From NCBI RefSeq assembly GCF_027531545.1, contig NZ_JAPZSC010000001.1, positions 124,001 to 188,000 of the forward strand: a stretch of 64,000 nucleotides of DNA, written 5' to 3'. A model generated the notes under the pieces. That model saw only the letters and a list, made by a program, of their open reading frames with translations, was not told where the DNA came from and ran no database searches. The DNA is from Silanimonas sp. GTDB lineage: Bacteria > Pseudomonadota > Gammaproteobacteria > Xanthomonadales > Xanthomonadaceae. This document shows positions 1 to 64,000 of the stretch, piece by piece (position 1 is the first letter of the stretch; each line of letters opens with the position of its first letter). The translations under genes and the position numbers were made by a program.

Positions 1-1433
1 GCGAGGCCGACTACTGCTCCGGGGCGGCGATCGCCCTGCCGAGTGCGCTGTTCAATCGCCTCGGCGGATTCGACGAGCGTTACGCCCCCGCCTATTACGA
101 AGACACCGACCTCGCAATGAAGGTGCGCGAGGCGGGACTCAAGGTGCGCGTGCAGCCGGCGTCGATGGTGGTGCACCACGAGGGCATCACCGCCGGCACC
201 GACACCAGCAGCGGCGTGAAGGCCTACCAGGTGCGCAACCAGCAGCGTTTCCTCGAGCGCTGGCGCGACACGCTGGTGCGCCGCCATCCGGCGCCGACCC
301 AGGCCGTGCACTACGCGGCGCAGCATCGCGCCCGTGCCCGCGTACTCGTCATCGACGCCACCACGCCGATGCCGGATCGCGACTCCGGCTCGGTGCGTCT
401 GTTCGAACTGCTGCGCCTGCTCGTCGACGAGGGCTGCGCCGTCACTTTCTTCCCGGAGAACGGGCTGGACGACGGGCGCTACACGCAGGCGCTTCGCGAT
501 CTCGGCGTCGAGGCCTGGACGCACCCTTGGCTTGGCGCGATCCCCGACTGGCTGGCGAAGCACGGCCCGCGCTTCCAGCTGGTCATCGTCAGCCGCCACT
601 ACATCCTCTCGCCCCTGCTGCCGCTGTTGCGCCGCCATGCGCCGCAGGCGCGCATCGTCTTCGACACCGTCGACCTGCACCACCTGCGCGAGCAACGCGA
701 AGCGGAAGAACGCAACGACGCCACCCTGCTGCGCGCCGCGGCGCGAACCCGTGCCGACGAGCTGGCGCTGATCGGCAGCGTCGACCGCACCTGGGTGGTG
801 AGCCCGGTGGAAAAGACCCTGCTGGCGGAGAGCGCGCCCGGCGCGGTGGTGGACGTGGTGTCGAACATCCATCGCGTGCGCGGCGCCGGCCCGGCGATGG
901 CCGCGCGGCAAGGCCTGCTCTTCGTCGGTGGCTTCCGCCATCCGCCGAACGTCGATGCCGCGCAGTGGCTGGCCGACGAGATCCTGCCGCGCATCCGTGC
1001 GCAGCGGCCGGAGATCACGCTCTCACTGGTCGGGAGCGACGCGCCGGCCTCCGTGCTTGCCCTTGGCGAAAGGCCAGGCATCACCGTGCATGGCCATGTG
1101 CCCGATCTCGAGCCGCTGATCGACGCGCATCGCTTCTCGGTCGCGCCGCTGCGCTACGGCGCCGGCGTGAAGGGCAAGATCAACCAGGCGCTGGCCCATG
1201 GCCTGCCGGTGGTGGCGACGCGTTGCGCCGTCGAAGGCATGGGCCTGACCCATGGCATCGACGCCCTCGTGGCGGACGACGCGGAGTCGCTCGCGGCGAC
1301 CATCCTCGCCGCCTACGACGACGCGACGCTGTGGCAGCGTCTGGTCGACGGCGGCCTCGCCAACACCGAGCGCGAGTTCTCTCCCGAGCGCGCCCGCACC
1401 ACGCTGCGCACCATCTTCAACCAGCTGCGCTGA
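1..1433 (+). CDS. Glycosyltransferase, GT2 end fused to GT4-like domain (5' partial)
   Basis: The frame is open to the window edge, so the 117 start in the ORF track is internal. The first visible residues include CSGAAIALPSALFNRLGGFD and then AYYEDTDLAMKVREAG. These are the acceptor-side motifs (including the ED dyad) of a GT2 rhamnosyltransferase-like catalytic domain. From about residue 115 of the visible part a second domain begins, with VLVIDATTPMPDRDSGSVR, and it ends in a GT4-like lobe with GGFRHPPNVDAAQWLADEI and APLRYGAGVKGKINQALAHG. Such GT2-GT4 fusions build O-antigen or other surface polysaccharides at the cytoplasmic face of the inner membrane. The sugar and acceptor cannot be told. 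The downstream gene is convergent, with only 5 bases between the stops. Confidence 0.85.
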   Translation, partial: EADYCSGAAIALPSALFNRLGGFDERYAPAYYEDTDLAMKVREAGLKVRVQPASMVVHHEGITAGTDTSSGVKAYQVRNQQRFLERWRDTLVRRHPAPTQAVHYAAQHRARARVLVIDATTPMPDRDSGSVRLFELLRLLVDEGCAVTFFPENGLDDGRYTQALRDLGVEAWTHPWLGAIPDWLAKHGPRFQLVIVSRHYILSPLLPLLRRHAPQARIVFDTVDLHHLREQREAEERNDATLLRAAARTRADELALIGSVDRTWVVSPVEKTLLAESAPGAVVDVVSNIHRVRGAGPAMAARQGLLFVGGFRHPPNVDAAQWLADEILPRIRAQRPEITLSLVGSDAPASVLALGERPGITVHGHVPDLEPLIDAHRFSVAPLRYGAGVKGKINQALAHGLPVVATRCAVEGMGLTHGIDALVADDAESLAATILAAYDDATLWQRLVDGGLANTEREFSPERARTTLRTIFNQLR

Positions 1434-1438
1434 CGGCC

Positions 1439-2338
1439 TCAGCGCGCTTCGGGGCGAGCCGTTTCGGCACGCTGCAGCCGCTGGGAAAGCACCGCCAGCT
1501 CCGGCGCCTGCGGGGCAAGGCGCTCCGCTTCGGCGAGCGCGCGGCGGGCCTGGTCGAAGGCCCCGCGGCCGATGGCTTCATCGGCGAGCCCACGCCAGCG
1601 GATGGCTTCGGCACTGTCAGCCGAAGAGGGCGTGGTTGGCGAAACCGGGCCTCCCGCGCGGGCTACGCCGGACGCGCCGAGCCGGGCTTCGAGTTCGGGC
1701 AATTGCAGGTGCGCCGGATCGATGGCCCGAACTTCGGCCACCAGCGCCAGCGCCGTGTCCGCTTCGCCGCGGTCGAGTGCCGCCATGGCATTCGCCAGGG
1801 TCATGGATAGCAAGCGACTGCGGCCAGCTCGCGCCAGCGCGTTGTCGGGCTCTCGTTGCAGTGCCTGCCGGTAGAGCGCGAGGGCCGCCGTGGGATCGGC
1901 GCCCTCCAGGGCGGTCGCCCGCTGAAGCACCGCCTCCACCGAAGGCTCCGCATGCGCCAGCAGGGACTGCCGAAGCGTCTCGATGCGCTCACCCGGCATC
2001 CCAAGACGAACCGCCCGGGCCAGCGCCTGTTCCGCCTTCGCCGAATCGCCCGCCGCGACGGCCGTCGCCGCCTGGACCAGGGACCGCTCGCCGGTCGCGG
2101 CCAAACCTTCCACCACGCGCGGATGGTCCGGCGCCCGCGCCTGCGCCGCTTCGAAGCGCGACGCCGCGGTGTCGAGGTCACCCGCCGTGAGCGCCTGTTC
2201 GGCCTGCGAGACGAGACCGGCCAGCGCGGCATCGGGGAACACGGCGCGGCCGATCGGCTCGCGCAGCAGCAGCACGCCCACCAGCAGCGAGGCGGCGGCG
2301 GCGGCGAGTACCGCCCAGCGCGAGGGCCGCACAGCCAT
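1439..2338 (-). CDS. Membrane-anchored TPR-like protein
   Basis: About 299 residues. An N-terminal hydrophobic segment (WAVLAAAAASLLVGVLLL) suggests a single inner-membrane anchor or uncleaved signal. The rest is alanine-rich helical repeats with the spacing of tetratricopeptide units, for example AEQALTAGDLDTAASRFEAA and ALALYRQALQREPDNALARA. The ATG at 2338 is preferred over the TTG at 2341 in the ORF track because it overlaps the relA stop codon as TGATG, a usual sign of translational coupling. TPR proteins serve as scaffolds. No catalytic motif is visible and the partner is unknown. Confidence 0.75.
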   Translation of the reverse strand: MAVRPSRWAVLAAAAASLLVGVLLLREPIGRAVFPDAALAGLVSQAEQALTAGDLDTAASRFEAAQARAPDHPRVVEGLAATGERSLVQAATAVAAGDSAKAEQALARAVRLGMPGERIETLRQSLLAHAEPSVEAVLQRATALEGADPTAALALYRQALQREPDNALARAGRSRLLSMTLANAMAALDRGEADTALALVAEVRAIDPAHLQLPELEARLGASGVARAGGPVSPTTPSSADSAEAIRWRGLADEAIGRGAFDQARRALAEAERLAPQAPELAVLSQRLQRAETARPEAR

Positions 2339-4416
2339 CAACCCACCCGCCGCGCGTCGCGCACGCCGGGCACGGCGGTCAGTCGCGCCAACAGCTTCGA
2401 GAGCTGTTCGAAATCGCTGACCTTCAAGGTGAGCTTGAGGTCGGCGAGGCCGCGGCTGTCGTCGCTGCGAGAGGCCACCGCATTGATGTGGATGCCCTCC
2501 TGAGCGATCAGCGTCGTGATGTCCTTCAGCAGCGACTTGCGGTCGAGGCCATGGATGGCGACATCGACCGCGTAGGTGCCACCGGCGCGCCCCCAGGAGA
2601 CGGGCATGGCGCGGTCGGGATCACGCGCGACCAAGCGCGACAGCGCCACGCAGTCGGCGCGATGCACGCTGATGCCACGGCCACGCGTCAGGTAGCCGGC
2701 GATGGCGTCGCCCGGCACCGGCTGGCAGCAGCGCGCGAGCTGCATCAGCAGGTTGCCGACGCCGTCGACCACGAAGCTGTCGCTGCGCGCACCGACCTTG
2801 TCGCGCGACGCCGCGGCCGGGATGGGCGGCATCGCCGGGGCCTCCTTCGGCTGCTGCGCCTCGTGCAGCGCGCGGCTCACCTGCGCCGGGCTGACATCAC
2901 CGAGCGACAGCGCGACCAGCAGGTCGTCCTGCGTCGCCAGGCGCAAGCGCGGCAGCACCGGCGCGAGGTCGGCACCGAGCAGGCCGAGGCGACGGAGTTC
3001 TTTGTCGAGCAACTCGCGCCCTTCGACGAGGTTCTGCGCGCGATCGAGCTTGTGGAACCACGCGCGCACCTTGTCGCGGGCGCGGCCGGTGACGAGGAAG
3101 CCGCTCGCCGGCTGCAGCCAGTCGCGGCGCGGCGCGCCAGCCTTCGCCGTCAGGATCTCCACGGCGTCGCCGGTGGCCGGCTTTGAATCGAGGGTGACGA
3201 TGCGGCCGTTGATCTTCGCGCCCCGGCAGCGGTGCCCCACTTCCGTGTGCACGGCGTAGGCGAAATCGAGCACGGTCGCGCCACGCGGCAGGTCGACCAC
3301 CTTGCCCTGCGGCGTCAGCACGTAGACGCGGTCTTCGACGAGGTCGGCCTTCAGCCCTTCCTGCAGCTTCTGCTCGTCGCCCTCGCTCGAATCGAGCAGC
3401 TGGCGCATCCACGCGATCTTGCGCTCGAAGCTCGCATCGGCACCGCCGCCTTCCTTGTAGCGCCAGTGCGCGGCCACACCGAGCTCGGCCTGCTCGTGCA
3501 TCTCGCGGGTGCGGATCTGCACCTCGAGCGCGCGGCCCTCGGGGCCGACCACCGCCGTGTGCAGGCTGCGATAGCCGTTCGCTTTCGGGCGGGCGATGTA
3601 GTCGTCGAACTCCTTCGCTATCGGCGTCCACACCTGGTGCACGGCGCCGAGCGCCGCGTAACAGGCGGCGACATCTCCGACCAGCACGCGCACGGCGCGG
3701 ATGTCGTAGAGCTCGCCGAACGGGACGTCCTTGCGCTGCATCTTCTTCCAGATGCTGTAGATGTGCTTCGGCCGCCCCGCCACGTCGCCATCGATGCCGG
3801 ACTCCTTCAGGGCCGCGCGCAACTGCGCCTTGACGTCCTCGATGTACTGCTCTCGCGCACCGCGCTTCTCGTCGAGCAGTCGGGCGATGCGCTGGTAGGT
3901 CTCGGGCTGCTGGAAGCGGAAGGCGAGGTCCTCGATCTCCCACTTCAGCTGCCAGATGCCGAGGCGGTTCGCCAGCGGCGCGAGGATGTCGGCGGCGAGC
4001 CGCGCGAGTTCGGTGCGCTCGGCCTCGGGCAGGGCCGAGGCGTGGCGCAGCCGGGCCAGCTGCAGGGCCAGCAGCACCGGCACCACCCGCAGGTCGCGGA
4101 CGATGGAGAGCAGCAGCCGCCGAAGGCCCTCGGCATCGGCACGACCCTCCGCCCGCGCATGCAGCGCCCACACCTGCTCCGCGGCGCGGACGCCGTCCAG
4201 CATGGCCGGCAGCCGGCCGGGCATGGGCGCCTGCGTCGTCTCGAGGGCCTCGGCCCCGAGGGCCACCAGCGCGGTCGCCCAGATCATCTCGCGGTCAGGC
4301 GACAACGCCGCCAGTACCTCGAGCGCGCGGCGGCAGAACACGGCGCCCGGCGAATCACCCGCAGCCGCCGACGCCAGGGCCGGCCATTCGGCCAGGGCGT
4401 GCGCAGCGTTGGGCAT
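2338..4416 (-). CDS. relA: GTP pyrophosphokinase RelA
   Basis: (p)ppGpp synthetase of the stringent response, about 692 residues from the chosen ATG. Domain order is a degenerate N-terminal HD hydrolase region, a synthetase domain (RPKHIYSIWKKMQRK, then EFDDYIARPKANGYRSLHT with the catalytic EFDD typical of RelA), a TGS domain (VYVLTPQGKVVDLPRGATV), and a C-terminal ACT domain (VDVAIHGLDRKSLLKDIT). The HD motif of bifunctional SpoT/Rel enzymes is absent, so this is most likely a synthetase-only RelA. The track start at 4476 is a TTG that would run into the promoter of the divergent gene; the ATG at 4416 (MPNAAHALAEW) is preferred, although its ribosome-binding site is weak. Coupled to the downstream TPR gene. 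Confidence 0.93.
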   Translation of the reverse strand: MPNAAHALAEWPALASAAAGDSPGAVFCRRALEVLAALSPDREMIWATALVALGAEALETTQAPMPGRLPAMLDGVRAAEQVWALHARAEGRADAEGLRRLLLSIVRDLRVVPVLLALQLARLRHASALPEAERTELARLAADILAPLANRLGIWQLKWEIEDLAFRFQQPETYQRIARLLDEKRGAREQYIEDVKAQLRAALKESGIDGDVAGRPKHIYSIWKKMQRKDVPFGELYDIRAVRVLVGDVAACYAALGAVHQVWTPIAKEFDDYIARPKANGYRSLHTAVVGPEGRALEVQIRTREMHEQAELGVAAHWRYKEGGGADASFERKIAWMRQLLDSSEGDEQKLQEGLKADLVEDRVYVLTPQGKVVDLPRGATVLDFAYAVHTEVGHRCRGAKINGRIVTLDSKPATGDAVEILTAKAGAPRRDWLQPASGFLVTGRARDKVRAWFHKLDRAQNLVEGRELLDKELRRLGLLGADLAPVLPRLRLATQDDLLVALSLGDVSPAQVSRALHEAQQPKEAPAMPPIPAAASRDKVGARSDSFVVDGVGNLLMQLARCCQPVPGDAIAGYLTRGRGISVHRADCVALSRLVARDPDRAMPVSWGRAGGTYAVDVAIHGLDRKSLLKDITTLIAQEGIHINAVASRSDDSRGLADLKLTLKVSDFEQLSKLLARLTAVPGVRDARRVG

Positions 4417-4496
4417 GGCAGGGGATGCGGGCTTCACGATGCCCCGAGGGTAGACTTGGGGCTTGTCAGCCCACAACCATTCCCGAGGTCCATGCC

Positions 4497-4982
4497 ATGA
4501 GGCGTTCCTTTCTCGCCCTCGTCATTGCAGCGTCCATCGTGCCTGCCAGCACGCTGCAGGCCACGCCGTTTTCCACGCTGGAGGAGCGGATGAGCGCCGC
4601 GGAGTTCCGCAGCGCCGGCCTGGAGAAGCTCAGCGCGGAGGAACTGGCGGCACTGAACGCGTGGCTGTCGAACAACGGGACCAGCGGCAGCGGCAGCGCG
4701 GCGCCCCCCCAGGACGATCGCCGCGGTTTGCGGGAAGCTCCGAGCTCGCAGTCGCGAGGCCCCATCAACACCCGGCTCATCGGTGAGTCGACCGGCTGGT
4801 CGTACGGCACCGTCTTCCGCCTGGAGAACGGTCAGGTCTGGCGGTCGGTCGATCGGGAAAGCACCCTGGCCGGCGTACGCCTGACCAATCCGTCGGTGGA
4901 AATTCGCCAGGGCATCATGGGCAACTGGCGCCTGAAGTTCGGCGACTACAACACGAGCGCGCAGGTCGAGCGCGTCAAGTAA
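4497..4982 (+). CDS. Small secreted protein of unknown function
   Basis: 161 residues with a clear Sec signal peptide (MRRSFLALVIAASIVPASTLQA). The ATG at 4497 sits behind a GAGG at 4484-4487. After a helical stretch with a basic and acidic heptad look (EERMSAAEFRSAGLEKLSAEELAALNAWL) comes a Ser/Gly/Pro linker. A C-terminal beta-rich domain follows (LIGESTGWSYGTVFRLENGQVWRSVDR), which could be a small barrel. It is divergent from relA and runs towards hrpA. Small exported proteins of this shape are frequent in xanthomonads. No function can be assigned. Confidence 0.75.
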   Translation: MRRSFLALVIAASIVPASTLQATPFSTLEERMSAAEFRSAGLEKLSAEELAALNAWLSNNGTSGSGSAAPPQDDRRGLREAPSSQSRGPINTRLIGESTGWSYGTVFRLENGQVWRSVDRESTLAGVRLTNPSVEIRQGIMGNWRLKFGDYNTSAQVERVK

Positions 4983-4985
4983 GCC

Positions 4986-7900
4986 TCAACGCGCGTTCAG
5001 CGCCTCGAGCTGCTTGGCGAGGCGCTTCGCGGACACCGGGCGCTTCGTGCCCAGTTCCTGCGCGAACAGCGAAACGCGCAGCTCCTCGAGGTCCCAGCGC
5101 AGGGCCTGCCATCCCGCTTCGAGGGCAATGCCGCGCCGACGCGCCTCGTCGAGCGCCTTCGCGAAAGGCTGCACCTCCAGCATGCGCTGCTGGTCGCGGG
5201 TCGGGTCGCGCAACGCGCGCTCCGCGCGCAGCGCTAGTGCCTTCAGGTAGCGCGGCAGTTCGTTGAAGGCCTCGGGCGGCGTTTCGCGAACGAAGCCCGG
5301 ATGAACGAGGCCCGCCAACTGCGCCCGCAGGTCGTCGAGGTTCGCTTTCGCCCAACCCATCACCGGGGCTTCGAGCTTGGGCCGGATCTCGGCGTACTGG
5401 CTCAGCGCGGCCTCGGCGATCTTGAGGCGGGCCATCGCTTCACCGAACAGCTTCTGCTTCACCGCGCCGATCGCCCGGTTGAAGGCCTCGCGGTCGCGGA
5501 TCGCGGCGAGCGTCACGCCGCCCTGGCCGCCGTCCAGAAGCGCCGCCAGCGCCTTGGCGACCAGATCAGCGCGCAGCTGTTCGGCCGTCGCCACGGCGGT
5601 GTAGACCATCGCGGTCTTCGGGTTCAGCGGCAGCTGCTTGCGCGCCGATTTCACCGCATCGGCGAGCGCGATCTCGGCGAGGCGCACCACGCCGCCGCCA
5701 TGGGCCTGCAAGGCCGCCTCGCGGTCGGCCAGCACGCGCAGCGCCACGTCCTCGCCGTCGAGCACCAGTGCCGGGAAGGCCGGCAACCCACCCGCACCGG
5801 CGATCTCGAGCGGAACCGGCTCGGCGGGAAACTCGCGCAGCCCCTCGCGCGCGAGACGCTCGCCGGCGCGCGCGGCGAAGGCCTTCTCCGCCTCCGCACC
5901 GAAACGCGCCTTCAGTTCGTCGAGCGAACGCGATTGGCCGAGGACGCGGAAGCCTCGGCCTTCCGCCTCGCCAACCCGCAGGTTCATGCGCAGGTGCGGC
6001 TCCAGCGCCGCCTCGTCGAAATCGAGCGCGGCCACGTCGACGCCTGTCGCCTTGGCGAGGAAGCGACCGAGCGCGCCCGCCACGCTGTCGGCATCGCCGT
6101 TCGGGTAGGCCAGTGCGAAAGCCCGCGCGAAATCGGGCGCCGGCACGAAGTTGCGGCGCAGGGCCTTCGGCAGGCCGCGGATCAGCTCGGTCGCCTTCTC
6201 CTCCACGAGGCCCGGCACCAGCCACGAGAGCCGCGCGGCGTCGAGCGCGGGCAGCAGGTGCAGCGGCACGTCCAGCGTCACGCCGTCCTCGGCGTGGCCG
6301 GGTTCGAAGCGGTAGTGCAGCGCCAGCCGCGCATCGCCGAGCGGCAGGAACTTCGGGAAGCGCTCGATACCGCTGCCTTCCACCGACATCAGCTCGGCGA
6401 GCGACCACTCCAGCGACTTCTTCGCCGCAGGGTCCAACCTGCCGTACCAGGCCTCCAGCGCCGCGGTGTTGTGCACGTCGGACGGCAGGCGGTCGAGGTA
6501 CCAGCGCACCTGCCAGTCCTCGTCGACGACGAGCCCGGCGCGACGCTGCTTGGCTTCCTCTTCCTGCGCGCGCTCGAGCGTCGCGAGATTGCGTTTCACT
6601 AGGGGGATGCGGGTGTCGATCTCGCCCGTCACCAGCCCCTGGCGCACGAAGATCTCGCGGGCCTCGTCGGGATACAGGCCGCCGTAGTGCACCGGTTTCT
6701 TTGGCAGCAGCACGAGGCCGAACAGTCCGATCTGCTCCGAGCCCTGCACCCGGCCCTGCCGCCGCGACCAGTGCGGGTCGAAATGCCGGCGCGAGAGCAG
6801 GTGCGGCACGGCGTCGATCACCCACTCCGGTTCGATCTTCGCCGCGGTGATGCCCCAGACCTTGGCGGTGTCGAGCAGGGTCGCGCACAGCACCCACGGC
6901 GGTGGCCTCGAAGCCAGCGTCGAAGCCGGGAAGAGTCCGAACTTGCGGCTGCGCGGCGCATCAAACAGGCCCTTCTCCGAGCGATGCCCGGTCTGCAGCG
7001 CGAGGCCGGCGAGCAACGCGCGATGCAGGTCGGCGTAGTCGGCCGGCGCCTCGTTCTGCGCCCAGCCCAAGGCCTCGCAGTTGAGGATCAGCTGCCGGTG
7101 CAGCTCGCGCCACTCGCGCAGGCGCAGGAAGTTCAGGAAACGCTGGCCGCACCAGTCGCGCAGCTTCGACTGCGAGAGGTCTTCGTGCGCGGCGCGGTAG
7201 GCGTCCCAAAGCTTGAGGATGCTGACGAACTCCGAGCGCTCGTCGGCGAAAGCGGCATGCGCACGATCGGCGGCCTCGCGCGCTTCCGGCGGGCGCTCGC
7301 GCGGGTCCTGCAGGCCGAGGAAGCTGGCGATGACGATCATCTCACGCAGGCTCCCGCGCTCCTTCGCGGCGATGAGCATGCGGGCCAGCTTCACGTCGAC
7401 GGCAAAGGCCGCCATCTGCTTGCCGACCGGCGTCAGCTGGCGGTGCTTGTCGACGGCGCCGAGCTCGGTGAGCTGCTGCCAGCCGTCGGCCACGGCGCGC
7501 GGGTCCGGGGCATCGATGAAGGGGAAGTCCTCGACGCGGCCCAAGCCCAGCGAAAGCATCCGCAGGATCACGCCGGCCAGCGAGGAGCGCAGCAGTTCCG
7601 GGTCGGTGTAGCGCGGGCGCGCATTGAAATCCTGCTCGCTGAAGAGGCGGTAGCAGATGCCCGACGACACGCGCCCGCAGCGGCCCTTGCGCTGGTCGGC
7701 GCTGGCCTGCGCGATGTCCTCGATGTGCAGGCGGTCGAGCTTCATGCGCGGGCTGTAGCGCTTCACGCGCGCGGTGCCCGGATCGACCACGTAGCGGATG
7801 CGCGGCACCGTCAGCGAGGTCTCGGCCACGTTCGTGGCCAGCACGATCCGCCGCTTCGGCCCCGGGTTGAACACGCGGTCCTGGTCCTTGGCCGAGAGCC

Positions 7901-8909
7901 GCGCGTACAGCGGCAGCACTTCGGTTTCGCGGTACTTGCGCCGCTCCAGCAGGTGGTGCACCTCGCGGATCTCGCGCTCGCCCGGCAGGAACAAGAGCAC
8001 GTCGCCGCGCGCATCTTCCCGCGTCATCTCGTCGCACGCCGCCAGCAGTCCCTCGTACAGCGACTTCTCGGCATCGGGCTTCGAGGCGACGTCGGCGTTC
8101 GTGTCTTCGAGCGGCCGATAGCGCACTTCCACCGGGTAGCTGCGGCCTTCGACGCTGATCACCGGTGCGCCGTCGAAGTGCATCGCGAAGCGCTCGGTGT
8201 CGATCGTCGCCGAGGTCACGATCAGCTTGAGGTCGCGGCGCTTGCGCAGCAGGCCCTTCAGATACCCCAAGAGGAAATCGATGTTGAGCGAACGCTCGTG
8301 CGCCTCGTCGACGATGATCGTGTCGTAGGCCGAGAGGTAGCGATCCTTCTGGATCTCGGCCAGCAGGATGCCGTCGGTCATGAACTTGACCAGCGTGTCC
8401 TCGCCCACCTGCTCGGTGAAGCGCACCTGCCAACCGACCTCCTTGCCCAGCGGCACCTGCAGCTCCTCGGCCACGCGCTTCGCCACCGCGCGCGCGGCGA
8501 TGCGGCGCGGCTGCGTGCAGCCGATCAGGCCGGCGGCCCCGCGCCCGGCTGCCAGGCAGAGCTTCGGCAACTGGGTGGTCTTGCCCGAGCCGGTCTCGCC
8601 GGCAATGACCACGACCTGGTGCTTGTGGATCAGCTCGACGATCGCCTCGGCCTCGCGGCCGATCGGCAGTTCGGTGTCGATGCGCGGGTCGGGAAGTCGC
8701 GCCTCGCGGGCCGCGAAGGCCTCGCGCGAGCGGGCCAGCGCCTGTTCCAGCGCCTGCTGCGCCGCCGCCCTCGCCTCGCCCTTGGCCTCGGCCAACCGCT
8801 TCTGCAGGCGCAACAGCGCGCCGCGGTCCTTGGCGAGGACGCGGTCCAGCGGGTCGGGGCGCGCGGCGCGGGGCGCAGGCGCGGCAGGGGTTTCGGCGGG
8901 CTCGCGCAT
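4986..8909 (-). CDS. hrpA: ATP-dependent RNA helicase HrpA
   Basis: DEAH-box helicase, 1307 residues, matching the roughly 1300 of E. coli HrpA. Walker A is GETGSGKTTQLPK and the DEAH box is IIVDEAHERSLNIDFLL. Motif VI lies in the region of ADQRKGRCGRVSSGICYRL. The RecA pair is followed by the HA2 and OB-fold regions and the long HrpA-specific C-terminal DUF3418 part. HrpA acts on structured RNA and helps rescue stalled or collided ribosomes. The start at 8909 (MREPAETPAAP) replaces the track start at 9413, which would add 168 residues of low-quality arginine-rich translation. It stops 3 bases from the stop of the convergent secreted-protein gene. Confidence 0.95.
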   Translation of the reverse strand: MREPAETPAAPAPRAARPDPLDRVLAKDRGALLRLQKRLAEAKGEARAAAQQALEQALARSREAFAAREARLPDPRIDTELPIGREAEAIVELIHKHQVVVIAGETGSGKTTQLPKLCLAAGRGAAGLIGCTQPRRIAARAVAKRVAEELQVPLGKEVGWQVRFTEQVGEDTLVKFMTDGILLAEIQKDRYLSAYDTIIVDEAHERSLNIDFLLGYLKGLLRKRRDLKLIVTSATIDTERFAMHFDGAPVISVEGRSYPVEVRYRPLEDTNADVASKPDAEKSLYEGLLAACDEMTREDARGDVLLFLPGEREIREVHHLLERRKYRETEVLPLYARLSAKDQDRVFNPGPKRRIVLATNVAETSLTVPRIRYVVDPGTARVKRYSPRMKLDRLHIEDIAQASADQRKGRCGRVSSGICYRLFSEQDFNARPRYTDPELLRSSLAGVILRMLSLGLGRVEDFPFIDAPDPRAVADGWQQLTELGAVDKHRQLTPVGKQMAAFAVDVKLARMLIAAKERGSLREMIVIASFLGLQDPRERPPEAREAADRAHAAFADERSEFVSILKLWDAYRAAHEDLSQSKLRDWCGQRFLNFLRLREWRELHRQLILNCEALGWAQNEAPADYADLHRALLAGLALQTGHRSEKGLFDAPRSRKFGLFPASTLASRPPPWVLCATLLDTAKVWGITAAKIEPEWVIDAVPHLLSRRHFDPHWSRRQGRVQGSEQIGLFGLVLLPKKPVHYGGLYPDEAREIFVRQGLVTGEIDTRIPLVKRNLATLERAQEEEAKQRRAGLVVDEDWQVRWYLDRLPSDVHNTAALEAWYGRLDPAAKKSLEWSLAELMSVEGSGIERFPKFLPLGDARLALHYRFEPGHAEDGVTLDVPLHLLPALDAARLSWLVPGLVEEKATELIRGLPKALRRNFVPAPDFARAFALAYPNGDADSVAGALGRFLAKATGVDVAALDFDEAALEPHLRMNLRVGEAEGRGFRVLGQSRSLDELKARFGAEAEKAFAARAGERLAREGLREFPAEPVPLEIAGAGGLPAFPALVLDGEDVALRVLADREAALQAHGGGVVRLAEIALADAVKSARKQLPLNPKTAMVYTAVATAEQLRADLVAKALAALLDGGQGGVTLAAIRDREAFNRAIGAVKQKLFGEAMARLKIAEAALSQYAEIRPKLEAPVMGWAKANLDDLRAQLAGLVHPGFVRETPPEAFNELPRYLKALALRAERALRDPTRDQQRMLEVQPFAKALDEARRRGIALEAGWQALRWDLEELRVSLFAQELGTKRPVSAKRLAKQLEALNAR

Positions 8910-9149
8910 GGGGCGCGCAGTGTAGCGCCTGCATTCCGATCGGACCGCGCCACGGACGTAACGCGGCCCACGGCGTCGACGCGGTGCGGAAGCATCGTCA
9001 ACGACCGCTGCTGCGCCCAGCGCACCGCACATGCAGAACGGCGCTCCGGCCTGCACCAGCGGTCGGGCCAGCCGCCGAGCATTCCCCCGCCCGGCGACCT
9101 CCACCGGGACGTCAGCACCCACGGCGGGTGCACAACGAGGACAACAACG
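8910..9149. other. Intergenic region between hrpA and the CocE-like gene
   Basis: 240 bases lying between divergent genes, so it should carry the promoters of both. I see no convincing sigma-70 hexamers, tRNA or long hairpin in it. The forward ATG at 9150 is preceded by an AACGAGGACAACAACG context in which GAGG is a plausible ribosome-binding site. Confidence 0.4.
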
Positions 9150-10931
9150 ATGAACCTCACGATCCGAAGGGCGGTCACCGCCCTTCTCCTGGCCTGCCTT
9201 CCCGCCTCGGCGGCCATGGCCCTGCCCCCAGGCTTTCACCGCGCCGCGGCGGGCCACCTGGTGGGTGAATTCCGGGTCCCCGCGCCTGACGGAACCACCT
9301 TGCAGACCCTGGTGTACCTGCCGGGAACGGGCGCCGGGCCTTGGCCGACCCTGGTCACCCGCAGTCCCTATGACCTGCCGCTCACGCCGGTGAGCGGCTT
9401 TCCGGAAGAGCACCCGAATGCGGAGATCGAGGCCGACGAGAAGGACATCGGCTGGACGGAAGCCACCGACCGGGGGTACGCCCTCGTGGTCCAGTTCGTC
9501 CGCGGCCGCAACGAATCAGATGGCACGTTCAGCCTGTTCCTCGATGAGCGCGCCGATGGTGATGCCCTGCTGCGCTGGGTCGAGGCACAACCGTGGTCCA
9601 ACGATCGCCTGGGAGTCTTCGGCGACTCGGCGAGCGGCGTGGCCTCGCTGCAGGCTGCCGCCAGTGGCAGGCCCTCGGTCCGTGCGATCTATGCGCAGGC
9701 CACCAGCCCGGACTTCCTCGGCGGCGTGATCTTCCCGGACCGCGCCATCAAGTGGGAGGCGTTGCTCCCGTTCGTGCTCTCGCAGTCGCTCGACAGCAGC
9801 GAGGACCACGAGGCTCGCTTGGGCCTCGACGAGGCCTCGCTGGATGAACTGAAGGAGATGGCGGGCGAGGCGCTGGGCGACATGTTCGGGGCTCTCGAGG
9901 ACGGCGACGCCTCCGCCTCCGAGTGGTGGACCGCGCCTCCGGTCGCCGATTTCCCGATCGTCAGCGACCTCCAGCCGCGTTGGCCGGACCTGCTGGCCGC
10001 CCGCACCAGGACGCCACTGCTGGAGGCGGGGAATGTGACCCGCCGGCTCCGGGCGCCGGTGCTCCAGGTCGGGCTATGGCACGACTTCTTCCACGACAGC
10101 GCGATCGAGGCGTGGAACCAGCGGAGCATCTCCGGCTTCGGCCGGAACGATCGGCTGATCATGCTCGACGGCACCCACTACGACGTGGACGACCCGGAAC
10201 TCTGGCCGATCCGCCCGATGTTCACCTGGTTCGACTTCTGGCTGAAGCAGCGCTGGAACGACGTGACGCGGTGGCCGAAGGTGCAGTTCGCCTGGGCCGG
10301 TGAAGGTGCGGAGTCGGTGGTGGGAAGCGCGCTTTGGCCGATCCCGGCGCGGCCCCTCATCGCGGAACTGCAGGCGCCGACGGCCACGATCCAGATCGAC
10401 CCGGCGAAGCCGGTGCCGACACTCGGCGGCAACCACCTCATCGCCCCGGCCGGGATGCTGGACCAGTCACCGTTGCTCGATCGCACGGACATCGGGCTGC
10501 TGCAGGGCGCACCCCTGTCGAGGACGCTGCCGATCGCCGGGCCGATCCAGGCCACGATCCGCCTCAAGAGCATCTACAGCGGCCCACTGGTGGTGAAACT
10601 CGTCGACGTTCGGCCCGACGGCGAGGTCCGGCTGGTGCGCGAAACGCCGGTCACACGGGCCCACGGGCGGGTCATCGACGTGCGCTTCTCGCCGATCGCC
10701 TATCGTTTCGACGCCGGCAGCAGGCCCAGCCTGATGATCGCGGGAAGCAGCTTCCCCGCATGGATCTTCGAGCGACCCGCCACCGGGACCGTGGACGTCG
10801 CCGGAGCACGGCTGGTCATGCCGGATGCCTCGTTGGCACGCCTTCCGCGCCCGCAGCGGCGCTGCGAGACGGTGACGGGCGATGAACAGCGCGCTCGCGA
10901 GCAACGCGACGCGGGCTGCCCGACGCCCTGA
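9150..10931 (+). CDS. Secreted CocE/NonD-type hydrolase (peptidase S15 family)
   Basis: 593 residues with a signal peptide (TIRRAVTALLLACLPASAAMA). The alpha/beta-hydrolase core carries the nucleophile elbow VFGDSASG (Ser about 160), and GLWHDFFHDSA and LDGTHYDVDD supply the likely acid and histidine. The S15 C-terminal jelly-roll region follows (PIAGPIQATIRLKSIYSGPLV and DVRPDGEVRLVRETPV). The family hydrolyses acyl esters, beta-lactam esters or X-Pro peptides; the substrate here is not determinable. A shredded second copy of part of this gene lies at 16118-16303. The stop is followed by a strong hairpin shared with the convergent LytTR gene. Confidence 0.85.
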   Translation: MNLTIRRAVTALLLACLPASAAMALPPGFHRAAAGHLVGEFRVPAPDGTTLQTLVYLPGTGAGPWPTLVTRSPYDLPLTPVSGFPEEHPNAEIEADEKDIGWTEATDRGYALVVQFVRGRNESDGTFSLFLDERADGDALLRWVEAQPWSNDRLGVFGDSASGVASLQAAASGRPSVRAIYAQATSPDFLGGVIFPDRAIKWEALLPFVLSQSLDSSEDHEARLGLDEASLDELKEMAGEALGDMFGALEDGDASASEWWTAPPVADFPIVSDLQPRWPDLLAARTRTPLLEAGNVTRRLRAPVLQVGLWHDFFHDSAIEAWNQRSISGFGRNDRLIMLDGTHYDVDDPELWPIRPMFTWFDFWLKQRWNDVTRWPKVQFAWAGEGAESVVGSALWPIPARPLIAELQAPTATIQIDPAKPVPTLGGNHLIAPAGMLDQSPLLDRTDIGLLQGAPLSRTLPIAGPIQATIRLKSIYSGPLVVKLVDVRPDGEVRLVRETPVTRAHGRVIDVRFSPIAYRFDAGSRPSLMIAGSSFPAWIFERPATGTVDVAGARLVMPDASLARLPRPQRRCETVTGDEQRAREQRDAGCPTP

Positions 10932-10942
10932 ACAACGCGAAC

Positions 10943-10966
10943 GACGGGCGGCGATGGCCGCCCGTC
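10943..10966. terminator. Bidirectional hairpin between convergent genes
   Basis: GACGGGCGGC-GATG-GCCGCCCGTC is a perfect 10-bp stem with a 4-base loop. It starts 12 bases after the CocE-like stop and reaches into the stop of the opposing gene. There is no long T tract, as is common in GC-rich genomes, so its strength as an intrinsic terminator is inferred. Confidence 0.65.
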
Positions 10967-11852
10967 AATCGCCGGACGGGCTATCCCGCACGAAATCAAC
11001 ACCGAGCTTGTCTTTCACGACCGACAGCCGTCGCCGGCTGATCGGCACCTTGGTCTGGTCGGACATCAGGCAGTACCAGCCGCTGGCCGAACGCCGCACG
11101 CGCCGGACGTGCCCCAGGGCAACCCAGAACGAGCGGTGCACGCGAAGGCCGCGGTCGCCCATCTCGGCTTCGATTTCGGCGATCGTGCCGAGCAGGGTGG
11201 TGCTGCCGAGCGTGGTCCGCAGCTGGAGGTAGTGCAGGTCGGACCGCGCGAAGACCAGATCGGTCCCGATCGCGGCAGGAATCCGCGCCAGCAGCGGTTT
11301 CGAAAGGGCCGACAGCGTGCCGGACGTGGCCTCGGGCTGCGGCTCGGGCTGCGGCTCGGGCTCGGACGCAGCGGATGCGGGCGGGGGATCGGCGACCGGG
11401 TCCCGCGCACCGACGGCGGCGAAGGTCGGTGGCACATTGAGGATCGCCCAGCTCGTCAGATAGGCCGGCGCGAGCTGCAGCCACTCGGCAACCAGCGCTA
11501 ACACGCCACCGCTCTGCTCGAGGGCATCCAGCCATCCGTCCGCGGGATCTTCACCGGGCGACGGGAAAACCGCCTCCAGCCCCAGCGACAAGGGCGCGAA
11601 CGCCAGGCTGCCGATGAGCCCCCCGACAAGCAGCTGGATCAGCGGTGGCCGGGCGGCGATCGAGCGGAAGCCGCCCAGCCACCACGTGGCCGCAATGGCG
11701 ACGCCCAGACCCAGCGCGACTTGCACGAACCACACCAGGAACGCGGCGACCGGCGGAAGGCCCGGGGCGACGTCCGAGTCGGTCCGCATGAGCAGGAGGG
11801 CGAGGACGCAGGACACCGCGATCCACCAGACCCAGACCTTCAATCGCGGCAT
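10965..11852 (-). CDS. LytTR-domain transcriptional regulator with membrane N-terminus
   Basis: About 295 residues from the ATG at 11852 (MPRLKVWVWW), which has a GAGGGGC ribosome-binding site upstream. The N-terminal half has about four hydrophobic segments (VWWIAVSCVLALLLM, FLVWFVQVALGLGVAIAATWWL and others). A repeated Pro-Glu linker (EPEPQPEPQPE) leads to a C-terminal LytTR DNA-binding domain (DLVFARSDLHYLQLRTTLGS, RVHRSFWVALGHVRRV, KVPISRRRLSVVKDKL). It resembles membrane-bound LytTR regulators that work without a response-regulator receiver. No histidine kinase lies beside it. Target genes are unknown. Confidence 0.82.
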   Translation of the reverse strand: MPRLKVWVWWIAVSCVLALLLMRTDSDVAPGLPPVAAFLVWFVQVALGLGVAIAATWWLGGFRSIAARPPLIQLLVGGLIGSLAFAPLSLGLEAVFPSPGEDPADGWLDALEQSGGVLALVAEWLQLAPAYLTSWAILNVPPTFAAVGARDPVADPPPASAASEPEPQPEPQPEATSGTLSALSKPLLARIPAAIGTDLVFARSDLHYLQLRTTLGSTTLLGTIAEIEAEMGDRGLRVHRSFWVALGHVRRVRRSASGWYCLMSDQTKVPISRRRLSVVKDKLGVDFVRDSPSGD

Positions 11853-11963
11853 GTCAAAGCCCCTCGCATCGCAGGGGCGACAGTATAGGCGCACGCGGAA
11901 GGGGCACCGGGCCTCGTCCCTTGTTCCGTGCGCCTCGGCACGACGTCCATGAACCGCAGGATC

Positions 11964-12782
11964 TCACCTTCCCGAGTCGCCCCCGCCGGACTTGGCTTCC
12001 ACGAACTCCGGGGTGAGCGGCAGCGCAAGACGCGCCAACCGCTTACCGGCCTCGATGCGGCCGAAGGAGGCGAGACAAGCCTCCTTGCTTCGGCGGCGTA
12101 CGGGCGCATCGACGCGCTCGCGGCGCCGTCCGTCGCCCTCGTCACGGAGGAGGCGCCTCACATCGCGTGCAAGCACGTCGGTGAGCGCATAGGCATCACC
12201 GAGCCGCGATGGCGTTGAATCGGTGGTGAAGGCATTGGCGCCCTGCGCCCAGCGGAACTCGAGAACGCGGGCCCCATCCGCCGCGCTGGCGACGACATCC
12301 GCGCTGAGCCCACCCATGCCCGCGGGCAACCTCGGGGTGAACGGGATCGGGGAGAGCGCCCCTACAACCAACGAGGCTCCCGCCACGCCACGGTTCGTCA
12401 AGCCGACGCCGGTGACTTCGCTCCTGAGCACGATGTCCGCCGGCTGCTCCGCGGCGACGACCTCGAAGAATTCCGAGGTCGTCGTGCACAGGGCGCGACC
12501 CACGCCCGCCAGGATCACCTCGCGCTCGCGGGGCGAGAGGGCCGCGTCGGCGCCGTCCGCGAAGCGAGGCGGCGCGACGTGGAGGGTCTTCGCTTGGGCG
12601 ATCGAGGCGCGGTCGATACGTTGCTGCCGCGACGACTGGGGGCGGTCCCGCTCGAGCTCAAGCTGGGCATCCGAGGCGATCAGGCTGCCTGATACGCCTT
12701 TCGGGGCCGTGGCGCAGCCGGAAAGGATCGCGGCGATCGAGACGATGAGCGCGAGCACACGTATCGGGGTAGGGCTGGTCAT
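11964..12782 (-). CDS. Lipoprotein, DUF3313-like
   Basis: 272 residues from the ATG at 12782. It begins with a lipoprotein signal and a lipobox at LSGC (VLALIVSIAAILSGCA), so it is probably exported and lipidated. The body contains the pattern seen in DUF3313-type lipoproteins: ADIVLRSEVTGVGL, then GGLSADVVASAADGARVLEF. The C-terminus is basic. The family has no known role. It lies downstream of the LysR gene on the same strand with a 109-base gap. Family assignment is by resemblance only. Confidence 0.65.
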   Translation of the reverse strand: MTSPTPIRVLALIVSIAAILSGCATAPKGVSGSLIASDAQLELERDRPQSSRQQRIDRASIAQAKTLHVAPPRFADGADAALSPREREVILAGVGRALCTTTSEFFEVVAAEQPADIVLRSEVTGVGLTNRGVAGASLVVGALSPIPFTPRLPAGMGGLSADVVASAADGARVLEFRWAQGANAFTTDSTPSRLGDAYALTDVLARDVRRLLRDEGDGRRRERVDAPVRRRSKEACLASFGRIEAGKRLARLALPLTPEFVEAKSGGGDSGR

Positions 12783-12891
12783 GGCACTGGCCTTGCTAGG
12801 GGATGGCCCAGCTTCATCGGGCCCCGCGCGGTCCGCCATTGCCGACAGCTGCAACCCAGCTATGCGACCTTGCCTTCCGGGACGACGCGCA

Positions 12892-13794
12892 TCAGCCGGC
12901 CCGCCCAGATCCCAGTTCGCACTCCAACTCGGACGCGAGGAAGTCGAAGACCACCTTGATTGCGGGATTGCCGCGGATCTCGCTGTGGACGACGAGCCAG
13001 ACCGGCATCGTCGGCCCCACCTCGGGAAGCAGTTGAACCAGCGACGGATCCCTCCTCGCGACGGTGTCGGGGAGGAAGCCGATCCCCAGTCCCGCGAGGA
13101 CCAGCTGCCACACCACCAGGGAGTCGTCGGTCCTCACCGCGAAGCTCTCGCGTGTCGCCGGGATGCCTCCCTCCGCGAATCCCCGGAGGATCACATCGTC
13201 GTCGATCAGCCCGATCAGGTCGTGCTGGAGCAGTTCCGCCGGCGAAGCCGGCTGGCCGCGACGCTCGACGTAGTCGCGGGAGGCATAGGCGCCAATCTTG
13301 GACGCCCCGAGCCTGCGGGCGATCACGCTGCCCTGCTCGGGCATCACCATCCGGACCGCGATGTCCGCCTCGCGACGCAGCAGGTTCGCCACGGCGTCGG
13401 TGGCCTGGAGCTCCACCTGAATCTGCGGGTTCGCGGCCCTCAGCCTGCCGATGATCCCCGGCAGGACGGCGACGGCCATCGTCTGGCTGGCGCTGATGCG
13501 CACCGACCCGGAGACGTCCTGGCGGCTGCCGGCGATCACGCGGGCGACGCCGTGCGCGCCCTCTGCCATCCGCTGCGCGTCCTCGGCGATCCGGTAGGCC
13601 AGCCGCGTGGGGGAAAGACCGCGACCGGTCCGCTCGAACAGCGCGCATCCCAACTGCGACTCCAGCTGCGCGATGTGCCTGCCGATGGTGGGCTGGGTCG
13701 CGCTGAGGCGCTTGGACGCGCCCAGCAGGCTCCCGGCCTCCATCACGGCGAGGAACGAACGGATCAGAGTCCAATCGAAGTCTGACTCACCCAC
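12892..13794 (-). CDS. LysR-family transcriptional regulator
   Basis: About 300 residues from a GTG at 13794 (VGESDFDWTLIRSFLAVMEA). Residues 7-66 form the winged helix (SLLGASKRLSATQPTIGRHIAQLESQLG, FERTGRGLSPT). The rest is the LysR effector-binding domain (GSVRISASQTMAVAVLPGII, AVRMVMPEQGSVIARRLG). The longer frame in the ORF track would run through the divergent hydrolase gene and is rejected. It is divergent from the alpha/beta-hydrolase lipoprotein gene at 13923, the usual arrangement for a LysR regulator and its target; that link is inferred. Confidence 0.88.
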   Translation of the reverse strand: MGESDFDWTLIRSFLAVMEAGSLLGASKRLSATQPTIGRHIAQLESQLGCALFERTGRGLSPTRLAYRIAEDAQRMAEGAHGVARVIAGSRQDVSGSVRISASQTMAVAVLPGIIGRLRAANPQIQVELQATDAVANLLRREADIAVRMVMPEQGSVIARRLGASKIGAYASRDYVERRGQPASPAELLQHDLIGLIDDDVILRGFAEGGIPATRESFAVRTDDSLVVWQLVLAGLGIGFLPDTVARRDPSLVQLLPEVGPTMPVWLVVHSEIRGNPAIKVVFDFLASELECELGSGRAG

Positions 13795-13922
13795 CGGAAA
13801 AAGCCCCGAACTCTTCGCGAGAGGCGAGCATACATTGCAATCCAGCCATGCACGTTTGCGTCTTGATCCACATCGATCGCCCAAGTGACGCTCGTTGCCA
13901 TCAAAGCCTTGGGGAATGACGC
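13795..13922. promoter_or_regulatory. Divergent promoter region, LysR gene / hydrolase lipoprotein gene
   Basis: 128 bases shared by two divergent starts. A partial dyad TGCA-N9-TGCA lies at 13836-13852 and has the T-N11-A geometry of LysR-type boxes. This is a weak match and many random sequences would fit, so it is recorded as a candidate operator only. Confidence 0.3.
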
Positions 13923-15257
13923 ATGTCCATGTCTCGCGCAGGAAACGGTCGGGGACGCCGGTCCACGACCGCCGCCGGCATCCTGCTCTTCGCGCTGTTG
14001 TCCGGATGCGCTTCGGACGGAGCCGTGGCGCCGGCATCGGAACTCGTGAGCAGCGGCTGGAGCGACCCCTCCGCCCTGGCGCCCGTCGGCGGTTTCGATG
14101 CGTACGTGGCGGCGGTCACGACGGAGCTTCGCGTCCATCGGGTCCCCTTCGACCCATCGAAGGCCGAGGCCGAGCTCGCGTCGGTGGCGCCCTTCCGCAT
14201 GCCACCGCACCCGCGATGCGGGCCCGGAAAGCCACGGGGCATCGCCATCCTCGTCCACGGCTTGTCCGACACCGCGTTCGCCATGCGCGACCTCGCGAAC
14301 TCGCTGGCCCGGCAATGCTTCGAAGCGCGCGCGCTGTTGCTGCCCGGGCATGGCACGCGGCCGGCGGACCTGATGGTCGTCGACGAAAACGACTGGCTCA
14401 GGCATGTCCAGGCCGCCGTTCTGCAGGCACGGCGGGACAGCGATGTCGTCGTGGTGGCCGGCTTCTCGCTCGGCGCGGCGCTCGCGGTCACCGTCGCCGC
14501 CGAGGCCCCGGGCAGCGTCGACGCGGTGATCGGCGTGTCGCCGGCCTATCGGATCAGTTCGTCCCTTCTCGCCCGCCAAGCCCGTTGGCTTGGCGTGTTC
14601 CGCCCCTGGCTCGATTCGGGGCCGAGGGAAGAGTTCGCACGATACGAAGCGATGCCGGCGCGCGGCATCGCCTCCACCATGGCCCTGCTCGACCGGATGA
14701 ATGCCCGGGTGAGGGCTCAGGGGGGCGTGCAGGTGCCGTGGATGGTGGTGCAGAGCGAGGACGACGAGGTGATCGATGTCACCGGGAACCGGCGATTCTT
14801 CGCATCCAAGGCCGACGATCCCCGAAGCGTCTTCCTCAACTATGTTTCCGAGCCGAGCGAGGACCGGGCCGATGAGCGCGTGACCTGGCTGCCCGCAGCC
14901 GACCCGGGCTCGCGGGTGGCGGGACTTTCGCACCTCGCGCTCCACATCGCTCCGGGGAACCCGCACTACGGGCTCGAAGGCGCCTATCGGAACTGCGGCA
15001 GCGCGCCGTTCCGGGAAGAAAGTGAAGTTCAAGCCTGCAGGCAGGCGGAACAGGTCTGGTACGGCACCGGACGGCAGTCTCCCCCACCCGGCGAGGCCGG
15101 CGCGCGGGCGACGTTCAATCCCCATTACCCGGATCTGGAGCGCCGGATCGGCGGATTCCTGGCGGAGATCGATGGCCGTCATGCCGATCGCTCGGCGTCC
15201 CTGCAGGAAGGGACGGGGCTTGGCAGCCACGCCCAGTCGTCGACGCGACGGCGCTAG
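13923..15257 (+). CDS. Lipoprotein alpha/beta-hydrolase
   Basis: 444 residues. A lipoprotein signal ends in a lipobox at FALLSGC (Cys29). The hydrolase core shows the oxyanion segment AILVHGLSDTAFAM, the nucleophile elbow VVAGFSLGAALAV (Ser182), a likely acid in VQSEDDEVIDVTG and a histidine in GLSHLALHI. This is the serine lipase/carboxylesterase layout and the protein probably faces the periplasm or outer membrane. The substrate is unknown. The divergent LysR regulator may control it. Confidence 0.82.
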   Translation: MSMSRAGNGRGRRSTTAAGILLFALLSGCASDGAVAPASELVSSGWSDPSALAPVGGFDAYVAAVTTELRVHRVPFDPSKAEAELASVAPFRMPPHPRCGPGKPRGIAILVHGLSDTAFAMRDLANSLARQCFEARALLLPGHGTRPADLMVVDENDWLRHVQAAVLQARRDSDVVVVAGFSLGAALAVTVAAEAPGSVDAVIGVSPAYRISSSLLARQARWLGVFRPWLDSGPREEFARYEAMPARGIASTMALLDRMNARVRAQGGVQVPWMVVQSEDDEVIDVTGNRRFFASKADDPRSVFLNYVSEPSEDRADERVTWLPAADPGSRVAGLSHLALHIAPGNPHYGLEGAYRNCGSAPFREESEVQACRQAEQVWYGTGRQSPPPGEAGARATFNPHYPDLERRIGGFLAEIDGRHADRSASLQEGTGLGSHAQSSTRRR

Positions 15258-15362
15258 TCCAAGGCGGGAGCGCGTCGCCGTCGACGATCGGTCGACCCGG
15301 CCCACGCCTTTCCGGTTTGCTTCTTTTCCGCACGCGCGCCAAGCCCGAGCATCGGAGTCTCC

Positions 15363-16103
15363 ATGTCGAGCCATGATCCTTCCAGCGTCCCCGAGGCGCC
15401 GTCCCGAAGCCTCCTCCTGATCGCAGGGTCGATCCTGCTGCTCCAGGGCTTTAGCATCTTCGCCCCGATGGCCGTCCTCGGCGGCGCGATCCAGTGGCCG
15501 GACAGCCTCGACTTCCCACCATCGCAGATGCTTCCGCTGCTTCGGGAGCAACTCGATGCCGTGCGGCTGGGGTACGGGCTCTACCTCGGGTATTCGCTGC
15601 TGTTCCTCGTGACCGGCGCGGTGACAGTGCGACTGGCGGCGCGCCCCGGCCCGCTCGGCACGCTGGCGCTCATCGCCGTCGCCGCCGCCGCGGTCTCGGC
15701 CTTGGCGCGAGGGATCGGCATCCTGCGCTGGCTGACCGGCAGCGTCGCGCTGGCCGACGCGCATGCCGCCCCCGGCCTGTCGGCGGAGGGCCGCGCCGCG
15801 ATCGAGGCGATGCAGGCCGCCCTCAATGCTTGGGGCGGCGCGATCGGCGAGGCCTTGGGCGTCGCGGCCTTCGCCGCGATCTGGGCCATCGCGACGAGTC
15901 TGGTGATCCTGCGCGACCGGCAGCTGCCCGCGTGGGCGGGGCTGGCGGGGCTCGTGGCGGGCGTCCTCGTCGCCTTGCCGGCACTCGAACTCTTCGGCAT
16001 CGCACCACCGGTCTCGATCGTGATCTCCACGACGGGCATCCAGCTCTGGTTCATGGCCCTCGGGCTGCTGTTCCTCTGGCGCGCCCTGCGCCGGACCGCT
16101 TGA
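15363..16103 (+). CDS. Polytopic membrane protein, DUF4386-like
   Basis: 246 residues with five or six hydrophobic segments, among them LLLIAGSILLLQGFSIFAPM, LLFLVTGAVTVRLAA and LWFMALGLLFLWRAL. A conserved-looking Arg/Tyr pair before the second helix (QLDAVRLGYGLYLGYSLLF) recalls DUF4386 membrane proteins, but this is only a resemblance. It follows the lipoprotein hydrolase by 105 bases in the same direction. No transport or enzymatic motif is visible. Confidence 0.62.
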   Translation: MSSHDPSSVPEAPSRSLLLIAGSILLLQGFSIFAPMAVLGGAIQWPDSLDFPPSQMLPLLREQLDAVRLGYGLYLGYSLLFLVTGAVTVRLAARPGPLGTLALIAVAAAAVSALARGIGILRWLTGSVALADAHAAPGLSAEGRAAIEAMQAALNAWGGAIGEALGVAAFAAIWAIATSLVILRDRQLPAWAGLAGLVAGVLVALPALELFGIAPPVSIVISTTGIQLWFMALGLLFLWRALRRTA

Positions 16104-16117
16104 GGGCGGCCGCCATG

Positions 16118-16303
16118 CTGCTCCCCCACTCGGAGGCCGAGAGGCCCCACGAGATCCAAGCGAGCCACGTGGTCCTCGCTGCTGTCGAGTGACTGCGACA
16201 GGACGAACGGAAGCAGCGCCTCCCACTTGATGGCGCGGTCCGGGGAGATCACGCCCCCGAGGAAGTCCGGGCTGGTGGCCTTCGCATCGCTGCACATAGA
16301 TGG
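16118..16303 (-). pseudogene. Remnant of a CocE/NonD-type hydrolase gene
   Basis: The reverse strand encodes ATSPDFLGGVISPDRAIKW, continuing EALLPFVLSQSLDSSEDH. This is almost identical to residues in the middle of the intact protein at 9150-10931, and the DNA also matches closely. There is an extra 9-base insert (CGATGCGAA) just before the match. At the other end the sequence jumps to a segment matching the intact gene's ASASEW region, so an internal piece of about 80 bases is gone. It has no start and no remaining domain structure. It is a truncated paralogue. Confidence 0.8.
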
Positions 16304-16545
16304 AAACGACCGACGTCCGCGCCCGTGGGCAGGTGCGCAGAAAAGCGTCGAGCGAGGGCGCGCACCACACCCACCGCCAAGCCCTGCGGTTGGCAGTGCC
16401 CATCGAAACAGGCCCATGGCGGCATATCGAACAACGGCATCACGATCTCGGCCCGACGCACCGGATCCGGAAGTCGCGCCGTCGAGGCGCTGCCGGCCGA
16501 TGCAATGCCAGGGGCGAGAAGCAGAAAGGCGACAGGCCTGACCAT
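16304..16545 (-). pseudogene. 5' remnant of a solute-binding protein gene
   Basis: From an ATG at 16545 the reverse strand reads a plausible signal peptide (MVRPVAFLLLAPGIASAGSA), then EIVMPLFDMPPWACFDGHC and GLAVGVVRALARRFS. The layout matches the start of family-3 periplasmic binding proteins, and the intact protein at 24754 has the same arrangement ([16 protein letters not shown]). After about 80 residues the frame runs into the CocE remnant. So it is a binding-protein N-terminus fused to an unrelated fragment, most likely a dead gene. Confidence 0.6.
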
Positions 16546-16570
16546 AGACCGCAGGTATGCCTGAAGCGAT

Positions 16571-16646
16571 TGGTGGGCCGTGATGGATTCGAACCATCGA
16601 CCAACTAGTTAAAAGCCAGCTGCTCTACCGACTGAGCTAACGGCCC
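16571..16646 (-). tRNA. tRNA-Lys (anticodon UUU)
   Basis: The reverse strand gives a complete cloverleaf of 76 bases including an encoded CCA end: GGGCCGT acceptor, the D-arm region AGCTCAGTCGGTAGAGC, a CTTTTAA anticodon loop, the T-arm region GGTTCGAATCC, and ACGGCCC closing the acceptor. The anticodon stem GCTGG/CTAGT has two G-U pairs. The loop matches bacterial tRNA-Lys with UUU. Its 3' end faces the gene remnants. Confidence 0.96.
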
Positions 16647-16658
16647 ACCGAAACCTGT

Positions 16659-16675
16659 CCCGTCATCGCGACGGG
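16659..16675 (-). terminator. Small hairpin between queC and tRNA-Lys
   Basis: CCCGTC-ATCGC-GACGGG is a 6-bp stem in the gap of about 80 bases between the queC stop and the tRNA 5' end. It could end transcription of the Tol-Pal/queuosine run or be a processing site before the tRNA. There is no T tract. Confidence 0.35.
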
Positions 16676-16728
16676 GCGCGAAGTCTACCGCAAGCCCGGG
16701 CGCTTGGCAGCGCGGCGGGCTTCCTCGT

Positions 16729-17454
16729 TCAGCGCGGCTGGTAGCGCGTCGTGTCCGGGGCCCCGGCCTTCACGAAACCCTCGGCCCGAAGCCGGCAGGC
16801 GTCGCAGCGGCCACAAGCACGGCCCTCGGCGTCGGCCTGGTAGCAGCTGACGGTCTGGGCGAAATCCACGCCGAGGCGCAGGCCCTCGACGACGATGTCG
16901 GCCTTTGACATCGCGATCAACGGCGCGTGCACCTTCAAGCCGCCCTCTTCCACCCCGGCCTTGGTGGCGAGGTTGGCGAGGCGCTCGAAGGCGGCGATGA
17001 ACTCGGGGCGGCAGTCCGGATAACCGGAGTAATCCACGGCATTCACGCCGCAGAACAGGTCGCGGGCGCCCAGCACCTCGGCCCAGCCGAGCGCCACCGA
17101 CAGCATGATCGTGTTGCGCGCGGGCACGTAGGTGAGGGGAATGCCCTCGCTGGGGCTCTCTGGCACGTCGATGTCCGCCGTCAGCGCCGAACCGCCGATG
17201 CTGCGCAGGTCGACCTCGACCACCTTGTGCGCCACCGCGCCCAGGCTGGCGGCGTTGCGCGCTGCTGCGTCGAGTTCCGCGGAATGCCGCTGGCCGTAAC
17301 GCACCGACAGCGCATACGTCTCGAAGCCGCGCGCACGGGCGATGGCCAGCACCACAGCCGAATCCATCCCGCCGGAAACCAGCACCACGGCACGCTTGCC
17401 GCGACCGTCCTGCGCCATCGCGCCGGCACCCTCCGCACCTTGATTCATCGCCAT
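16729..17454 (-). CDS. queC: 7-cyano-7-deazaguanine synthase QueC
   Basis: Converts 7-carboxy-7-deazaguanine to preQ0 using ATP and ammonia, in queuosine synthesis. 241 residues. The PP-loop is [15 protein letters not shown]. The substrate region contains [20 protein letters not shown] and [18 protein letters not shown]. Four C-terminal cysteines bind zinc ([19 protein letters not shown]). A GAGGA precedes two candidate ATGs (17454 and 17448). It lies 12 bases after queE on the same strand; the two enzymes catalyse consecutive steps. Confidence 0.96.
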
Positions 17455-17466
17455 GATTCCTCGTCC

Positions 17467-18171
17467 TCAGCGCCCGGGCTCGTCGCCCCAGAGCTGCTTG
17501 TGCAACTGCAGCTGGAAACGCACCGGCAGCCGGTCGGCCACGATCCAGTCGGCCAGATCGCGCGGTGCCAGTTGCTCGAAGCTCGGCGAGAACAGCACCT
17601 CGCAGCGTTCGGCCAGGCCGTGCTCGGAAACCATCGCCTTCGCCCAGTCGTAGTCGGCGCGGCTGCAGAGCACGAACTTCACCTGGTCCTTGGCCTGCAG
17701 CAGCGGCAGGTTCGGCAGCCGGTTGCGCTTCGCCTCGCCGGAATCCGGGGTCTTCAGGTCGAGCACGATGGACACGCGCGGGTCGACCTCCGAGATATCG
17801 AGGGCGCCCGAGGTCTCCAGCGACACCTCGAAACCGGCGTCGCAGAGGGCCTTCAACAGCAGCAGGCAGCGCTTCTGGGCGAGCGGTTCGCCACCGGTCA
17901 CGCAGACATGGCGCACGCCCTGAGCGCGGGCTTCCTCGACGAGGTCCGGGATCGATCGCCACTCGCCGCCGTGAAAGGCGTAGGCGCTGTCGCAATAGGT
18001 GCAGCGCAGCGGGCAGCCCGTCAAGCGGATGAACACCGTCGGCCAGCCGACCGAACGCGATTCGCCCTGCAGGGAAAGAAAGACCTCGGTGATCTTCAGG
18101 CGCTCGGCCTGGACGATCTCGGAGGGCCGCTCGCGATCGCCTGGCTGCTCGCGCAGGCGCGGAGCGGTCAT
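17467..18171 (-). CDS. queE: 7-carboxy-7-deazaguanine synthase QueE
   Basis: Radical-SAM enzyme that contracts the ring of 6-carboxytetrahydropterin to 7-carboxy-7-deazaguanine. 234 residues. The Fe-S cluster motif is GCPLRCTYCDSAYAF (Cx3Cx2C). The SAM-binding GGE motif is VCVTGGEPLAQ. The substrate-recognition start is LSLQGESRSVGWPTVFIRL. Seven bases separate it from cpoB, so it is probably read from the Tol-Pal transcript. Confidence 0.95.
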   Translation of the reverse strand: MTAPRLREQPGDRERPSEIVQAERLKITEVFLSLQGESRSVGWPTVFIRLTGCPLRCTYCDSAYAFHGGEWRSIPDLVEEARAQGVRHVCVTGGEPLAQKRCLLLLKALCDAGFEVSLETSGALDISEVDPRVSIVLDLKTPDSGEAKRNRLPNLPLLQAKDQVKFVLCSRADYDWAKAMVSEHGLAERCEVLFSPSFEQLAPRDLADWIVADRLPVRFQLQLHKQLWGDEPGR

Positions 18172-18178
18172 CGGGGCC

Positions 18179-19033
18179 TCAGCCGGCGTCCAGCGCGAGA
18201 GAGCGCAGACGGCTTTGGGCGAGACGCGCGGCGTCGCTGCCCGGGTAGCGCGCGATCACGTCGCGCAGCGTCGCTTCGCCCAGCGGCGCGCGCCCGAGCT
18301 CGAACTGGCAGTAGCCGAGCTTCAGCAGCGCGTCGGGCGCCTTGGCCGAATCCGGGAAGGCCTGCAGCAGGCTCTCGAAGGCCGTCAGGGCGACGTCGTA
18401 GTTCTGGGTGACGTAATAGCTCTCGCCAAGCCAGTACCAGGCGTTCGGCGCCAGCGTGCCGGCCGGGTAGGTCTCGAGGTAGGCCTGGAAGCGGCGCGAG
18501 GCCTCGGCGTACTCGCCGTCGCGCAGGGCTTGGAAGGCGCTGTCGTACATCGGCCGCTCGCCGGCCGGATCTGCCGGGGCCGGCGCGCCGGTCGCGACAT
18601 CGGCGACCACGCCACGCGGCGCAGCGGGGGCGGCGGTGCCGGGGGCGGCCTCCACCGGGGCGGCAGGGGTCTCGGCGAGCGCGGGAGCAGCGCCGTCAGC
18701 ACCGGTCGGCGTGGCAGCCGTTCCAGCCGCGGGGGCCGAGCCGCCTTCGAGGCGACCCAACCGGGAATCGAGGTCGATGTACTGCTCGCGAGCCGCCTGC
18801 TTGAGCTGGGCGTTCTCGTTCTGCAGTTGTTCGACGAGGCCGCGCAGCGAGGCGATTTCCTGCTGCAGGGCGTTGAGGCGGTTCAGCGCCTCGATGTTGG
18901 CTTGCGCGTTGTTCTGCGACGCCGCCTGGGCCTCGAGGCGCTCGACGCGCTCGGCAAGGCTGGCGCGTTGCGCCGAAACCGAAGCGGCGGCCACGAGGGC
19001 CGCCGCCACGACTGCGAGCTTCAAGGCACGCAA
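18179..19033 (-). CDS. cpoB: Cell division coordinator CpoB (YbgF)
   Basis: Periplasmic TolA partner that coordinates PBP1B activity with Tol-driven outer-membrane constriction. 284 residues. A signal peptide (LKLAVVAAALVAAASVSA) is followed by a coiled coil that trimerises in the family (ASLAERVERLEAQAASQNNAQ). A long Ala/Pro linker comes next, then three TPR units (AFQALRDGEYAEASRRFQAYL, YVTQNYDVALTAFESLL, APDALLKLGYCQFELG). It lies 12 bases downstream of pal. Confidence 0.94.
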   Translation of the reverse strand: MRALKLAVVAAALVAAASVSAQRASLAERVERLEAQAASQNNAQANIEALNRLNALQQEIASLRGLVEQLQNENAQLKQAAREQYIDLDSRLGRLEGGSAPAAGTAATPTGADGAAPALAETPAAPVEAAPGTAAPAAPRGVVADVATGAPAPADPAGERPMYDSAFQALRDGEYAEASRRFQAYLETYPAGTLAPNAWYWLGESYYVTQNYDVALTAFESLLQAFPDSAKAPDALLKLGYCQFELGRAPLGEATLRDVIARYPGSDAARLAQSRLRSLALDAG

Positions 19034-19045
19034 GACCGGCTCCGC

Positions 19046-19552
19046 TTAGCGGGCGGTGTAGACGATCTCGACGCGGCGGTTCTTCGCCCACGCCTCTTCC
19101 GTCGACGCGGTGTCGACCGGACGCTCTTCGCCGTACGAGACGACGGTCAGCTGGCCAGCCGAACCACCGGCCGCCTGCAGGGCGCCCGAGACGGCGTTGC
19201 CACGGCGCTCGCCGAGGCCGAGGTTGTACTCGCGCGAGCCGCGCTCGTCAGCGTTGCCTTCCAGCGTGATGCGCGATTCCGGACGGTCCTGCAGGTACTT
19301 GGCGTGGCACGCCATGATGGCCTGGAACTCCGGCTTGACGGCGTCCTGGTCGAAATCGAAGTACACGGTGCGCTGCTTCAGGCAGGCGTCCGTGTCCAGG
19401 TCTTCCGGGCCGTACTTGCCGTCGTCGACGGCGGCCTGCGTGGTCGGCTGCGCCGGCTGGGCGGCCGGGGCTTCCGGAACGGTCTTCTTGGTGCAGGCGG
19501 CGAGGCCGACGGCGATGGCAGCGACCAGCAGGACGCGGGTGGTGTTGTTCAT
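19046..19552 (-). CDS. pal: Peptidoglycan-associated lipoprotein Pal
   Basis: Outer-membrane lipoprotein that ties the membrane to peptidoglycan through an OmpA-like domain. 168 residues from the ATG at 19552 (MNNTTRVLLVAAIAVGLAAC, with the lipobox Cys at residue 20). The track start adds ten spurious residues; a GAGG lies 5' of the chosen ATG. The OmpA domain contains VYFDFDQDAVKPEF, the meso-DAP binding segment EGNADERGSREYNLGLGERR and SYGEERPVD. It is transcribed after tolB across a 71-base gap. Confidence 0.96.
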   Translation of the reverse strand: MNNTTRVLLVAAIAVGLAACTKKTVPEAPAAQPAQPTTQAAVDDGKYGPEDLDTDACLKQRTVYFDFDQDAVKPEFQAIMACHAKYLQDRPESRITLEGNADERGSREYNLGLGERRGNAVSGALQAAGGSAGQLTVVSYGEERPVDTASTEEAWAKNRRVEIVYTAR

Positions 19553-19623
19553 GGGTGGAACCTCGTTGGCAGTGAGTAGCAAAAAAGTGGAGCGTGAGCG
19601 GGGGTGCGGCAGGCCCGTCCTGT

Positions 19624-20940
19624 TTATCGTTGCCGGTACGGCGACCAGGCGGGCTCCCGGACGTCACCGTCGGTCAAAACCAAACGCTGCCGGACACGCG
19701 CATCGGCCGACACCGCATACAGCACGCCCCGGCCGCCCTCTTTCGTGGCGTACAGAAGCATGCTGGCGTTGGGCGCGAAGCTGGGAGACTCGTCCAGGTT
19801 GCCCGGCGACAGGGTCTGCCAACGGGGCTGGGCGAGGCTGCGGTCCAGTACCGCAATACGATAAACGTTCCTGTTTCCCTGCGCCATAGCGAATTTTTTA
19901 CCATCGAAGGACACCGACGCCTTGGCGTTGTAGTCCCCCTCGAAGGTCAGGCGGGTCGGCTCCCCCCCGTTAGCGGGCACTTGGTAGAGCTGGGGGCGGC
20001 CGGCACGGTCGGACGTGAAGACCAGGCTCTGGCCGTCCGGGGTCCAGACGGCCTCGGTATCGATCGAGAAATGGCGGGTGATCTGGGTCAGGGCCTTGGT
20101 GGCCAGATCCATCACGTAGATCTCGGGGTTGCCGGTCCGCGACAGGGTCAGGGCCAGCTTGGTGCCGTCCGGGCTGAAGCTGGGGGCGCCGTTGATGCCC
20201 CGGAAGCTCGCCACCACCTCGCGGGCGCCGGTGGTCAGCTCCTGGATATAGATGGTCGAGTTGCCGCGCTCGAAGCTCACGTAGGCGAGGCGGCGGCCGT
20301 CGGGGGCCCAGGCCGGCGACATCAGCGGCTCGCGCGAGCGGACGACCGTCTGCGGGTTGAAACCGTCGGCATCGGCGACCATCAGGGCGTACTGCTGGTT
20401 CGGGTGGCGGCCCGAGGCGGTCACGTAGGCGATGCGGGTCCAGAAGGCGCCGCGGACGCCGAGGATCTTCTCGTACACCTGGTCGGCGATCTGGTGGGCG
20501 ATGTCGCGCATGCCGCGCACCCGGCCGCTCATGGCCAAGCCCAGCAGGCGCTCCTGCTTGGCCACGTCGTACAGCTCGTACTCGACGCGGTAGCCGCCGT
20601 CCGGGGCGTCCAGCACGCGGCCGACGACGATGAAGTCCTGCTTCAGCACGCGCCAGGTCGGGAACTGGATCTCGCTGCCGCGGATCGGCTTCTCGATGAT
20701 GTTGGCGTCCGGCAGGGTGCGGAACTGGCCCGAGCGGTTGAGGTCGGCGGCGATGACCGCGGCGACGTCGGTGTCCGGGGCCACGTTCGTGCCCAGGTAG
20801 GGCATCGGCACGACGGTGATCGGCAGGGCCGCGGCGTTGCCGCCGACGATGTCGATTTCCAGCGTCTGCGCGCGCGACGCGAAGGGCAGCGTCAGCAGGG
20901 CGAAGGCGAGCAGGACGAGGGAAGCAAGGGTTCGCGTCAT
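19624..20940 (-). CDS. tolB: Tol-Pal system protein TolB
   Basis: Periplasmic beta-propeller that binds Pal and TolA. 438 residues. The signal peptide is TLASLVLLAFALLTLPFASRA. An N-terminal alpha/beta domain (ITVVPMPYLGTNVAPDTDVA) is followed by a six-bladed propeller of WD40-like PD40 repeats (SPAWAPDGRRLAYVSFERG, APSFSPDGTKLALTLSRTGN, VSFDGKKFAMAQGNRNVYR). Mature TolB starts just after the signal; here the segment is QTLEIDIVGGNAAALP. A 92-base gap separates it from tolA. Confidence 0.96.
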   Translation of the reverse strand: MTRTLASLVLLAFALLTLPFASRAQTLEIDIVGGNAAALPITVVPMPYLGTNVAPDTDVAAVIAADLNRSGQFRTLPDANIIEKPIRGSEIQFPTWRVLKQDFIVVGRVLDAPDGGYRVEYELYDVAKQERLLGLAMSGRVRGMRDIAHQIADQVYEKILGVRGAFWTRIAYVTASGRHPNQQYALMVADADGFNPQTVVRSREPLMSPAWAPDGRRLAYVSFERGNSTIYIQELTTGAREVVASFRGINGAPSFSPDGTKLALTLSRTGNPEIYVMDLATKALTQITRHFSIDTEAVWTPDGQSLVFTSDRAGRPQLYQVPANGGEPTRLTFEGDYNAKASVSFDGKKFAMAQGNRNVYRIAVLDRSLAQPRWQTLSPGNLDESPSFAPNASMLLYATKEGGRGVLYAVSADARVRQRLVLTDGDVREPAWSPYRQR

Positions 20941-21032
20941 GGCTGGGGTTCCAAAAGCCGTCGGGCGGCGCGCGCGGAGTGTACGGGGTCGGGGAAAGAG
21001 ATAGCCGCTGGTGGCTGAACGCCGGTGCAGCC

Positions 21033-21989
21033 TCAGTCCGCCGGCTGGAAGTTGAGGCCGAGGCGACGCTCGAACACGTCCTCGAAACCGGCGTAGGGCA
21101 GCGGCGAGGCGGCGAACACGGCGCGCTCGAGCGAATCACGGCCCAGCGCGTCGTAGGGGCAGGTCGGATCGACGTCGGCGCTGATCACCTCGCCGCCAGG
21201 AATCTGGACGATGACGATGCGGCAGCGCTGCCCGGCGGGGATGGTCTCGGGGCGGCGCCAGTTGCGCTCGACGGCGTTCTGGATCGCCAGCACGTAGGCG
21301 GCCCGCAAGCTGGTATCCACGCCGTTGTTGCCAGCCATCGGCGTCGGCGTGGCGTCCGTGGGCGAGGCGGCGGGCAGCGGCGACGGCGGCTGGCGGGCCG
21401 CGAGGTCCTGCAACTGCTGGTCGCGCTGCTCTTCCATGCGGGTCTGGTTGGCGGCTTGCTCGCGCTGGGTGCGCAGGGCGGCCAAGCGCTTCAGGCGCTC
21501 GAGCTGCTGCGCCGAGAGGCGCTGCCGCTCCTCGGGCGTGGTCTGCGGCGGGCGCTCGGTCAGGTCGACCTGCTCTTCGCGACGGCGCTCTTCCTGTTCG
21601 CGCGGGGCCGGCGGCTCGGGCGACACGGCGTCGCGGGAGGCGCGGTCCTGGTCGCGGGTGTCGGGCACGGCCTGCGGCGTCTGCGGCGTGGGCTGCGGTT
21701 CGACCACGGCGTCCTGCGGGGCGGGCTCGGGCTCCGGCTGCGGCGGCGGGGCGGCCTCTTCTTCGACCGGCTCCGGTGCGGCCGGCGGCGGCGTGGCGGC
21801 GCTCGGGCGCTCGCGGTCGCGCACCGGCGCGGCCTGCACCAGTTCGACTTCGATCGGCGGGCCGGCGACGGACAGCACCTCGGGTGCCGGGGTCCACAGC
21901 CATGCGACGAACATCAGGACGACGACGAGCAGGTGCAGGCCGACCGCCAGGCCGACCGCAATGCCCGTGTCTTCGGGACGCTCGCGCAT
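21033..21989 (-). CDS. tolA: Tol-Pal system protein TolA
   Basis: Inner-membrane protein that spans the periplasm to reach TolB and Pal. 318 residues. There is one N-terminal helix (GIAVGLAVGLHLLVVVLMFVAW). The central Pro/Glu/Gln/Arg-rich region includes a predicted long helix (EERQRLSAQQLERLKRLAAL). The C-terminal domain contains LRAAYVLAIQNAVERNWRRP and CRIVIVQIPGGEV. Its ATG overlaps the tolR stop as TGATG. Confidence 0.93.
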   Translation of the reverse strand: MRERPEDTGIAVGLAVGLHLLVVVLMFVAWLWTPAPEVLSVAGPPIEVELVQAAPVRDRERPSAATPPPAAPEPVEEEAAPPPQPEPEPAPQDAVVEPQPTPQTPQAVPDTRDQDRASRDAVSPEPPAPREQEERRREEQVDLTERPPQTTPEERQRLSAQQLERLKRLAALRTQREQAANQTRMEEQRDQQLQDLAARQPPSPLPAASPTDATPTPMAGNNGVDTSLRAAYVLAIQNAVERNWRRPETIPAGQRCRIVIVQIPGGEVISADVDPTCPYDALGRDSLERAVFAASPLPYAGFEDVFERRLGLNFQPAD

Positions 21990-22426
21990 CAGCGCTCCGT
22001 GGCCCGCGGCTCGCTCATCAGCGCGGCCTTGGAGACACCGGCGCCCTGCAGCAGCTCCATGGCCTCCATCACCGTCTGGTACTGGAGCTCACGATGCGCG
22101 GCAACGAAGACCGGCGTCTGCGGGTTTTGCGCGACGAAGGCGCGGATGCGGTTGCCGAGCTCCTCGCGCGACATCGGCGTGTCGGCGCCGTCGCCGAGCT
22201 TCAGCGAATAGCTGCCGTCGCGGGCGATCGAGACGACCACCGGGTCCTGCGCCTGTTCGACCGGCCGGGCATTCGACTGCGGCAGGTTGACCTCGACGCC
22301 CAGGTTCATCACCGAGGCGGTGATCATGAAGATGACGAGCAGCACGAGCATCACGTCGATGTACGGAACGACGTTGATCTCTGCCTTGAGCTTGCGCTTC
22401 TTGTGGCGGTTGCTGAACGCGGCCAT
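21989..22426 (-). CDS. tolR: Tol-Pal system protein TolR (ExbD family)
   Basis: Component of the TolQR proton-driven motor. 145 residues. One membrane helix carries the essential aspartate (EINVVPYIDVMLVLLVIFMI). The periplasmic domain includes LPQSNARPV and DTPMSREELGNRIRAFV. It begins 33 bases after the tolQ stop. Confidence 0.96.
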   Translation of the reverse strand: MAAFSNRHKKRKLKAEINVVPYIDVMLVLLVIFMITASVMNLGVEVNLPQSNARPVEQAQDPVVVSIARDGSYSLKLGDGADTPMSREELGNRIRAFVAQNPQTPVFVAAHRELQYQTVMEAMELLQGAGVSKAALMSEPRATER

Positions 22427-22459
22427 GGGCCCTCCAACGGATGAGGCGGGGGCTTGGGG

Positions 22460-23239
22460 TCAGGGCTCGTCGCTGCCGCCCTGGCGGGCGAGGATCGAGC
22501 TGAAGTCTTCGGCGAAGGCCTCGTAGCGCACGGTCAGGCGCTCGACGCGCGAGGCGTAGCGGTTGTAGGCCCACACGGCCGGGATGGCGGCGAACAGGCC
22601 GATCGCGGTGGCGATCAGCGCTTCGGAGATGTGCGGCGCGACCTGCGCCATCGTCGCCTGCTTGACGTTACCCAGCTCGTGGAAGGCGATCATGATTCCC
22701 CACACGGTGCCGACGAGGCCGACGTACGGCGAGGTGGAGCCGATGTTCGCCAGCAGCTCGAGGTTGCGCTCGAGCTCGCCGGTCTCGCGGGCCAGCGTGG
22801 CGCGCATGGCGCGCTGGGCGCCCTCAAGCTGGGCGCGCGCGTCCATGCCCTTCTTCTGGCGCAGACGGGTGAATTCGCGGAAGCCCGCCTCGAAGATGGC
22901 TTCCAGCCCCTCGACCACGCGGTTGCGGTCGGTGGCCGCGCGGTACAGCTGGTTGAGGTCGGCGCCCGACCAGAAGCGATTCTCGAACTCGTTGGCTTCG
23001 GCGTCGGCGCGCTTGTAGACGCGCTGCTTGCGGAAAATGATCACCCAACTCAGCACCGAGGCGGCGACGAGCAGCAGCAGCACGAGCTGCACTGGCACGC
23101 TCGCCTTGAGGATCAGCGTGAAGTAGTTGATGCCCCCCGACACGGCGGCTTCGGTCGCGACTTCCGCGGCGGCCGCGGCGGCCTCCGGAGCAAGCGGCGT
23201 GGCAGCGGTGGCAGCAGCGAGGAAAACGGTCGTCAGCAT
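22460..23239 (-). CDS. tolQ: Tol-Pal system protein TolQ (ExbB/MotA family)
   Basis: Proton-channel subunit of the Tol motor. 259 residues with three membrane segments: VQLVLLLLVAASVLSWVIIF, the helix near LVGTVWGIMIAFHELG, and EALIATAIGLFAAIPAVWAY. The GxxxTxxGI-like pattern around SPYVGLVGTVWGIM is the family hallmark. The N-terminus has an unusual Ala-rich stretch before helix one. Its start overlaps the ybgC end by 7 bases, indicating one transcript. Confidence 0.95.
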   Translation of the reverse strand: MLTTVFLAAATAATPLAPEAAAAAAEVATEAAVSGGINYFTLILKASVPVQLVLLLLVAASVLSWVIIFRKQRVYKRADAEANEFENRFWSGADLNQLYRAATDRNRVVEGLEAIFEAGFREFTRLRQKKGMDARAQLEGAQRAMRATLARETGELERNLELLANIGSTSPYVGLVGTVWGIMIAFHELGNVKQATMAQVAPHISEALIATAIGLFAAIPAVWAYNRYASRVERLTVRYEAFAEDFSSILARQGGSDEP

Positions 23240-23661
23240 GGGGCACCAGGGTTCGGCATCAGGTCGGCCAGCAGGCCGGCGGGGATTCGGATGGGGCGGA
23301 AATCGGCGGCACGCAGGCAGGCGACTTCGACCTCGGCGGTGAGCAAAGGGCGCTCGCCAAGCAGCACCGACTGCCGGCAGCGCAGGCTCGCCCCTTTCGC
23401 CTCGACCGGGGTGACGGTCACGGTGAGCAGGTCATCGAGCCGCGCCGGGCCGAGGAAATCGAGCCGCATCGCGCGCACCACCAGCAGCAGGCCGTTCTCG
23501 CCACGCAGCGTGGTCTGGTCGTACCCGGCGGCGCGCAACCATTCGGTGCGCGCCCGCTCGAGAAACCGGACGTAGCTGGCGTGGTAGACGACCCCACCGG
23601 CGTCGGTATCTTCCCAATAGACCCTTAAGGTCAGGCTGAACGCGGACCGATCAGCCGGCAT
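23233..23661 (-). CDS. ybgC: Tol-Pal-associated acyl-CoA thioesterase YbgC
   Basis: Hot-dog-fold thioesterase, 142 residues from the ATG at 23661 ([20 protein letters not shown]). The active-site segment is [20 protein letters not shown], as in E. coli YbgC, with the catalytic aspartate. It begins inside the end of ruvB (11-base overlap) and overlaps tolQ, which links the recombination genes to the Tol-Pal run. The family hydrolyses short or medium acyl-CoA or acyl-ACP. Confidence 0.93.
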
Positions 23662-24688
23662 CGGCGTCGAACAGATCGGGCGTGGCGGCACCACGCGGCG
23701 GCTTCAGGCCCAGCCAGGTCCAGGCCTTCGGGGCGAGCATGCGGCCGCGGGCCGTGCGGACCAGGAAGCCCTGCTGGATCAGGAAGGGCTCGACGACGTC
23801 CTCGAGGGTGCCACGCTCTTCCGACAGCGCGGCGGCCAGCGATTCGACGCCCACCGGGCCGCCGGCGAAGCTCTCGGCGATCGTCTGCAGCAGGCGGCGG
23901 TCGAGGTCGTCGAAGCCTTCCGGGTCGACCTTCAGCATCTTCATCGCCGCATCGGCGATGGGCTTGGTGATCACGCCCTCGCCCTTCACCTGCGCGTAGT
24001 CGCGCACGCGGCGCAGCAGGCGGTTGGCGATCCGCGGCGTGCCGCGCGAGCGCTTGGCGATCTCGGCTGCGCCCTCCGCATCACACGCGATCCCGAGGAT
24101 CTGCGCGGAGCGCCGCGCGATGCGGGTGAGCTCTTCAGCCGTGTAGAACTCGAGGCGCTGCACGATGCCGAAGCGGTCGCGCAGCGGCGCGGTGAGCAGG
24201 CCGGCGCGGGTGGTGGCGCCGATCAGGGTGAAGGGCGGCAGGTCGAGCTTGATCGAACGGGCCGCGGGGCCTTCGCCGATCATGATGTCGATCTGGTAGT
24301 CCTCCATCGCCGGATAAAGCACTTCCTCGACCATCGGCGACAGGCGGTGGATCTCGTCGACGAACAGCACATCGTGCGGCTGCAGGTTGGTGAGCAGGGC
24401 CGCGAGGTCGCCGGCCTTCTCGATCACCGGGCCCGAGGTCTGGCGGAGGTTCACGCCCAACTCGTTGGCGATGACGTGCGAGAGCGTGGTCTTGCCGAGG
24501 CCCGGCGGCCCGAAGATCAGCACGTGGTCAAGCGCCTCGCCGCGCTGCTTGGCCGCCTGGATGTAGATCTGCATCTGCTCGCGGACGGCTTCCTGGCCGA
24601 GGTACTCGGCGAGCGACTTCGGGCGGATGCTGGCTTCGAGGGCTTCATCCTCGGCGGTGGCGCCGGGCGAGATGGTGCGGGTACTCAT
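23651..24688 (-). CDS. ruvB: Holliday junction branch migration helicase RuvB
   Basis: AAA+ motor of the RuvAB complex, 345 residues from the ATG at 24688 ([20 protein letters not shown]). Walker A is [15 protein letters not shown]. Walker B/sensor segments are [20 protein letters not shown] and [20 protein letters not shown]. The C-terminal winged helix reads [20 protein letters not shown]. The track start at 24847 runs into the divergent binding-protein gene. In relatives ruvB directly follows ruvA; here one reverse-oriented gene sits between them. Confidence 0.97.
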
Positions 24689-24753
24689 GGGCGTATATTC
24701 GCACGGCGCGCGAGACCACCCGGGCTCGGCACCCCCAACGCAGGGAGGCAGGC
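24689..24753. promoter_or_regulatory. Divergent promoter region, ruvB / binding-protein gene
   Basis: Only 65 bases separate the two divergent starts, so the promoter for ruvB and everything downstream must lie here or inside the forward gene. GGAGGCAGGC just before the forward ATG is a good ribosome-binding site. No clear -35/-10 pair was found. Confidence 0.4.
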
Positions 24754-25581
24754 ATGGTCCGTCGCAGCGTCCGGAGGTGGGGAGCGGTCTTCGCGATCGC
24801 CGCCCTCGCCGCTTGGCCCGTGCCCGGTGCGGACGCCGATGCCGCACCCGCCGCGACGCCCACCGTCGAGTTGCGCGTGGGCGTGCCCCACCTGCCGCCG
24901 TGGGCCTTCCACGACGCGGACTGCCACCTCACGGGCATCGCAGTGGAGAACCTGCGCCGACTGGCGGAGCACGCCGGACGGCGCTTCGTCGCCGTGCCGC
25001 TCCCCCTCGATGCCGGCGCGGACGCGCGCAAGGCGGGCGACGTCGCCCTCTTCCTCGGTGATCCGAAATTGAGCACCGGGCTCGAAGACACGCTCGAGCT
25101 GCCTTTCGGTCACACGATCGACCGGATCGCCGTCTACCAGGGCCCCTGGGCGACCGCTTCGACGGTCCCGCACTCCACGCTGAAGGTGGGCGCCCGCACG
25201 GTGCGCCTTGCCGAATCGCTCGGCTTCGCCGAGTCCCAGATCGTGGCAGGCAGCGTGGACGGCGCCCTGGCCGACGACTTCGCCGCGGGGCGCCTCGACG
25301 TTCTGGTCGGCGGCCGCGAAGTGGTCTACGTGGCCCTGATGCGCCGCGGTTGGGGGGCACGCACCCTGCGTTCCCACACGCGGCGCCTCGGCAGCTACGA
25401 GCTCCATTACCGCCTCACGCCGGACGCCGAGCCGATGCACGGCAACGCCCTGCGCCGGGCGCTGGCGGGCTTCGACTGGCCGCTGCGCGACCGTCAACTG
25501 CGGCAACGCTTCCTGAGCCCCGACGTGGCGCGCGAGCCGATGCTCACGCCGGACTGCCAGCGGCAGGGCCGGGCGAACTGA
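24754..25581 (+). CDS. Periplasmic solute-binding protein, family-3-like
   Basis: 275 residues with a signal peptide ([20 protein letters not shown]). The first strand and loop of a type-II binding protein are clear ([20 protein letters not shown], then [20 protein letters not shown]), as is the hinge-return segment [20 protein letters not shown]. No permease or ATPase gene accompanies it, so it may be an orphan sensor or binding protein rather than a transporter part. It lies between ruvB and ruvA on the opposite strand, ending 4 bases before ruvA. A damaged gene of similar type lies at 16304-16545. Confidence 0.75.
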
Positions 25582-25585
25582 CGGC

Positions 25586-26182
25586 TCAGGTTCTCAGCGA
25601 GGCCTTCAGCGCCTTGCGGATGACCGCTTCGGCCGTGTCGCCGGCCTCGAACGCGTCCTTGGCCATCTTCGCGGCCTCGGCCGGCTTGTAGCCGAGCTGC
25701 TGGAGCGCGATGACGGCCTCGGACTGCGGGTCGGCCGGGATCGGCTGGCCCTTGGCGATCGGGCCACCCACGCCGCCCAGCTCCGCCGCGCGATCCCTCA
25801 ATTCCACGACGATGCGCTCCGCGGTCTTCTTGCCGATGCCCGGGATGCGGGTGAGCGCAGTGACGTCGCTGGTGGAGACGAGCCGCGCGAAATCATCGAC
25901 GCTGACGCCGGAGAGAATGGCCAGCGCGATCTTCGCGCCGATGCCGGTCACCTTCTGCACGTCGCGGAACAGCCGGCGCTCGCGCTCGGTGAGGAAGCCG
26001 TACAGCGCGACGCTGTCTTCCTTCACCGCGTAGTGCGTGAACAGCGTGACCTCGCGGCCGAGCTCGGGCAGGTCGTAGAAAGTCGACATCGGCGCGTCGA
26101 GCTCATAGCCGACGCCGCCCACTTCGACCATCAGCGCGGGCGGGGCTTTCTGGATGAGGGTGCCGCGGAGGCGTCCGATCAT
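25586..26182 (-). CDS. ruvA: Holliday junction branch migration protein RuvA
   Basis: Junction-binding subunit, 198 residues. The N-terminal OB domain is [20 protein letters not shown]. Two helix-hairpin-helix motifs follow ([13 protein letters not shown] and [18 protein letters not shown]). A C-terminal UBA-like domain III contacts RuvB ([20 protein letters not shown]). The length and domain order are normal. It follows ruvC by 40 bases. Confidence 0.96.
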
Positions 26183-26222
26183 TCGTGGATCGCTCTGGAA
26201 GGGTGCGGGCAGTCTGCCCGAG

Positions 26223-26750
26223 TCAGCGTCGCCGCAGCGCCGCCACGCCGACCCCGGCGCGCGCTGCGGTGGCGGACATGTGGGCGTGCGTGAGCGCCAC
26301 GGCCAGCGCGTCGGCGGCGTCGGCGAACAAGCGCTCGCCCTGCAGGTTCAGCAGGATCTTGACCATGTGCTGCACCTGGTCCTTGTCGGCGGCGCCCTTC
26401 CCCACCAGCGACTGCTTGATGACGCGCGGCGCGTACTCGGCCAGCGGCAGGCCGCGGCGCACCACGGTGGCGATGGCCGCCCCGCGGGCGTGGCCCAGCT
26501 TCAGCGCCGAGGTGGCGCTCTTGTCCATGAACACGGTTTCGATGGCCACCTGCTGCGGCTGCCACTGGTCGATGATCGCGTCGATGCCTTCCGCGAGGCG
26601 CCCGAGGCGCTCGGGGAAGTTGTCGGTGTCGATCAGCAGGTTCAGCACTTCGCAGTGCACGAACGTGTAATGGCCATAAGCGTCGACGTCGATGACCCCG
26701 AGGCCCGTGCGGCGGGAGCCGGGGTCGATGCCGAGCAGGCGGGTCGTCAC
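26223..26750 (-). CDS. ruvC: Crossover junction endodeoxyribonuclease RuvC
   Basis: Holliday-junction resolvase, 175 residues. The four acidic residues are in [15 protein letters not shown] (first Asp), [20 protein letters not shown] (Glu) and [17 protein letters not shown] (last two Asp). The RNase-H-fold order is complete. It starts 10 bases after the yebC stop and precedes ruvA. Confidence 0.96.
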
Positions 26751-26760
26751 GCGCGCCTCG

Positions 26761-27489
26761 TCACTGGTACGCGCTGTCCGGCAGCTCGGCGTTGTGGTGC
26801 ACGTTCTGCACGTCGTCGAGGTCTTCCAGCTTGTCGAGCAGCTTCACCACCTGCTGCGCCGTCTCGCCGTCGACGGCCACGTCGTTGTCGGCGCGCATCG
26901 TCACGTTGGCTTCGGCCGGCGCGAGGTTAGCTGCCTCCATCGCCTTCTTCACGGCCTCGAAGGCCTCGGGCGACGTGATCACTTCCACCGCGCCGTCGTC
27001 GTAGCTCTTGATGTCGTCGGCACCGGCTTCGATGGCCGCTTCGGTGATCTTTTCCTCGTCGGCACCGGCCGCGTAGGCCAGCACGCCAACCTTCTTGAAC
27101 ATGAAGGCGACCGAGCCCTCCGTGCCGAGGTTGCCGCCGTACTTCGAGAAGGCATGGCGCACGTCCGCGACGGTGCGCACGCGGTTGTCAGTGAGGCACT
27201 CGACGATCACCGCGATGCCGCCCGGGGCGTAGCCCTCGTAGCGCACTTCCTCGTAGCTCACGCCTTCCAGCTCGCCGGTGGCCTTCTTGATCGCGCGCTC
27301 GATGTTGTCCTTCGGCATCGAAGCGCCAAGCGCGCGGTCGACGGCGAGACGCAGGCGCGGGTTACCGGCGGGGTCGCCGCCGCCCATCCGCGCCGCGACG
27401 GAGATCTCGCGGACCAGCTTGGTGAAGACCGCGCCGCGCTTGGCGGCCTGCGCGTTCTTGCGGCCTTCGATGGCCATCAATCGACCCAT
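26761..27489 (-). CDS. YebC/PmpR-family regulatory protein
   Basis: 242 residues from the ATG at 27489 ([20 protein letters not shown]). Conserved segments are [40 protein letters not shown] and [20 protein letters not shown]. YebC proteins act in transcription control, and recent work assigns some of them a role in relieving ribosome stalling at proline stretches. Its place ahead of ruvC is the common one. The track start at 27657 would extend into the intergenic repeat and is rejected. Confidence 0.93.
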
Positions 27490-27604
27490 GGGGTGCCTCG
27501 GTGGTGTGTGCGATGGCGGGATTATCGCCGAGTGATGCGTCCACGGGCGGGGTGGCTTGTCGGCGAGGCTGTCCCGCCGTCGCGCCTGCCTCGCGTGAGC
27601 GCTG

Positions 27605-27880
27605 GGCCGCTCTCCGCGGACTCGGGGCTGTCCTGCCCCGAGCCGCGCGCTCGCCATCCCTGGCTCGCTTGTCGCTGGCCCATCGCCACGCGGGCGCGGC
27701 GGTGTTGCAGCGACGGCGCGAGGCCCGCGGATGCGGCGAGTTAAGGAGCCCCGGCGCGGGGCCCAGGCGCGAGCCCGAAGGGCGGCTCATGGATGAGCCG
27801 TCCGCTCGAGGGGCAGGACGCCCCCTTCGAGCGGACCGCCGGGCAGATTGCCGGGAAGGTGACGGGGCGGGCCAGCCGAA
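27605..27880. repeat. Intergenic hairpin-rich repeat, copy 1
   Basis: Stretches of this intergenic region recur in the same order and orientation at 54565-54925. Shared blocks are CGCGGACTCGGGGC...CGAGCCGCG with TCGCTTGTCGCTGGCCCA; AAGGAGCCCC with CCCGAAGGGCGGCTCA; and GAGCGG...CGGGG. Three hairpins are present: H1 27615-27647 (13 pairs with one bulged A, loop TGTCCT), H2 27783-27800 (CGGCTCAT-GG-ATGAGCCG) and H3 27801-27835 (TCCGCTCGA/TCGAGCGGA outside, GGGGC/GCCCC inside, loop AGGAC). It lies between the 5' end of yebC and the 3' end of the lipase gene. No credible gene is in it. Confidence 0.85.
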
Positions 27881-27910
27881 TCCGCGGGCCTCGCGCCGGA
27901 CGACTGCGAG

Positions 27911-28534
27911 CTACCCCGCGAACCGCCCCGTTCGCAGGAAGCTCGCCACCGCCTCCGCCGCGACCCGCGACACCAGCAAGCCCATGTGGCTGGCACGGAC
28001 CTCGAAGTGGTCCACGAGGCCCGGCAGCCGGGTTTCGTCGACGGCCACGGTGCCGTCGTGCGGGCCGTCGAAGGTGCCGAAGACGCGGCCCAAGCCCGCT
28101 TCCAGCGTGCCGGCAATCGCACCGACCTCGCGATGCTGCGGGGCGTGTTCGAGGCCCTTCAGCAGCACGCGGGCGCTGCGGCCCATGCCAAAGCCGAGAC
28201 CGCGGCCGTGCACGGCGCGCGCCGCACCGCTGCCCGTGAGCGGGCTGCCGAGGCAGACGATGCGCTGCACCGGCAGCTCCGGGTCCTGGGCCGCCAGCAA
28301 AGAGACCAGCCCGCCGAGGCTGTGACCCACGAGGTGGGCCGGGGCTTTGCGCTTGCGCGCATCGAGGCGCAGCTTGCCCGCGAGTTGCTGCGCCGCCGCT
28401 TCGGCTCCGCCGAACACGCTGGGGTAGCCGAAGGTCTCGGTTTCGAAGCCGGCGGCGCGGAGCCGGGCCGCGAGCGGCCACAGCACCGGGCGGTTGTTCC
28501 AGATGCCGTGCAGCAGGACGACGCGGTCGGCCAT
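27911..28534 (-). CDS. Alpha/beta-hydrolase, lipase-like
   Basis: 207 residues without a signal peptide, so probably cytoplasmic. The oxyanion region is VVLLHGIWNNRPVLWPLAAR. The nucleophile elbow is HLVGHSLGGLVSLLAA (Ser72). Later segments GPHDGTVAVDETRLPG and ASHMGLLVS supply the likely acid and histidine, as in small triacylglycerol-lipase-like proteins. It follows aspS by 19 bases on the same strand and may share its transcript. The substrate is unknown. Confidence 0.82.
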   Translation of the reverse strand: MADRVVLLHGIWNNRPVLWPLAARLRAAGFETETFGYPSVFGGAEAAAQQLAGKLRLDARKRKAPAHLVGHSLGGLVSLLAAQDPELPVQRIVCLGSPLTGSGAARAVHGRGLGFGMGRSARVLLKGLEHAPQHREVGAIAGTLEAGLGRVFGTFDGPHDGTVAVDETRLPGLVDHFEVRASHMGLLVSRVAAEAVASFLRTGRFAG

Positions 28535-28553
28535 CGCCCTGCCCTGCGTCGCC

Positions 28554-30320
28554 TCAGGCCTTCGGGGTAGCCGGACGCACCTGCACGTGCAGCTCGGCCA
28601 ACTGCTTGTCGTCGATGGGCGACGGGGCGTTGGTCAGCAGGCACTGCGCGCTGGCGGTCTTCGGGAAGGCGATGACGTCGCGGATCGAGTCGCTGCCGGC
28701 CATCAGGGCCGAGATGCGGTCGATGCCGAAGGCGATGCCGCCGTGCGGCGGGGCGCCGTAGCGCAGCGCTTCGAGCAGGAAGCCGAACTTCGCTTCCGCC
28801 TCTTCGGCGCCGATGCCGAGCAGTTCGAACACCTTGGCCTGCATGGCGCTGTTGTGGATGCGCACCGAGCCGCCGCCGATCTCGTTGCCGTTGAGCACCA
28901 TGTCGTAACCGCGCGACACGGCGATGCGGGCGTTGGCCGCGAGGTCGGCGATGTCGTCGATCTTCGGCGCGGTGAACGGGTGGTGCAGAGCGACGTAGCG
29001 CTGCGCCTCGTCGTCCCACTCGAACATCGGGAAGTCGGTGACCCACAGCGGGGCCCAGACGTTCGCGACCTGGCCGAGGTCCTTGGCGGCCTTCAGGCGC
29101 AGGGCGCCCATGAAGTCGCACACGGTCTTGTACGTGCCGGCGCCGAAGAACAGCAGGTCGCCGTCGACGGCCTGCGCGGCGTCGAGCACCGCATTCAACG
29201 TGGCGTCGTCGAGGAACTTGGCGATCGGCGAGTTGATGCCCTCGCGGCCCTTCGAGCGCGCCTCGACCTTCATCCAGGCGAGGCCCTTGGCACCGTACTT
29301 GGCGCAGTAAACGCCGTAGTCGTCGATCTGCTTGCGCGAGAGCGACGCACCGCCCGGCACGCGCAGCGCGACGACGCGGCCCTCGGCGTGGTTCGCCCAA
29401 TCGGTGAAGACCTTGAACTCGCAGCCCTTCACCAGCTCGGCGATGTCGCTGAATTCCCACGAAATCCGCAGGTCCGGCTTGTCCGAGCCGTAGAGGCGCA
29501 TGGCCTCGGCATAGGTCATGCGCGGGAAGGGGCTCGCCAGCTCGATGTCGCCGACTTCCTTCAGCACCTGGCGGATCATCCCTTCCACGAAATCCTGGAT
29601 GTCGGCTTCAGTGATGAAGGCGAACTCCATGTCGAGCTGGGTGAATTCCGGCTGGCGGTCGGCGCGGAGGTCCTCGTCGCGGAAGCAGCGCGCGATCTGA
29701 TAGTAGCGATCGAAGCCCGCCATCATCAGCAGCTGCTTGAACAGCTGCGGCGACTGCGGCAGGGCGAAGAATTCGCCCGGATGCACGCGGCTCGGCACGA
29801 GGTAGTCGCGCGCGCCTTCCGGCGTGGCCTTGGTGAGGATCGGGGTCTCGATGTCTTGGAAGCCCTTCGCATCGAGGTAGCGACGCAGGGCCTGCACCAG
29901 CGCCACGCGGGTGCGCATCGTGCGCTGCATCGCCGGGCGACGCAGGTCGAGGTAGCGGTACTTCAACCGCACGTCTTCGCCGGGCGTCTCGTGCAGGTAG
30001 AAGGGCAGCGTCTCGGCCTTGTTGAGGATCTCGATGCGCTCGGCCACCACTTCGATGCGGCCGGTCTTCAGCTTGTCGTTGACGCTGTGGCGGGCGCGCA
30101 CGACGCCCGTCACCTTGAGGCAATCCTCGTAGCCCACCTGGGCAGCCATCGCGTAAGCGGCGTTGTCCGGCTCGGCCACCACCTGCACGATGCCCTCGTG
30201 GTCGCGCAGGTCGATGAAGCAGACGCCGCCGAGGTTGCGGGCGACATCGGCCCAGCCGCAAAGGGTGACGGTCTGGCCGATCAGCGCTTCGCCGAGCTGG
30301 CCGCAGTAGTGGCTACGCAT
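28554..30320 (-). CDS. aspS: Aspartate-tRNA ligase
   Basis: Class II aminoacyl-tRNA synthetase, 588 residues, the bacterial-type length. The N-terminal OB anticodon-binding domain reads [19 protein letters not shown]. Motif 2 is near [20 protein letters not shown]. The bacterial GAD insertion contains [20 protein letters not shown]. Motif 3 is [15 protein letters not shown]. The start at 30320 ([16 protein letters not shown]) discards an 80-residue low-quality extension. Asp versus Asp/Asn specificity cannot be decided by eye. Confidence 0.96.
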
Positions 30321-30388
30321 GGGAACTCCACAGGAATCTTGGGGCCGCCGCGGTGCCGCGGTGGCAAGCCGGCCATTGTACCGGGGCT

Positions 30389-30943
30389 TTAGCGGGCGGC
30401 GGCCGTGGCCGGCGTTTCCGAGCCCCAGGGGGCCGGCGGGGCCGGCACGGGGCGGGACAGGTCGAACTCGACGCGGAAGCGGCGGGCCGGGTTGTTGCCG
30501 GCGGCCGGGCGCGAGAGCCCATAGGCGAACTCGCGGCCCGCGCGGTATTCGAGGGTCCACGTGTTCGTGGTCGAGACCGCACGACCCTCGCGGATGAACA
30601 GGGCGATGGACTCGGCATCGACCGGGAAGTCCTGGCGGGTGGCGCTGCCCGGGGCCGCGGTGTCACCGCCGTACATGGTCAGCACGTCGGACGAGCCGTC
30701 GTCGTGCCGGTGGTCGTGCTTCAGGCGCAGGCCCGAGGCAGTGCGGGTGACGACCCAGGTGCGCGAGCGGTCGGCGCCGACGTGGAACGGAATGCGGATC
30801 TCGTCGTCCTTGCATTCGCGCACGTGCATCACCAGGCGCTGGGCGCCCATGGCGGCATCGGCCGGGTCGTTGGTGGTCATGCGGCCTTCGAAGGCCTGGC
30901 CGCACAGGGCCAGCAGGCCCGTGAAGAAGGCGGACGCCGTCAT
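30389..30943 (-). CDS. Conserved hypothetical exported protein
   Basis: 184 residues from the ATG at 30943, which overlaps the preceding FmdB-type gene as ATGA. The N-terminus ([19 protein letters not shown]) is a short hydrophobic leader. The rest looks beta-rich, with [40 protein letters not shown] and [19 protein letters not shown]. No family recognised. It lies between the FmdB gene and aspS, so it is probably part of that transcript. A stress or envelope role would be a guess. Confidence 0.7.
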
Positions 30944-31224
30944 TCGCCGCTCGCCTTCGCCGGCGCGGGGCTCGGGCTCGGCGTCGTCGAGGCGCCACCG
31001 CCGGAACCGCTGTCGGCGAGGTTGCGCTTCTTGTCGCCGTCCTTCTTGAAGTCGGTCTCGTACCAGCCGCCGCCGGCCAGCCGGAACTGCGGCGCCGTCA
31101 GCTGGCGGCCGATCGTTCCTTCCGCGCCGCAGGCGGGGCAGGTGGTCGGATCGGCGTCGGAAAGCCTCTGCAGGCGTTCGAAATCGTGGCCGCAGGCCGA
31201 GCAGGCGAAGGCGTAGATGGGCAT
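30940..31224 (-). CDS. FmdB-family zinc-ribbon protein
   Basis: 94 residues. The N-terminal zinc ribbon has two CxxC knuckles (MPIYAFACSACGHDFERLQ and TTCPACGAEGTIGRQL). A WYETDFKKDGDKK segment and a Ser/Pro/Ala-rich tail follow, as in xanthomonad FmdB proteins. The family is named after an amide-hydrolase operon gene, but its role is not settled; regulatory nucleic-acid binding is assumed. It is upstream of and coupled to the hypothetical exported protein and aspS. Confidence 0.85.
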   Translation of the reverse strand: MPIYAFACSACGHDFERLQRLSDADPTTCPACGAEGTIGRQLTAPQFRLAGGGWYETDFKKDGDKKRNLADSGSGGGASTTPSPSPAPAKASGE

Positions 31225-31304
31225 GGCGGGCGGGTTCCGTGGCAGTTCGCTGCGGGCAGCGATTGGGTTGGCGGGGCCGGAATTCAAGTCGGGCCGGGGC
31301 GGGT

Positions 31305-33227
31305 TCAGCCCGCCTCGATCCTCTCGGCGAGCTCCAGCCACTCCAGCTCGAGGGTCTCGCGCTCGGTTTGCAGGGCACTGCGCCGCTGGCCCAGCGCGGC
31401 CAGCGCGTGCGCCGCCTGCGCGCCGCCCTTCGACGACGCGGCCGCAAGCTCCGCGTCGAGCACCTCGGCTTCGGCCGCCAGCGAGGCCAGCTTGGCTTCG
31501 ACGGCGGCGTGGCGCTTCTTCGTGGCGCCATCGACCGGCTTGCCCGGCTTCGCCGCGGGCTTCGCGGCGGCGACCGGCTCAGCCTTCGCGGCGGGCTTGG
31601 CTTCGACCGTGCGGGCCTTGGCATTGGCGTTGTTGCCGCGCTGCTTGAGCCAGGTGGCGTAGGCGTCGAGGTCCTCGTCGTAGGGCTCGACGATGCCGTC
31701 GGCCACGCGCACGTAGCGGTCGCAGACGAGGCCGATGAGATGCCGGTCGTGCGAGACCATCACGATGGCGCCGTCGAAGTCGGCCAGCGCCTCGGCCAGC
31801 GCTTCGCGCATCTCGAGGTCGAGGTGGTTGGTCGGTTCGTCGAGCAGCAGCACGTTCGGCTTGCGCCACGCGATCATCGCCAGCGCGAGCCGCGCGCGCT
31901 CGCCGCCGGAGAAGCCGTCGATCACCTCGAAGGCGCGATCGCCGGGGAAGTTCCACTTGCCGAGGAAATCGCGGAAATCCTGCGTCGCGGTGTTCGGCGC
32001 GATCATCCGCAGGTGGTCGATCGGCGTCTGGCCCTCGTGCAGCGATTCGACCGTGTGCTGGGCGAAGTAGCCGATGACGAGGTCCGGGTGGCCGGTGCGC
32101 TCGCCCGACAGCAGCGGCAGTTCGCCCACCAGCGTCTTCACCAGCGTGGATTTACCCGCGCCGTTCGGGCCGAGCAGGCCGAGGCGGTCGCCGGCTTCGA
32201 TCGACAGGCCGACATTGCCGAGGATCTTGGTGACGCCGCCTTCGCCCTTCTCGTTCGCCGTGTAGCCGCAGTCGGCGTCGCGGATCTGGATGAGCGTGGT
32301 GGGCTGCTTCAGCGGCACCGGGAAATCGATGCGCACCTCGCGCTCGGCGCGCACCGCTTCGGTGCCCGCCAGCTTCTCGAGGCGCTTCATGCGGCTCTGC
32401 GCCTGCTTGGCCTTGCTGGCCTTGGCCTTGAAGCGGTCGATGAAGGCCTGCAGGTGCGCGCGCTCGACCTGCTCCTTCTCGTGCGCGATCTGCTGCAGGC
32501 GCAGGTGCTCGGCGCGCTGGCGCTCGAAGGCGGTGTAGCCGCCGACGTAGGTCTTGGCCTTGCCCTCGTGGAGGTGCAGCGTGTGCGTGCACAGGCCGTC
32601 GAGGAACTCGCGGTCATGCGAGATCACCAGCAGGGTGCCGGGGTAGCTGCGCAGCCACTCTTCGAGCCAGAGCACGGCGTCGAGGTCAAGGTGGTTGGTG
32701 GGTTCGTCGAGCAGCAGCAGGTCGGAAGGCGTCATCAGCGCCCGCGCGACGTTCAGGCGCACGCGCCAGCCGCCGGAGAACTCGCCCACCGGCGTGTCGT
32801 GCGTGTGCGACGGGAAGCCGAGGCCGTGCAGCAGCTTGGCGGCGCGCGAGGGCGCGTCGTAGCCGTTGAGCTCGGCCAGCAGGGTGTGCGCCTCGGCCAC
32901 CTTCTCGTAGTCCTCGGCCGCCATCGCCTCGGCTTCCATCCGGATGGCCGCATGGACAGCGACGTCGCCGGAGAGCACGAAGTCCAGCGCCGGGTCCGGC
33001 AGGGCCGGGGTCTCCTGCGCCACCGAGGCCATGCGCAGCTTGTTGGGCCGGTCGATGTCGCCCTTGTCGGGCTCGATCTCGCCCCGCACCGCGGCGAACA
33101 GGCTGGACTTGCCGCAACCGTTGCGACCGATCACGCCCACCCGCCAGCCGGCGTGCAGGGTCAGGTCGACGTCGGAGAAAAGGAGGCGCGGCCCGCGACG
33201 CAGGGCCAGGTTCTTGAAGGCGAGCAT
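31305..33227 (-). CDS. ABC-F ATPase, YheS-like
   Basis: 640 residues with two ATP-binding cassettes and no membrane segments. Walker A motifs are GVIGRNGCGKSSLF and GLLGPNGAGKSTLV. Signatures are FSGGWRVRLN and FSGGERARLA, each followed by LLDEPTNHLDL. Between the cassettes lies the basic helical linker (FIDRFKAKASKAKQAQSRMK) that reaches the ribosomal P/E site in ABC-F translation factors. The Ala/Lys-rich C-terminus ends in a coiled coil. YheS-type proteins help ribosomes through difficult peptides; this one is assigned by overall layout. Confidence 0.92.
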   Translation of the reverse strand: MLAFKNLALRRGPRLLFSDVDLTLHAGWRVGVIGRNGCGKSSLFAAVRGEIEPDKGDIDRPNKLRMASVAQETPALPDPALDFVLSGDVAVHAAIRMEAEAMAAEDYEKVAEAHTLLAELNGYDAPSRAAKLLHGLGFPSHTHDTPVGEFSGGWRVRLNVARALMTPSDLLLLDEPTNHLDLDAVLWLEEWLRSYPGTLLVISHDREFLDGLCTHTLHLHEGKAKTYVGGYTAFERQRAEHLRLQQIAHEKEQVERAHLQAFIDRFKAKASKAKQAQSRMKRLEKLAGTEAVRAEREVRIDFPVPLKQPTTLIQIRDADCGYTANEKGEGGVTKILGNVGLSIEAGDRLGLLGPNGAGKSTLVKTLVGELPLLSGERTGHPDLVIGYFAQHTVESLHEGQTPIDHLRMIAPNTATQDFRDFLGKWNFPGDRAFEVIDGFSGGERARLALAMIAWRKPNVLLLDEPTNHLDLEMREALAEALADFDGAIVMVSHDRHLIGLVCDRYVRVADGIVEPYDEDLDAYATWLKQRGNNANAKARTVEAKPAAKAEPVAAAKPAAKPGKPVDGATKKRHAAVEAKLASLAAEAEVLDAELAAASSKGGAQAAHALAALGQRRSALQTERETLELEWLELAERIEAG

Positions 33228-33263
33228 GGCGCGGAGTCTACCGGAGCCCGCCTGAGCGGCGGC

Positions 33264-34346
33264 TCAGCGCCGGCCGTACTTGTCCTTCAGCCGGGCGTGG
33301 AAGCCCTTGTGGGCCTGTTTGGTCTCGGCCCGGCGTGCGGCCAGCGTGGTCGCCGCGGCGTCGCGCTCATCGCGCAGCTTCACGTAGTGCGCCCAGCGCG
33401 CCTCGTCGAGCTCGTCGGCCTCGAGCGCCGCCTGCACGGCGCATCCGGGTTCGTTGAGGTGGGCGCAGTCGCGGAAGCGGCACTGGGTGGCCAAGGCCTC
33501 GATGTCCTCGAACACCTTGTCGGCCAGGTCCTCCTCGCCGACCAGCTTCAGCTCGCGCATGCCGGGCGTGTCGATCAGGCAGCCGCCCTGCGGCAGGGGA
33601 ATCAGCACGCGCGAGGTCGTGGTGTGGCGGCCGCGCGAATCGGTCTCGCGCACTTCGGCCGTCTTCATCTTCTCGCGGCCGAGCAGCGTGTTCGTCAGCG
33701 TGGACTTGCCGGCGCCGGAGCTGCCCACCAGGACGCAGCTGAGGCCCGCGCCGAGGTAGGGCTGCAGGACGGCCGCGCTGGCCGCGTCCTTGCCGTTGAC
33801 GATGTGCAGCGGGAAACCGGCGTCGACCAGCGGCTGCAGCAGTTCGGCGGCGTCGCCGGCGAGCTCGCCCGCGAGGTCGGCCTTCGACAGCACCAGCACC
33901 GGCTGCGCACCGCTGGCCTGCACCAGCAGCAGGTAACGCTCGATGCGGCGCGGGTTGAAGTCACCGTCGAGGCCGGTGACCACCAGCACGTGGTCGATGT
34001 TCGCGGCGATCGGCTGCTGCTGGTAGTGCTCGCCGGCGGCGGCGCGGCGCAGCAGGGCGTGGCGTGGCAGCAGGTCGGTGATGGCCTCGCCCTTGGCGTC
34101 CAGCAGCACCCAGTCGCCGACCACGGCGCGGTCCTCGGCGCGGAAGCGCGGGCGCGTCCACGCTGCCGGCGGCTGCACGCGGCGGGCTTCGTCGAGGGTG
34201 GTCGCGACCACGTAGGCGTTCCGGTGCTGGCCGACCACGCGGGCCAGCGCGGCGCGCGGCCGCCCGGTCAGGGCGAGGGCGGCAGGCGCGTCGTCGCGCC
34301 AGCCCATCGGCCGCACGGCGGCGAAATCGTCGGGGGTCCACGTCAT
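33264..34346 (-). CDS. rsgA: Ribosome small subunit-dependent GTPase RsgA
   Basis: Late 30S maturation GTPase, 360 residues. An N-terminal OB fold (ARVVGQHRNAYVVATTLDEA) precedes a circularly permuted GTPase domain in which G4 (VLSKADLAGEL) comes before G1 (VLVGSSGAGKSTLTNTLLG) and G3 (LIDTPGMREL). The zinc site is CRFRDCAHLNEPGC. The start at 34346 (MTWTPDDFAAV) replaces the track start at 34499, which would overlap the divergent membrane gene. Confidence 0.95.
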   Translation of the reverse strand: MTWTPDDFAAVRPMGWRDDAPAALALTGRPRAALARVVGQHRNAYVVATTLDEARRVQPPAAWTRPRFRAEDRAVVGDWVLLDAKGEAITDLLPRHALLRRAAAGEHYQQQPIAANIDHVLVVTGLDGDFNPRRIERYLLLVQASGAQPVLVLSKADLAGELAGDAAELLQPLVDAGFPLHIVNGKDAASAAVLQPYLGAGLSCVLVGSSGAGKSTLTNTLLGREKMKTAEVRETDSRGRHTTTSRVLIPLPQGGCLIDTPGMRELKLVGEEDLADKVFEDIEALATQCRFRDCAHLNEPGCAVQAALEADELDEARWAHYVKLRDERDAAATTLAARRAETKQAHKGFHARLKDKYGRR

Positions 34347-34383
34347 CGCGCGAAGTGTACGCGTGCGCTGCGACCCTCGCGCC

Positions 34384-34800
34384 ATGAACGCTTTCCGCAT
34401 CGCTGTGCTCGCCCTCGCCGGCCTCGGCTTCCTTGGCTTTGGCCTGTGGTTCCTCGCCGACCCCATCGGCCCGCTCGCCGCCATCGGCATCACCGCCACC
34501 GGCGCGCCGGCGGCGACCGAGTTCCGCGCCTTCTACGGCGGGCTGGAGGTGGGCCTCGGCGCCCTGATGCTGGTGGCCGCGACCAAGCCCGAGTGGCGCA
34601 TCGCGGGCCTGTGGCTGGTGATCGCCACCAATGGCGGCATCGCGGCCGGGCGCCTACTCGGCGTGGCCATCGACGGAGTCTGGGTGCCCTTCTTCACCTA
34701 CGCGCTGGTGTGGGAAGCGGGATTCGCCGCGCTGGCGGCCTTTGGAGCATCAGGGCGGCGGGAAGAGCCCCTGAGCATTCGTGGACAAGCCGCATCTTGA
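34384..34800 (+). CDS. Small membrane protein, DUF4345-like
   Basis: 138 residues with four hydrophobic segments. The segment EFRAFYGGLEVGLGALMLVA matches the FYGGLE signature of DUF4345 membrane proteins. It is divergent from rsgA with 37 bases between starts. It ends 2 bases before the stop of the low-GC gene on the other strand, which marks the border of that cassette. No function is known. Confidence 0.75.
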   Translation: MNAFRIAVLALAGLGFLGFGLWFLADPIGPLAAIGITATGAPAATEFRAFYGGLEVGLGALMLVAATKPEWRIAGLWLVIATNGGIAAGRLLGVAIDGVWVPFFTYALVWEAGFAALAAFGASGRREEPLSIRGQAAS

Positions 34801-34802
34801 TT

Positions 34803-35702
34803 TTAGGTCGGCGGCGCGCCGCGAAGGCGCACAATCGTTAACTCAGAGTACAAGGCTACGGCTGTGCCAAAGCGCGCATCGTCCAAAGCACTGCGCATCG
34901 CCTCGCCTAGCGACTGGTTAACTGGACACCCATATTGGACGCAGAACTCAAGAACTGGGAAGGACCGAGCAGCACAGCCGCCGGCGAGATCACATTCAAC
35001 CAGCCTCCCGGCAAGCAGCGCCATTTCATTGAATGTTCGATCATCAAGCCTCTGAGCCAGCCTTATCGCCCTGACGCTATCGGGATAAGCATCCCAGTAG
35101 ACGAGCGCAGCGTCCAATATCTCTGCGCTTGTGGTGCCTTGCTGAAGTCTAGCGAGCGCCTCAAGGGCGGGAAGAGAATCCACCGGCAACCTTCGCGTAC
35201 CGTCGGAATCCTCGACCACGAAGTTGGTGGCAGCGGCCATAAGCGGCGAAAAATGACCCGTCGGACTCTGAACATTGCCCTGCGGATCGAACAGCGGCGC
35301 ACACGCGGGCTGCAGGGCATTCGCCGCTTCCAGTGTCGCTCCCACGCCAGCTTCGAGGCGCACGTTGGTTGCCAACAGCGAACGTGAGCGCCGACAGGCC
35401 TGCGTCAGACGCCCGAAATAGTGAGAGTACTCGATCGAATCCACGCCATAGATTCGTGCAAGATCATTTAGGGCAGCTACGAAGTTTGGCGACTGTTTGA
35501 TTGCAGCAAGGGCCGTGCCTTCGACGGGAGCGTGGGCGCGCGCGGAATCGTCGGCGCGGGGCGCAATTGGGGGCGACTCAACAATAGGAAAGTCGGCAAG
35601 GGCTTCGGCCATGCCCAAATCGCTTTCGCGAGCCGCGAAGAGTGCGACCCCAGCGACAGCCATTAACGTAATGACCAATAGCGTTCGCCGCTTCAGGGAC
35701 AT
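34803..35702 (-). CDS. Unknown exported protein of the low-GC cassette (gene B)
   Basis: 299 residues. The N-terminus (MSLKRRTLLVITLMAVAGVALFAA) is a signal peptide or membrane anchor. The rest looks helical, with paired cysteines near the end (VECDLAGGCAARSFPVLEFC followed by VQYGC). Similar cysteine spacings occur in other unnamed xanthomonad proteins, but I cannot name a family. Its ATG overlaps the end of the upstream gene by 10 bases, so its translation may depend on that gene. Base composition is visibly less GC-rich than either neighbour, suggesting transfer. Confidence 0.7.
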   Translation of the reverse strand: MSLKRRTLLVITLMAVAGVALFAARESDLGMAEALADFPIVESPPIAPRADDSARAHAPVEGTALAAIKQSPNFVAALNDLARIYGVDSIEYSHYFGRLTQACRRSRSLLATNVRLEAGVGATLEAANALQPACAPLFDPQGNVQSPTGHFSPLMAAATNFVVEDSDGTRRLPVDSLPALEALARLQQGTTSAEILDAALVYWDAYPDSVRAIRLAQRLDDRTFNEMALLAGRLVECDLAGGCAARSFPVLEFCVQYGCPVNQSLGEAMRSALDDARFGTAVALYSELTIVRLRGAPPT

Positions 35703-36211
35703 TTCAACGATCCCGCAACTGGAATCTGTTCGATGGAATCGGCTGTTGCGCTAGGCAGGCCGCCGACCGCAATCCATCGCTCCGTTCCACCATCATCATA
35801 GGTGACGAGCACCTCATCCCCTGGGGCCAAACCTTCGCCGCCAAGCAGTCGAAGGGCGGCATACGGAGCAACGTCCTGATGCGCATGCGCGTGACGAGAG
35901 CCGACATCGGCTTGGCATGTGGCAGATGTCGAGTTGTTCGGGTTGTTCGGCACAACAACCAGAATCTGCTCAACGAACCAACCTCCGACATTATCGATGA
36001 ACCAGTCCCTGATGCTTCCCAGTTCCGTGCTGCCAGTGTCAAAACAACTGACTCCATCCGGCTCCCAGGCGGAAGTAATCAATCGACGTTCACCACCTGT
36101 CGTCTGGTAATAGTCGAAGAGCGCATAATTCTGGATACATGTTCTCCCTCCAGAACTAAAGGCCTGGGCAAGACCTAAACTCGGAGCCAGCGTCCCGACG
36201 ACTATAATCAA
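35693..36211 (-). CDS. Unknown exported protein of the low-GC cassette (gene A), 5' end apparently out of frame
   Basis: The visible frame is 172 residues from a TTG: hydrophobic core IIVVGTLAPSLGLAQA, then SGGRTCIQNYALFDYYQTTG and a C-terminal part with EVLVTYDDGGTERWIAVGG and SLKCP. It has several cysteines and probably folds outside the cytoplasm. The TTG has no ribosome-binding site. The good start is an ATG at 36281 with AAGGAG 8 bases upstream, but a C15 run (G15 on the given strand) puts it out of frame. With one C fewer it would give a 195-residue protein with a complete signal peptide. So the gene is either phase-off, or the homopolymer length is wrong. Confidence 0.65.
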   Translation of the reverse strand: MIIVVGTLAPSLGLAQAFSSGGRTCIQNYALFDYYQTTGGERRLITSAWEPDGVSCFDTGSTELGSIRDWFIDNVGGWFVEQILVVVPNNPNNSTSATCQADVGSRHAHAHQDVAPYAALRLLGGEGLAPGDEVLVTYDDGGTERWIAVGGLPSATADSIEQIPVAGSLKCP

Positions 36212-36246
36212 CAGTCGAAACGTTGAGCACAGAGGGGAGGGGCGCT

Positions 36247-36261
36247 GGGGGGGGGGGGGGG
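36247..36261. repeat. G15 homopolymer tract (C15 in the sense of gene A)
   Basis: Fifteen consecutive G on the given strand. On the reverse strand it lies 17 bases after the ATG at 36281 and codes for prolines. The tract length decides whether that ATG reads into gene A. At 15 the reading stops at a TAG at 36156-36158, after 41 residues. Runs this long are unstable in replication and also error-prone in sequencing. Confidence 0.95.
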
Positions 36262-36278
36262 AGTGCGCCGATCAAATT

Positions 36279-36295
36279 CATGCTTTGGTCTCCTT
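36279..36295 (-). promoter_or_regulatory. Strong ribosome-binding site and ATG upstream of the G15 tract
   Basis: Reverse strand AAGGAG-ACCAAAGC-ATG: a near-consensus Shine-Dalgarno at 36295-36290, 8-base spacing, and ATG at 36281-36279. A 6-bp inverted repeat AACAGC/GCTGTT at 36302-36321 lies just upstream in the presumed leader. The quality of this site is the main reason to think gene A truly starts here. Confidence 0.7.
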
Positions 36296-36438
36296 GACCT
36301 GAACAGCTACGAATGGCTGTTGCCAGATCGAAGCTAATTCAAGTTAAAGGTCGCCGCAACCTCGCGCACCCAAAGAACACAATGCCCTGCGTTTAGAAGT
36401 AGTGTTAACGACCACTCTGGTTAAGCTGCCCCCGCCCC

Positions 36439-37683
36439 ATGCTGTCGAACACCCTGCAAACCCGCGAACGCCTTCGCGAAGTCCGTTACGAGATCCGCGG
36501 CGACCTCGCCCGCCGCGCCCGCGAGCTCGAAGGCCATGGCCACAAGCTGATCAAGCTGAACATCGGCAACCCGGGCGCCTTCGGTTTCCGCGCGCCGGAG
36601 CACCTGCAGCGCGCCATCGCCGACCACATCCACGACACCGACCCGTACACGCACCAGCAGGGCCTGCCGCAGGCCCGCGAAGCGCTGGCCGCGCACTACA
36701 AGGCCCGTGGCACGCCGCACGTGTCGCCGGAGCGCATCTTCGTCGGCAACGGCGTGTCCGAGCTGATCGATATCGCCCTGCGCGCGCTGCTGAACCTCGG
36801 CGACGAGGTGCTGCTGCCCAGCCCCGACTATCCGCTCTGGAGCGCGGCGACCATCCTCAACGACGGCATCCCGCGCTACTACAGCTGCCGCGCCGAGAAC
36901 GGCTTCCTGCCGGATCCCGACGAAATCGAGCGGATGATCGGCCCGAAGACCCGCGCGCTCGTGCTGATCAACCCGAACAACCCGACCGGCGCGAGCTACC
37001 CGAAGCCGCTGCTGGAGAAACTCGTCGCGATCGCGGCGAAGTACCGCCTGCTGCTGATGGCCGACGAGATCTACGACGGCATCCTCTACGACGACCACGT
37101 GTTCCAACCGCTCGCGCCGCTGGCTGGCGACGTGCCCTGCCTCACCTTCAGCGGCCTGTCGAAGGTGCACCGCGCCTGCGGCTGGCGCGTGGGCTGGGCG
37201 GTGCTGTCCGGTGATCCGCTGCGCACCGGCGACTACCACCACGCGCTCGACCTGCTCGGCGCGCTGCGCTTGTGCGCCAACGTTCCGGGCCAGTTCGCCA
37301 TCGAAGCCGCGTTGAAGGGCGGCGACACCATCACCGCGCTCACCGCGCCGGGCGGTCGCCTGCATGCCTCGCGCCAAGCCGTGCTGGAGGCCGTGGCGAA
37401 GAGTGATTTCCTCTCGGTCGTTGCGCCGCAGGGCGCGCTGTACGCCTTCCCGAAGATCGACACCGCGCGCCTGCCGGAGTTCGACGACTACCGCTTCGCG
37501 CTTGATCTACTGGAAACCGAGCACGTGCTGATCGTGCCGGGCAGCAGCTTCAACGTGCCCTACCGCGACCACTTCCGCGTGACCCTGCTGCCGCAGGCCG
37601 ACGAGATCAGCGAGGTGTTCCGCCGCATCGAACGCTCGCTGTCGCAGTACGCCGACCGCGGCGGCGCGCGCCAGAGCGCCTGA
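36439..37683 (+). CDS. alaA: Alanine/glutamate-pyruvate aminotransferase AlaA-like
   Basis: PLP enzyme of fold type I, 414 residues. The substrate arm is KLIKLNIGNPGAFGF, the asparagine/proline motif is VLINPNNPTGASYPK, the phosphate-binding region contains LLMADEIYDGILYDD, and the PLP lysine is in TFSGLSKVHRACGWRVGW (Lys242). This pattern is that of AlaA, which makes alanine from pyruvate and glutamate. The SGNH hydrolase gene follows after 4 bases, so the two are probably co-transcribed. Confidence 0.92.
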   Translation: MLSNTLQTRERLREVRYEIRGDLARRARELEGHGHKLIKLNIGNPGAFGFRAPEHLQRAIADHIHDTDPYTHQQGLPQAREALAAHYKARGTPHVSPERIFVGNGVSELIDIALRALLNLGDEVLLPSPDYPLWSAATILNDGIPRYYSCRAENGFLPDPDEIERMIGPKTRALVLINPNNPTGASYPKPLLEKLVAIAAKYRLLLMADEIYDGILYDDHVFQPLAPLAGDVPCLTFSGLSKVHRACGWRVGWAVLSGDPLRTGDYHHALDLLGALRLCANVPGQFAIEAALKGGDTITALTAPGGRLHASRQAVLEAVAKSDFLSVVAPQGALYAFPKIDTARLPEFDDYRFALDLLETEHVLIVPGSSFNVPYRDHFRVTLLPQADEISEVFRRIERSLSQYADRGGARQSA

Positions 37684-37687
37684 GCCC

Positions 37688-38302
37688 ATGCGTCGCGGCT
37701 TCCTCGCCCTCGGCGACAGCTACACCATCGGCGAGGGCGTGCCCGAGGCCGGGCGCTGGCCGGTGCAGCTGGCCGACCTGCTGCGCGCGCGGGGCATCGC
37801 CTTGGACGCGCCGCGGATCATCGCCACCACCGGCTGGACCACCGACGAGCTGGACGCCGGTATCGATGCCGCCCACGCCGCCGTGCCGATCCCGACCGAC
37901 CACGCGCTGGTCTCGCTGCTGATCGGCGTGAACAACCAGTACCGCGGGCGCTCGCTCACCGAGTACGAGGTGCAGTTCGCCGGCCTGCTCGAGCGCGCCA
38001 TCGAGTTCGCCGGCGGCGAGGCGTCGCGGGTGATCGTGCTGGCCATCCCCGATTGGGGCGTCACGCCCTTCGCCACCCAGTCCGGCCGCGACCGCGCGCA
38101 GATCGCCACCCAGCTCGACGCCTTCAATCTGGCCGCGCAGCGCATGACCGAAGCCCGCGGTGCGCGCTTCGTCGACACCGCGCCGGTGAGCCGCGAGCGC
38201 GGCGGCGAGGTGGCGATGCTGGCCGAGGATGGGCTGCATCCGTCCGGCGCGATGTATGCGCTGTGGGCGGAGGCGGCATTTCCCTTCGCCGAGCGGCATT
38301 GA
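37688..38302 (+). CDS. SGNH/GDSL-family hydrolase
   Basis: 204 residues without a signal peptide. Block I is FLALGDSYTIGEG (Ser11). The block III asparagine is in LLIGVNNQYRGRS. Block V is LAEDGLHPSGAMYALW with Asp and His. The block II glycine is less clear. The family includes esterases, thioesterases and acetylhydrolases; the substrate is open. It lies 4 bases downstream of alaA and ends 39 bases before the stop of the convergent giant gene. Confidence 0.88.
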   Translation: MRRGFLALGDSYTIGEGVPEAGRWPVQLADLLRARGIALDAPRIIATTGWTTDELDAGIDAAHAAVPIPTDHALVSLLIGVNNQYRGRSLTEYEVQFAGLLERAIEFAGGEASRVIVLAIPDWGVTPFATQSGRDRAQIATQLDAFNLAAQRMTEARGARFVDTAPVSRERGGEVAMLAEDGLHPSGAMYALWAEAAFPFAERH

Positions 38303-38341
38303 CTGCACGTCGCCGCTGGAAAATGTCCGCCGAACGGCCTC

Positions 38342-41300
38342 CTACCTGCAGCCCGACGGCTGCGACAGCTGGCTGACGCTTCGCGCAGAGGGATCGCGCC
38401 ACGACCATTGCACAAGATGCGGCATCCCCGGCACTTTCCCCGAATGTTCGAGCCGCATGCGCTGGATCTTCTCGCCATCGTGCATCACGGACACGCTTCC
38501 GGTATCTGCACGGGCGGTCGTCGGACGGTACGCGCACCATGGACAGGGGCCGTCCAGTCGTGCGGTCGTGAGATCGATCGAGGAGCCGAGTTGGTCGATG
38601 GGCGTTTGCGACCATACCCAGAGCGGACGGCCGAGGTCGTCGTAGAAATAGCTGGCCATGATCGCCTGACGCGTGCCGCGGTCGATCTGCACGCTCCATC
38701 CGTATCCCGGGAGCTCGGGCGCAAACCATAGACCGCTGACATCGAATGGAGGAGCACCGCTCGCACTGGAGAGGCAGCCCGGCCCGCCGAGTCGTTCGAA
38801 ACGCTCGTAGCCGGAACGGCCGTGCAGCGTGTAGCCAAATGCAAAGCTGCTGCCATCAAGGGCATTGACGGAAGCCCACCCAACGATGGAGGAAACGCGC
38901 TTCCCAAGATGCCAGCCAAACTCGATCAGCGGCGCCGTCCAACTGGTCGCGCTGCGCTCGCCGATGTCCGTCATGTACCAGACGGATGAGCCGTCTTCGC
39001 GATAGGTGTACCAGATGAGGACCCAACTCCCCCCGGCGTAGTCGAGGAAGGCGCCATGACCCGAACGCTCGGGATTGAAGTAGTGGCCCGGGACGGGTTC
39101 GACGCGTTCCGCGCCTCCGGTCGTCGTGACGCGCAAGGTCGGGATCGCCGCGGTTGCGCCATGGTTGGTCGCCACCAGATACCACCGTCCAGGAGGCAAC
39201 TGGCTCGACGTCAGCGAAATTGCCTTGGTCGCTCCGGCGGCTTGGATCGATGCGACGACAGGGGCTGGCGGAGCCTCCGACGGATCGTTTTCGGACTGCA
39301 CTGGTGCGCGGATAACCGCCAGCGACACCCCTTCCGCATGAGTCAAGTCGATACGCAGTGCCGACGCGGAGCGGGGGACGTCGAAATAGGTACGGCCCGC
39401 TCGCTCGCCCGGCGAAAGCGCAAAGGGGTGATCGACACCGTCGCGAAGCGCGATCGGCGTGGCTCGCCCTGCCACGCGCTCGATCCGCACCGGCGCATCA
39501 CCAAGGTACACCCCCTCCCGCCAGAACGAGACATCCACAAGGCGACGATCTCCCACAAGCATCGTCGGGTCATTCCACGCGATGCGCGTCGGCCACGGCC
39601 GGACGAAACTCGGCGCCGTCGCCGGTCCGATGACGGTGACACGCGGAGAGCGAGCGACGACGGCGTCACTCTCGAAGATCTCAATGCGTGCTCCCGCGGT
39701 CGAGGCGCCACGGTTGTGCGCGAGGACCCAGTAGGTCTGCGCACCCTGACCGACTTGTCTACTGAAATAGGCGTCGCAGCCCTCCAGGGCCGACCCACCC
39801 ATCGATGCGCAAGCGACTTCGTTTTCGTCGGCTCGTCCATTGCGATTGGTGTCCAGCCCAAGGTACAGAGCAACCGACGCTCCACCCACGACGGCCGCGT
39901 CGGCATGGACTCTCCAGCTGGACGCGATCGACGACGAGTTGGCTGGCACTGTTCTGAATTCAACGTGCGTACCGGCCCCCTGCTCGTCGAACGGCGAATC
40001 GACGCCCGCCGAAGGAGCAATCGTCACGTTCAAATGAGTCGGTGCGACAAGATCGCCAACCTTGCGCTCAATCGGCCCCACAGTGCTGAATGGCTTGAAG
40101 TCGACGATCTGCGAGCCGCTCTGACCTTCGACCTGCAGAGTCGTTCCCGGCGGCACACCCGGTCGCGCGACGATCCGCACATCGGATTCGGAGCACGCGG
40201 TTCCGGCGCGATTGCAGAGGCGATAGCGGAACGAATCCTGGATGGCTGTGAATGCCGTCCGCGGCACGTAGGTCAACGTGCCGTTGCGGTTGACTTGCAC
40301 GCTGCCCGTTGACGGGGCACGTACGATGGTCAAACCGGCGGGCAGCTCCACGTCGCGCGAATCGAAAAGATCGTTCCCGAGCACATCGATCAGCGCATTG
40401 GTGGGTTCGCCTGCAGGAACAACGTTCGAAGGCGGTCTCGCCAACACTGTTCGGTCGGGTCTCGCAAAGAGCAGCGGGCGACCACCCAACGACACCGCGA
40501 TGTCCCATTGGCCACTCGCGGACAGATAACCCGTACCGACAACCTCATACGTCAAGCGGCAGAGGCCGAGGCGCAGGCCCTCGACCACGAGCTCCGCGGA
40601 GGCATCAACGCGGCAAATGTCGGGCGTCAACGATTGCACGGCAAAGCGGCTGTCGGAAGGACCAATCACCACCACTGGGAGAACGCGCGGCACGCCGACG
40701 TCGATAGCCTCTACTGTTGGCGAAGAAAGGCTGATTCGCGGCGTCACACCGTTCCCGACACTCACGCGGATTGCACTCGTCCAGCGGAAATCCAAGCCGT
40801 GATTCGTAGCGGACGAATCGGACACAGCGATCGCAACCGAACGTCCGCTGTCGATGCCGGTCGGCGTACCGCTGATTCGACCTTCGGCATCAAGGGAAAC
40901 ACCGCTGACCAACGTCGTGGGCGTGAACCGGAACGGCGGCGTCGCGCCGACGGCGGAAACCGACAGCTGGCCGCTCACGGGGACGCCCACCTGGAGCGCG
41001 ACATCCGATCCGAACACCGGGAACCTCAGTGGTGGCTGGATCAGCACGTCGCGGCGAGCCGACGCCGGCGCCATCCCGGCGACGCCGTCAAATCTCGCCT
41101 CCAGAGCCACGCGACCGGCATTGGAAAACCTGGCGCTGCAGCTGCCCGTTCCGTCTGCCCGGAGAACCACCGTACACCGGAGGGTTTCGCCTTCGAGGAT
41201 GTGCACGGGGAGATCCTGCATCGACTGAAGGCTGCGCATGCGAACGCTGACGACGACCGACTGGCCGATCGTGGCGACACCTGCTGCAAATGCCGGCCCG

Positions 41301-42484
41301 GTGATTTCCAGGTTCGTCGCCGTGACATCGCCGGGAGGGCCGAGGAGCAGCGCCGGCTCGCGATTTCCTGGCGAGCCCACGAGCACGGCATTGCCGGACG
41401 CGGAGAGCCCGCGCGCGAAACTGCGCCGTTCGGGCGTTCCGATCGGGGGCGCGGCTTCGATGCTGCCTCCAACCTGCCAAGTTCCCGCGTTCGGCGAATA
41501 GAACTTCAGTGCCGAAAGCTCGAGCACGAAGGCACCCCCTGCGGCGAGCGACACCCGACGCAAATCGCCGTCGGCGGCGAACGCGGCGTCAGACGCCACC
41601 ACGGCCCGCTCCACCCATTGCCCCGAAGGGGTGCGCTCGAAGTGACGGACGCCGCGAAGCGTCGGAATCAACAGACGGCCTGCCCGGAAGCTGGCCCCGC
41701 CCCCGTACGCGGACTCGGGAAGCTCATCCCTGAGGATTTCGGCCTCCCACTCCCAGCGCGCGCCACTCCAGCGTAGAGCGTGAAACGCGGTGTAGTCGTC
41801 GTACTTGAGTCCCACGACAGCGCTGTCGCCATCAAGAAGGAGGCTCATCAGTCCGGCAAGCTGATCCCAGGCCTGTGCCGATGGTGCCCGTGCGTTGACA
41901 TCGATGCGCTGCAGAGCCGCCACGCCCGTCACGGCATCGAAGGCGTACAGCGCGCGTTCGTCACGGGCGGCAACGAGCACGTGACGCTCGTTCGCCGCGA
42001 CGCTCGAACCGAAGCCGTCAACAGTGACGGAGGGAGGCGCCGATCCGCGCAACTCTCGCTCGCGAACCCACAAGCCGGACGCCTCGCGAAACACGACAAC
42101 ATCGCCACGCCAGTCGTCCTGACCGTCGAGGTCGCGGGTGGGCTCTGGCGCACCGACGAACAATCGACCACCGGCTAGGGCCAACGCTGTCCCGAAGCGA
42201 CCATCCCACCGATCCTGCGGGCGCAAAGTGGCGGAAAACGCGACAGATCGGCTGCTCGGCTCATGTACGAAAAGGTGAACAGCGTCACCGGCGGGGTCGC
42301 CTACTGCGGCGAACCTGCCGTCAAGAGCCACCGTTGCGCCGTATTCGGGGCTCCCAGCTACCGGAGCCGCAAGGACATGACGCTCGCCAGCCGAAAGCTG
42401 CGCCCAGACAGGCGCCGCGCCCAGCACCGCAGCCATCGAAATCGTCGCGCGAAACGCCGCTCTGCGGATAAAGGTGAAGTCCAT
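38342..42484 (-). CDS. Giant secreted multidomain protein
   Basis: 1380 residues from the ATG at 42484 with a signal peptide (FRATISMAAVLGAAPVWAQ). Residues about 30-330 contain FG-GAP-like blade motifs (YGATVALDGRFAAVGDPAGD and FGTALALAGGRLFVGAPEPT), suggesting a beta-propeller. The middle has Ig-like domains, including a putative-Ig type (LSVSAVGATPPFRFTP, GRISGTPTGID) and a cadherin/tandem-95 type (LIDVLGNDLFD, GTLTYVPRTAFTAIQDSFRY). The C-terminal 270 residues carry two related Trp/Gly-rich modules (HYFNPERSGHGAFLDYAGGSW and LWFAPELPGYGWSVQIDRG). No anchor or secretion-system signal was seen. Adhesion or binding is a guess. Confidence 0.8.
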   Translation of the reverse strand: MDFTFIRRAAFRATISMAAVLGAAPVWAQLSAGERHVLAAPVAGSPEYGATVALDGRFAAVGDPAGDAVHLFVHEPSSRSVAFSATLRPQDRWDGRFGTALALAGGRLFVGAPEPTRDLDGQDDWRGDVVVFREASGLWVRERELRGSAPPSVTVDGFGSSVAANERHVLVAARDERALYAFDAVTGVAALQRIDVNARAPSAQAWDQLAGLMSLLLDGDSAVVGLKYDDYTAFHALRWSGARWEWEAEILRDELPESAYGGGASFRAGRLLIPTLRGVRHFERTPSGQWVERAVVASDAAFAADGDLRRVSLAAGGAFVLELSALKFYSPNAGTWQVGGSIEAAPPIGTPERRSFARGLSASGNAVLVGSPGNREPALLLGPPGDVTATNLEITGPAFAAGVATIGQSVVVSVRMRSLQSMQDLPVHILEGETLRCTVVLRADGTGSCSARFSNAGRVALEARFDGVAGMAPASARRDVLIQPPLRFPVFGSDVALQVGVPVSGQLSVSAVGATPPFRFTPTTLVSGVSLDAEGRISGTPTGIDSGRSVAIAVSDSSATNHGLDFRWTSAIRVSVGNGVTPRISLSSPTVEAIDVGVPRVLPVVVIGPSDSRFAVQSLTPDICRVDASAELVVEGLRLGLCRLTYEVVGTGYLSASGQWDIAVSLGGRPLLFARPDRTVLARPPSNVVPAGEPTNALIDVLGNDLFDSRDVELPAGLTIVRAPSTGSVQVNRNGTLTYVPRTAFTAIQDSFRYRLCNRAGTACSESDVRIVARPGVPPGTTLQVEGQSGSQIVDFKPFSTVGPIERKVGDLVAPTHLNVTIAPSAGVDSPFDEQGAGTHVEFRTVPANSSSIASSWRVHADAAVVGGASVALYLGLDTNRNGRADENEVACASMGGSALEGCDAYFSRQVGQGAQTYWVLAHNRGASTAGARIEIFESDAVVARSPRVTVIGPATAPSFVRPWPTRIAWNDPTMLVGDRRLVDVSFWREGVYLGDAPVRIERVAGRATPIALRDGVDHPFALSPGERAGRTYFDVPRSASALRIDLTHAEGVSLAVIRAPVQSENDPSEAPPAPVVASIQAAGATKAISLTSSQLPPGRWYLVATNHGATAAIPTLRVTTTGGAERVEPVPGHYFNPERSGHGAFLDYAGGSWVLIWYTYREDGSSVWYMTDIGERSATSWTAPLIEFGWHLGKRVSSIVGWASVNALDGSSFAFGYTLHGRSGYERFERLGGPGCLSSASGAPPFDVSGLWFAPELPGYGWSVQIDRGTRQAIMASYFYDDLGRPLWVWSQTPIDQLGSSIDLTTARLDGPCPWCAYRPTTARADTGSVSVMHDGEKIQRMRLEHSGKVPGMPHLVQWSWRDPSARSVSQLSQPSGCR

Positions 42485-42575
42485 TTCTGCACGTCCAGGG
42501 AACCTGCCAACAGTTTGCAGGGGTGGCGAGACCGCCGCAACAAAGGCCCCCCTTTCGAGCTTGCGCTCCAAAGCT

Positions 42576-42775
42576 GCGTGGTGAAGTCGGGGTTCGACCA
42601 ACCGAAGCCGCTACTGCGGCGCGGGGGGCAGAAAGCATGCGCGAGTGCGCTTCCATGGCCCACGAGCCGGATCAGCCAGCACGGTTCACGGGCTCTACGC
42701 CCCCTACTTCGAGCACGACGCCTGCGGGTTTCGACTGATCGCGTCGACGGACGGAGTGCCGATCCACTTCAAATC
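42576..42775 (+). pseudogene. Decayed duplicate of the gltB leader and 5' end
   Basis: Aligned to 43460-43660 it shares the leader block GCGTGGTGAAGTCGGGG, the start ATGCGCGAGTGCG, and coding sequence that in one frame reads TVHGLYAPYFEHDACGFRLI, then ASTDGVP. The real gltB reads TVRGLHDPSFEHDACGFGLI at the same place. The ATG (42637) and the conserved part are in different frames, and similarity ends near 42775. Many substitutions show it is an old duplicate. Confidence 0.8.
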
Positions 42776-43281
42776 GGGCGAGCCATGACCAGGTCGCGAT
42801 GCAGATCGCGGCCCAACGGAAACACCTGTTCGCCCACTTCGACGAAGCCGCACTTCGCATAGAAGGCGATCGCGCGCCGATTCCGCTCCCACACGCCGAG
42901 CCAGAGCGCCGCCGTGCCATGCCCGCGCGCCGAGTCGATGCAGGCGTCCATCAGCAGGGCGGCCACGCCCTTGCCGTGGAAGCGCGCGTCCACGTACAGA
43001 CGCTGCACCTCACAGGCTGACGCCGCCTCGACACACATTGGCCGCACGTGGATCCGCAGCTGGGCGAACCCCGCGATGGCCTCGCCGTCCATCGCCAGCC
43101 ACGTCTCGAGGGACCGGGCGGCGATCTCCTCGCCCTGATGGCGCTCGCCGAACCTCGTCGCGCAGTGACGATCCATTTCCGCCTCGGTACTCGCTGCCGA
43201 GAAGGCGGCGCGGAACGTCGCTTCAGCGAGGCGCGACAGCGCGAGGGCGTCGTCAGCGATGGCGCGGCGCAAGGTGATCAC
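42769..43281 (-). CDS. GNAT-family N-acetyltransferase
   Basis: 170 residues from a GTG at 43281 (VITLRRAIADDALALSRLAE), with GAGGA upstream. An ATG at 43335 is an alternative. Motif A is CEVQRLYVDARFHGKGVAALLM, whose R/Q-x-x-G-x-G/A acetyl-CoA loop is RFHGKGVA. Motif B includes WERNRRAIAFYAKCGFVEVGE. It is of the size and layout of RimI/phosphinothricin-type acetyltransferases, with unknown acceptor. It sits between the decayed gltB copy and gltB itself, on the other strand. Confidence 0.88.
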   Translation of the reverse strand: MITLRRAIADDALALSRLAEATFRAAFSAASTEAEMDRHCATRFGERHQGEEIAARSLETWLAMDGEAIAGFAQLRIHVRPMCVEAASACEVQRLYVDARFHGKGVAALLMDACIDSARGHGTAALWLGVWERNRRAIAFYAKCGFVEVGEQVFPLGRDLHRDLVMARPI

Positions 43282-43459
43282 GGTGGTCGCGTCCTCGCGC
43301 TTCGGTCCGAGACCGAGGCTAGCAGCGCCGGACATCCGTTGCACGCGCAACCATCCCGCGCACTCGCGACGTGAATACGAATGCAGGGAAACCGCGCGCA
43401 GCCGCGCCATTGCTAGCGTTCCGCGTGACGGCGAGCGATTGAAGTCCCGGCTCTAAACC

Positions 43460-43660
43460 CGCGTGGTGAAGTCGGGGGCCAACCATCGACGCCACTACTG
43501 CGAGGGGAGCAGACGGCATGCGTGAGTGCGTGACTTCGACACAGGAGCCGGACCAGCGAACCGACACGGTTCGCGGGCTCCACGACCCGTCCTTCGAACA
43601 TGACGCCTGCGGCTTCGGCCTGATCGCGTCGCTGGACGGGGTGCCGAAACGCCGCCACGT
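43460..43660 (+). repeat. gltB leader and 5' coding region (intact member of a direct repeat)
   Basis: This is the intact counterpart of the decayed copy at 42576-42775, in direct orientation. About 57 bases of shared leader precede the gltB ATG. The persistence of GCGTGGTGAAGTCGGGG in both copies may mark a leader element, though recent common descent is enough to explain it. Confidence 0.75.
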
Positions 43661-46600
43661 CGACCTCGCGCTCGATGCGCTGAAGCGCATGTCGCATCGC
43701 GGCGCCATCGCCGCCGACGGCGCGTCGGGCGACGGTGCGGGCGTGCTCTTGCAGCGGCCCTCCGCCTGGCTCGCGGCGTGTGCGGCCGACATCGGCGTGG
43801 CCCTGCCGCCGCAGTTCGCCTCCGGGCTCGTGTTCCTGCCGCGCGACGTCAGCCAGGCGCAGGCCTCGCGGCAGAAGATTTCCGATGCCGCACGCGAGAG
43901 CGGCCTGATCGTCGCCGGCTGGCGCCGCGTGCCGCTGAACCTCGACGCCTGCGGGCCGATCGCCGACGCACGCCGTCCGCACATCGAGCAGCTGTTCGTC
44001 GCGCCGGCCGCCACGCTCACCGACGCCGAGTTCCGCCGTGCGCTGTTCGTCGCGCGCCGCCGCGCCGCGCTGGCGCTCGGCAACGATGACGCCGGCTACA
44101 TCGTCACGCTGTCGGCCGACAGCTTCGGCTTCAAGGCCATGGTGATCCCGGAGCGGCTGCCGCAGCTGTTCCCGGACCTGATGCACCCGGCGATGGCCAG
44201 CACCTGCGTCATCGTCCACCAGCGTTTCTCCACCAACACCTCGCCGCGCTGGCCGCTGGCCCAGCCCTTCCGCCACCTCGCGCACAACGGCGAGATCAAC
44301 ACCATCTCGGGCAACCGCGGTTGGGCGCGCGCGCGCCGCGCGCTGTGGAAGGCCGAAGGCCTCGACTTCGCCACGCTGGGCCCGCTGGTCGGCGAGCACG
44401 GCTCGGACTCGCAGAGCCTCGACGACATGCTCGAGGTGATGCTGGCCGGCGGCTTCGACGCGCTGGCCGCGCTGCGCATCCTGATCCCGCCGGCGGCGCA
44501 CACGCTGTCGACGCTGGACCCGGACCTCGCTGCCTTCTACGAGTACTACGCGCTGCACACCGAGCCGTGGGACGGCCCGGCCGCCGTGTCGTTCAACGAC
44601 GGGCGCTACGCCGGCTGCCTGCTCGACCGCAACGGCCTGCGCCCGGCACGCTGGGCGCGCACCGACGATGCGCTCGTGATCGCTTCCGAGGCCGGCGCCT
44701 TCCGCATCGCCGAGGACCAGATCATCGCCAAGGGCCGCCTCGGGCCGGGCGAAATGATCGCCGTGGAACTGGAATCGGGCCGCGTGCTCGACAGCGGCGC
44801 CATCGACCGCATCAACGCCGGCCGCCACCCGTTCAAGCGCTGGCTGAAGGATGGCGTCAGCTACCTCGTTTCCGACCTGATCGACCCGGCGCTCGCCGCC
44901 GAGCCCTTCGACGACCTGGTGCTGGCGCGCTTCCAGCGCCGCTTCGGCCTCACCCGCGAGGAGCGCGACGGCATCCTCAAGGTGCTGGCCGAGACCGAGG
45001 GCGAGGCCGTGGGCTCGATGGGCGACGACACGCCGCTGCCGGCGATGTCGCAGCGCCTGCGTTCGCTATACGACAGCTTCCGCCAGGCCTTCGCGCAGGT
45101 GACGAACCCGCCGATCGACCCGCTGCGCGAGACGGTGGTGATGTCGCTGGTGACGCAGATCGGCGCCGAGAAGAACGTCTTCGAGGCCAAGCCCGAACAC
45201 GCCCGCCAAGTGCAGCTGAACTCGCCGCTGCTGAGCCAGCGCAAGCTGCGCGAGCTGCTGGCCTTGCCCGACTACGCCGAGAAGCACGCGCTGCTGCACC
45301 TGTACTGCCGCGACGGCGAAGGCATGGAAGCGGCGATCCGCCGCGTGCGCGACGAAGCCATCGCGGCCGTGCGCGGCGGCGCGGTGGTACTGCTGCTGTC
45401 CGACCGCTACCCGCCGGACGGCGCCCGCGCCATCCACGCCCTGCTCGCCACCGGCGCCGTGCACCACGGCCTCGTCGACGCCGGCCTGCGCTGCGCCTGC
45501 AACCTGATCATCGAGACCGGCACGGTGCGCGACGCGCACCACGTGGCCTGCCTCGTTGGCGTGGGCGCGACCTTCGTCTACCCCTACCTCGCCTACCAGA
45601 CGCTGCACGCCATGCAGCGCCACGGCCAGCTCACCCTGCCGGGTGACGCCAAGGAGCCGGGCCGACGCTTCCGCCGTGGCGTGAAGAAGGGCCTGCTCAA
45701 GATCCTCTCGAAGATGGGCGTGAGCTGCCTGTCGAGCTACCGCGGCGCGCGCCTGTTCGAGATCGTGGGCCTCGCTCCCGAGGTCGTCGAACTGTGCTTC
45801 CCCGGCACGCCGAGCCGCATCGGCGGCGCCGGTTTCGCCGAGCTCGATGCCGACGCCGCGGAGTTCGCCGAACTGGCCGACGACGACGCGGCACCGCTCG
45901 AGATCGGTGGACTGATGCAGTACCGCCCCGGCGGCGAGTACCACATGGCCAACCCCGACGTGGTCATCGCCCTGCAGCGCGCGGTGATGAGCGAGGCGCC
46001 CGAAGACTGGGACGCCTTCCGCCGCGCGGTGGACGAGCGCCCGCCCTCCGCGCTGCGCGACCTCTTCGCGCTGAAGGCGCTCGGCCCGGCCGTGCCGCTG
46101 GACGAGGTCGAACCGGCGAGCGCGATCCTGTCGCGCTTCGACTCCGCGGGCATGAGCCTCGGCGCGCTATCGCCCGAGGCCCACGAAGCGCTGGCCACGG
46201 CGATGAACCGCCTCGGCTGCCGCAGCAATTCCGGTGAGGGTGGCGAAGACGCCGCGCGCTACGGCACCGAGCGGCGCAGCAAAATCAAGCAGGTGGCCTC
46301 CGGCCGCTTCGGCGTGACGCCGCATTACCTGGTCAATGCCGAAGTGCTGCAGATCAAGGTGGCGCAGGGCGCGAAGCCCGGCGAAGGCGGCCAGCTGCCC
46401 GGCCACAAGGTCGACGCGCTGATCGCGCGGCTGCGCCACGCCAAGCCCGGCATCGGCCTGATCTCGCCGCCGCCGCACCACGACATCTATTCGATCGAAG
46501 ACCTCGCCCAGCTGATCTACGACCTCAAGCAGATCAACCCCGAGGCGCTGATCTCGGTGAAGCTGGTCGCGCATGCGGGCGTAGGCACGATCGCGGCCGG

Positions 46601-48002
46601 CGTGGCGAAGGCGCAGGCGGACTTCATCACCATCTCCGGCCATGACGGCGGCACCGGCGCGAGCCCGATCAGCTCGATCCGCTACGCCGGTTCGCCGTGG
46701 GAGTTGGGCCTGGCGGAAGCGCAGGAGACGCTGCGCCGCAACGGCCTGCGCGAGCGCGTGCGCCTGCAGACCGACGGCGGCTTGAAGACCGGCCTCGACG
46801 TCATCAAGGCCACGCTGATGGGCGCCGACAGCTTCGGTTTCGGCACCGTCCCGATGATGGCGCTGGGCTGCAAGTACCTGCGCATCTGCCACCTCAACAC
46901 CTGCGCCACCGGCGTCGCCACGCAGGAGCCGCGACTGCGCGCGCAGCACTTCAAGGGCCTGCCCGAGCGCGTCATCGCCTACTTCACGTATCTCGTCGAG
47001 GACGTGCGCCGGCACCTCGCCGCGCTCGGCGCCCGCTCGCTGGAGGAACTGATCGGCCGCGCCGACCTGCTGGTCGAACGCGAAGATGTTCCGCATCGCC
47101 AGCAGCTGCTCGACCTCTCGCGCTTGAAGGCGAGTGCCTTGCTGCCGGGCCCGGCCTCGCACCGTGCCGCACCGCCGATTGCCGCACCGCCCAGCCCGCT
47201 CGCACAACAACTTCTGGATGAAGCCTTCCCCGAACTGAAGGCCGGCCGCAGCGTGCGTCGCGAAGTGCGCATCGACACGCAGGACCGCAGCCTCGGCGCC
47301 GGCCTCGCCGGTGCGCTGGCCAAGACCTTCGGCGACGCCGCGCCGCCCGGCACGCTGGAACTGCACTGCCACGGCAGTGCCGGCCAGAGCTTCGGCGCCT
47401 TCAACGCGAAGGGCGTGCACCTGCACCTGCACGGCGAAGCCAACGACGGCGTCGGCAAGGGCATGGCCGGCGGCCGCATCGTGATCGCGCCGCCCGCGGG
47501 GCACCGCTACACCCCACAGCACGCGACCATTCTTGGGAACGCGGCGCTGTATGGCGCCACCGGCGGCGAGCTCTACGCCGTGGGTCGCGGCGGCGAACGT
47601 TTCGGCGTGCGCAATTCCGGCGCCACCACGGTGATCGAGGGCATCGGCGACCACGGCTGCGAGTACATGACCGGCGGCCAGGTGCTGGTGCTGGGCCGCA
47701 CGGGCCTGAATTTCGGCGCCGGCATGACCGGCGGCTTCGCCTACGTGCTCGACATCGACCGCGGCTTCGTCGACCGCTACAACCATGAGCTCGTGGACAT
47801 CCATCGCCTCGAGGCCGAATCGATGGAGAACCACCTGCAGCACCTGCGGAACCTGCTGCGCACGCACGCGAAGCTGGCCGGCAGCGCGCAGGCGCGCGAG
47901 CTGCTCGAGGATTTCCGCGAGGTGATCGGCAAGTTCTGGCTGGTGAAGCCGAAGGCCGCGAGCCTCGATTCGCTGGTCGCCGCATTGAAGAGGGCCGCCT
48001 GA
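43518..48002 (+). CDS. gltB: Glutamate synthase large subunit
   Basis: NADPH-GOGAT alpha subunit, 1494 residues. Following the family, the first 30 residues are a propeptide removed to expose the nucleophile Cys31 (FEHDACGFGLIASLDG). The glutaminase domain includes VIVHQRFSTNTSPRWPLAQP and HNGEINTISGN. The FMN synthase domain has ISGHDGGTGASPISSIRYAG and KLVAHAGVGTIAAGVAKAQA, and the 3Fe-4S cysteines lie near CKYLRICHLNTCATG. A C-terminal GXGXG beta-helix closes the chain. The stop overlaps the gltD ATG as TGATG. Confidence 0.97.
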   Translation: MRECVTSTQEPDQRTDTVRGLHDPSFEHDACGFGLIASLDGVPKRRHVDLALDALKRMSHRGAIAADGASGDGAGVLLQRPSAWLAACAADIGVALPPQFASGLVFLPRDVSQAQASRQKISDAARESGLIVAGWRRVPLNLDACGPIADARRPHIEQLFVAPAATLTDAEFRRALFVARRRAALALGNDDAGYIVTLSADSFGFKAMVIPERLPQLFPDLMHPAMASTCVIVHQRFSTNTSPRWPLAQPFRHLAHNGEINTISGNRGWARARRALWKAEGLDFATLGPLVGEHGSDSQSLDDMLEVMLAGGFDALAALRILIPPAAHTLSTLDPDLAAFYEYYALHTEPWDGPAAVSFNDGRYAGCLLDRNGLRPARWARTDDALVIASEAGAFRIAEDQIIAKGRLGPGEMIAVELESGRVLDSGAIDRINAGRHPFKRWLKDGVSYLVSDLIDPALAAEPFDDLVLARFQRRFGLTREERDGILKVLAETEGEAVGSMGDDTPLPAMSQRLRSLYDSFRQAFAQVTNPPIDPLRETVVMSLVTQIGAEKNVFEAKPEHARQVQLNSPLLSQRKLRELLALPDYAEKHALLHLYCRDGEGMEAAIRRVRDEAIAAVRGGAVVLLLSDRYPPDGARAIHALLATGAVHHGLVDAGLRCACNLIIETGTVRDAHHVACLVGVGATFVYPYLAYQTLHAMQRHGQLTLPGDAKEPGRRFRRGVKKGLLKILSKMGVSCLSSYRGARLFEIVGLAPEVVELCFPGTPSRIGGAGFAELDADAAEFAELADDDAAPLEIGGLMQYRPGGEYHMANPDVVIALQRAVMSEAPEDWDAFRRAVDERPPSALRDLFALKALGPAVPLDEVEPASAILSRFDSAGMSLGALSPEAHEALATAMNRLGCRSNSGEGGEDAARYGTERRSKIKQVASGRFGVTPHYLVNAEVLQIKVAQGAKPGEGGQLPGHKVDALIARLRHAKPGIGLISPPPHHDIYSIEDLAQLIYDLKQINPEALISVKLVAHAGVGTIAAGVAKAQADFITISGHDGGTGASPISSIRYAGSPWELGLAEAQETLRRNGLRERVRLQTDGGLKTGLDVIKATLMGADSFGFGTVPMMALGCKYLRICHLNTCATGVATQEPRLRAQHFKGLPERVIAYFTYLVEDVRRHLAALGARSLEELIGRADLLVEREDVPHRQQLLDLSRLKASALLPGPASHRAAPPIAAPPSPLAQQLLDEAFPELKAGRSVRREVRIDTQDRSLGAGLAGALAKTFGDAAPPGTLELHCHGSAGQSFGAFNAKGVHLHLHGEANDGVGKGMAGGRIVIAPPAGHRYTPQHATILGNAALYGATGGELYAVGRGGERFGVRNSGATTVIEGIGDHGCEYMTGGQVLVLGRTGLNFGAGMTGGFAYVLDIDRGFVDRYNHELVDIHRLEAESMENHLQHLRNLLRTHAKLAGSAQARELLEDFREVIGKFWLVKPKAASLDSLVAALKRAA

Positions 48003-49417
48003 TGCCACGCGCGCAATTCGATTTCCTCGACCTGCCCCGGCAGATGCCGAAGGAACTGGCCGTCGCCACGCGCCTGGGCCTGGACGTCGAGATCTACGGC
48101 AAGTTCGAACCCGCCGAAGCCAAAGCCCAGGCCGGGCGCTGCCTCGACTGCGGCAACCCCTACTGCAGCAACGGCTGCCCGGTCGGCAACGCGATCCCGC
48201 AATGGCTGGAGCTGGTGCGTCAGGGCCGCCTGTTCGAAGCCGCCACGCTCGCGCACGAGACCAACCCACTGCCCGAGATCTGCGGGCGCGTCTGCCCGCA
48301 GGACCGCCTCTGCGAGGGCGCCTGCACGCTGGAGACCGGCTTCGACGCCGTCACCATCGGCAGCATCGAGAAGTACCTCGTCGACGAGGCTTTCAAGCAG
48401 GGCTGGCGCCCCGACCTGTCGCGGGTGAAGCCGCGCAAGGAACGCGTCGCCGTCGTCGGTGCCGGCCCGGCCGGCCTCGCCTGCGCCGACCGCCTCGTGC
48501 GTGCGGGCGTGTCGGTGACGGTGTTCGACCGCCACGACGAGATCGGCGGCCTGCTCACCTTCGGCATCCCGCCCTTCAAGCTTGAGAAGTCGGTGATCGC
48601 TACGCGCCGGCAGGTGCTCGAAGGCATGGGCGTGCGTTTCCAGCTTGGCCTCGACGTGGGCCGCGACATCGAGTTCGGCAAGCTCATCGCCGGGCACGAC
48701 GCGGTGTTCGTCGGCACCGGCGCCACCACGCCGGTCGACGCGCGCCTCCCGGGGCAATCGCTGCCCGGCGTGCTGCCGGCCCTGCCCTTCCTGATCGCCA
48801 ACGCCCGCCGCGTGCTCGGCCGCACGCTCGACGCCGACGATGCCGCGATGCTCGACCTCAAGGGCAAGCGCGTGCGCGTGCTCGGCGGCGGTGACACCGC
48901 CATGGACTGCGTGCGCACCGCGCGTCGCCTGGGGGCTGCCGAAGTCAGCTGCGTGTACCGCCGCGACGCCGAATCCATGCCGGGCTCGCGCCGCGAGGTG
49001 AAGAACGCCCGCGACGAGGGCGTCGAGTTCTTGTTCCATCGCGCGCCGCTGGCCATCGAGGGCGAGGGCCGCGTGCAGGCCCTGCGCGTGGCCCGCACCG
49101 AGGCCGCCGGACGTGGGGCCTTCTCGATCGTCGAGGGCGAATCGGAAACGCTCGCCGCGGACGTGGTGATCCTTGCCTTCGGCTACCGCGCCAGCCCGCC
49201 CGCGTGGCTGGCCGAGCACGGCGTGCGCCTCGCCGACAGCGGCCTGATCGTCGGAGGCGGCGCTTCCCCTTACCAGACCTCGGTGCCCAAGCTCTGGGCC
49301 GGCGGCGACGCGCTGCGCGGCGCCGACCTCGTCGTCACGGCGGTGCGCGACGGCCGCGACGCGGCGGCGGCCATGCTGCGGCAGTTCAAGGGCATCGCCA
49401 TCCGCACGGCGGCATGA
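48002..49417 (+). CDS. gltD: Glutamate synthase small subunit
   Basis: NADPH-GOGAT beta subunit, 471 residues. N-terminal cysteines for 4Fe-4S clusters are in GRCLDCGNPYCSNGCPVGN and ICGRVCPQDRLCEGACT. The FAD dinucleotide fold is VAVVGAGPAGLACADRL and the NADPH fold is VRVLGGGDTAMDCVRTARRL. It feeds electrons from NADPH to GltB for glutamate synthesis. Translation is probably coupled to gltB. Confidence 0.97.
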   Translation: MPRAQFDFLDLPRQMPKELAVATRLGLDVEIYGKFEPAEAKAQAGRCLDCGNPYCSNGCPVGNAIPQWLELVRQGRLFEAATLAHETNPLPEICGRVCPQDRLCEGACTLETGFDAVTIGSIEKYLVDEAFKQGWRPDLSRVKPRKERVAVVGAGPAGLACADRLVRAGVSVTVFDRHDEIGGLLTFGIPPFKLEKSVIATRRQVLEGMGVRFQLGLDVGRDIEFGKLIAGHDAVFVGTGATTPVDARLPGQSLPGVLPALPFLIANARRVLGRTLDADDAAMLDLKGKRVRVLGGGDTAMDCVRTARRLGAAEVSCVYRRDAESMPGSRREVKNARDEGVEFLFHRAPLAIEGEGRVQALRVARTEAAGRGAFSIVEGESETLAADVVILAFGYRASPPAWLAEHGVRLADSGLIVGGGASPYQTSVPKLWAGGDALRGADLVVTAVRDGRDAAAAMLRQFKGIAIRTAA

Positions 49418-49468
49418 CGGAGGGGCGGCGTACAATGCCGCCCTTCCCGTTTCGACCTCCCGCCCGCC

Positions 49469-50395
49469 ATGAGCCTCTCCGCCGACACCCGCGCCCGCAT
49501 CGAATCCATCCTCAGCTCGCACGAGGTGGTGCTGTTCATGAAGGGCAGCCCGCAGCGTCCGCAGTGCGGGTTCTCGATGAAGGCCTCGAGCATCGTGGGC
49601 GGCATCGTCGCCGAGTACGCCCACGTCGACGTGCTGCAGGACCCGGAGATCCGCGAGGGCATCAAGGTTTACGGCCAGTGGCCGACCATCCCGCAGCTCT
49701 ACGTGAAGGGCGAGCTGGTCGGCGGTTCGGACATCATCGAGCAGATGATGAACTCCGGTGAGCTGCATGCCCTGCTGGGCGGCGCCACGCCGGACCGCAC
49801 GCCACCGACGATCACGATCACCGACGAGGCCGCCGCGCAGATCCGCAAGGCCATGGCCGACCAGGGCGACGGCCTCGCCCTGCACATGGCGGTCGACGCC
49901 AAGTTCAACAGCCGCTTCGAGCTGAAGCCGGCCACCGGGCAGGAAGTCAGCGCCACGGCGAACGGCATCACCGTGCACTTCGACCTCGCCAGCGCGCCGC
50001 GCGCCAACGGCATCGCGATCGACTGGGTAGACAACGGCGTCCGCGGTGCCGGCCTGTCGATCACCAACCCGAACGCCCCGGCCCAAGTGCGCCCGCTGTC
50101 GGTGAAGGACCTCGCGGCGCGTCTCGCCGAGTTCACCGTCATCGACGTGCGCCCGCCGCAGGCCCGCACCCTGGCCGCATTCCCGGCGTCGCACGCGGTC
50201 CTCGACGAGACCACGCACGACGACCTCGCGGCGCTGCCGAAGGACACGAAGCTGGCTTTCCTGTGCCACCACGGCAACAGCAGCCGGCAGGCCGCCGAGC
50301 ATTTCCGCGGCCTCGGCTTCACGCAGGTCTACAACGTGGAAGGTGGCATCGACGCCTGGTCGACCGACGTCGACGGCTCGGTCCCCCGCTACTGA
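49469..50395 (+). CDS. grxD: Monothiol glutaredoxin fused to IscA-like and rhodanese domains
   Basis: 308 residues in three parts. Residues 1-105 are a CGFS glutaredoxin (FMKGSPQRPQCGFSMKAS, Cys33; WPTIPQLYVKGELVGG), a family that handles Fe-S clusters. Residues about 113-205 resemble the HesB/IscA fold (ITITDEAAAQIRKAMADQG, GITVHFDLAS) but contain no cysteine, so this part cannot bind a cluster the usual way. Residues about 210-308 are a rhodanese with active loop CHHGNSS (Cys266) and VYNVEGGIDAW. E. coli GrxD has only the first part. The fusion suggests a link between sulfur handling and cluster delivery. It follows gltD by 51 bases. Confidence 0.92.
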   Translation: MSLSADTRARIESILSSHEVVLFMKGSPQRPQCGFSMKASSIVGGIVAEYAHVDVLQDPEIREGIKVYGQWPTIPQLYVKGELVGGSDIIEQMMNSGELHALLGGATPDRTPPTITITDEAAAQIRKAMADQGDGLALHMAVDAKFNSRFELKPATGQEVSATANGITVHFDLASAPRANGIAIDWVDNGVRGAGLSITNPNAPAQVRPLSVKDLAARLAEFTVIDVRPPQARTLAAFPASHAVLDETTHDDLAALPKDTKLAFLCHHGNSSRQAAEHFRGLGFTQVYNVEGGIDAWSTDVDGSVPRY

Positions 50396-50408
50396 GGCGA
50401 ACGGCCCA

Positions 50409-50427
50409 CCGGGCGCAAGGCGCCCGG
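50409..50427 (+). terminator. Hairpin after the glutaredoxin fusion gene
   Basis: CCGGGCGC-AAG-GCGCCCGG, a perfect 8-bp stem with a 3-base loop, starting 14 bases after the stop codon. It lacks a T run but is well placed to end the gltBD-grxD transcript. Confidence 0.55.
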
Positions 50428-50571
50428 ATCACCGTCAATCCACGTCAACGAAGGCCGCGCCGGGCGCGATCCACCCTTCCGTTCATGGCGCGTGTAGAGT
50501 TTTTGCGCTAAACAGCGGAGTGACGCCCCGAAAAGCCGGGAAAAACCCGGCGCGGTGGCACGGAGATGGCG

Positions 50572-50898
50572 ATGAACCGTGGAATGTTTTGGATGGTCCC
50601 GACGGCGGCCCTCGGCCTGCTGGTCGGTTGTGGTGGCGGCGCCACCCCGGCGGATGTGGCCGCCCAGGCTTGCGATGCGCAGGTGCGCACCCAGCTGGGC
50701 GCCAAGCCCTACACGCTGGATCTGAAGATGCTGGCGGAAACGATGAAGGACGACGGCCGCGGCAGTTTCCTGCTGGCCTCGCAGGTCACCGTCGACGCCG
50801 GTCTCGCCAGCCAGACCGTGCAGGTGCTCGAGTGCACGGTGCGCATGGGCGCCGAGAACACCAGCGCCGAAGTCTTGAACGTCCGCTTCATCTGGTGA
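50572..50898 (+). CDS. Small lipoprotein of unknown function
   Basis: 108 residues from the ATG at 50572, chosen over 50566 because the GGAG just before the earlier ATG leaves no spacing for it but about 6 bases for this one. The signal ends in a lipobox at LGLLVGC (MVPTAALGLLVGCGGGATPA). The rest is a small domain with two further cysteines (AQACDAQVRTQLG and VQVLECTVRMGA) that could form a disulfide. No family is recognised. Confidence 0.72.
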   Translation: MNRGMFWMVPTAALGLLVGCGGGATPADVAAQACDAQVRTQLGAKPYTLDLKMLAETMKDDGRGSFLLASQVTVDAGLASQTVQVLECTVRMGAENTSAEVLNVRFIW

Positions 50899-50903
50899 GC
50901 CGC

Positions 50904-50922
50904 GGGGCGGCATGGCCGCCCC
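50904..50922. terminator. Bidirectional hairpin between convergent genes
   Basis: GGGGCGGC-ATG-GCCGCCCC, a perfect 8-bp stem, sits between the lipoprotein stop (50898) and the AMP nucleosidase stop (50938). It can serve both directions. Confidence 0.6.
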
Positions 50923-50937
50923 CGAACCCGCCGCGCT

Positions 50938-51711
50938 TCAGTCGAAGCGCAGGTGCTTCACCGACTTCCCGTGGCGACGCACCAGCTTCAGCGCCTCGAT
51001 ACCGATGGTGATGTGGCGCTCGACGAAGTTCGCGCTGACCACCTTGTCGGACGCTTCCGTCTTCACGCCTTCCGGGATCATCGGCTGGTCCGAGACCAGC
51101 AACAGCGCGCCCGAGGGAATGCTGTTGGCGAAGCCGGCGGCGAACACCGTCGCCGTCTCCATGTCGATGGCCATGCAGCGCAGCTTGCGCAGGTATTCCT
51201 TGAACGCCTCGTCGTGCTCCCAGACGCGGCGGTTGGTCGTGTAGACCGTACCCGTCCAGTAGTCGTGCTCGAGGTCGCGGATCATCGTCGACACCGCGCG
51301 CTGCAGCGCGAAGGCCGGTAGCGCCGGCACTTCCGGCGGCAGGTAGTCGTTGCTGGTGCCCTCGCCGCGGATCGCCGCGATCGGCAGCACGAGGTCGCCG
51401 AGCTGGTTCTTGCGCTTCAGGCCGCCGCACTTGCCGAGGAACAGCACGGCCTTCGGCGACACGGCGCTGAGCAGGTCCATCACCGTCGCCGCGTTGGCGC
51501 TGCCCATGCCGAAATTGATCATGGTGATGCCGTCGACGGTGGCGCTCGGCATGGGGCGGTCGCGGCCGACGACCTCGGCGCCCGTCAAGCGCGAGAACAC
51601 GTCGAGGTAGCCGCCGAAATTGGTCAGCAGCACGTGGGGGCCGAATTCCTCCAGCGGCACGCCGGTGTAGCGCGGCAACCAGTTGGAGACGATCTCGTTC
51701 TTGTCCTTCAT
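50938..51711 (-). CDS. AMP nucleosidase (short form)
   Basis: 257 residues. It matches the short AMP-nucleosidase group at the start (IVSNWLPRYTGVPLEEFGPH). The nucleoside-phosphorylase fold follows, with VLFLGKCGGLKRKNQLGDL, the purine/ribose-site segment MAIDMETATVFAAGFAN, and LLVSDQPMIPEG. The enzyme splits AMP into adenine and ribose 5-phosphate and balances adenylate pools. E. coli Amn is longer because of an N-terminal regulatory domain absent here. It is convergent with the small lipoprotein gene. Confidence 0.88.
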   Translation of the reverse strand: MKDKNEIVSNWLPRYTGVPLEEFGPHVLLTNFGGYLDVFSRLTGAEVVGRDRPMPSATVDGITMINFGMGSANAATVMDLLSAVSPKAVLFLGKCGGLKRKNQLGDLVLPIAAIRGEGTSNDYLPPEVPALPAFALQRAVSTMIRDLEHDYWTGTVYTTNRRVWEHDEAFKEYLRKLRCMAIDMETATVFAAGFANSIPSGALLLVSDQPMIPEGVKTEASDKVVSANFVERHITIGIEALKLVRRHGKSVKHLRFD

Positions 51712-51850
51712 GGGTGTCCTTCTCTTCTCGTTCGCCCGGGGATTTTGCCACGCGGGCCGCCCGCGCCCGCGCCGGGGCCCATGACCTTCGGCCTAGTTGA
51801 TGGGCCTTGGGGCCGGGCTAGGGTGTCGGCTTCCCTTGCTGGAGCCCGCG

Positions 51851-53212
51851 ATGCGACCGCTTGATCTCCGAACCACCGCCCTCGCCGCCGCCCTGGCGCT
51901 CGGCCTCGGCGCCACCGCCGACGCCCGGGTCACCGTGCTGAAGGACGACCCGTACCCCAGCACCTACGAACGCATCGCCGCGCAGGACACGCTGATCCGC
52001 AATGCCACCGTGCTGGTGGGCGACGGCACGCGGCTGGAGAACGCCGACGTGCTGCTGCGCGACGGCAAGGTCGCGCGCGTGGGCCAGGGCCTCGACGCCC
52101 CTCGCGGCTCGACGGTGGTCGATGGCACCGGCAAGTGGATCACGCCGGGCCTGATCGACGTGCACTCGCACCTTGGCGTGTACGCCTCGCCGGGCCTCGA
52201 CGCCCACAGCGACGGCAACGAGATGACCAACCCCGTGACCTCGCAGGTCTGGGCCGAGCACGCCGTGTGGCCGCAGGACCCGGGCTTCGGCACGGCGCTC
52301 GCCGGCGGCGTGACTTCGATGCTGGTTCTGCCGGGCAGCGGCAACCTGATCGGCGGCCGCGGCGTGGTGCTGAAGAACGTGCCGGGCGAGACCTACCAGC
52401 AGATGAAGTTCCCCGGCGCACCGTGGAGCCTGAAGATGGCCTGCGGCGAGAACCCGAAGCGCTTCTATGGCGGGCAGGGCGCGGCACCGATGACCCGCAT
52501 GGGCAACGTCGCCGGCTACCGCAACGCCTTCATCGACGCCCGCGAGTACCTCGGGAAGCTCGACGACGAGGAGCCGCCGAAACAGGACCTCCGCCTCGAG
52601 ACCCTCGCCGCCGCGATGAACGGCGAGATCCAGGTGCAGATCCACTGCTACCGCGCCGACGAGATGGCGATCATGCTCGACCTCGCCGAGGAGTTCGACT
52701 TCAAGGTGGCCGCGTTCCACCACGGCGTCGAGGCCTACAAGATCGCCGATCGCCTCGCCGAGGCCGGCACCTGCGGCGCGCTCTGGGCCGACTGGTGGGG
52801 CTTCAAGGCCGAGGCCTATGACGCGGTGCAGGAGAACATCCTGATCGTCGACCGTGCGAATGAGGGCAAGGGCTGTGCGGTGGTGCACTCGGATTCGGCC
52901 GAAGGCATCCAGCGCCTCAACCAGGAAGCCGGCAAGGTCATCGGCGTCGGCCGTCGCGCCGGCATCGACATCGCGCCCGAACACGCCGTGCGCTGGATCA
53001 CCCAGAACGCCGCGCAGACGCTCGGCATCCAAGAGCAGGTCGGCACGCTCGAGCGCGGCAAGATGGGCGACGTGGTGCTGTGGAACCAGAACCCCTTCAG
53101 CGTCTACGCCAGGGCCGAGAAGGTCTGGATCGATGGTGCGCTGATGTTCGACCACAACGACCCGGCGCTGCAGCCGGTCTCCGACTTCACGCTCGGCCAG
53201 GAGCCCCTCTGA
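51851..53212 (+). CDS. Secreted amidohydrolase-family protein, first of a pair
   Basis: 453 residues from the ATG at 51851 with GGAG 8 bases upstream. The signal peptide is TTALAAALALGLGATADA. The amidohydrolase composite domain (IRNATVLVGDGTRLENADVL) and the metal-site strand are present (PGLIDVHSHLGVY). Later segments include AAFHHGVEAYKIADRLAEAG, VVHSDSAEGIQRLNQEAG and KMGDVVLWNQNPFSVYA. It lies immediately upstream of, and overlaps, a related gene. Imidazolonepropionase-like or peptidase activity is possible; the substrate is unknown. Confidence 0.85.
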   Translation: MRPLDLRTTALAAALALGLGATADARVTVLKDDPYPSTYERIAAQDTLIRNATVLVGDGTRLENADVLLRDGKVARVGQGLDAPRGSTVVDGTGKWITPGLIDVHSHLGVYASPGLDAHSDGNEMTNPVTSQVWAEHAVWPQDPGFGTALAGGVTSMLVLPGSGNLIGGRGVVLKNVPGETYQQMKFPGAPWSLKMACGENPKRFYGGQGAAPMTRMGNVAGYRNAFIDAREYLGKLDDEEPPKQDLRLETLAAAMNGEIQVQIHCYRADEMAIMLDLAEEFDFKVAAFHHGVEAYKIADRLAEAGTCGALWADWWGFKAEAYDAVQENILIVDRANEGKGCAVVHSDSAEGIQRLNQEAGKVIGVGRRAGIDIAPEHAVRWITQNAAQTLGIQEQVGTLERGKMGDVVLWNQNPFSVYARAEKVWIDGALMFDHNDPALQPVSDFTLGQEPL

Positions 53213-54522
53213 TGCGCGCCCTCTCCGTCCTCGCCGGCGCCGTCGCGCTGGCCCTCGCCGGCTTCGCTTCCGCGCAGTCGGTCGTCTTCATCGACAACGC
53301 CAAGGTCCATACCGCCGGTGCCGCCGGCACGTTGGCCAATGGCGATGTCGTCATCACCAATGGCGTCATCAGCGCCGTCGGCGCCGAGCTGGCCGCGCCC
53401 GCCGGTGCCACCCGCATCGATGCCAAGGGCCAGCCGCTGACGCCGGGCCTGTTCGCCGGCCTCACCGCGCTCGGCCTCGAAGAGATCAGCGCGGAATCGA
53501 GCACGGTGCACCAGAACCTCGGCGCCGCGACGCCGCACGTGCATCCGGGCGAGACGCGCTGGCGTCCAGAGTTCGACGTGCTGCCCGCCTACAACCCGCG
53601 CTCGCAGGTGATCGGCGTCAACCGCATCGAGGGCCTCACCTTCACCGTGCTCGCCCCCGGCGCGCTCGAGGAAGGCAGCTTCGTCGCTGGCCAGGGCGGC
53701 GCGGTGCGTTTCGACGGTGGCTTCGACGCCCTCGTGGACGGCAGCCGTTCGCTCTTCGTCGATCTCTCCAACGGCGCCGTGGCGATGTCCGGCGGCAGCC
53801 GGGCCGGCCAGTACATGCTGCTCGACCAGGCGATCCGCGAGGCCAAGCCGCCCGCGTCGCCGATGATGATGGTCTCGCCGGGCCACGGCCTGCTGACGCC
53901 GGCCGGTCGCGACGCGATGAGCCGCTATCTGCGCGGCGGCCGCGTGGTGTTCACCGTCGACCGCGCCGCCGACATCCGCCAGGTGATCGCGCTGGGCCAG
54001 CGTTACGGCTTCCAGCCGGTGATCAATGGCGGCGCCGAAGCGTGGATCGTCGCAAACGAACTCGCCGCGGCGAAGGTGCCGGTGCTGCTCGACGCGCTGG
54101 TGAACCTCCCGGGCAGCTTCGACCAGCTCGGCGCGCGCCTCGACAACGCGGCCAAGCTGCATGCCGCCGGCGTCACCGTCGCGTTCTCGCAGGCCGGCGA
54201 CGCCACGCACAATGCCCGCAAGATCCGCCAGCTCGCCGGCGTGGCCGCGGCCCACGGCCTGCCCTGGGAGACCGCGCTCGCGGGCCTCACCTCGGCGCCG
54301 GCGAAGGTGTTCGGCATCGACGCGAAGATCGGCAGCATCGAAGTCGGCAAGACGGCCGACCTCGTGCTGTGGAACGGCGACCCGCTGGAAGTGACGACGA
54401 CCGCCACGCAGGTGTTCGTCGGCGGCCGCGCGGTGCCCATGCAGTCGCGGCAGACGCTGCTGCGCGACCGCTACCTCGCGCCGAAGGGCGAGCGTTCGCG
54501 GCTGTATCCGGCGGGGCGCTGA
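53212..54522 (+). CDS. Secreted amidohydrolase-family protein, second of the pair, metal motif missing
   Basis: 436 residues. The ATG overlaps the previous stop as TGATG. The signal peptide is SVLAGAVALALAGFASA. The composite beta-sandwich strands (VVFIDNAKVHTAGAAGTLAN) and the closing strand (KTADLVLWNGDPLEV) are kept. Where the first protein has DVHSHL, this one reads TPGLFAGLTALGLEEI, so the HxH metal ligands are absent. It may be a non-catalytic partner of the first protein or use a different site. Confidence 0.83.
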   Translation: MRALSVLAGAVALALAGFASAQSVVFIDNAKVHTAGAAGTLANGDVVITNGVISAVGAELAAPAGATRIDAKGQPLTPGLFAGLTALGLEEISAESSTVHQNLGAATPHVHPGETRWRPEFDVLPAYNPRSQVIGVNRIEGLTFTVLAPGALEEGSFVAGQGGAVRFDGGFDALVDGSRSLFVDLSNGAVAMSGGSRAGQYMLLDQAIREAKPPASPMMMVSPGHGLLTPAGRDAMSRYLRGGRVVFTVDRAADIRQVIALGQRYGFQPVINGGAEAWIVANELAAAKVPVLLDALVNLPGSFDQLGARLDNAAKLHAAGVTVAFSQAGDATHNARKIRQLAGVAAAHGLPWETALAGLTSAPAKVFGIDAKIGSIEVGKTADLVLWNGDPLEVTTTATQVFVGGRAVPMQSRQTLLRDRYLAPKGERSRLYPAGR

Positions 54523-54564
54523 GCGCCTTCAAGGGCAAGAGCGGCGCCTGCCACGCGTAACGGT

Positions 54565-54925
54565 AGGCCGCTCTTCGCGGACTCGGGGCTGTCCTGCCCC
54601 GAGCCGCGCGCTCGCCATCCATGGCTCGCTTGTCGCTGGCCCACCGCCACGCGGGCGCGGCGCAGCCTCGCCTGGAATCCATCGCACGCGCCGCACTAGC
54701 TGAGGTGGGGCCGCGACACCGGCGCAAGCTCGCGAGATTTTGTTCGGCCGCGACGGTCGGTATTCGAGGGTCGGCCTGCGGGCGACGCGAATAAGGAGCC
54801 CCAGCGCGATGGCCAGGCGATGGCCCGAAGGGCGGCTCAGGGATGAGCCGCCGCTCGAGCGACATGGACGTCGCATTCGAGCGGGCCGCCGGGTCGATCA
54901 CATTCATGGTGATGGGGCGGGCGAG
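54565..54925. repeat. Intergenic hairpin-rich repeat, copy 2
   Basis: Same element as at 27605-27880. H1 at 54576-54608 is identical in sequence. H2 at 54833-54850 is CGGCTCA-GGGA-TGAGCCG. H3 at 54851-54884 has the same outer stem (CCGCTCGA/TCGAGCGG) but an inner stem GCGAC/GTCGC in place of GGGGC/GCCCC: two base pairs changed on both sides, keeping pairing. About 90 extra bases lie between H1 and H2 compared with copy 1. It fills the gap between two convergent genes and holds no credible gene. Confidence 0.85.
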
Positions 54926-54961
54926 CGTCGCCCACAGGCCGACCCTCGCAACGCAAACCCG

Positions 54962-56275
54962 TCACAGCCCCAGCGCGAACAGCCCGAGGCAAAGCAGCAA
55001 GCCGAGGCCCGGCACGATGACCGTCAGGGCGCCGACCGGCAGGTAGGCGTCCTTGTGGGTTTCGCCGCAGATGGCGCGGATGGTCGTGACGACGTAGCCG
55101 TTGTGCGGCAGCGAATCCAGCACGCCCGAGCTGATCGCCACGGAGCGGTGCAGCTGGTCCGGATTCACGCCTTGGGCGAGGAAGATCGGCGCGATGATCG
55201 GTAGCGCGATGGCCTGGCCACCCGAGGCCGAGCCCGTCATCGCCGCGATCAGGCTCACCGCGATGGCCGCGGTCGCCACGCCGGAACCCGGCATGTGCGT
55301 GATCGCCTCCACGGCCACGCCGAAGGCGGGTGACAGCTTCGCCACGGCGCCGAAACCGACCACCGCCGCGGTATTGCCGATCGCGATCAACGCCCCCGTG
55401 CTGCCCTCGCCGATGGCCTTGGCCGGTTGCCGCAACGTGCGCACGCACAAGAGCCCGACGGCCGCGCAACCCGAGAGCAGCGCGACGATCAGTGCGGACA
55501 CGCCGAACGCGTCGTGCAGCGCGAAGGACACGCCGAGGACCACGAGCGTGGGCAGAAACGCGGCCCACAGTGGCGGGAGATCGGCGCGCAGCTCGCCGGG
55601 ATCGCCTTCGCGGGATTCGAAGCGTTCACCCCGGGCCTTGGCCCGCTTCAGCATCCAGCCCAGCCAGAGCTGGCCGACCACCGCCATGAACAGCGCCGTG
55701 ACGAGGCTCGCCTCCCACGCCGCCCAAGGCGTGGTGTCGAGGTAGGGAATCGGAATCCAGTTCTGGATTTCCGGCGAACCCGCCGAAGTCATGGTGAAGG
55801 TGACGGAGCCGAAGGCCAGCGCCGCGGGGATGAAGCGCCGCGGCAGGTCGGCGGCACGGAACAGGGCGAGCGCCGCCGGGTAGACCGAGAACGCGACCAC
55901 GAACAGGCTGACGCCACCGTAGGTCAGGATGGCGCAGGCCAGCACGACGGCCAGCGCCGCGTGCGATGGGCCCAGATGGCGCATCACCGCCGCGGCGATC
56001 GCATCGGCCGCGCCACTGTCCTCCATCAGCTTCCCGAAGATCGAGCCGAGCAGGAACATGAAGAACCAGTTCGTCACGAAGCCGGTGAAGCCCCCCATGT
56101 AGGCACCGACGAGATTCGGTGCCCCCTCGAGGGCCAGTGGCGGCAGCAGGGCGATGCCGGAGGTCAGGGCGACCAGCAAAGCGCACAGCGGCGTGGCGAC
56201 GAACAGGTTCCAACCGCGCATGGTCAGCACGATCAGCAAGGCAAGGGCGAGGGCGAGGCCGAGGGCGCTCAGCAT
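54962..56275 (-). CDS. GntP-family permease
   Basis: 437 residues from the ATG at 56275 with about 12 hydrophobic segments (MLSALGLALALALLIVLTMR at the start and VIVPGLGLLLCLGLFALGL at the end). Family-type segments are FFMFLLGSIFGKLMEDSGAA, AILTYGGVSLFVVAFSVYP and TMTSAGSPEIQNWIPIPYLD. GntP carriers take up gluconate or other small organic acids with protons. In this setting, near polyester and hydroxybutyrate genes, an organic acid such as a hydroxy acid is a reasonable but unproven substrate. It is divergent from the TonB receptor. Confidence 0.85.
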   Translation of the reverse strand: MLSALGLALALALLIVLTMRGWNLFVATPLCALLVALTSGIALLPPLALEGAPNLVGAYMGGFTGFVTNWFFMFLLGSIFGKLMEDSGAADAIAAAVMRHLGPSHAALAVVLACAILTYGGVSLFVVAFSVYPAALALFRAADLPRRFIPAALAFGSVTFTMTSAGSPEIQNWIPIPYLDTTPWAAWEASLVTALFMAVVGQLWLGWMLKRAKARGERFESREGDPGELRADLPPLWAAFLPTLVVLGVSFALHDAFGVSALIVALLSGCAAVGLLCVRTLRQPAKAIGEGSTGALIAIGNTAAVVGFGAVAKLSPAFGVAVEAITHMPGSGVATAAIAVSLIAAMTGSASGGQAIALPIIAPIFLAQGVNPDQLHRSVAISSGVLDSLPHNGYVVTTIRAICGETHKDAYLPVGALTVIVPGLGLLLCLGLFALGL

Positions 56276-56428
56276 CGGGACGGGCTCCGTACGGGACGGC
56301 GGCAGCATGCGCGGCGGCCTCCGGGGCGCGTGATTGGACGAACGTACAGGTGCTACCCCCGGGGCCCGGGCCTAGTCTGCGCAGCAACCGCGCCGGGGGG
56401 CGCGCTCCACACTATTGGGGGAAGACCG

Positions 56429-58696
56429 ATGTTCCGCAGCGCACTCAGCACCGCCATCCACGCCGCCCTGCTCGCGGGCCTCGTCGCCACGCCGGCCGCC
56501 TTCGCGCAGTCGGCGCCGGTCGAAGACGCGTCGCAAGCGAAGACGCTCGATGCCGTCACCGTCACCGCGCGGAAGCGCGAGGAGACCCTTCAGGACGTGC
56601 CGATCGCGGTGACGGCCTTCACCGCGGACGCGCTGGACCGCCTCGGCACGCGCGATATCGCCGACCTCGATGCGCAGGTGCCGAACCTGACGATCTATGC
56701 GGCCCGCGGCTCCAGCTCGACGCTGACGACGTTCATCCGCGGCGTCGGCCAGGCGGATCCGCTGTGGGGCGTCGATCCGGGCGTCGGCCTCTACCTCGAT
56801 GACGTCTACATCGCCCGTCCGCAGGGCGCGCTGCTCGATGTGTTCGACGTCGAGCGCATCGAAGTGCTGCGCGGCCCGCAGGGCACGCTGTACGGCAAGA
56901 ACACCATCGGCGGCGCCATCAAGTACATCTCGCGCGGCCTGCCCACCGAATTCGACGGCAACGCCTCCGTCACCGTGGGGAACTACGGCCAGCTCGACGT
57001 CAAGGCCGCCATCGGCGGCCCGATCGCGGCGAACGGCGGCCTTCGCGGCCGCATCGCGGTCGCCAAGCTGGATCGCGACGGCTTCGGCGAGAACCGCGTC
57101 ACGGGCGCCGATGTCAGCGACAAGGATGTGTTCGCGGTGCGCGGCCAGCTCGGCGCCTTCGTCAACGACAACCTCGACATCCAGTTCGCCTTCGACATGG
57201 TCGACGACCAGAGCGGCGTGCGCGGCGCGCAGATGCTGGAAGCGAACCGCTTCAACGCCGCGTTCTTCCCGGCCCTGGGCGCGTTCCCGCCGCTGAACGA
57301 CCGCTACGACGTGCGCAACGGCCTGCCGAACATCAACGACACGACCATCGAGGGCGCGTCGACGACGGTGAACTGGCGCGCCACCGAGGACCTGACGCTG
57401 AAGTACGTGCTCGCCAAGCGCCAGAGCGACACCGAGACCAACATCGACTTCGACACCACGCCCGCCCAGATCGCCGACGTGAGGGCCCTCTACGCCGACG
57501 AGCAGGTGAGCCACGAGCTGCAGGCGAACTGGGACGGCGGCGGCCGCTCGCGCGGCGTCATCGGCCTCTACGCCTTCGATGGCGAGGCCGGCGGCCAGGT
57601 GCTCAACAACTTCTTCAACCTGAGCTTCGGCGACACGCAGGGCACGGTGTTCACCGAGAGCGTCGCCCTGTACGCCGACTGGACCTTTGACCTCAGCGAC
57701 CGGCTGTCGCTCGATGTCGGCGCCCGCTACACCGACGAGGACAAGCGCGCGAAGGTGCTGAACCGTTGCTACACCAGCGCCGCGTTCACCACCCTTCGCG
57801 ACTGCACGCCGGCCGTGCTCACCGACGACCCGGCCGCGGCGAACTTCGACCGCACCATCAACTTCAAGAACACCTCGCCGAAGATCGCGCTGAACTTCGA
57901 CGTCAGCGACAACGTGATGGTCTACGGCCTCGCGTCGCGCGGCTTCAAGTCCGGCGGCTACAACATCCGCGCGCAGGCGACGCTGGTGCCGCGCTCCGCC
58001 CTGCCCTTCGACGACGAAGTCGTGGACAGCTTCGAGGTCGGCGCCAAGATGGGCCTGCTCGACCAGCGCCTGTTCCTGAACCTCGCCGCCTTCCACAACA
58101 AGTACGAGGACATCCAGCTCTCGGTGTTCACGGCGAACCCGGCGGGCGGCTTCTTCGGCGACTTCACGAACGCCGGCAAGGGCACCGTGCAGGGCCTCGA
58201 AGCCGAGTACCAGTGGCTGCTGAGCGATGCCTTCACGATCAGCGGCAACCTCGCCTGGCTGGACGCCCAGTACGACGAGTTCCTGTTCGCCGGCGTGGAC
58301 ATCGCCAACGAGCAGGAATTCACCAACGCCCCGGAGTTCTCCGGCGCGATCAACCTCGAGTGGCGCACGGCCGTGGGTGACGCCGGTGAACTCACCGCGC
58401 GCGTCGGCTACAGCTACCAGAGCGAGGTCGTGGCCACGACCGAAATCATCCGCAGCAACGTGCCGCCGGCTGCACCCTTCGGCCGCCTGCCGATCAGCCA
58501 GGACGGCTACGGCCTCGTGACGGCCGGCGTCGTCTGGCAGAGCGGCGGCCCGTGGTCGGTGTCCCTGCAGGGCACCAACCTGACCGACAAGGAGTACCTG
58601 ACGACGGGCTACAACCTCGCGCAGGCGCTCGGCGTCTACACCGGCTTCTACGGCGCGCCGCGCCAGTACAGCCTGTCGGTCCGCTACGACTTCTGA
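56429..58696 (+). CDS. TonB-dependent outer-membrane receptor
   Basis: 755 residues. The ATG at 56429 follows TTGGGGGAAG. The signal peptide is STAIHAALLAGLVATPAAFA. The TonB box region is KTLDAVTVTARKREETLQDV. The plug domain contains VERIEVLRGPQGTLYGKNTI and GGAIKYISRG. The barrel ends in the usual C-terminal aromatic (QYSLSVRYDF). The FTNAGKGTVQGLEAEYQWLL segment is typical of the iron-siderophore-like or general nutrient class in this order. The ligand is unknown. A hydrolase gene follows by 8 bases, suggesting a joint uptake role. Confidence 0.95.
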   Translation: MFRSALSTAIHAALLAGLVATPAAFAQSAPVEDASQAKTLDAVTVTARKREETLQDVPIAVTAFTADALDRLGTRDIADLDAQVPNLTIYAARGSSSTLTTFIRGVGQADPLWGVDPGVGLYLDDVYIARPQGALLDVFDVERIEVLRGPQGTLYGKNTIGGAIKYISRGLPTEFDGNASVTVGNYGQLDVKAAIGGPIAANGGLRGRIAVAKLDRDGFGENRVTGADVSDKDVFAVRGQLGAFVNDNLDIQFAFDMVDDQSGVRGAQMLEANRFNAAFFPALGAFPPLNDRYDVRNGLPNINDTTIEGASTTVNWRATEDLTLKYVLAKRQSDTETNIDFDTTPAQIADVRALYADEQVSHELQANWDGGGRSRGVIGLYAFDGEAGGQVLNNFFNLSFGDTQGTVFTESVALYADWTFDLSDRLSLDVGARYTDEDKRAKVLNRCYTSAAFTTLRDCTPAVLTDDPAAANFDRTINFKNTSPKIALNFDVSDNVMVYGLASRGFKSGGYNIRAQATLVPRSALPFDDEVVDSFEVGAKMGLLDQRLFLNLAAFHNKYEDIQLSVFTANPAGGFFGDFTNAGKGTVQGLEAEYQWLLSDAFTISGNLAWLDAQYDEFLFAGVDIANEQEFTNAPEFSGAINLEWRTAVGDAGELTARVGYSYQSEVVATTEIIRSNVPPAAPFGRLPISQDGYGLVTAGVVWQSGGPWSVSLQGTNLTDKEYLTTGYNLAQALGVYTGFYGAPRQYSLSVRYDF

Positions 58697-58704
58697 GCGC
58701 TTCG

Positions 58705-59727
58705 ATGACCCACCGCCACCCGCTGGTCCTCGTCCTCGCCGCGATGCTCGGCGGCCTCGCGGGCTGCAGCGGCGAGCAGGCACCGCCGCTGGCTGCGATC
58801 ACGCTCGATGCCTCGCGCGTGGCCGTGGCCGGTCTTTCGTCCGGTGCGTACATGGCCACCCAGGTGCACGTCGCGCTGAACACGCGCGTGCACGGCGCGG
58901 CGCTTGTGGCCGGCGGGCCCTACGGCTGCGCGCAGGGACAACTCGAGATCGCACTCGGCCCGTGCATGACGGCGCAGCCCGCCCTGCCGGAGACGGCGAC
59001 GCTCGTCGCGAGCGCGGAACAGCGCGCCGCGCAGGGCACGATCGATCCCCTGTCGGCGTTCGACGGCGACCGCGTGTTCGTCATGCACGGCACGGGCGAT
59101 GCGCTGGTCTCGCCGTCGCTCGCTCCGGTGACGGCGGACGTGCTCCGCGCCCTCGCGGGCGATTCGGCCAAGGTGACGCTCGACGACCAGCGGGCCTTCG
59201 GGCACGGCTGGCCGACGTTGGATGCCGGCGCCCCGTGCGAGCAGCCCGTTTCCCCGTGGCTGCTCGACTGCCGCATTGATGCGGCCGGAGAAACGATGGC
59301 CGCGCTGTTCGGCGTCGAAGCTTCACCGCCCGCGGCCGCCGCAGCGGCCAGCGACGGCACCTTGGCCCGCTTCGACCAACGCGAACTGGCACCCGACGGT
59401 GCGGCGGGCTTGGCCGATACCGGCTTCGTCTACACACCGAAGGCCTGCGCCGGTGCGGCCTGCGGCGTGCTGGTGGTGTTCCACGGCTGCCAGCAGAACG
59501 AGGAGACCGTGGGCGAGGCTTTCGTGCGCGATGCCGGCTTCAACCGCTGGGCCGACGTGCATCGCGTCGTCGTGGTCTATCCTCAGACGCAATCGAGCTA
59601 CATGCCGCTGAATCCGAAAGCATGCTGGGACTGGTGGGGCTACGGCGGCGCCGACTACGACCTGAGGACGGGCGGGCAGATCCGCTTCGTCGCGGCCGTG
59701 CTCGACCGCCTCGCCGGCACGCGCTGA
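58705..59727 (+). CDS. Lipoprotein esterase of the PHB-depolymerase-like family
   Basis: 340 residues. The lipobox is LGGLAGC (Cys21). The nucleophile elbow is VAGLSSGAYMATQVHVALN (Ser45), a pattern of extracellular poly(3-hydroxybutyrate) depolymerase-type proteins. Later segments are LVVFHGCQQNEETVGEAF, DVHRVVVVYPQTQSSYM and KACWDWWGYGGADYDLRTGG. It is probably on the cell surface or in the periplasm. Just upstream is a TonB receptor. Further downstream are a sensor system and a 3-hydroxybutyrate dehydrogenase, which supports a polyester substrate, but only by context. Confidence 0.82.
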   Translation: MTHRHPLVLVLAAMLGGLAGCSGEQAPPLAAITLDASRVAVAGLSSGAYMATQVHVALNTRVHGAALVAGGPYGCAQGQLEIALGPCMTAQPALPETATLVASAEQRAAQGTIDPLSAFDGDRVFVMHGTGDALVSPSLAPVTADVLRALAGDSAKVTLDDQRAFGHGWPTLDAGAPCEQPVSPWLLDCRIDAAGETMAALFGVEASPPAAAAAASDGTLARFDQRELAPDGAAGLADTGFVYTPKACAGAACGVLVVFHGCQQNEETVGEAFVRDAGFNRWADVHRVVVVYPQTQSSYMPLNPKACWDWWGYGGADYDLRTGGQIRFVAAVLDRLAGTR

Positions 59728-59764
59728 ACACGAACGCCACCTCGCGTCGCGAGGGCCCATTGGC

Positions 59765-62700
59765 ATGTTGAACGAATGGGGCGTGCTGCTGGCGGCGGTG
59801 CTGTGGCTGGGCCTGCTGTTCGGCACGGCCGTGTGGGGCGAACGCCATCCGCAGGCGCTGTCGAAGCATTGGGGCGTGGTGTTCTCGCTCTCGCTGGCGG
59901 TGTACTGCACCAGCTGGACCTTCTTCGGCACGGTGCAGCAGGCGCGTGATTCCGGCTGGGCGCTGACGCCCACCTTCCTCGGCACGCTGCTGCTGTATGC
60001 ACTGGCTTTCCCGGTGGTGCTGAAGCTCTTCCGACTCGCGCGCGAGCTCAACAGCACTTCCCTGGCCGACTTCATCGCCACACGCCTCGGGCGCAGTTCC
60101 GCGCTGGCCGCCACCGTCACCGCCATCGCGGTGATCGGCATGGTTCCGTACCTCGCACTGCAGCTGAAAGCCGTGGCCATGAGCCATGGCCTCATCACCC
60201 GCGGCAGCGACCTCGCCGCGCCGCCGGAGCAGGACAGTGCGCTGTACGTGGCGATCGCCCTCGGCGCGTTCGCGATGCTGTTCGGCACGCGCCGGGCGTC
60301 GGCCGTCGAGCACAACCGCGGCCTCGTGCTGGCGATGGCGGCGGAATCGCTGCTGAAGCTCGCCGCGATGCTCGGCCTCGGGCTGTGGCTGCTGATGCGG
60401 CCCGGCGGCTGGTCCGACACGCCGCTGCCCGTCGTCGAAGGCGGCACCGACGGCTTCCCCGCCCTGGTGCTGCTCGGCGCGCTGGCGATGCTGACACTGC
60501 CCCACCAGTTCCACGTCGGCATCGTCGAAGCGCGCGACGAAGGCCACCTTCGCACCGCGCGCTGGCTGTTCCCGCTTTACCTCGTGCTGATCGCGCTACC
60601 GGTGCTGCCGCTGGCGATGGCGGGCGAAGCCACCTTGGGCGCCATGGGCGTGCCCGCCGATCTCTACGTGCTGGCCCTGCCCTTGGCCGACGGTGCGCCC
60701 GGCATGGCCCTGCTCGCCTTCCTCGGCGGGCTGTCGGCGGCGACCGGCATGCTGATCCTCGCCACGCTGACGCTCAGCGTGATGATCGGCAACCACTGGC
60801 TCACGCCGCTGCGCCTGCGTGGCGGCTGGCGCGCCGGCGACGGCGATCTGCGCGGTGCCGTGCTGCGCCAGCGTCGCTTCGCCATCGCCGCGGTGCTGGC
60901 GCTGGCCTGGGGCTACAGCCGCGTGCTGGGCGACGACGGCGCGCTCGCCGACCTTGGCGCGCTGTCGTTCTCCGGCCTCGGCACGCTGGCCCCCGCGGTC
61001 GGCTTCGCGCTGTGGCGGCCGCAGACGCCGCCCTGGGCGGTGATCGCCGGCCTGGTCGCAGGCTTCCTGGTCTGGGCGTGGGTGCTGCTGCCGGGCGTGG
61101 CCGAGCCGATGGGCCTCGCGCTCGTCGACCGGAACAGCGCGCCCTTCGGATGGGCGTGGCTGTCGCCGGACGGCCTGTTCGGGCTGGGCGGCTGGAGCCC
61201 CTTGAGCCGCGGCGTGGCCGCCAGCCTCCTGGTGGGCACCGCCGTGCCGCTGCTGCTGGCGAGCTGGCGCGGTACGGCGGGCGACCGCCGTGATGGCCCG
61301 CTCGATGTCGCCGCGGTGAGGCGGCTGGCCTCGCGCTTCCTGGCTACGGATCGCCTCGACGCCGCGCTGCGCGATGCGCCGGCCACCGGACTGCTGCCCG
61401 CGGCGCAGTTGGCCCGCGTGGAACGCGAACTGGCGGCCGTCGTCGGCGCCTCCTCCGCGCGCCTGCTGCTCGATGCGCTGCGCCAGCCCAGCGGCCCGGC
61501 GCCGGAGCAGGTGGCGGAACTCGTCGACGAGGCCACGCAGGGTCTGCGCTTCAACCAGCAGCTTCTCGAAGTGGCGCTCGAGCACATGAGCCAAGGCATC
61601 AGCGTCGTCGACCGCGAGCTGCGCCTCGTGGTGTGGAACCGCCGCTACCGCGAGATCTTCGGCTACCCCGAGGGCCTGCTGCAGGTGGGTCTGCCCGTCG
61701 CGGCGCTGGTGGAACACAACCTGCGTCGCGGTCTGACGGGCGATCTCGATGTCGCCCGCGGCCTCGAACAACGCCTCGCGCACATGCGCGCCGGCACGCC
61801 GTACTTGAGCGAGCGGCGCATCGGCGATGCGGTGATCGAGATCCGTGGCGAACCGATGCCCGGCGGCGGCTTCGTCGCCACCTTCACCGACGTGACGGTG
61901 TTCCGCGCCAGCGAGGACGCGCTGCGCCGCGATGCCGAGACCCTCGAAGCCCGCGTGGACGAGCGCACGCGCGAACTCGTGGAGGCCAAGGCGGAAGCCG
62001 AGCGCGCCAACCAGGCCAAGACGCGCTTCCTCGCCGCCGTGAGCCACGACCTGACGCAGCCGCTGCACGCCGCGCGCTTGTTCACCGATGCGCTGGCGCA
62101 GCGCAGCGAGGACGCGGGCGTCGCACCGCAGGTGGCGCGCATCGCCGGCGCATTGGAATCCGCGGAAGACCTGCTCGGCGGCCTGCTCGATATCTCGCGG
62201 CTCGATGCCGGCGGCCTCGCCGCGCAGCCGGTCGACCTGCCGCTGCAACCGCTGCTCGACGGGTTGGCGCGGGAAGCCGGCGTCATGGCGGAGGCGAAGG
62301 GCCTCTCGCTGCGCTGCGTGCCGACGTCCGCCTGGGTGCGCAGCGACCCGCAACTGCTGCGCCGCGTGCTGCAGAACTTCCTCGCCAACGCGGTGCGCTA
62401 CACGCCGCGCGGTGGACTCGTGCTCGGTGTGCGCCGACGCGGAACGAACGCGCTGGCCATCGAGGTTTGGGACAGCGGCATCGGCATCGCGCCCGAGCAG
62501 CAGCGCCTCGTGTTCGAGGAGTTCCGCCGCCTGCAGCGCGGCGGACAGGGCCTCGGCCTCGGCCTCGCCATCGCCGACCGTCTCGCAAGACTGCTCGACG
62601 CTCCGCTCGCATTGCGCTCCCGCCCGGGCCGCGGCAGCGTGTTCTCGATCACCGTCGCCCGCGTCGCCGCTCGATCCACCCATGCCGCGACGGCCCCGGT

Positions 62701-63085
62701 GCCCGCCGCTGCCGCGGCGGACCTGCCGCTGCGGATTCTGGTGGTCGACAACGACAACGTCGTGCTGGAGGCCACGCGTCAGTGGCTCGAAAGCTGGGGC
62801 GCGACGGTGCGCACCGCCACAACGCCCGACGAGGCCCTGCGCGAAGCCGCCGCCCTGTCGCCACAGGCCTGGGTGCTCGACTTCCACTTGGACGACGGCG
62901 CCACCGGCGATGCCTTGCACCAGGCCCTCACGCTGCGCCATCCGCGCGGCATCGGGATCGTCGTCAGCGCGGACCACGGCGAGGCTGTCCGCCAGGCCGT
63001 GCTGGCCGTCGGTGCCACGCCCCTGACGAAACCGCTGAAGCCCCTGCGCCTGAAGTCACTGCTGGCCGCATTGGCCCGCGCCTGA
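59765..63085 (+). CDS. Hybrid histidine kinase with sodium/solute-symporter domain (CrbS/MxtR-like)
   Basis: 1106 residues. Residues 1 to about 490 form a multi-helix SLC5/SSS-type transporter domain (TSWTFFGTVQQARDSGW, FPVVLKLFRLARELNSTSLA, FGTRRASAVEHNRGLVLAMA). Next comes a STAC-like segment (LDAALRDAPATGLLPAAQLA), a PAS domain (SQGISVVDRELRLVVWNRRY), a coiled coil, a HisKA domain with His761 (LAAVSHDLTQPLHAARLFTD), an ATPase domain (GIGIAPEQQRLVFEEFRRL, GLGLGLAIADRLARLL) and a receiver with Asp1039 (WVLDFHLDDGATGDAL). CrbS/MxtR kinases control acetyl-CoA synthetase and short-chain acid use through a NarL-type regulator such as the one encoded convergently next door. Confidence 0.9.
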   Translation: MLNEWGVLLAAVLWLGLLFGTAVWGERHPQALSKHWGVVFSLSLAVYCTSWTFFGTVQQARDSGWALTPTFLGTLLLYALAFPVVLKLFRLARELNSTSLADFIATRLGRSSALAATVTAIAVIGMVPYLALQLKAVAMSHGLITRGSDLAAPPEQDSALYVAIALGAFAMLFGTRRASAVEHNRGLVLAMAAESLLKLAAMLGLGLWLLMRPGGWSDTPLPVVEGGTDGFPALVLLGALAMLTLPHQFHVGIVEARDEGHLRTARWLFPLYLVLIALPVLPLAMAGEATLGAMGVPADLYVLALPLADGAPGMALLAFLGGLSAATGMLILATLTLSVMIGNHWLTPLRLRGGWRAGDGDLRGAVLRQRRFAIAAVLALAWGYSRVLGDDGALADLGALSFSGLGTLAPAVGFALWRPQTPPWAVIAGLVAGFLVWAWVLLPGVAEPMGLALVDRNSAPFGWAWLSPDGLFGLGGWSPLSRGVAASLLVGTAVPLLLASWRGTAGDRRDGPLDVAAVRRLASRFLATDRLDAALRDAPATGLLPAAQLARVERELAAVVGASSARLLLDALRQPSGPAPEQVAELVDEATQGLRFNQQLLEVALEHMSQGISVVDRELRLVVWNRRYREIFGYPEGLLQVGLPVAALVEHNLRRGLTGDLDVARGLEQRLAHMRAGTPYLSERRIGDAVIEIRGEPMPGGGFVATFTDVTVFRASEDALRRDAETLEARVDERTRELVEAKAEAERANQAKTRFLAAVSHDLTQPLHAARLFTDALAQRSEDAGVAPQVARIAGALESAEDLLGGLLDISRLDAGGLAAQPVDLPLQPLLDGLAREAGVMAEAKGLSLRCVPTSAWVRSDPQLLRRVLQNFLANAVRYTPRGGLVLGVRRRGTNALAIEVWDSGIGIAPEQQRLVFEEFRRLQRGGQGLGLGLAIADRLARLLDAPLALRSRPGRGSVFSITVARVAARSTHAATAPVPAAAAADLPLRILVVDNDNVVLEATRQWLESWGATVRTATTPDEALREAAALSPQAWVLDFHLDDGATGDALHQALTLRHPRGIGIVVSADHGEAVRQAVLAVGATPLTKPLKPLRLKSLLAALARA

Positions 63086-63123
63086 GTCGCCACGCGGCGC
63101 GGCGCGCCCCGCGTCGGCCGCGG

Positions 63124-63765
63124 CTACTCCCCGGCCAGCCCGCTCAGCAGCACGCCCGCCTGCGTGCGATTGCGCACGCCGAGCTTTTCGAAGACGACGG
63201 TGAGATGGGCCTTCACCGTGCGCTCCTGGATGCCGAGCTCATCGGCGATCTGCTTGTTGAGCCGCCCTTCGGCGACGCGCTGCAGCACCTTCAACTGCTG
63301 CGGCGAAAGGGTCGCTAGACGCGCAGCCAGCGATTCTGAGGCGGCGTCGCGCGGCGTGCGCGCCAGCAGCTCGCGCAAGGCCGACGGCATCCACGTCTCG
63401 CCGGCCAAGAGGGCACGCACGCCGGCATGCAGCTCCTCGGTGCCGGCGTGTTTGGTGAGGTAGCCGCATGCGCCCATGGCGAGGGCGCGGCGCACGGTGG
63501 CGGGGTCGTCCTGCCCGGAGAGGATCGCCACCGCCACGCCCGGATGCGCGGCACGCAGCTCGCCCAGCGCGAGCAGGCCGTGCGTACCGGGCAGCTGCAG
63601 GTCGAGCAGCACGAGGTCGGTGTCCGGGGCTTCGGCCAGCGCGGCTTGGGCACTGGCGAGATCGCCGGCCTCATCGATACGCGCGCCGGCCAAGCCGGCG
63701 GCCAGCGTCTGCCGCAGGGCAAGGCGGTAGAGCGGGTGGTCGTCGACGATCAGCAGGTGGTGCAT
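63124..63765 (-). CDS. NarL/LuxR-type response regulator (CrbR/ErdR-like)
   Basis: 213 residues. The receiver has LLIVDDHPLYRLALRQTL and the phosphorylation site LVLLDLQLPGTHGLL (Asp55), followed by the lysine in CGYLTKHAGTEEL. The C-terminal LuxR helix-turn-helix reads LSPQQLKVLQRVAEGRLNKQ and ERTVKAHLTVVFEKLGVRNR. It is encoded opposite the hybrid kinase, with stops 38 bases apart, and 17 bases after the dehydrogenase gene on the same strand. That makes it the probable partner of the kinase and a candidate regulator of short-chain acid use. Confidence 0.93.
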   Translation of the reverse strand: MHHLLIVDDHPLYRLALRQTLAAGLAGARIDEAGDLASAQAALAEAPDTDLVLLDLQLPGTHGLLALGELRAAHPGVAVAILSGQDDPATVRRALAMGACGYLTKHAGTEELHAGVRALLAGETWMPSALRELLARTPRDAASESLAARLATLSPQQLKVLQRVAEGRLNKQIADELGIQERTVKAHLTVVFEKLGVRNRTQAGVLLSGLAGE

Positions 63766-63782
63766 GGCGGCAGCTTAGCCGC

Positions 63783-64000
63783 TCACTGCGCCGTCCACCC
63801 GCCATCCACCGGCAGCGCCGCGCCGTTGAGGTTGTGGGCTTCGCGGCGACACAGCCACAGGGCGAGGGATGCAATCTCCGCCGGCAGGGTCATGCGCAGG
63901 CTGGGCTGCTTCTCCGCCAGCAGGGCGCGGATGCCGGCATCGCGGTCGCCGTCGACGGCGCGCGCGGCGATCTGCGGTTCGATCAGCGGCGTCTCCACCC
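63783..64000 (-). CDS. bdhA: 3-hydroxybutyrate dehydrogenase, C-terminal part (window edge)
   Basis: The last 72 or so residues of a short-chain dehydrogenase; the start lies beyond the window. The segment VETPLIEPQIAARAV, then LLAEKQPSLRMTLPAEIASL and GAALPVDGGWTAQ, matches the D-3-hydroxybutyrate dehydrogenase subgroup, where the KQPS and DGGWTAQ segments are characteristic. The enzyme oxidises 3-hydroxybutyrate to acetoacetate with NAD. Assignment from the C-terminus alone is probable but not certain. It lies upstream of the response regulator gene on one strand. Confidence 0.78.
   Translation of the reverse strand, partial: VETPLIEPQIAARAVDGDRDAGIRALLAEKQPSLRMTLPAEIASLALWLCRREAHNLNGAALPVDGGWTAQ

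Follow-up and report, generated by a model that had tools for sequence, protein, structure and literature searches.

A C15 tract in the leader of an undescribed gene pair of Silanimonas sp. as a probable on/off switch

Introduction

The window analysed here, a stretch of 64,000 nucleotides of Silanimonas sp. DNA, contains a tract of 15 C in the leader of a gene that we call A, and the locus is probably a slipped-strand contingency locus captured in the OFF state. The tract is likely to be a natural on/off switch because runs of this kind readily gain or lose a base. We infer that tract length varies in this population and that switching has an adaptive value. Gene A is followed by a second gene, B, and the likeliest role of the two is in the cell envelope or as secreted proteins, as a pair that it pays to express only part of the time.

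Switching of this type is already well known as a mechanism. In Neisseria, pilC is phase-variable through a homopolymer in the 5' coding region, while in fetA and porA a poly-C/G tract located between the -35 and -10 elements causes transcriptional phase variation (PMC5320596). In the Campylobacter phasome, poly-G/C tracts of at least 7 bases are often found in reading frames (PMC6321876). A literature search combining phase variation, homopolymeric tracts and Xanthomonadaceae returned no papers.

Genes A and B and the elements of the proposed switch

The features of the locus, all read on the minus strand with the exception of the cassette, are the following:

34803-35702, minus strand: gene B, intact, 299 aa, with a hydrophobic N-terminus, a helical body and a conserved Cys motif
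35693-36246, minus strand: body of gene A downstream of the tract, with a hydrophobic signal-peptide core, an AQA-type cleavage region and the mature protein
36156-36281, minus strand: 41-codon frame obtained with 15 C, including the stop at 36158-36156 (from the tract-length series)
36247-36261, minus strand: C15 tract in the leader, the candidate switch element (from the sequence, the run counts and the length series)
36279-36281, minus strand: ATG, proposed true start of gene A, with an MN[RL]IG start common to the homologue of the congener G005
36290-36295, minus strand: ribosome-binding site AAGGAG, read from the sequence
34740-36430 (approximate), no strand assigned: A-B cassette, 1.7 kb, of low GC, delimited by the BLAST breaks and by GC

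A and B share 10 bases, at the end of the former and the start of the latter. Neither A nor B gave a significant match against Pfam, NCBIfam, PADLOC, PHROGs or solved structures. The predicted model of A is of low confidence (pLDDT 60), and that of B has an all-helical body (pLDDT 81), for which a fold search against the PDB found nothing at E <=0.001. Nine columns of B are invariant in seven aligned sequences, and six of them are Cys. A has a C-terminal domain that is conserved in eight further strong members of the family sample, with the consensus NPNNPxxATCxSD...VTYDDGGTExW...GSLKCP; compared with G005 it shows a dN of 0.32 with dS saturated, a pattern that points to purifying selection on this domain. 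A seems to be modular, given that its N-terminal half is joined to a DUF4329-like domain in a protein of G132 (L033 4183-4959; score 28.5 for that domain, against a cut-off of 28.6).

The first-pass annotation had placed AAGGAG and an ATG at 36281 ahead of C15, with a gap of 17 bases between ATG (36281-36279) and tract, and these coordinates are correct to the base on the minus strand. The 15 C put this ATG one base out of frame relative to A, and the stop at 36156 after 41 codons, also described there, was reproduced when the frame was followed through a series of tract lengths from 10 to 18 C. In this series 11, 14 and 17 C read into gene A and yield products of 194, 195 and 196 residues, and all the remaining lengths give only 22-42 residues. 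The claimed product of 195 residues is right for 14 C, the products at 11 and 17 C differing from it by one residue, and the read-through sequence given for it lacked one F: the product contains ...PLCSTFRLLIIVV..., with F between ST and RLL. Beyond the tract the frame of A is open down to its stop at 35693.

Under the proposed mechanism, translation of A would begin at ATG 36281 and cross C15 within the signal-peptide leader, and slippage during replication would add or remove C. One length in three (e.g. 11, 14 or 17) would link the start to A and give an exported protein of about 195 residues; with the others translation would stop after 22-42 codons. As B starts inside the end of A, less B should be made when A is not translated, by lost coupling or by polarity, and switching probably reaches B through the lost coupling.

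Evidence for the upstream start

The intact homologue in the congener G005 begins MNRIGLIRLLVAG..., and the window reads, from the ATG, MNLIGAL, the tract region and RLLIIVV, so that the pattern MN[RL]IG...RLL is common to both. Eight of the 12 bases after the ATG are identical between them (chance probability ~0.001). The more distant homologue of G132, which starts MKRANLRST and has an ordinary signal peptide, aligns with the FSSGGRTC... region of the window, and no in-frame Met is present in the window where that signal peptide begins. As had been pointed out in the first-pass annotation, the only start listed in the visible frame of A is a TTG (36211), and inspection of the sequence ahead of it revealed no ribosome-binding site. 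A start at this TTG would leave a signal peptide lacking its charged end. Taken together, the start of G005, the signal peptide of G132 and the TTG without ribosome-binding site indicate that translation really starts at ATG 36281, which places the tract within the leader; alignment with these two relatives thus supports the upstream ATG as the true one.

How unusual the tract is

G/C runs in the genome were counted by a pattern search, and the expected numbers were taken from a first-order Markov model built on the dinucleotides of the window. No G/C run in the 3.82-Mb assembly is longer than C15, and every other one is shorter than 13; the next-longest in the 64-kb window has 7 bases. Sixteen runs of at least 9 were found in the genome (15, 12, 12, 11, 11, 11, five of 10 and five of 9), against a model expectation of about 44; for runs of at least 15 the whole-genome expectation is ~0.014. 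The locus thus contains a mutable tract longer than chance predicts, as is characteristic of SSR-mediated translational phase-variable genes.

The possibility has to be considered that the true tract is one base different from the recorded one and that gene A is simply intact. An error of one base in assembly or base calling is quite possible, since sequencing is known to have trouble with indels once a homopolymer exceeds 14 bases (PMC8808543), and the genome is a draft of 73 contigs. As an account of the whole locus, however, this reading is unlikely, because it leaves unexplained the other tracts and frameshifts at A, among them that of G213, which is a single-contig genome. Moreover, an off-by-one call would alter the recorded state, and the long, slippage-prone tract would remain.

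Tracts at A in other carriers

Carriers were located through protein similarity, independently of their tracts. In G184, a genome of 2.6 Mb, the single G/C run of at least 11 bases is a G13 directly upstream of A, located between promoter-like TTGACA and GACAAT with a spacer of 20 bases. In G005 a G11 lies ahead of A, flanked by promoter-like TTGACG and TAGCGT (spacer 19), and its sister G001 has a G7 at the same site (spacer 16 by count); the promoter tract of A is the only one seen to differ in length, G7 versus G11, and this between two sister species. No orthologous pairs were found among the retrieved tract loci of G001 and G005 outside A. Two runs of at least 11 were observed at A in six carriers, where about 0.006 would be expected if runs were distributed uniformly and about 0.06 if a factor of ten is granted for their clustering between genes; the threshold of 11 was set after the fact and the carriers are few.

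On the other hand, tracts are far from being present in all carriers. No G/C run longer than 5 is found at A in G107, G213, G079 and G034, and no run of at least 7 in the locus of G614 and G429, which brings the total to six of the 12 carriers. No homologue has a tract at the exact position of C15 except for the A7 of G496. The first-pass annotation had held that switching would be refuted by homologues with neither the tract nor the upstream ATG; as a whole the homologues do not look like this, for although none has the C15, tracts of other kinds occur in several and one keeps the start. Its proposal of phase variation gains support from the start conserved in G005 and from the relatives with their own long G tracts or homopolymer frameshifts in A or just upstream of it, and phase variation itself is what we infer from them.

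C15 was also considered as a promoter spacer and rejected, as no -35/-10-like hexamers surround it; the promoter-spacer arrangement is that of G005 and G184, ahead of A, and not that of C15. A pattern search of the genus for G runs of at least 8 bases within the spacer between -35 and -10 elements gave five matches, while the reversed control pattern gave none. Runs of G8-13 between -35-like and -10-like hexamers, with spacers of 16-20 bases, were noted in the genus and G184 at L029 5459-5469, L030 5463-5475, L077 2487-2497, L080 2532-2542, L096, L097 and L100; judged by their sequence, these are candidate promoter-spacer contingency loci. Very long C runs were seen elsewhere too, of 22 bases at L072 2493-2514 (G005) and of 19 at L083 2560-2578 (G107).

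A further explanation is that the DNA length is fixed and that a constant in-frame fraction arises because RNA polymerase or the ribosome slips on the C tract. Some bacterial genes exploit slippage at homopolymers, although the survey that describes them deals, in the part consulted, with A and T runs (PMC1088944). Such slippage would not account for the tracts that G005 and G184 have in the promoter spacer at A, and we consider it very improbable.

Frame losses and the question of decay

A is open in eight of the 12 carriers. In G001 its frame is broken at a G8 stretch, in G213 at a G-rich linker and in G496 at the A7 directly after the start codon; in G295 only a remnant of A stands ahead of B. 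The copy of G001 looks dead or decaying, since further lesions are present in both A and B; these extra lesions resemble decay and count against the switch reading. Irreversible decay is the main biological rival of switching: growth of the tract would have inactivated A after its acquisition, and the gene would be a pseudogene in the making. The frequent loss of frame among carriers, the decaying copy of G001 and the remnant of G295 are consistent with it. Nevertheless, it is weakened by the state of the window, where A is open after the tract, with no additional stop or frameshift, and B is intact, so that the further lesions of a pseudogene are absent from both genes. The constraint on the C-terminal domain of A and the intact B of G213 and G496 also argue against decay, which seems rather improbable to us.

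The A-B cassette and its distribution

The cassette sits between a 145-aa ORF (34363-34800, whose end differs here) and an aminotransferase gene at 36439. BLAST alignments with the syntenic sites of congeners break at ~34739 and ~36430, and the GC content between these points is 0.54-0.63, compared with ~0.70 in the surrounding DNA. Of the other seven genomes of the genus, six keep the left and right neighbours and lack the cassette; in the seventh, G007, a different insert takes the place of A-B upstream of the aminotransferase gene (L090), which suggests that the site may be a variable spot. Judging from these breaks and from the composition, the A-B cassette is acquired, a feature that the first-pass annotation had overlooked. 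In G001 and G005 the pair is located elsewhere in the genome, adjoining a P-II-type gene, and it recurs patchily in several other genera. Strong matches to A were found in nine of the 397 sampled genomes of the family, and three more in the order. Weak A-profile matches in many other genomes (E 1e-9 to 1e-3) were left out of the carrier count; the one that was inspected showed no convincing likeness and was rejected as a carrier. A scan of the genome contigs with A and B found no relatives of them, and no further genome of the same species came to light.

Comparison with known systems and implications

Among the closest known types is that of Neisseria pilC, which resembles the window in having its tract in the 5' coding leader (PMC5320596); however, the family of A is undescribed, the host lineage is another one and the tract is known here from one length. 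The fetA/porA arrangement matches the region upstream of A in G005 and G184 and differs from the window, whose tract is in the coding leader. The core phasome of Campylobacter, in the portion of the source consulted, comprises tracts of 7-13 bases in many genes per genome (PMC6321876), whereas the present case is a single 15-base tract in a genome of high GC. What is new, within the literature searched, is the host lineage, together with an undescribed gene pair with tracts at differing positions among its carriers.

A wider reading, which is possible and somewhat doubtful, is that A-B is a mobile, undescribed cassette of the order under recurrent selection for stochastic switching, whose carriers would have evolved the switch independently, by promoter spacer or by coding leader, in a lineage for which the literature searched describes no homopolymer contingency loci. 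Should the switch be real, it would be a new contingency locus of a high-GC genome, carried by two genes that belong to no described family. The recurrence of tracts at a single gene family across several genera would then offer a natural test of whether selection keeps restoring an on/off switch, and it would single out A-B as an envelope trait that merits characterisation.

Elsewhere in the window, an open frame of 1419 residues on the minus strand (38342-42601) matches FG-GAP and bacterial Ig-like domains and is probably, on the basis of these matches, a large surface or secreted protein.
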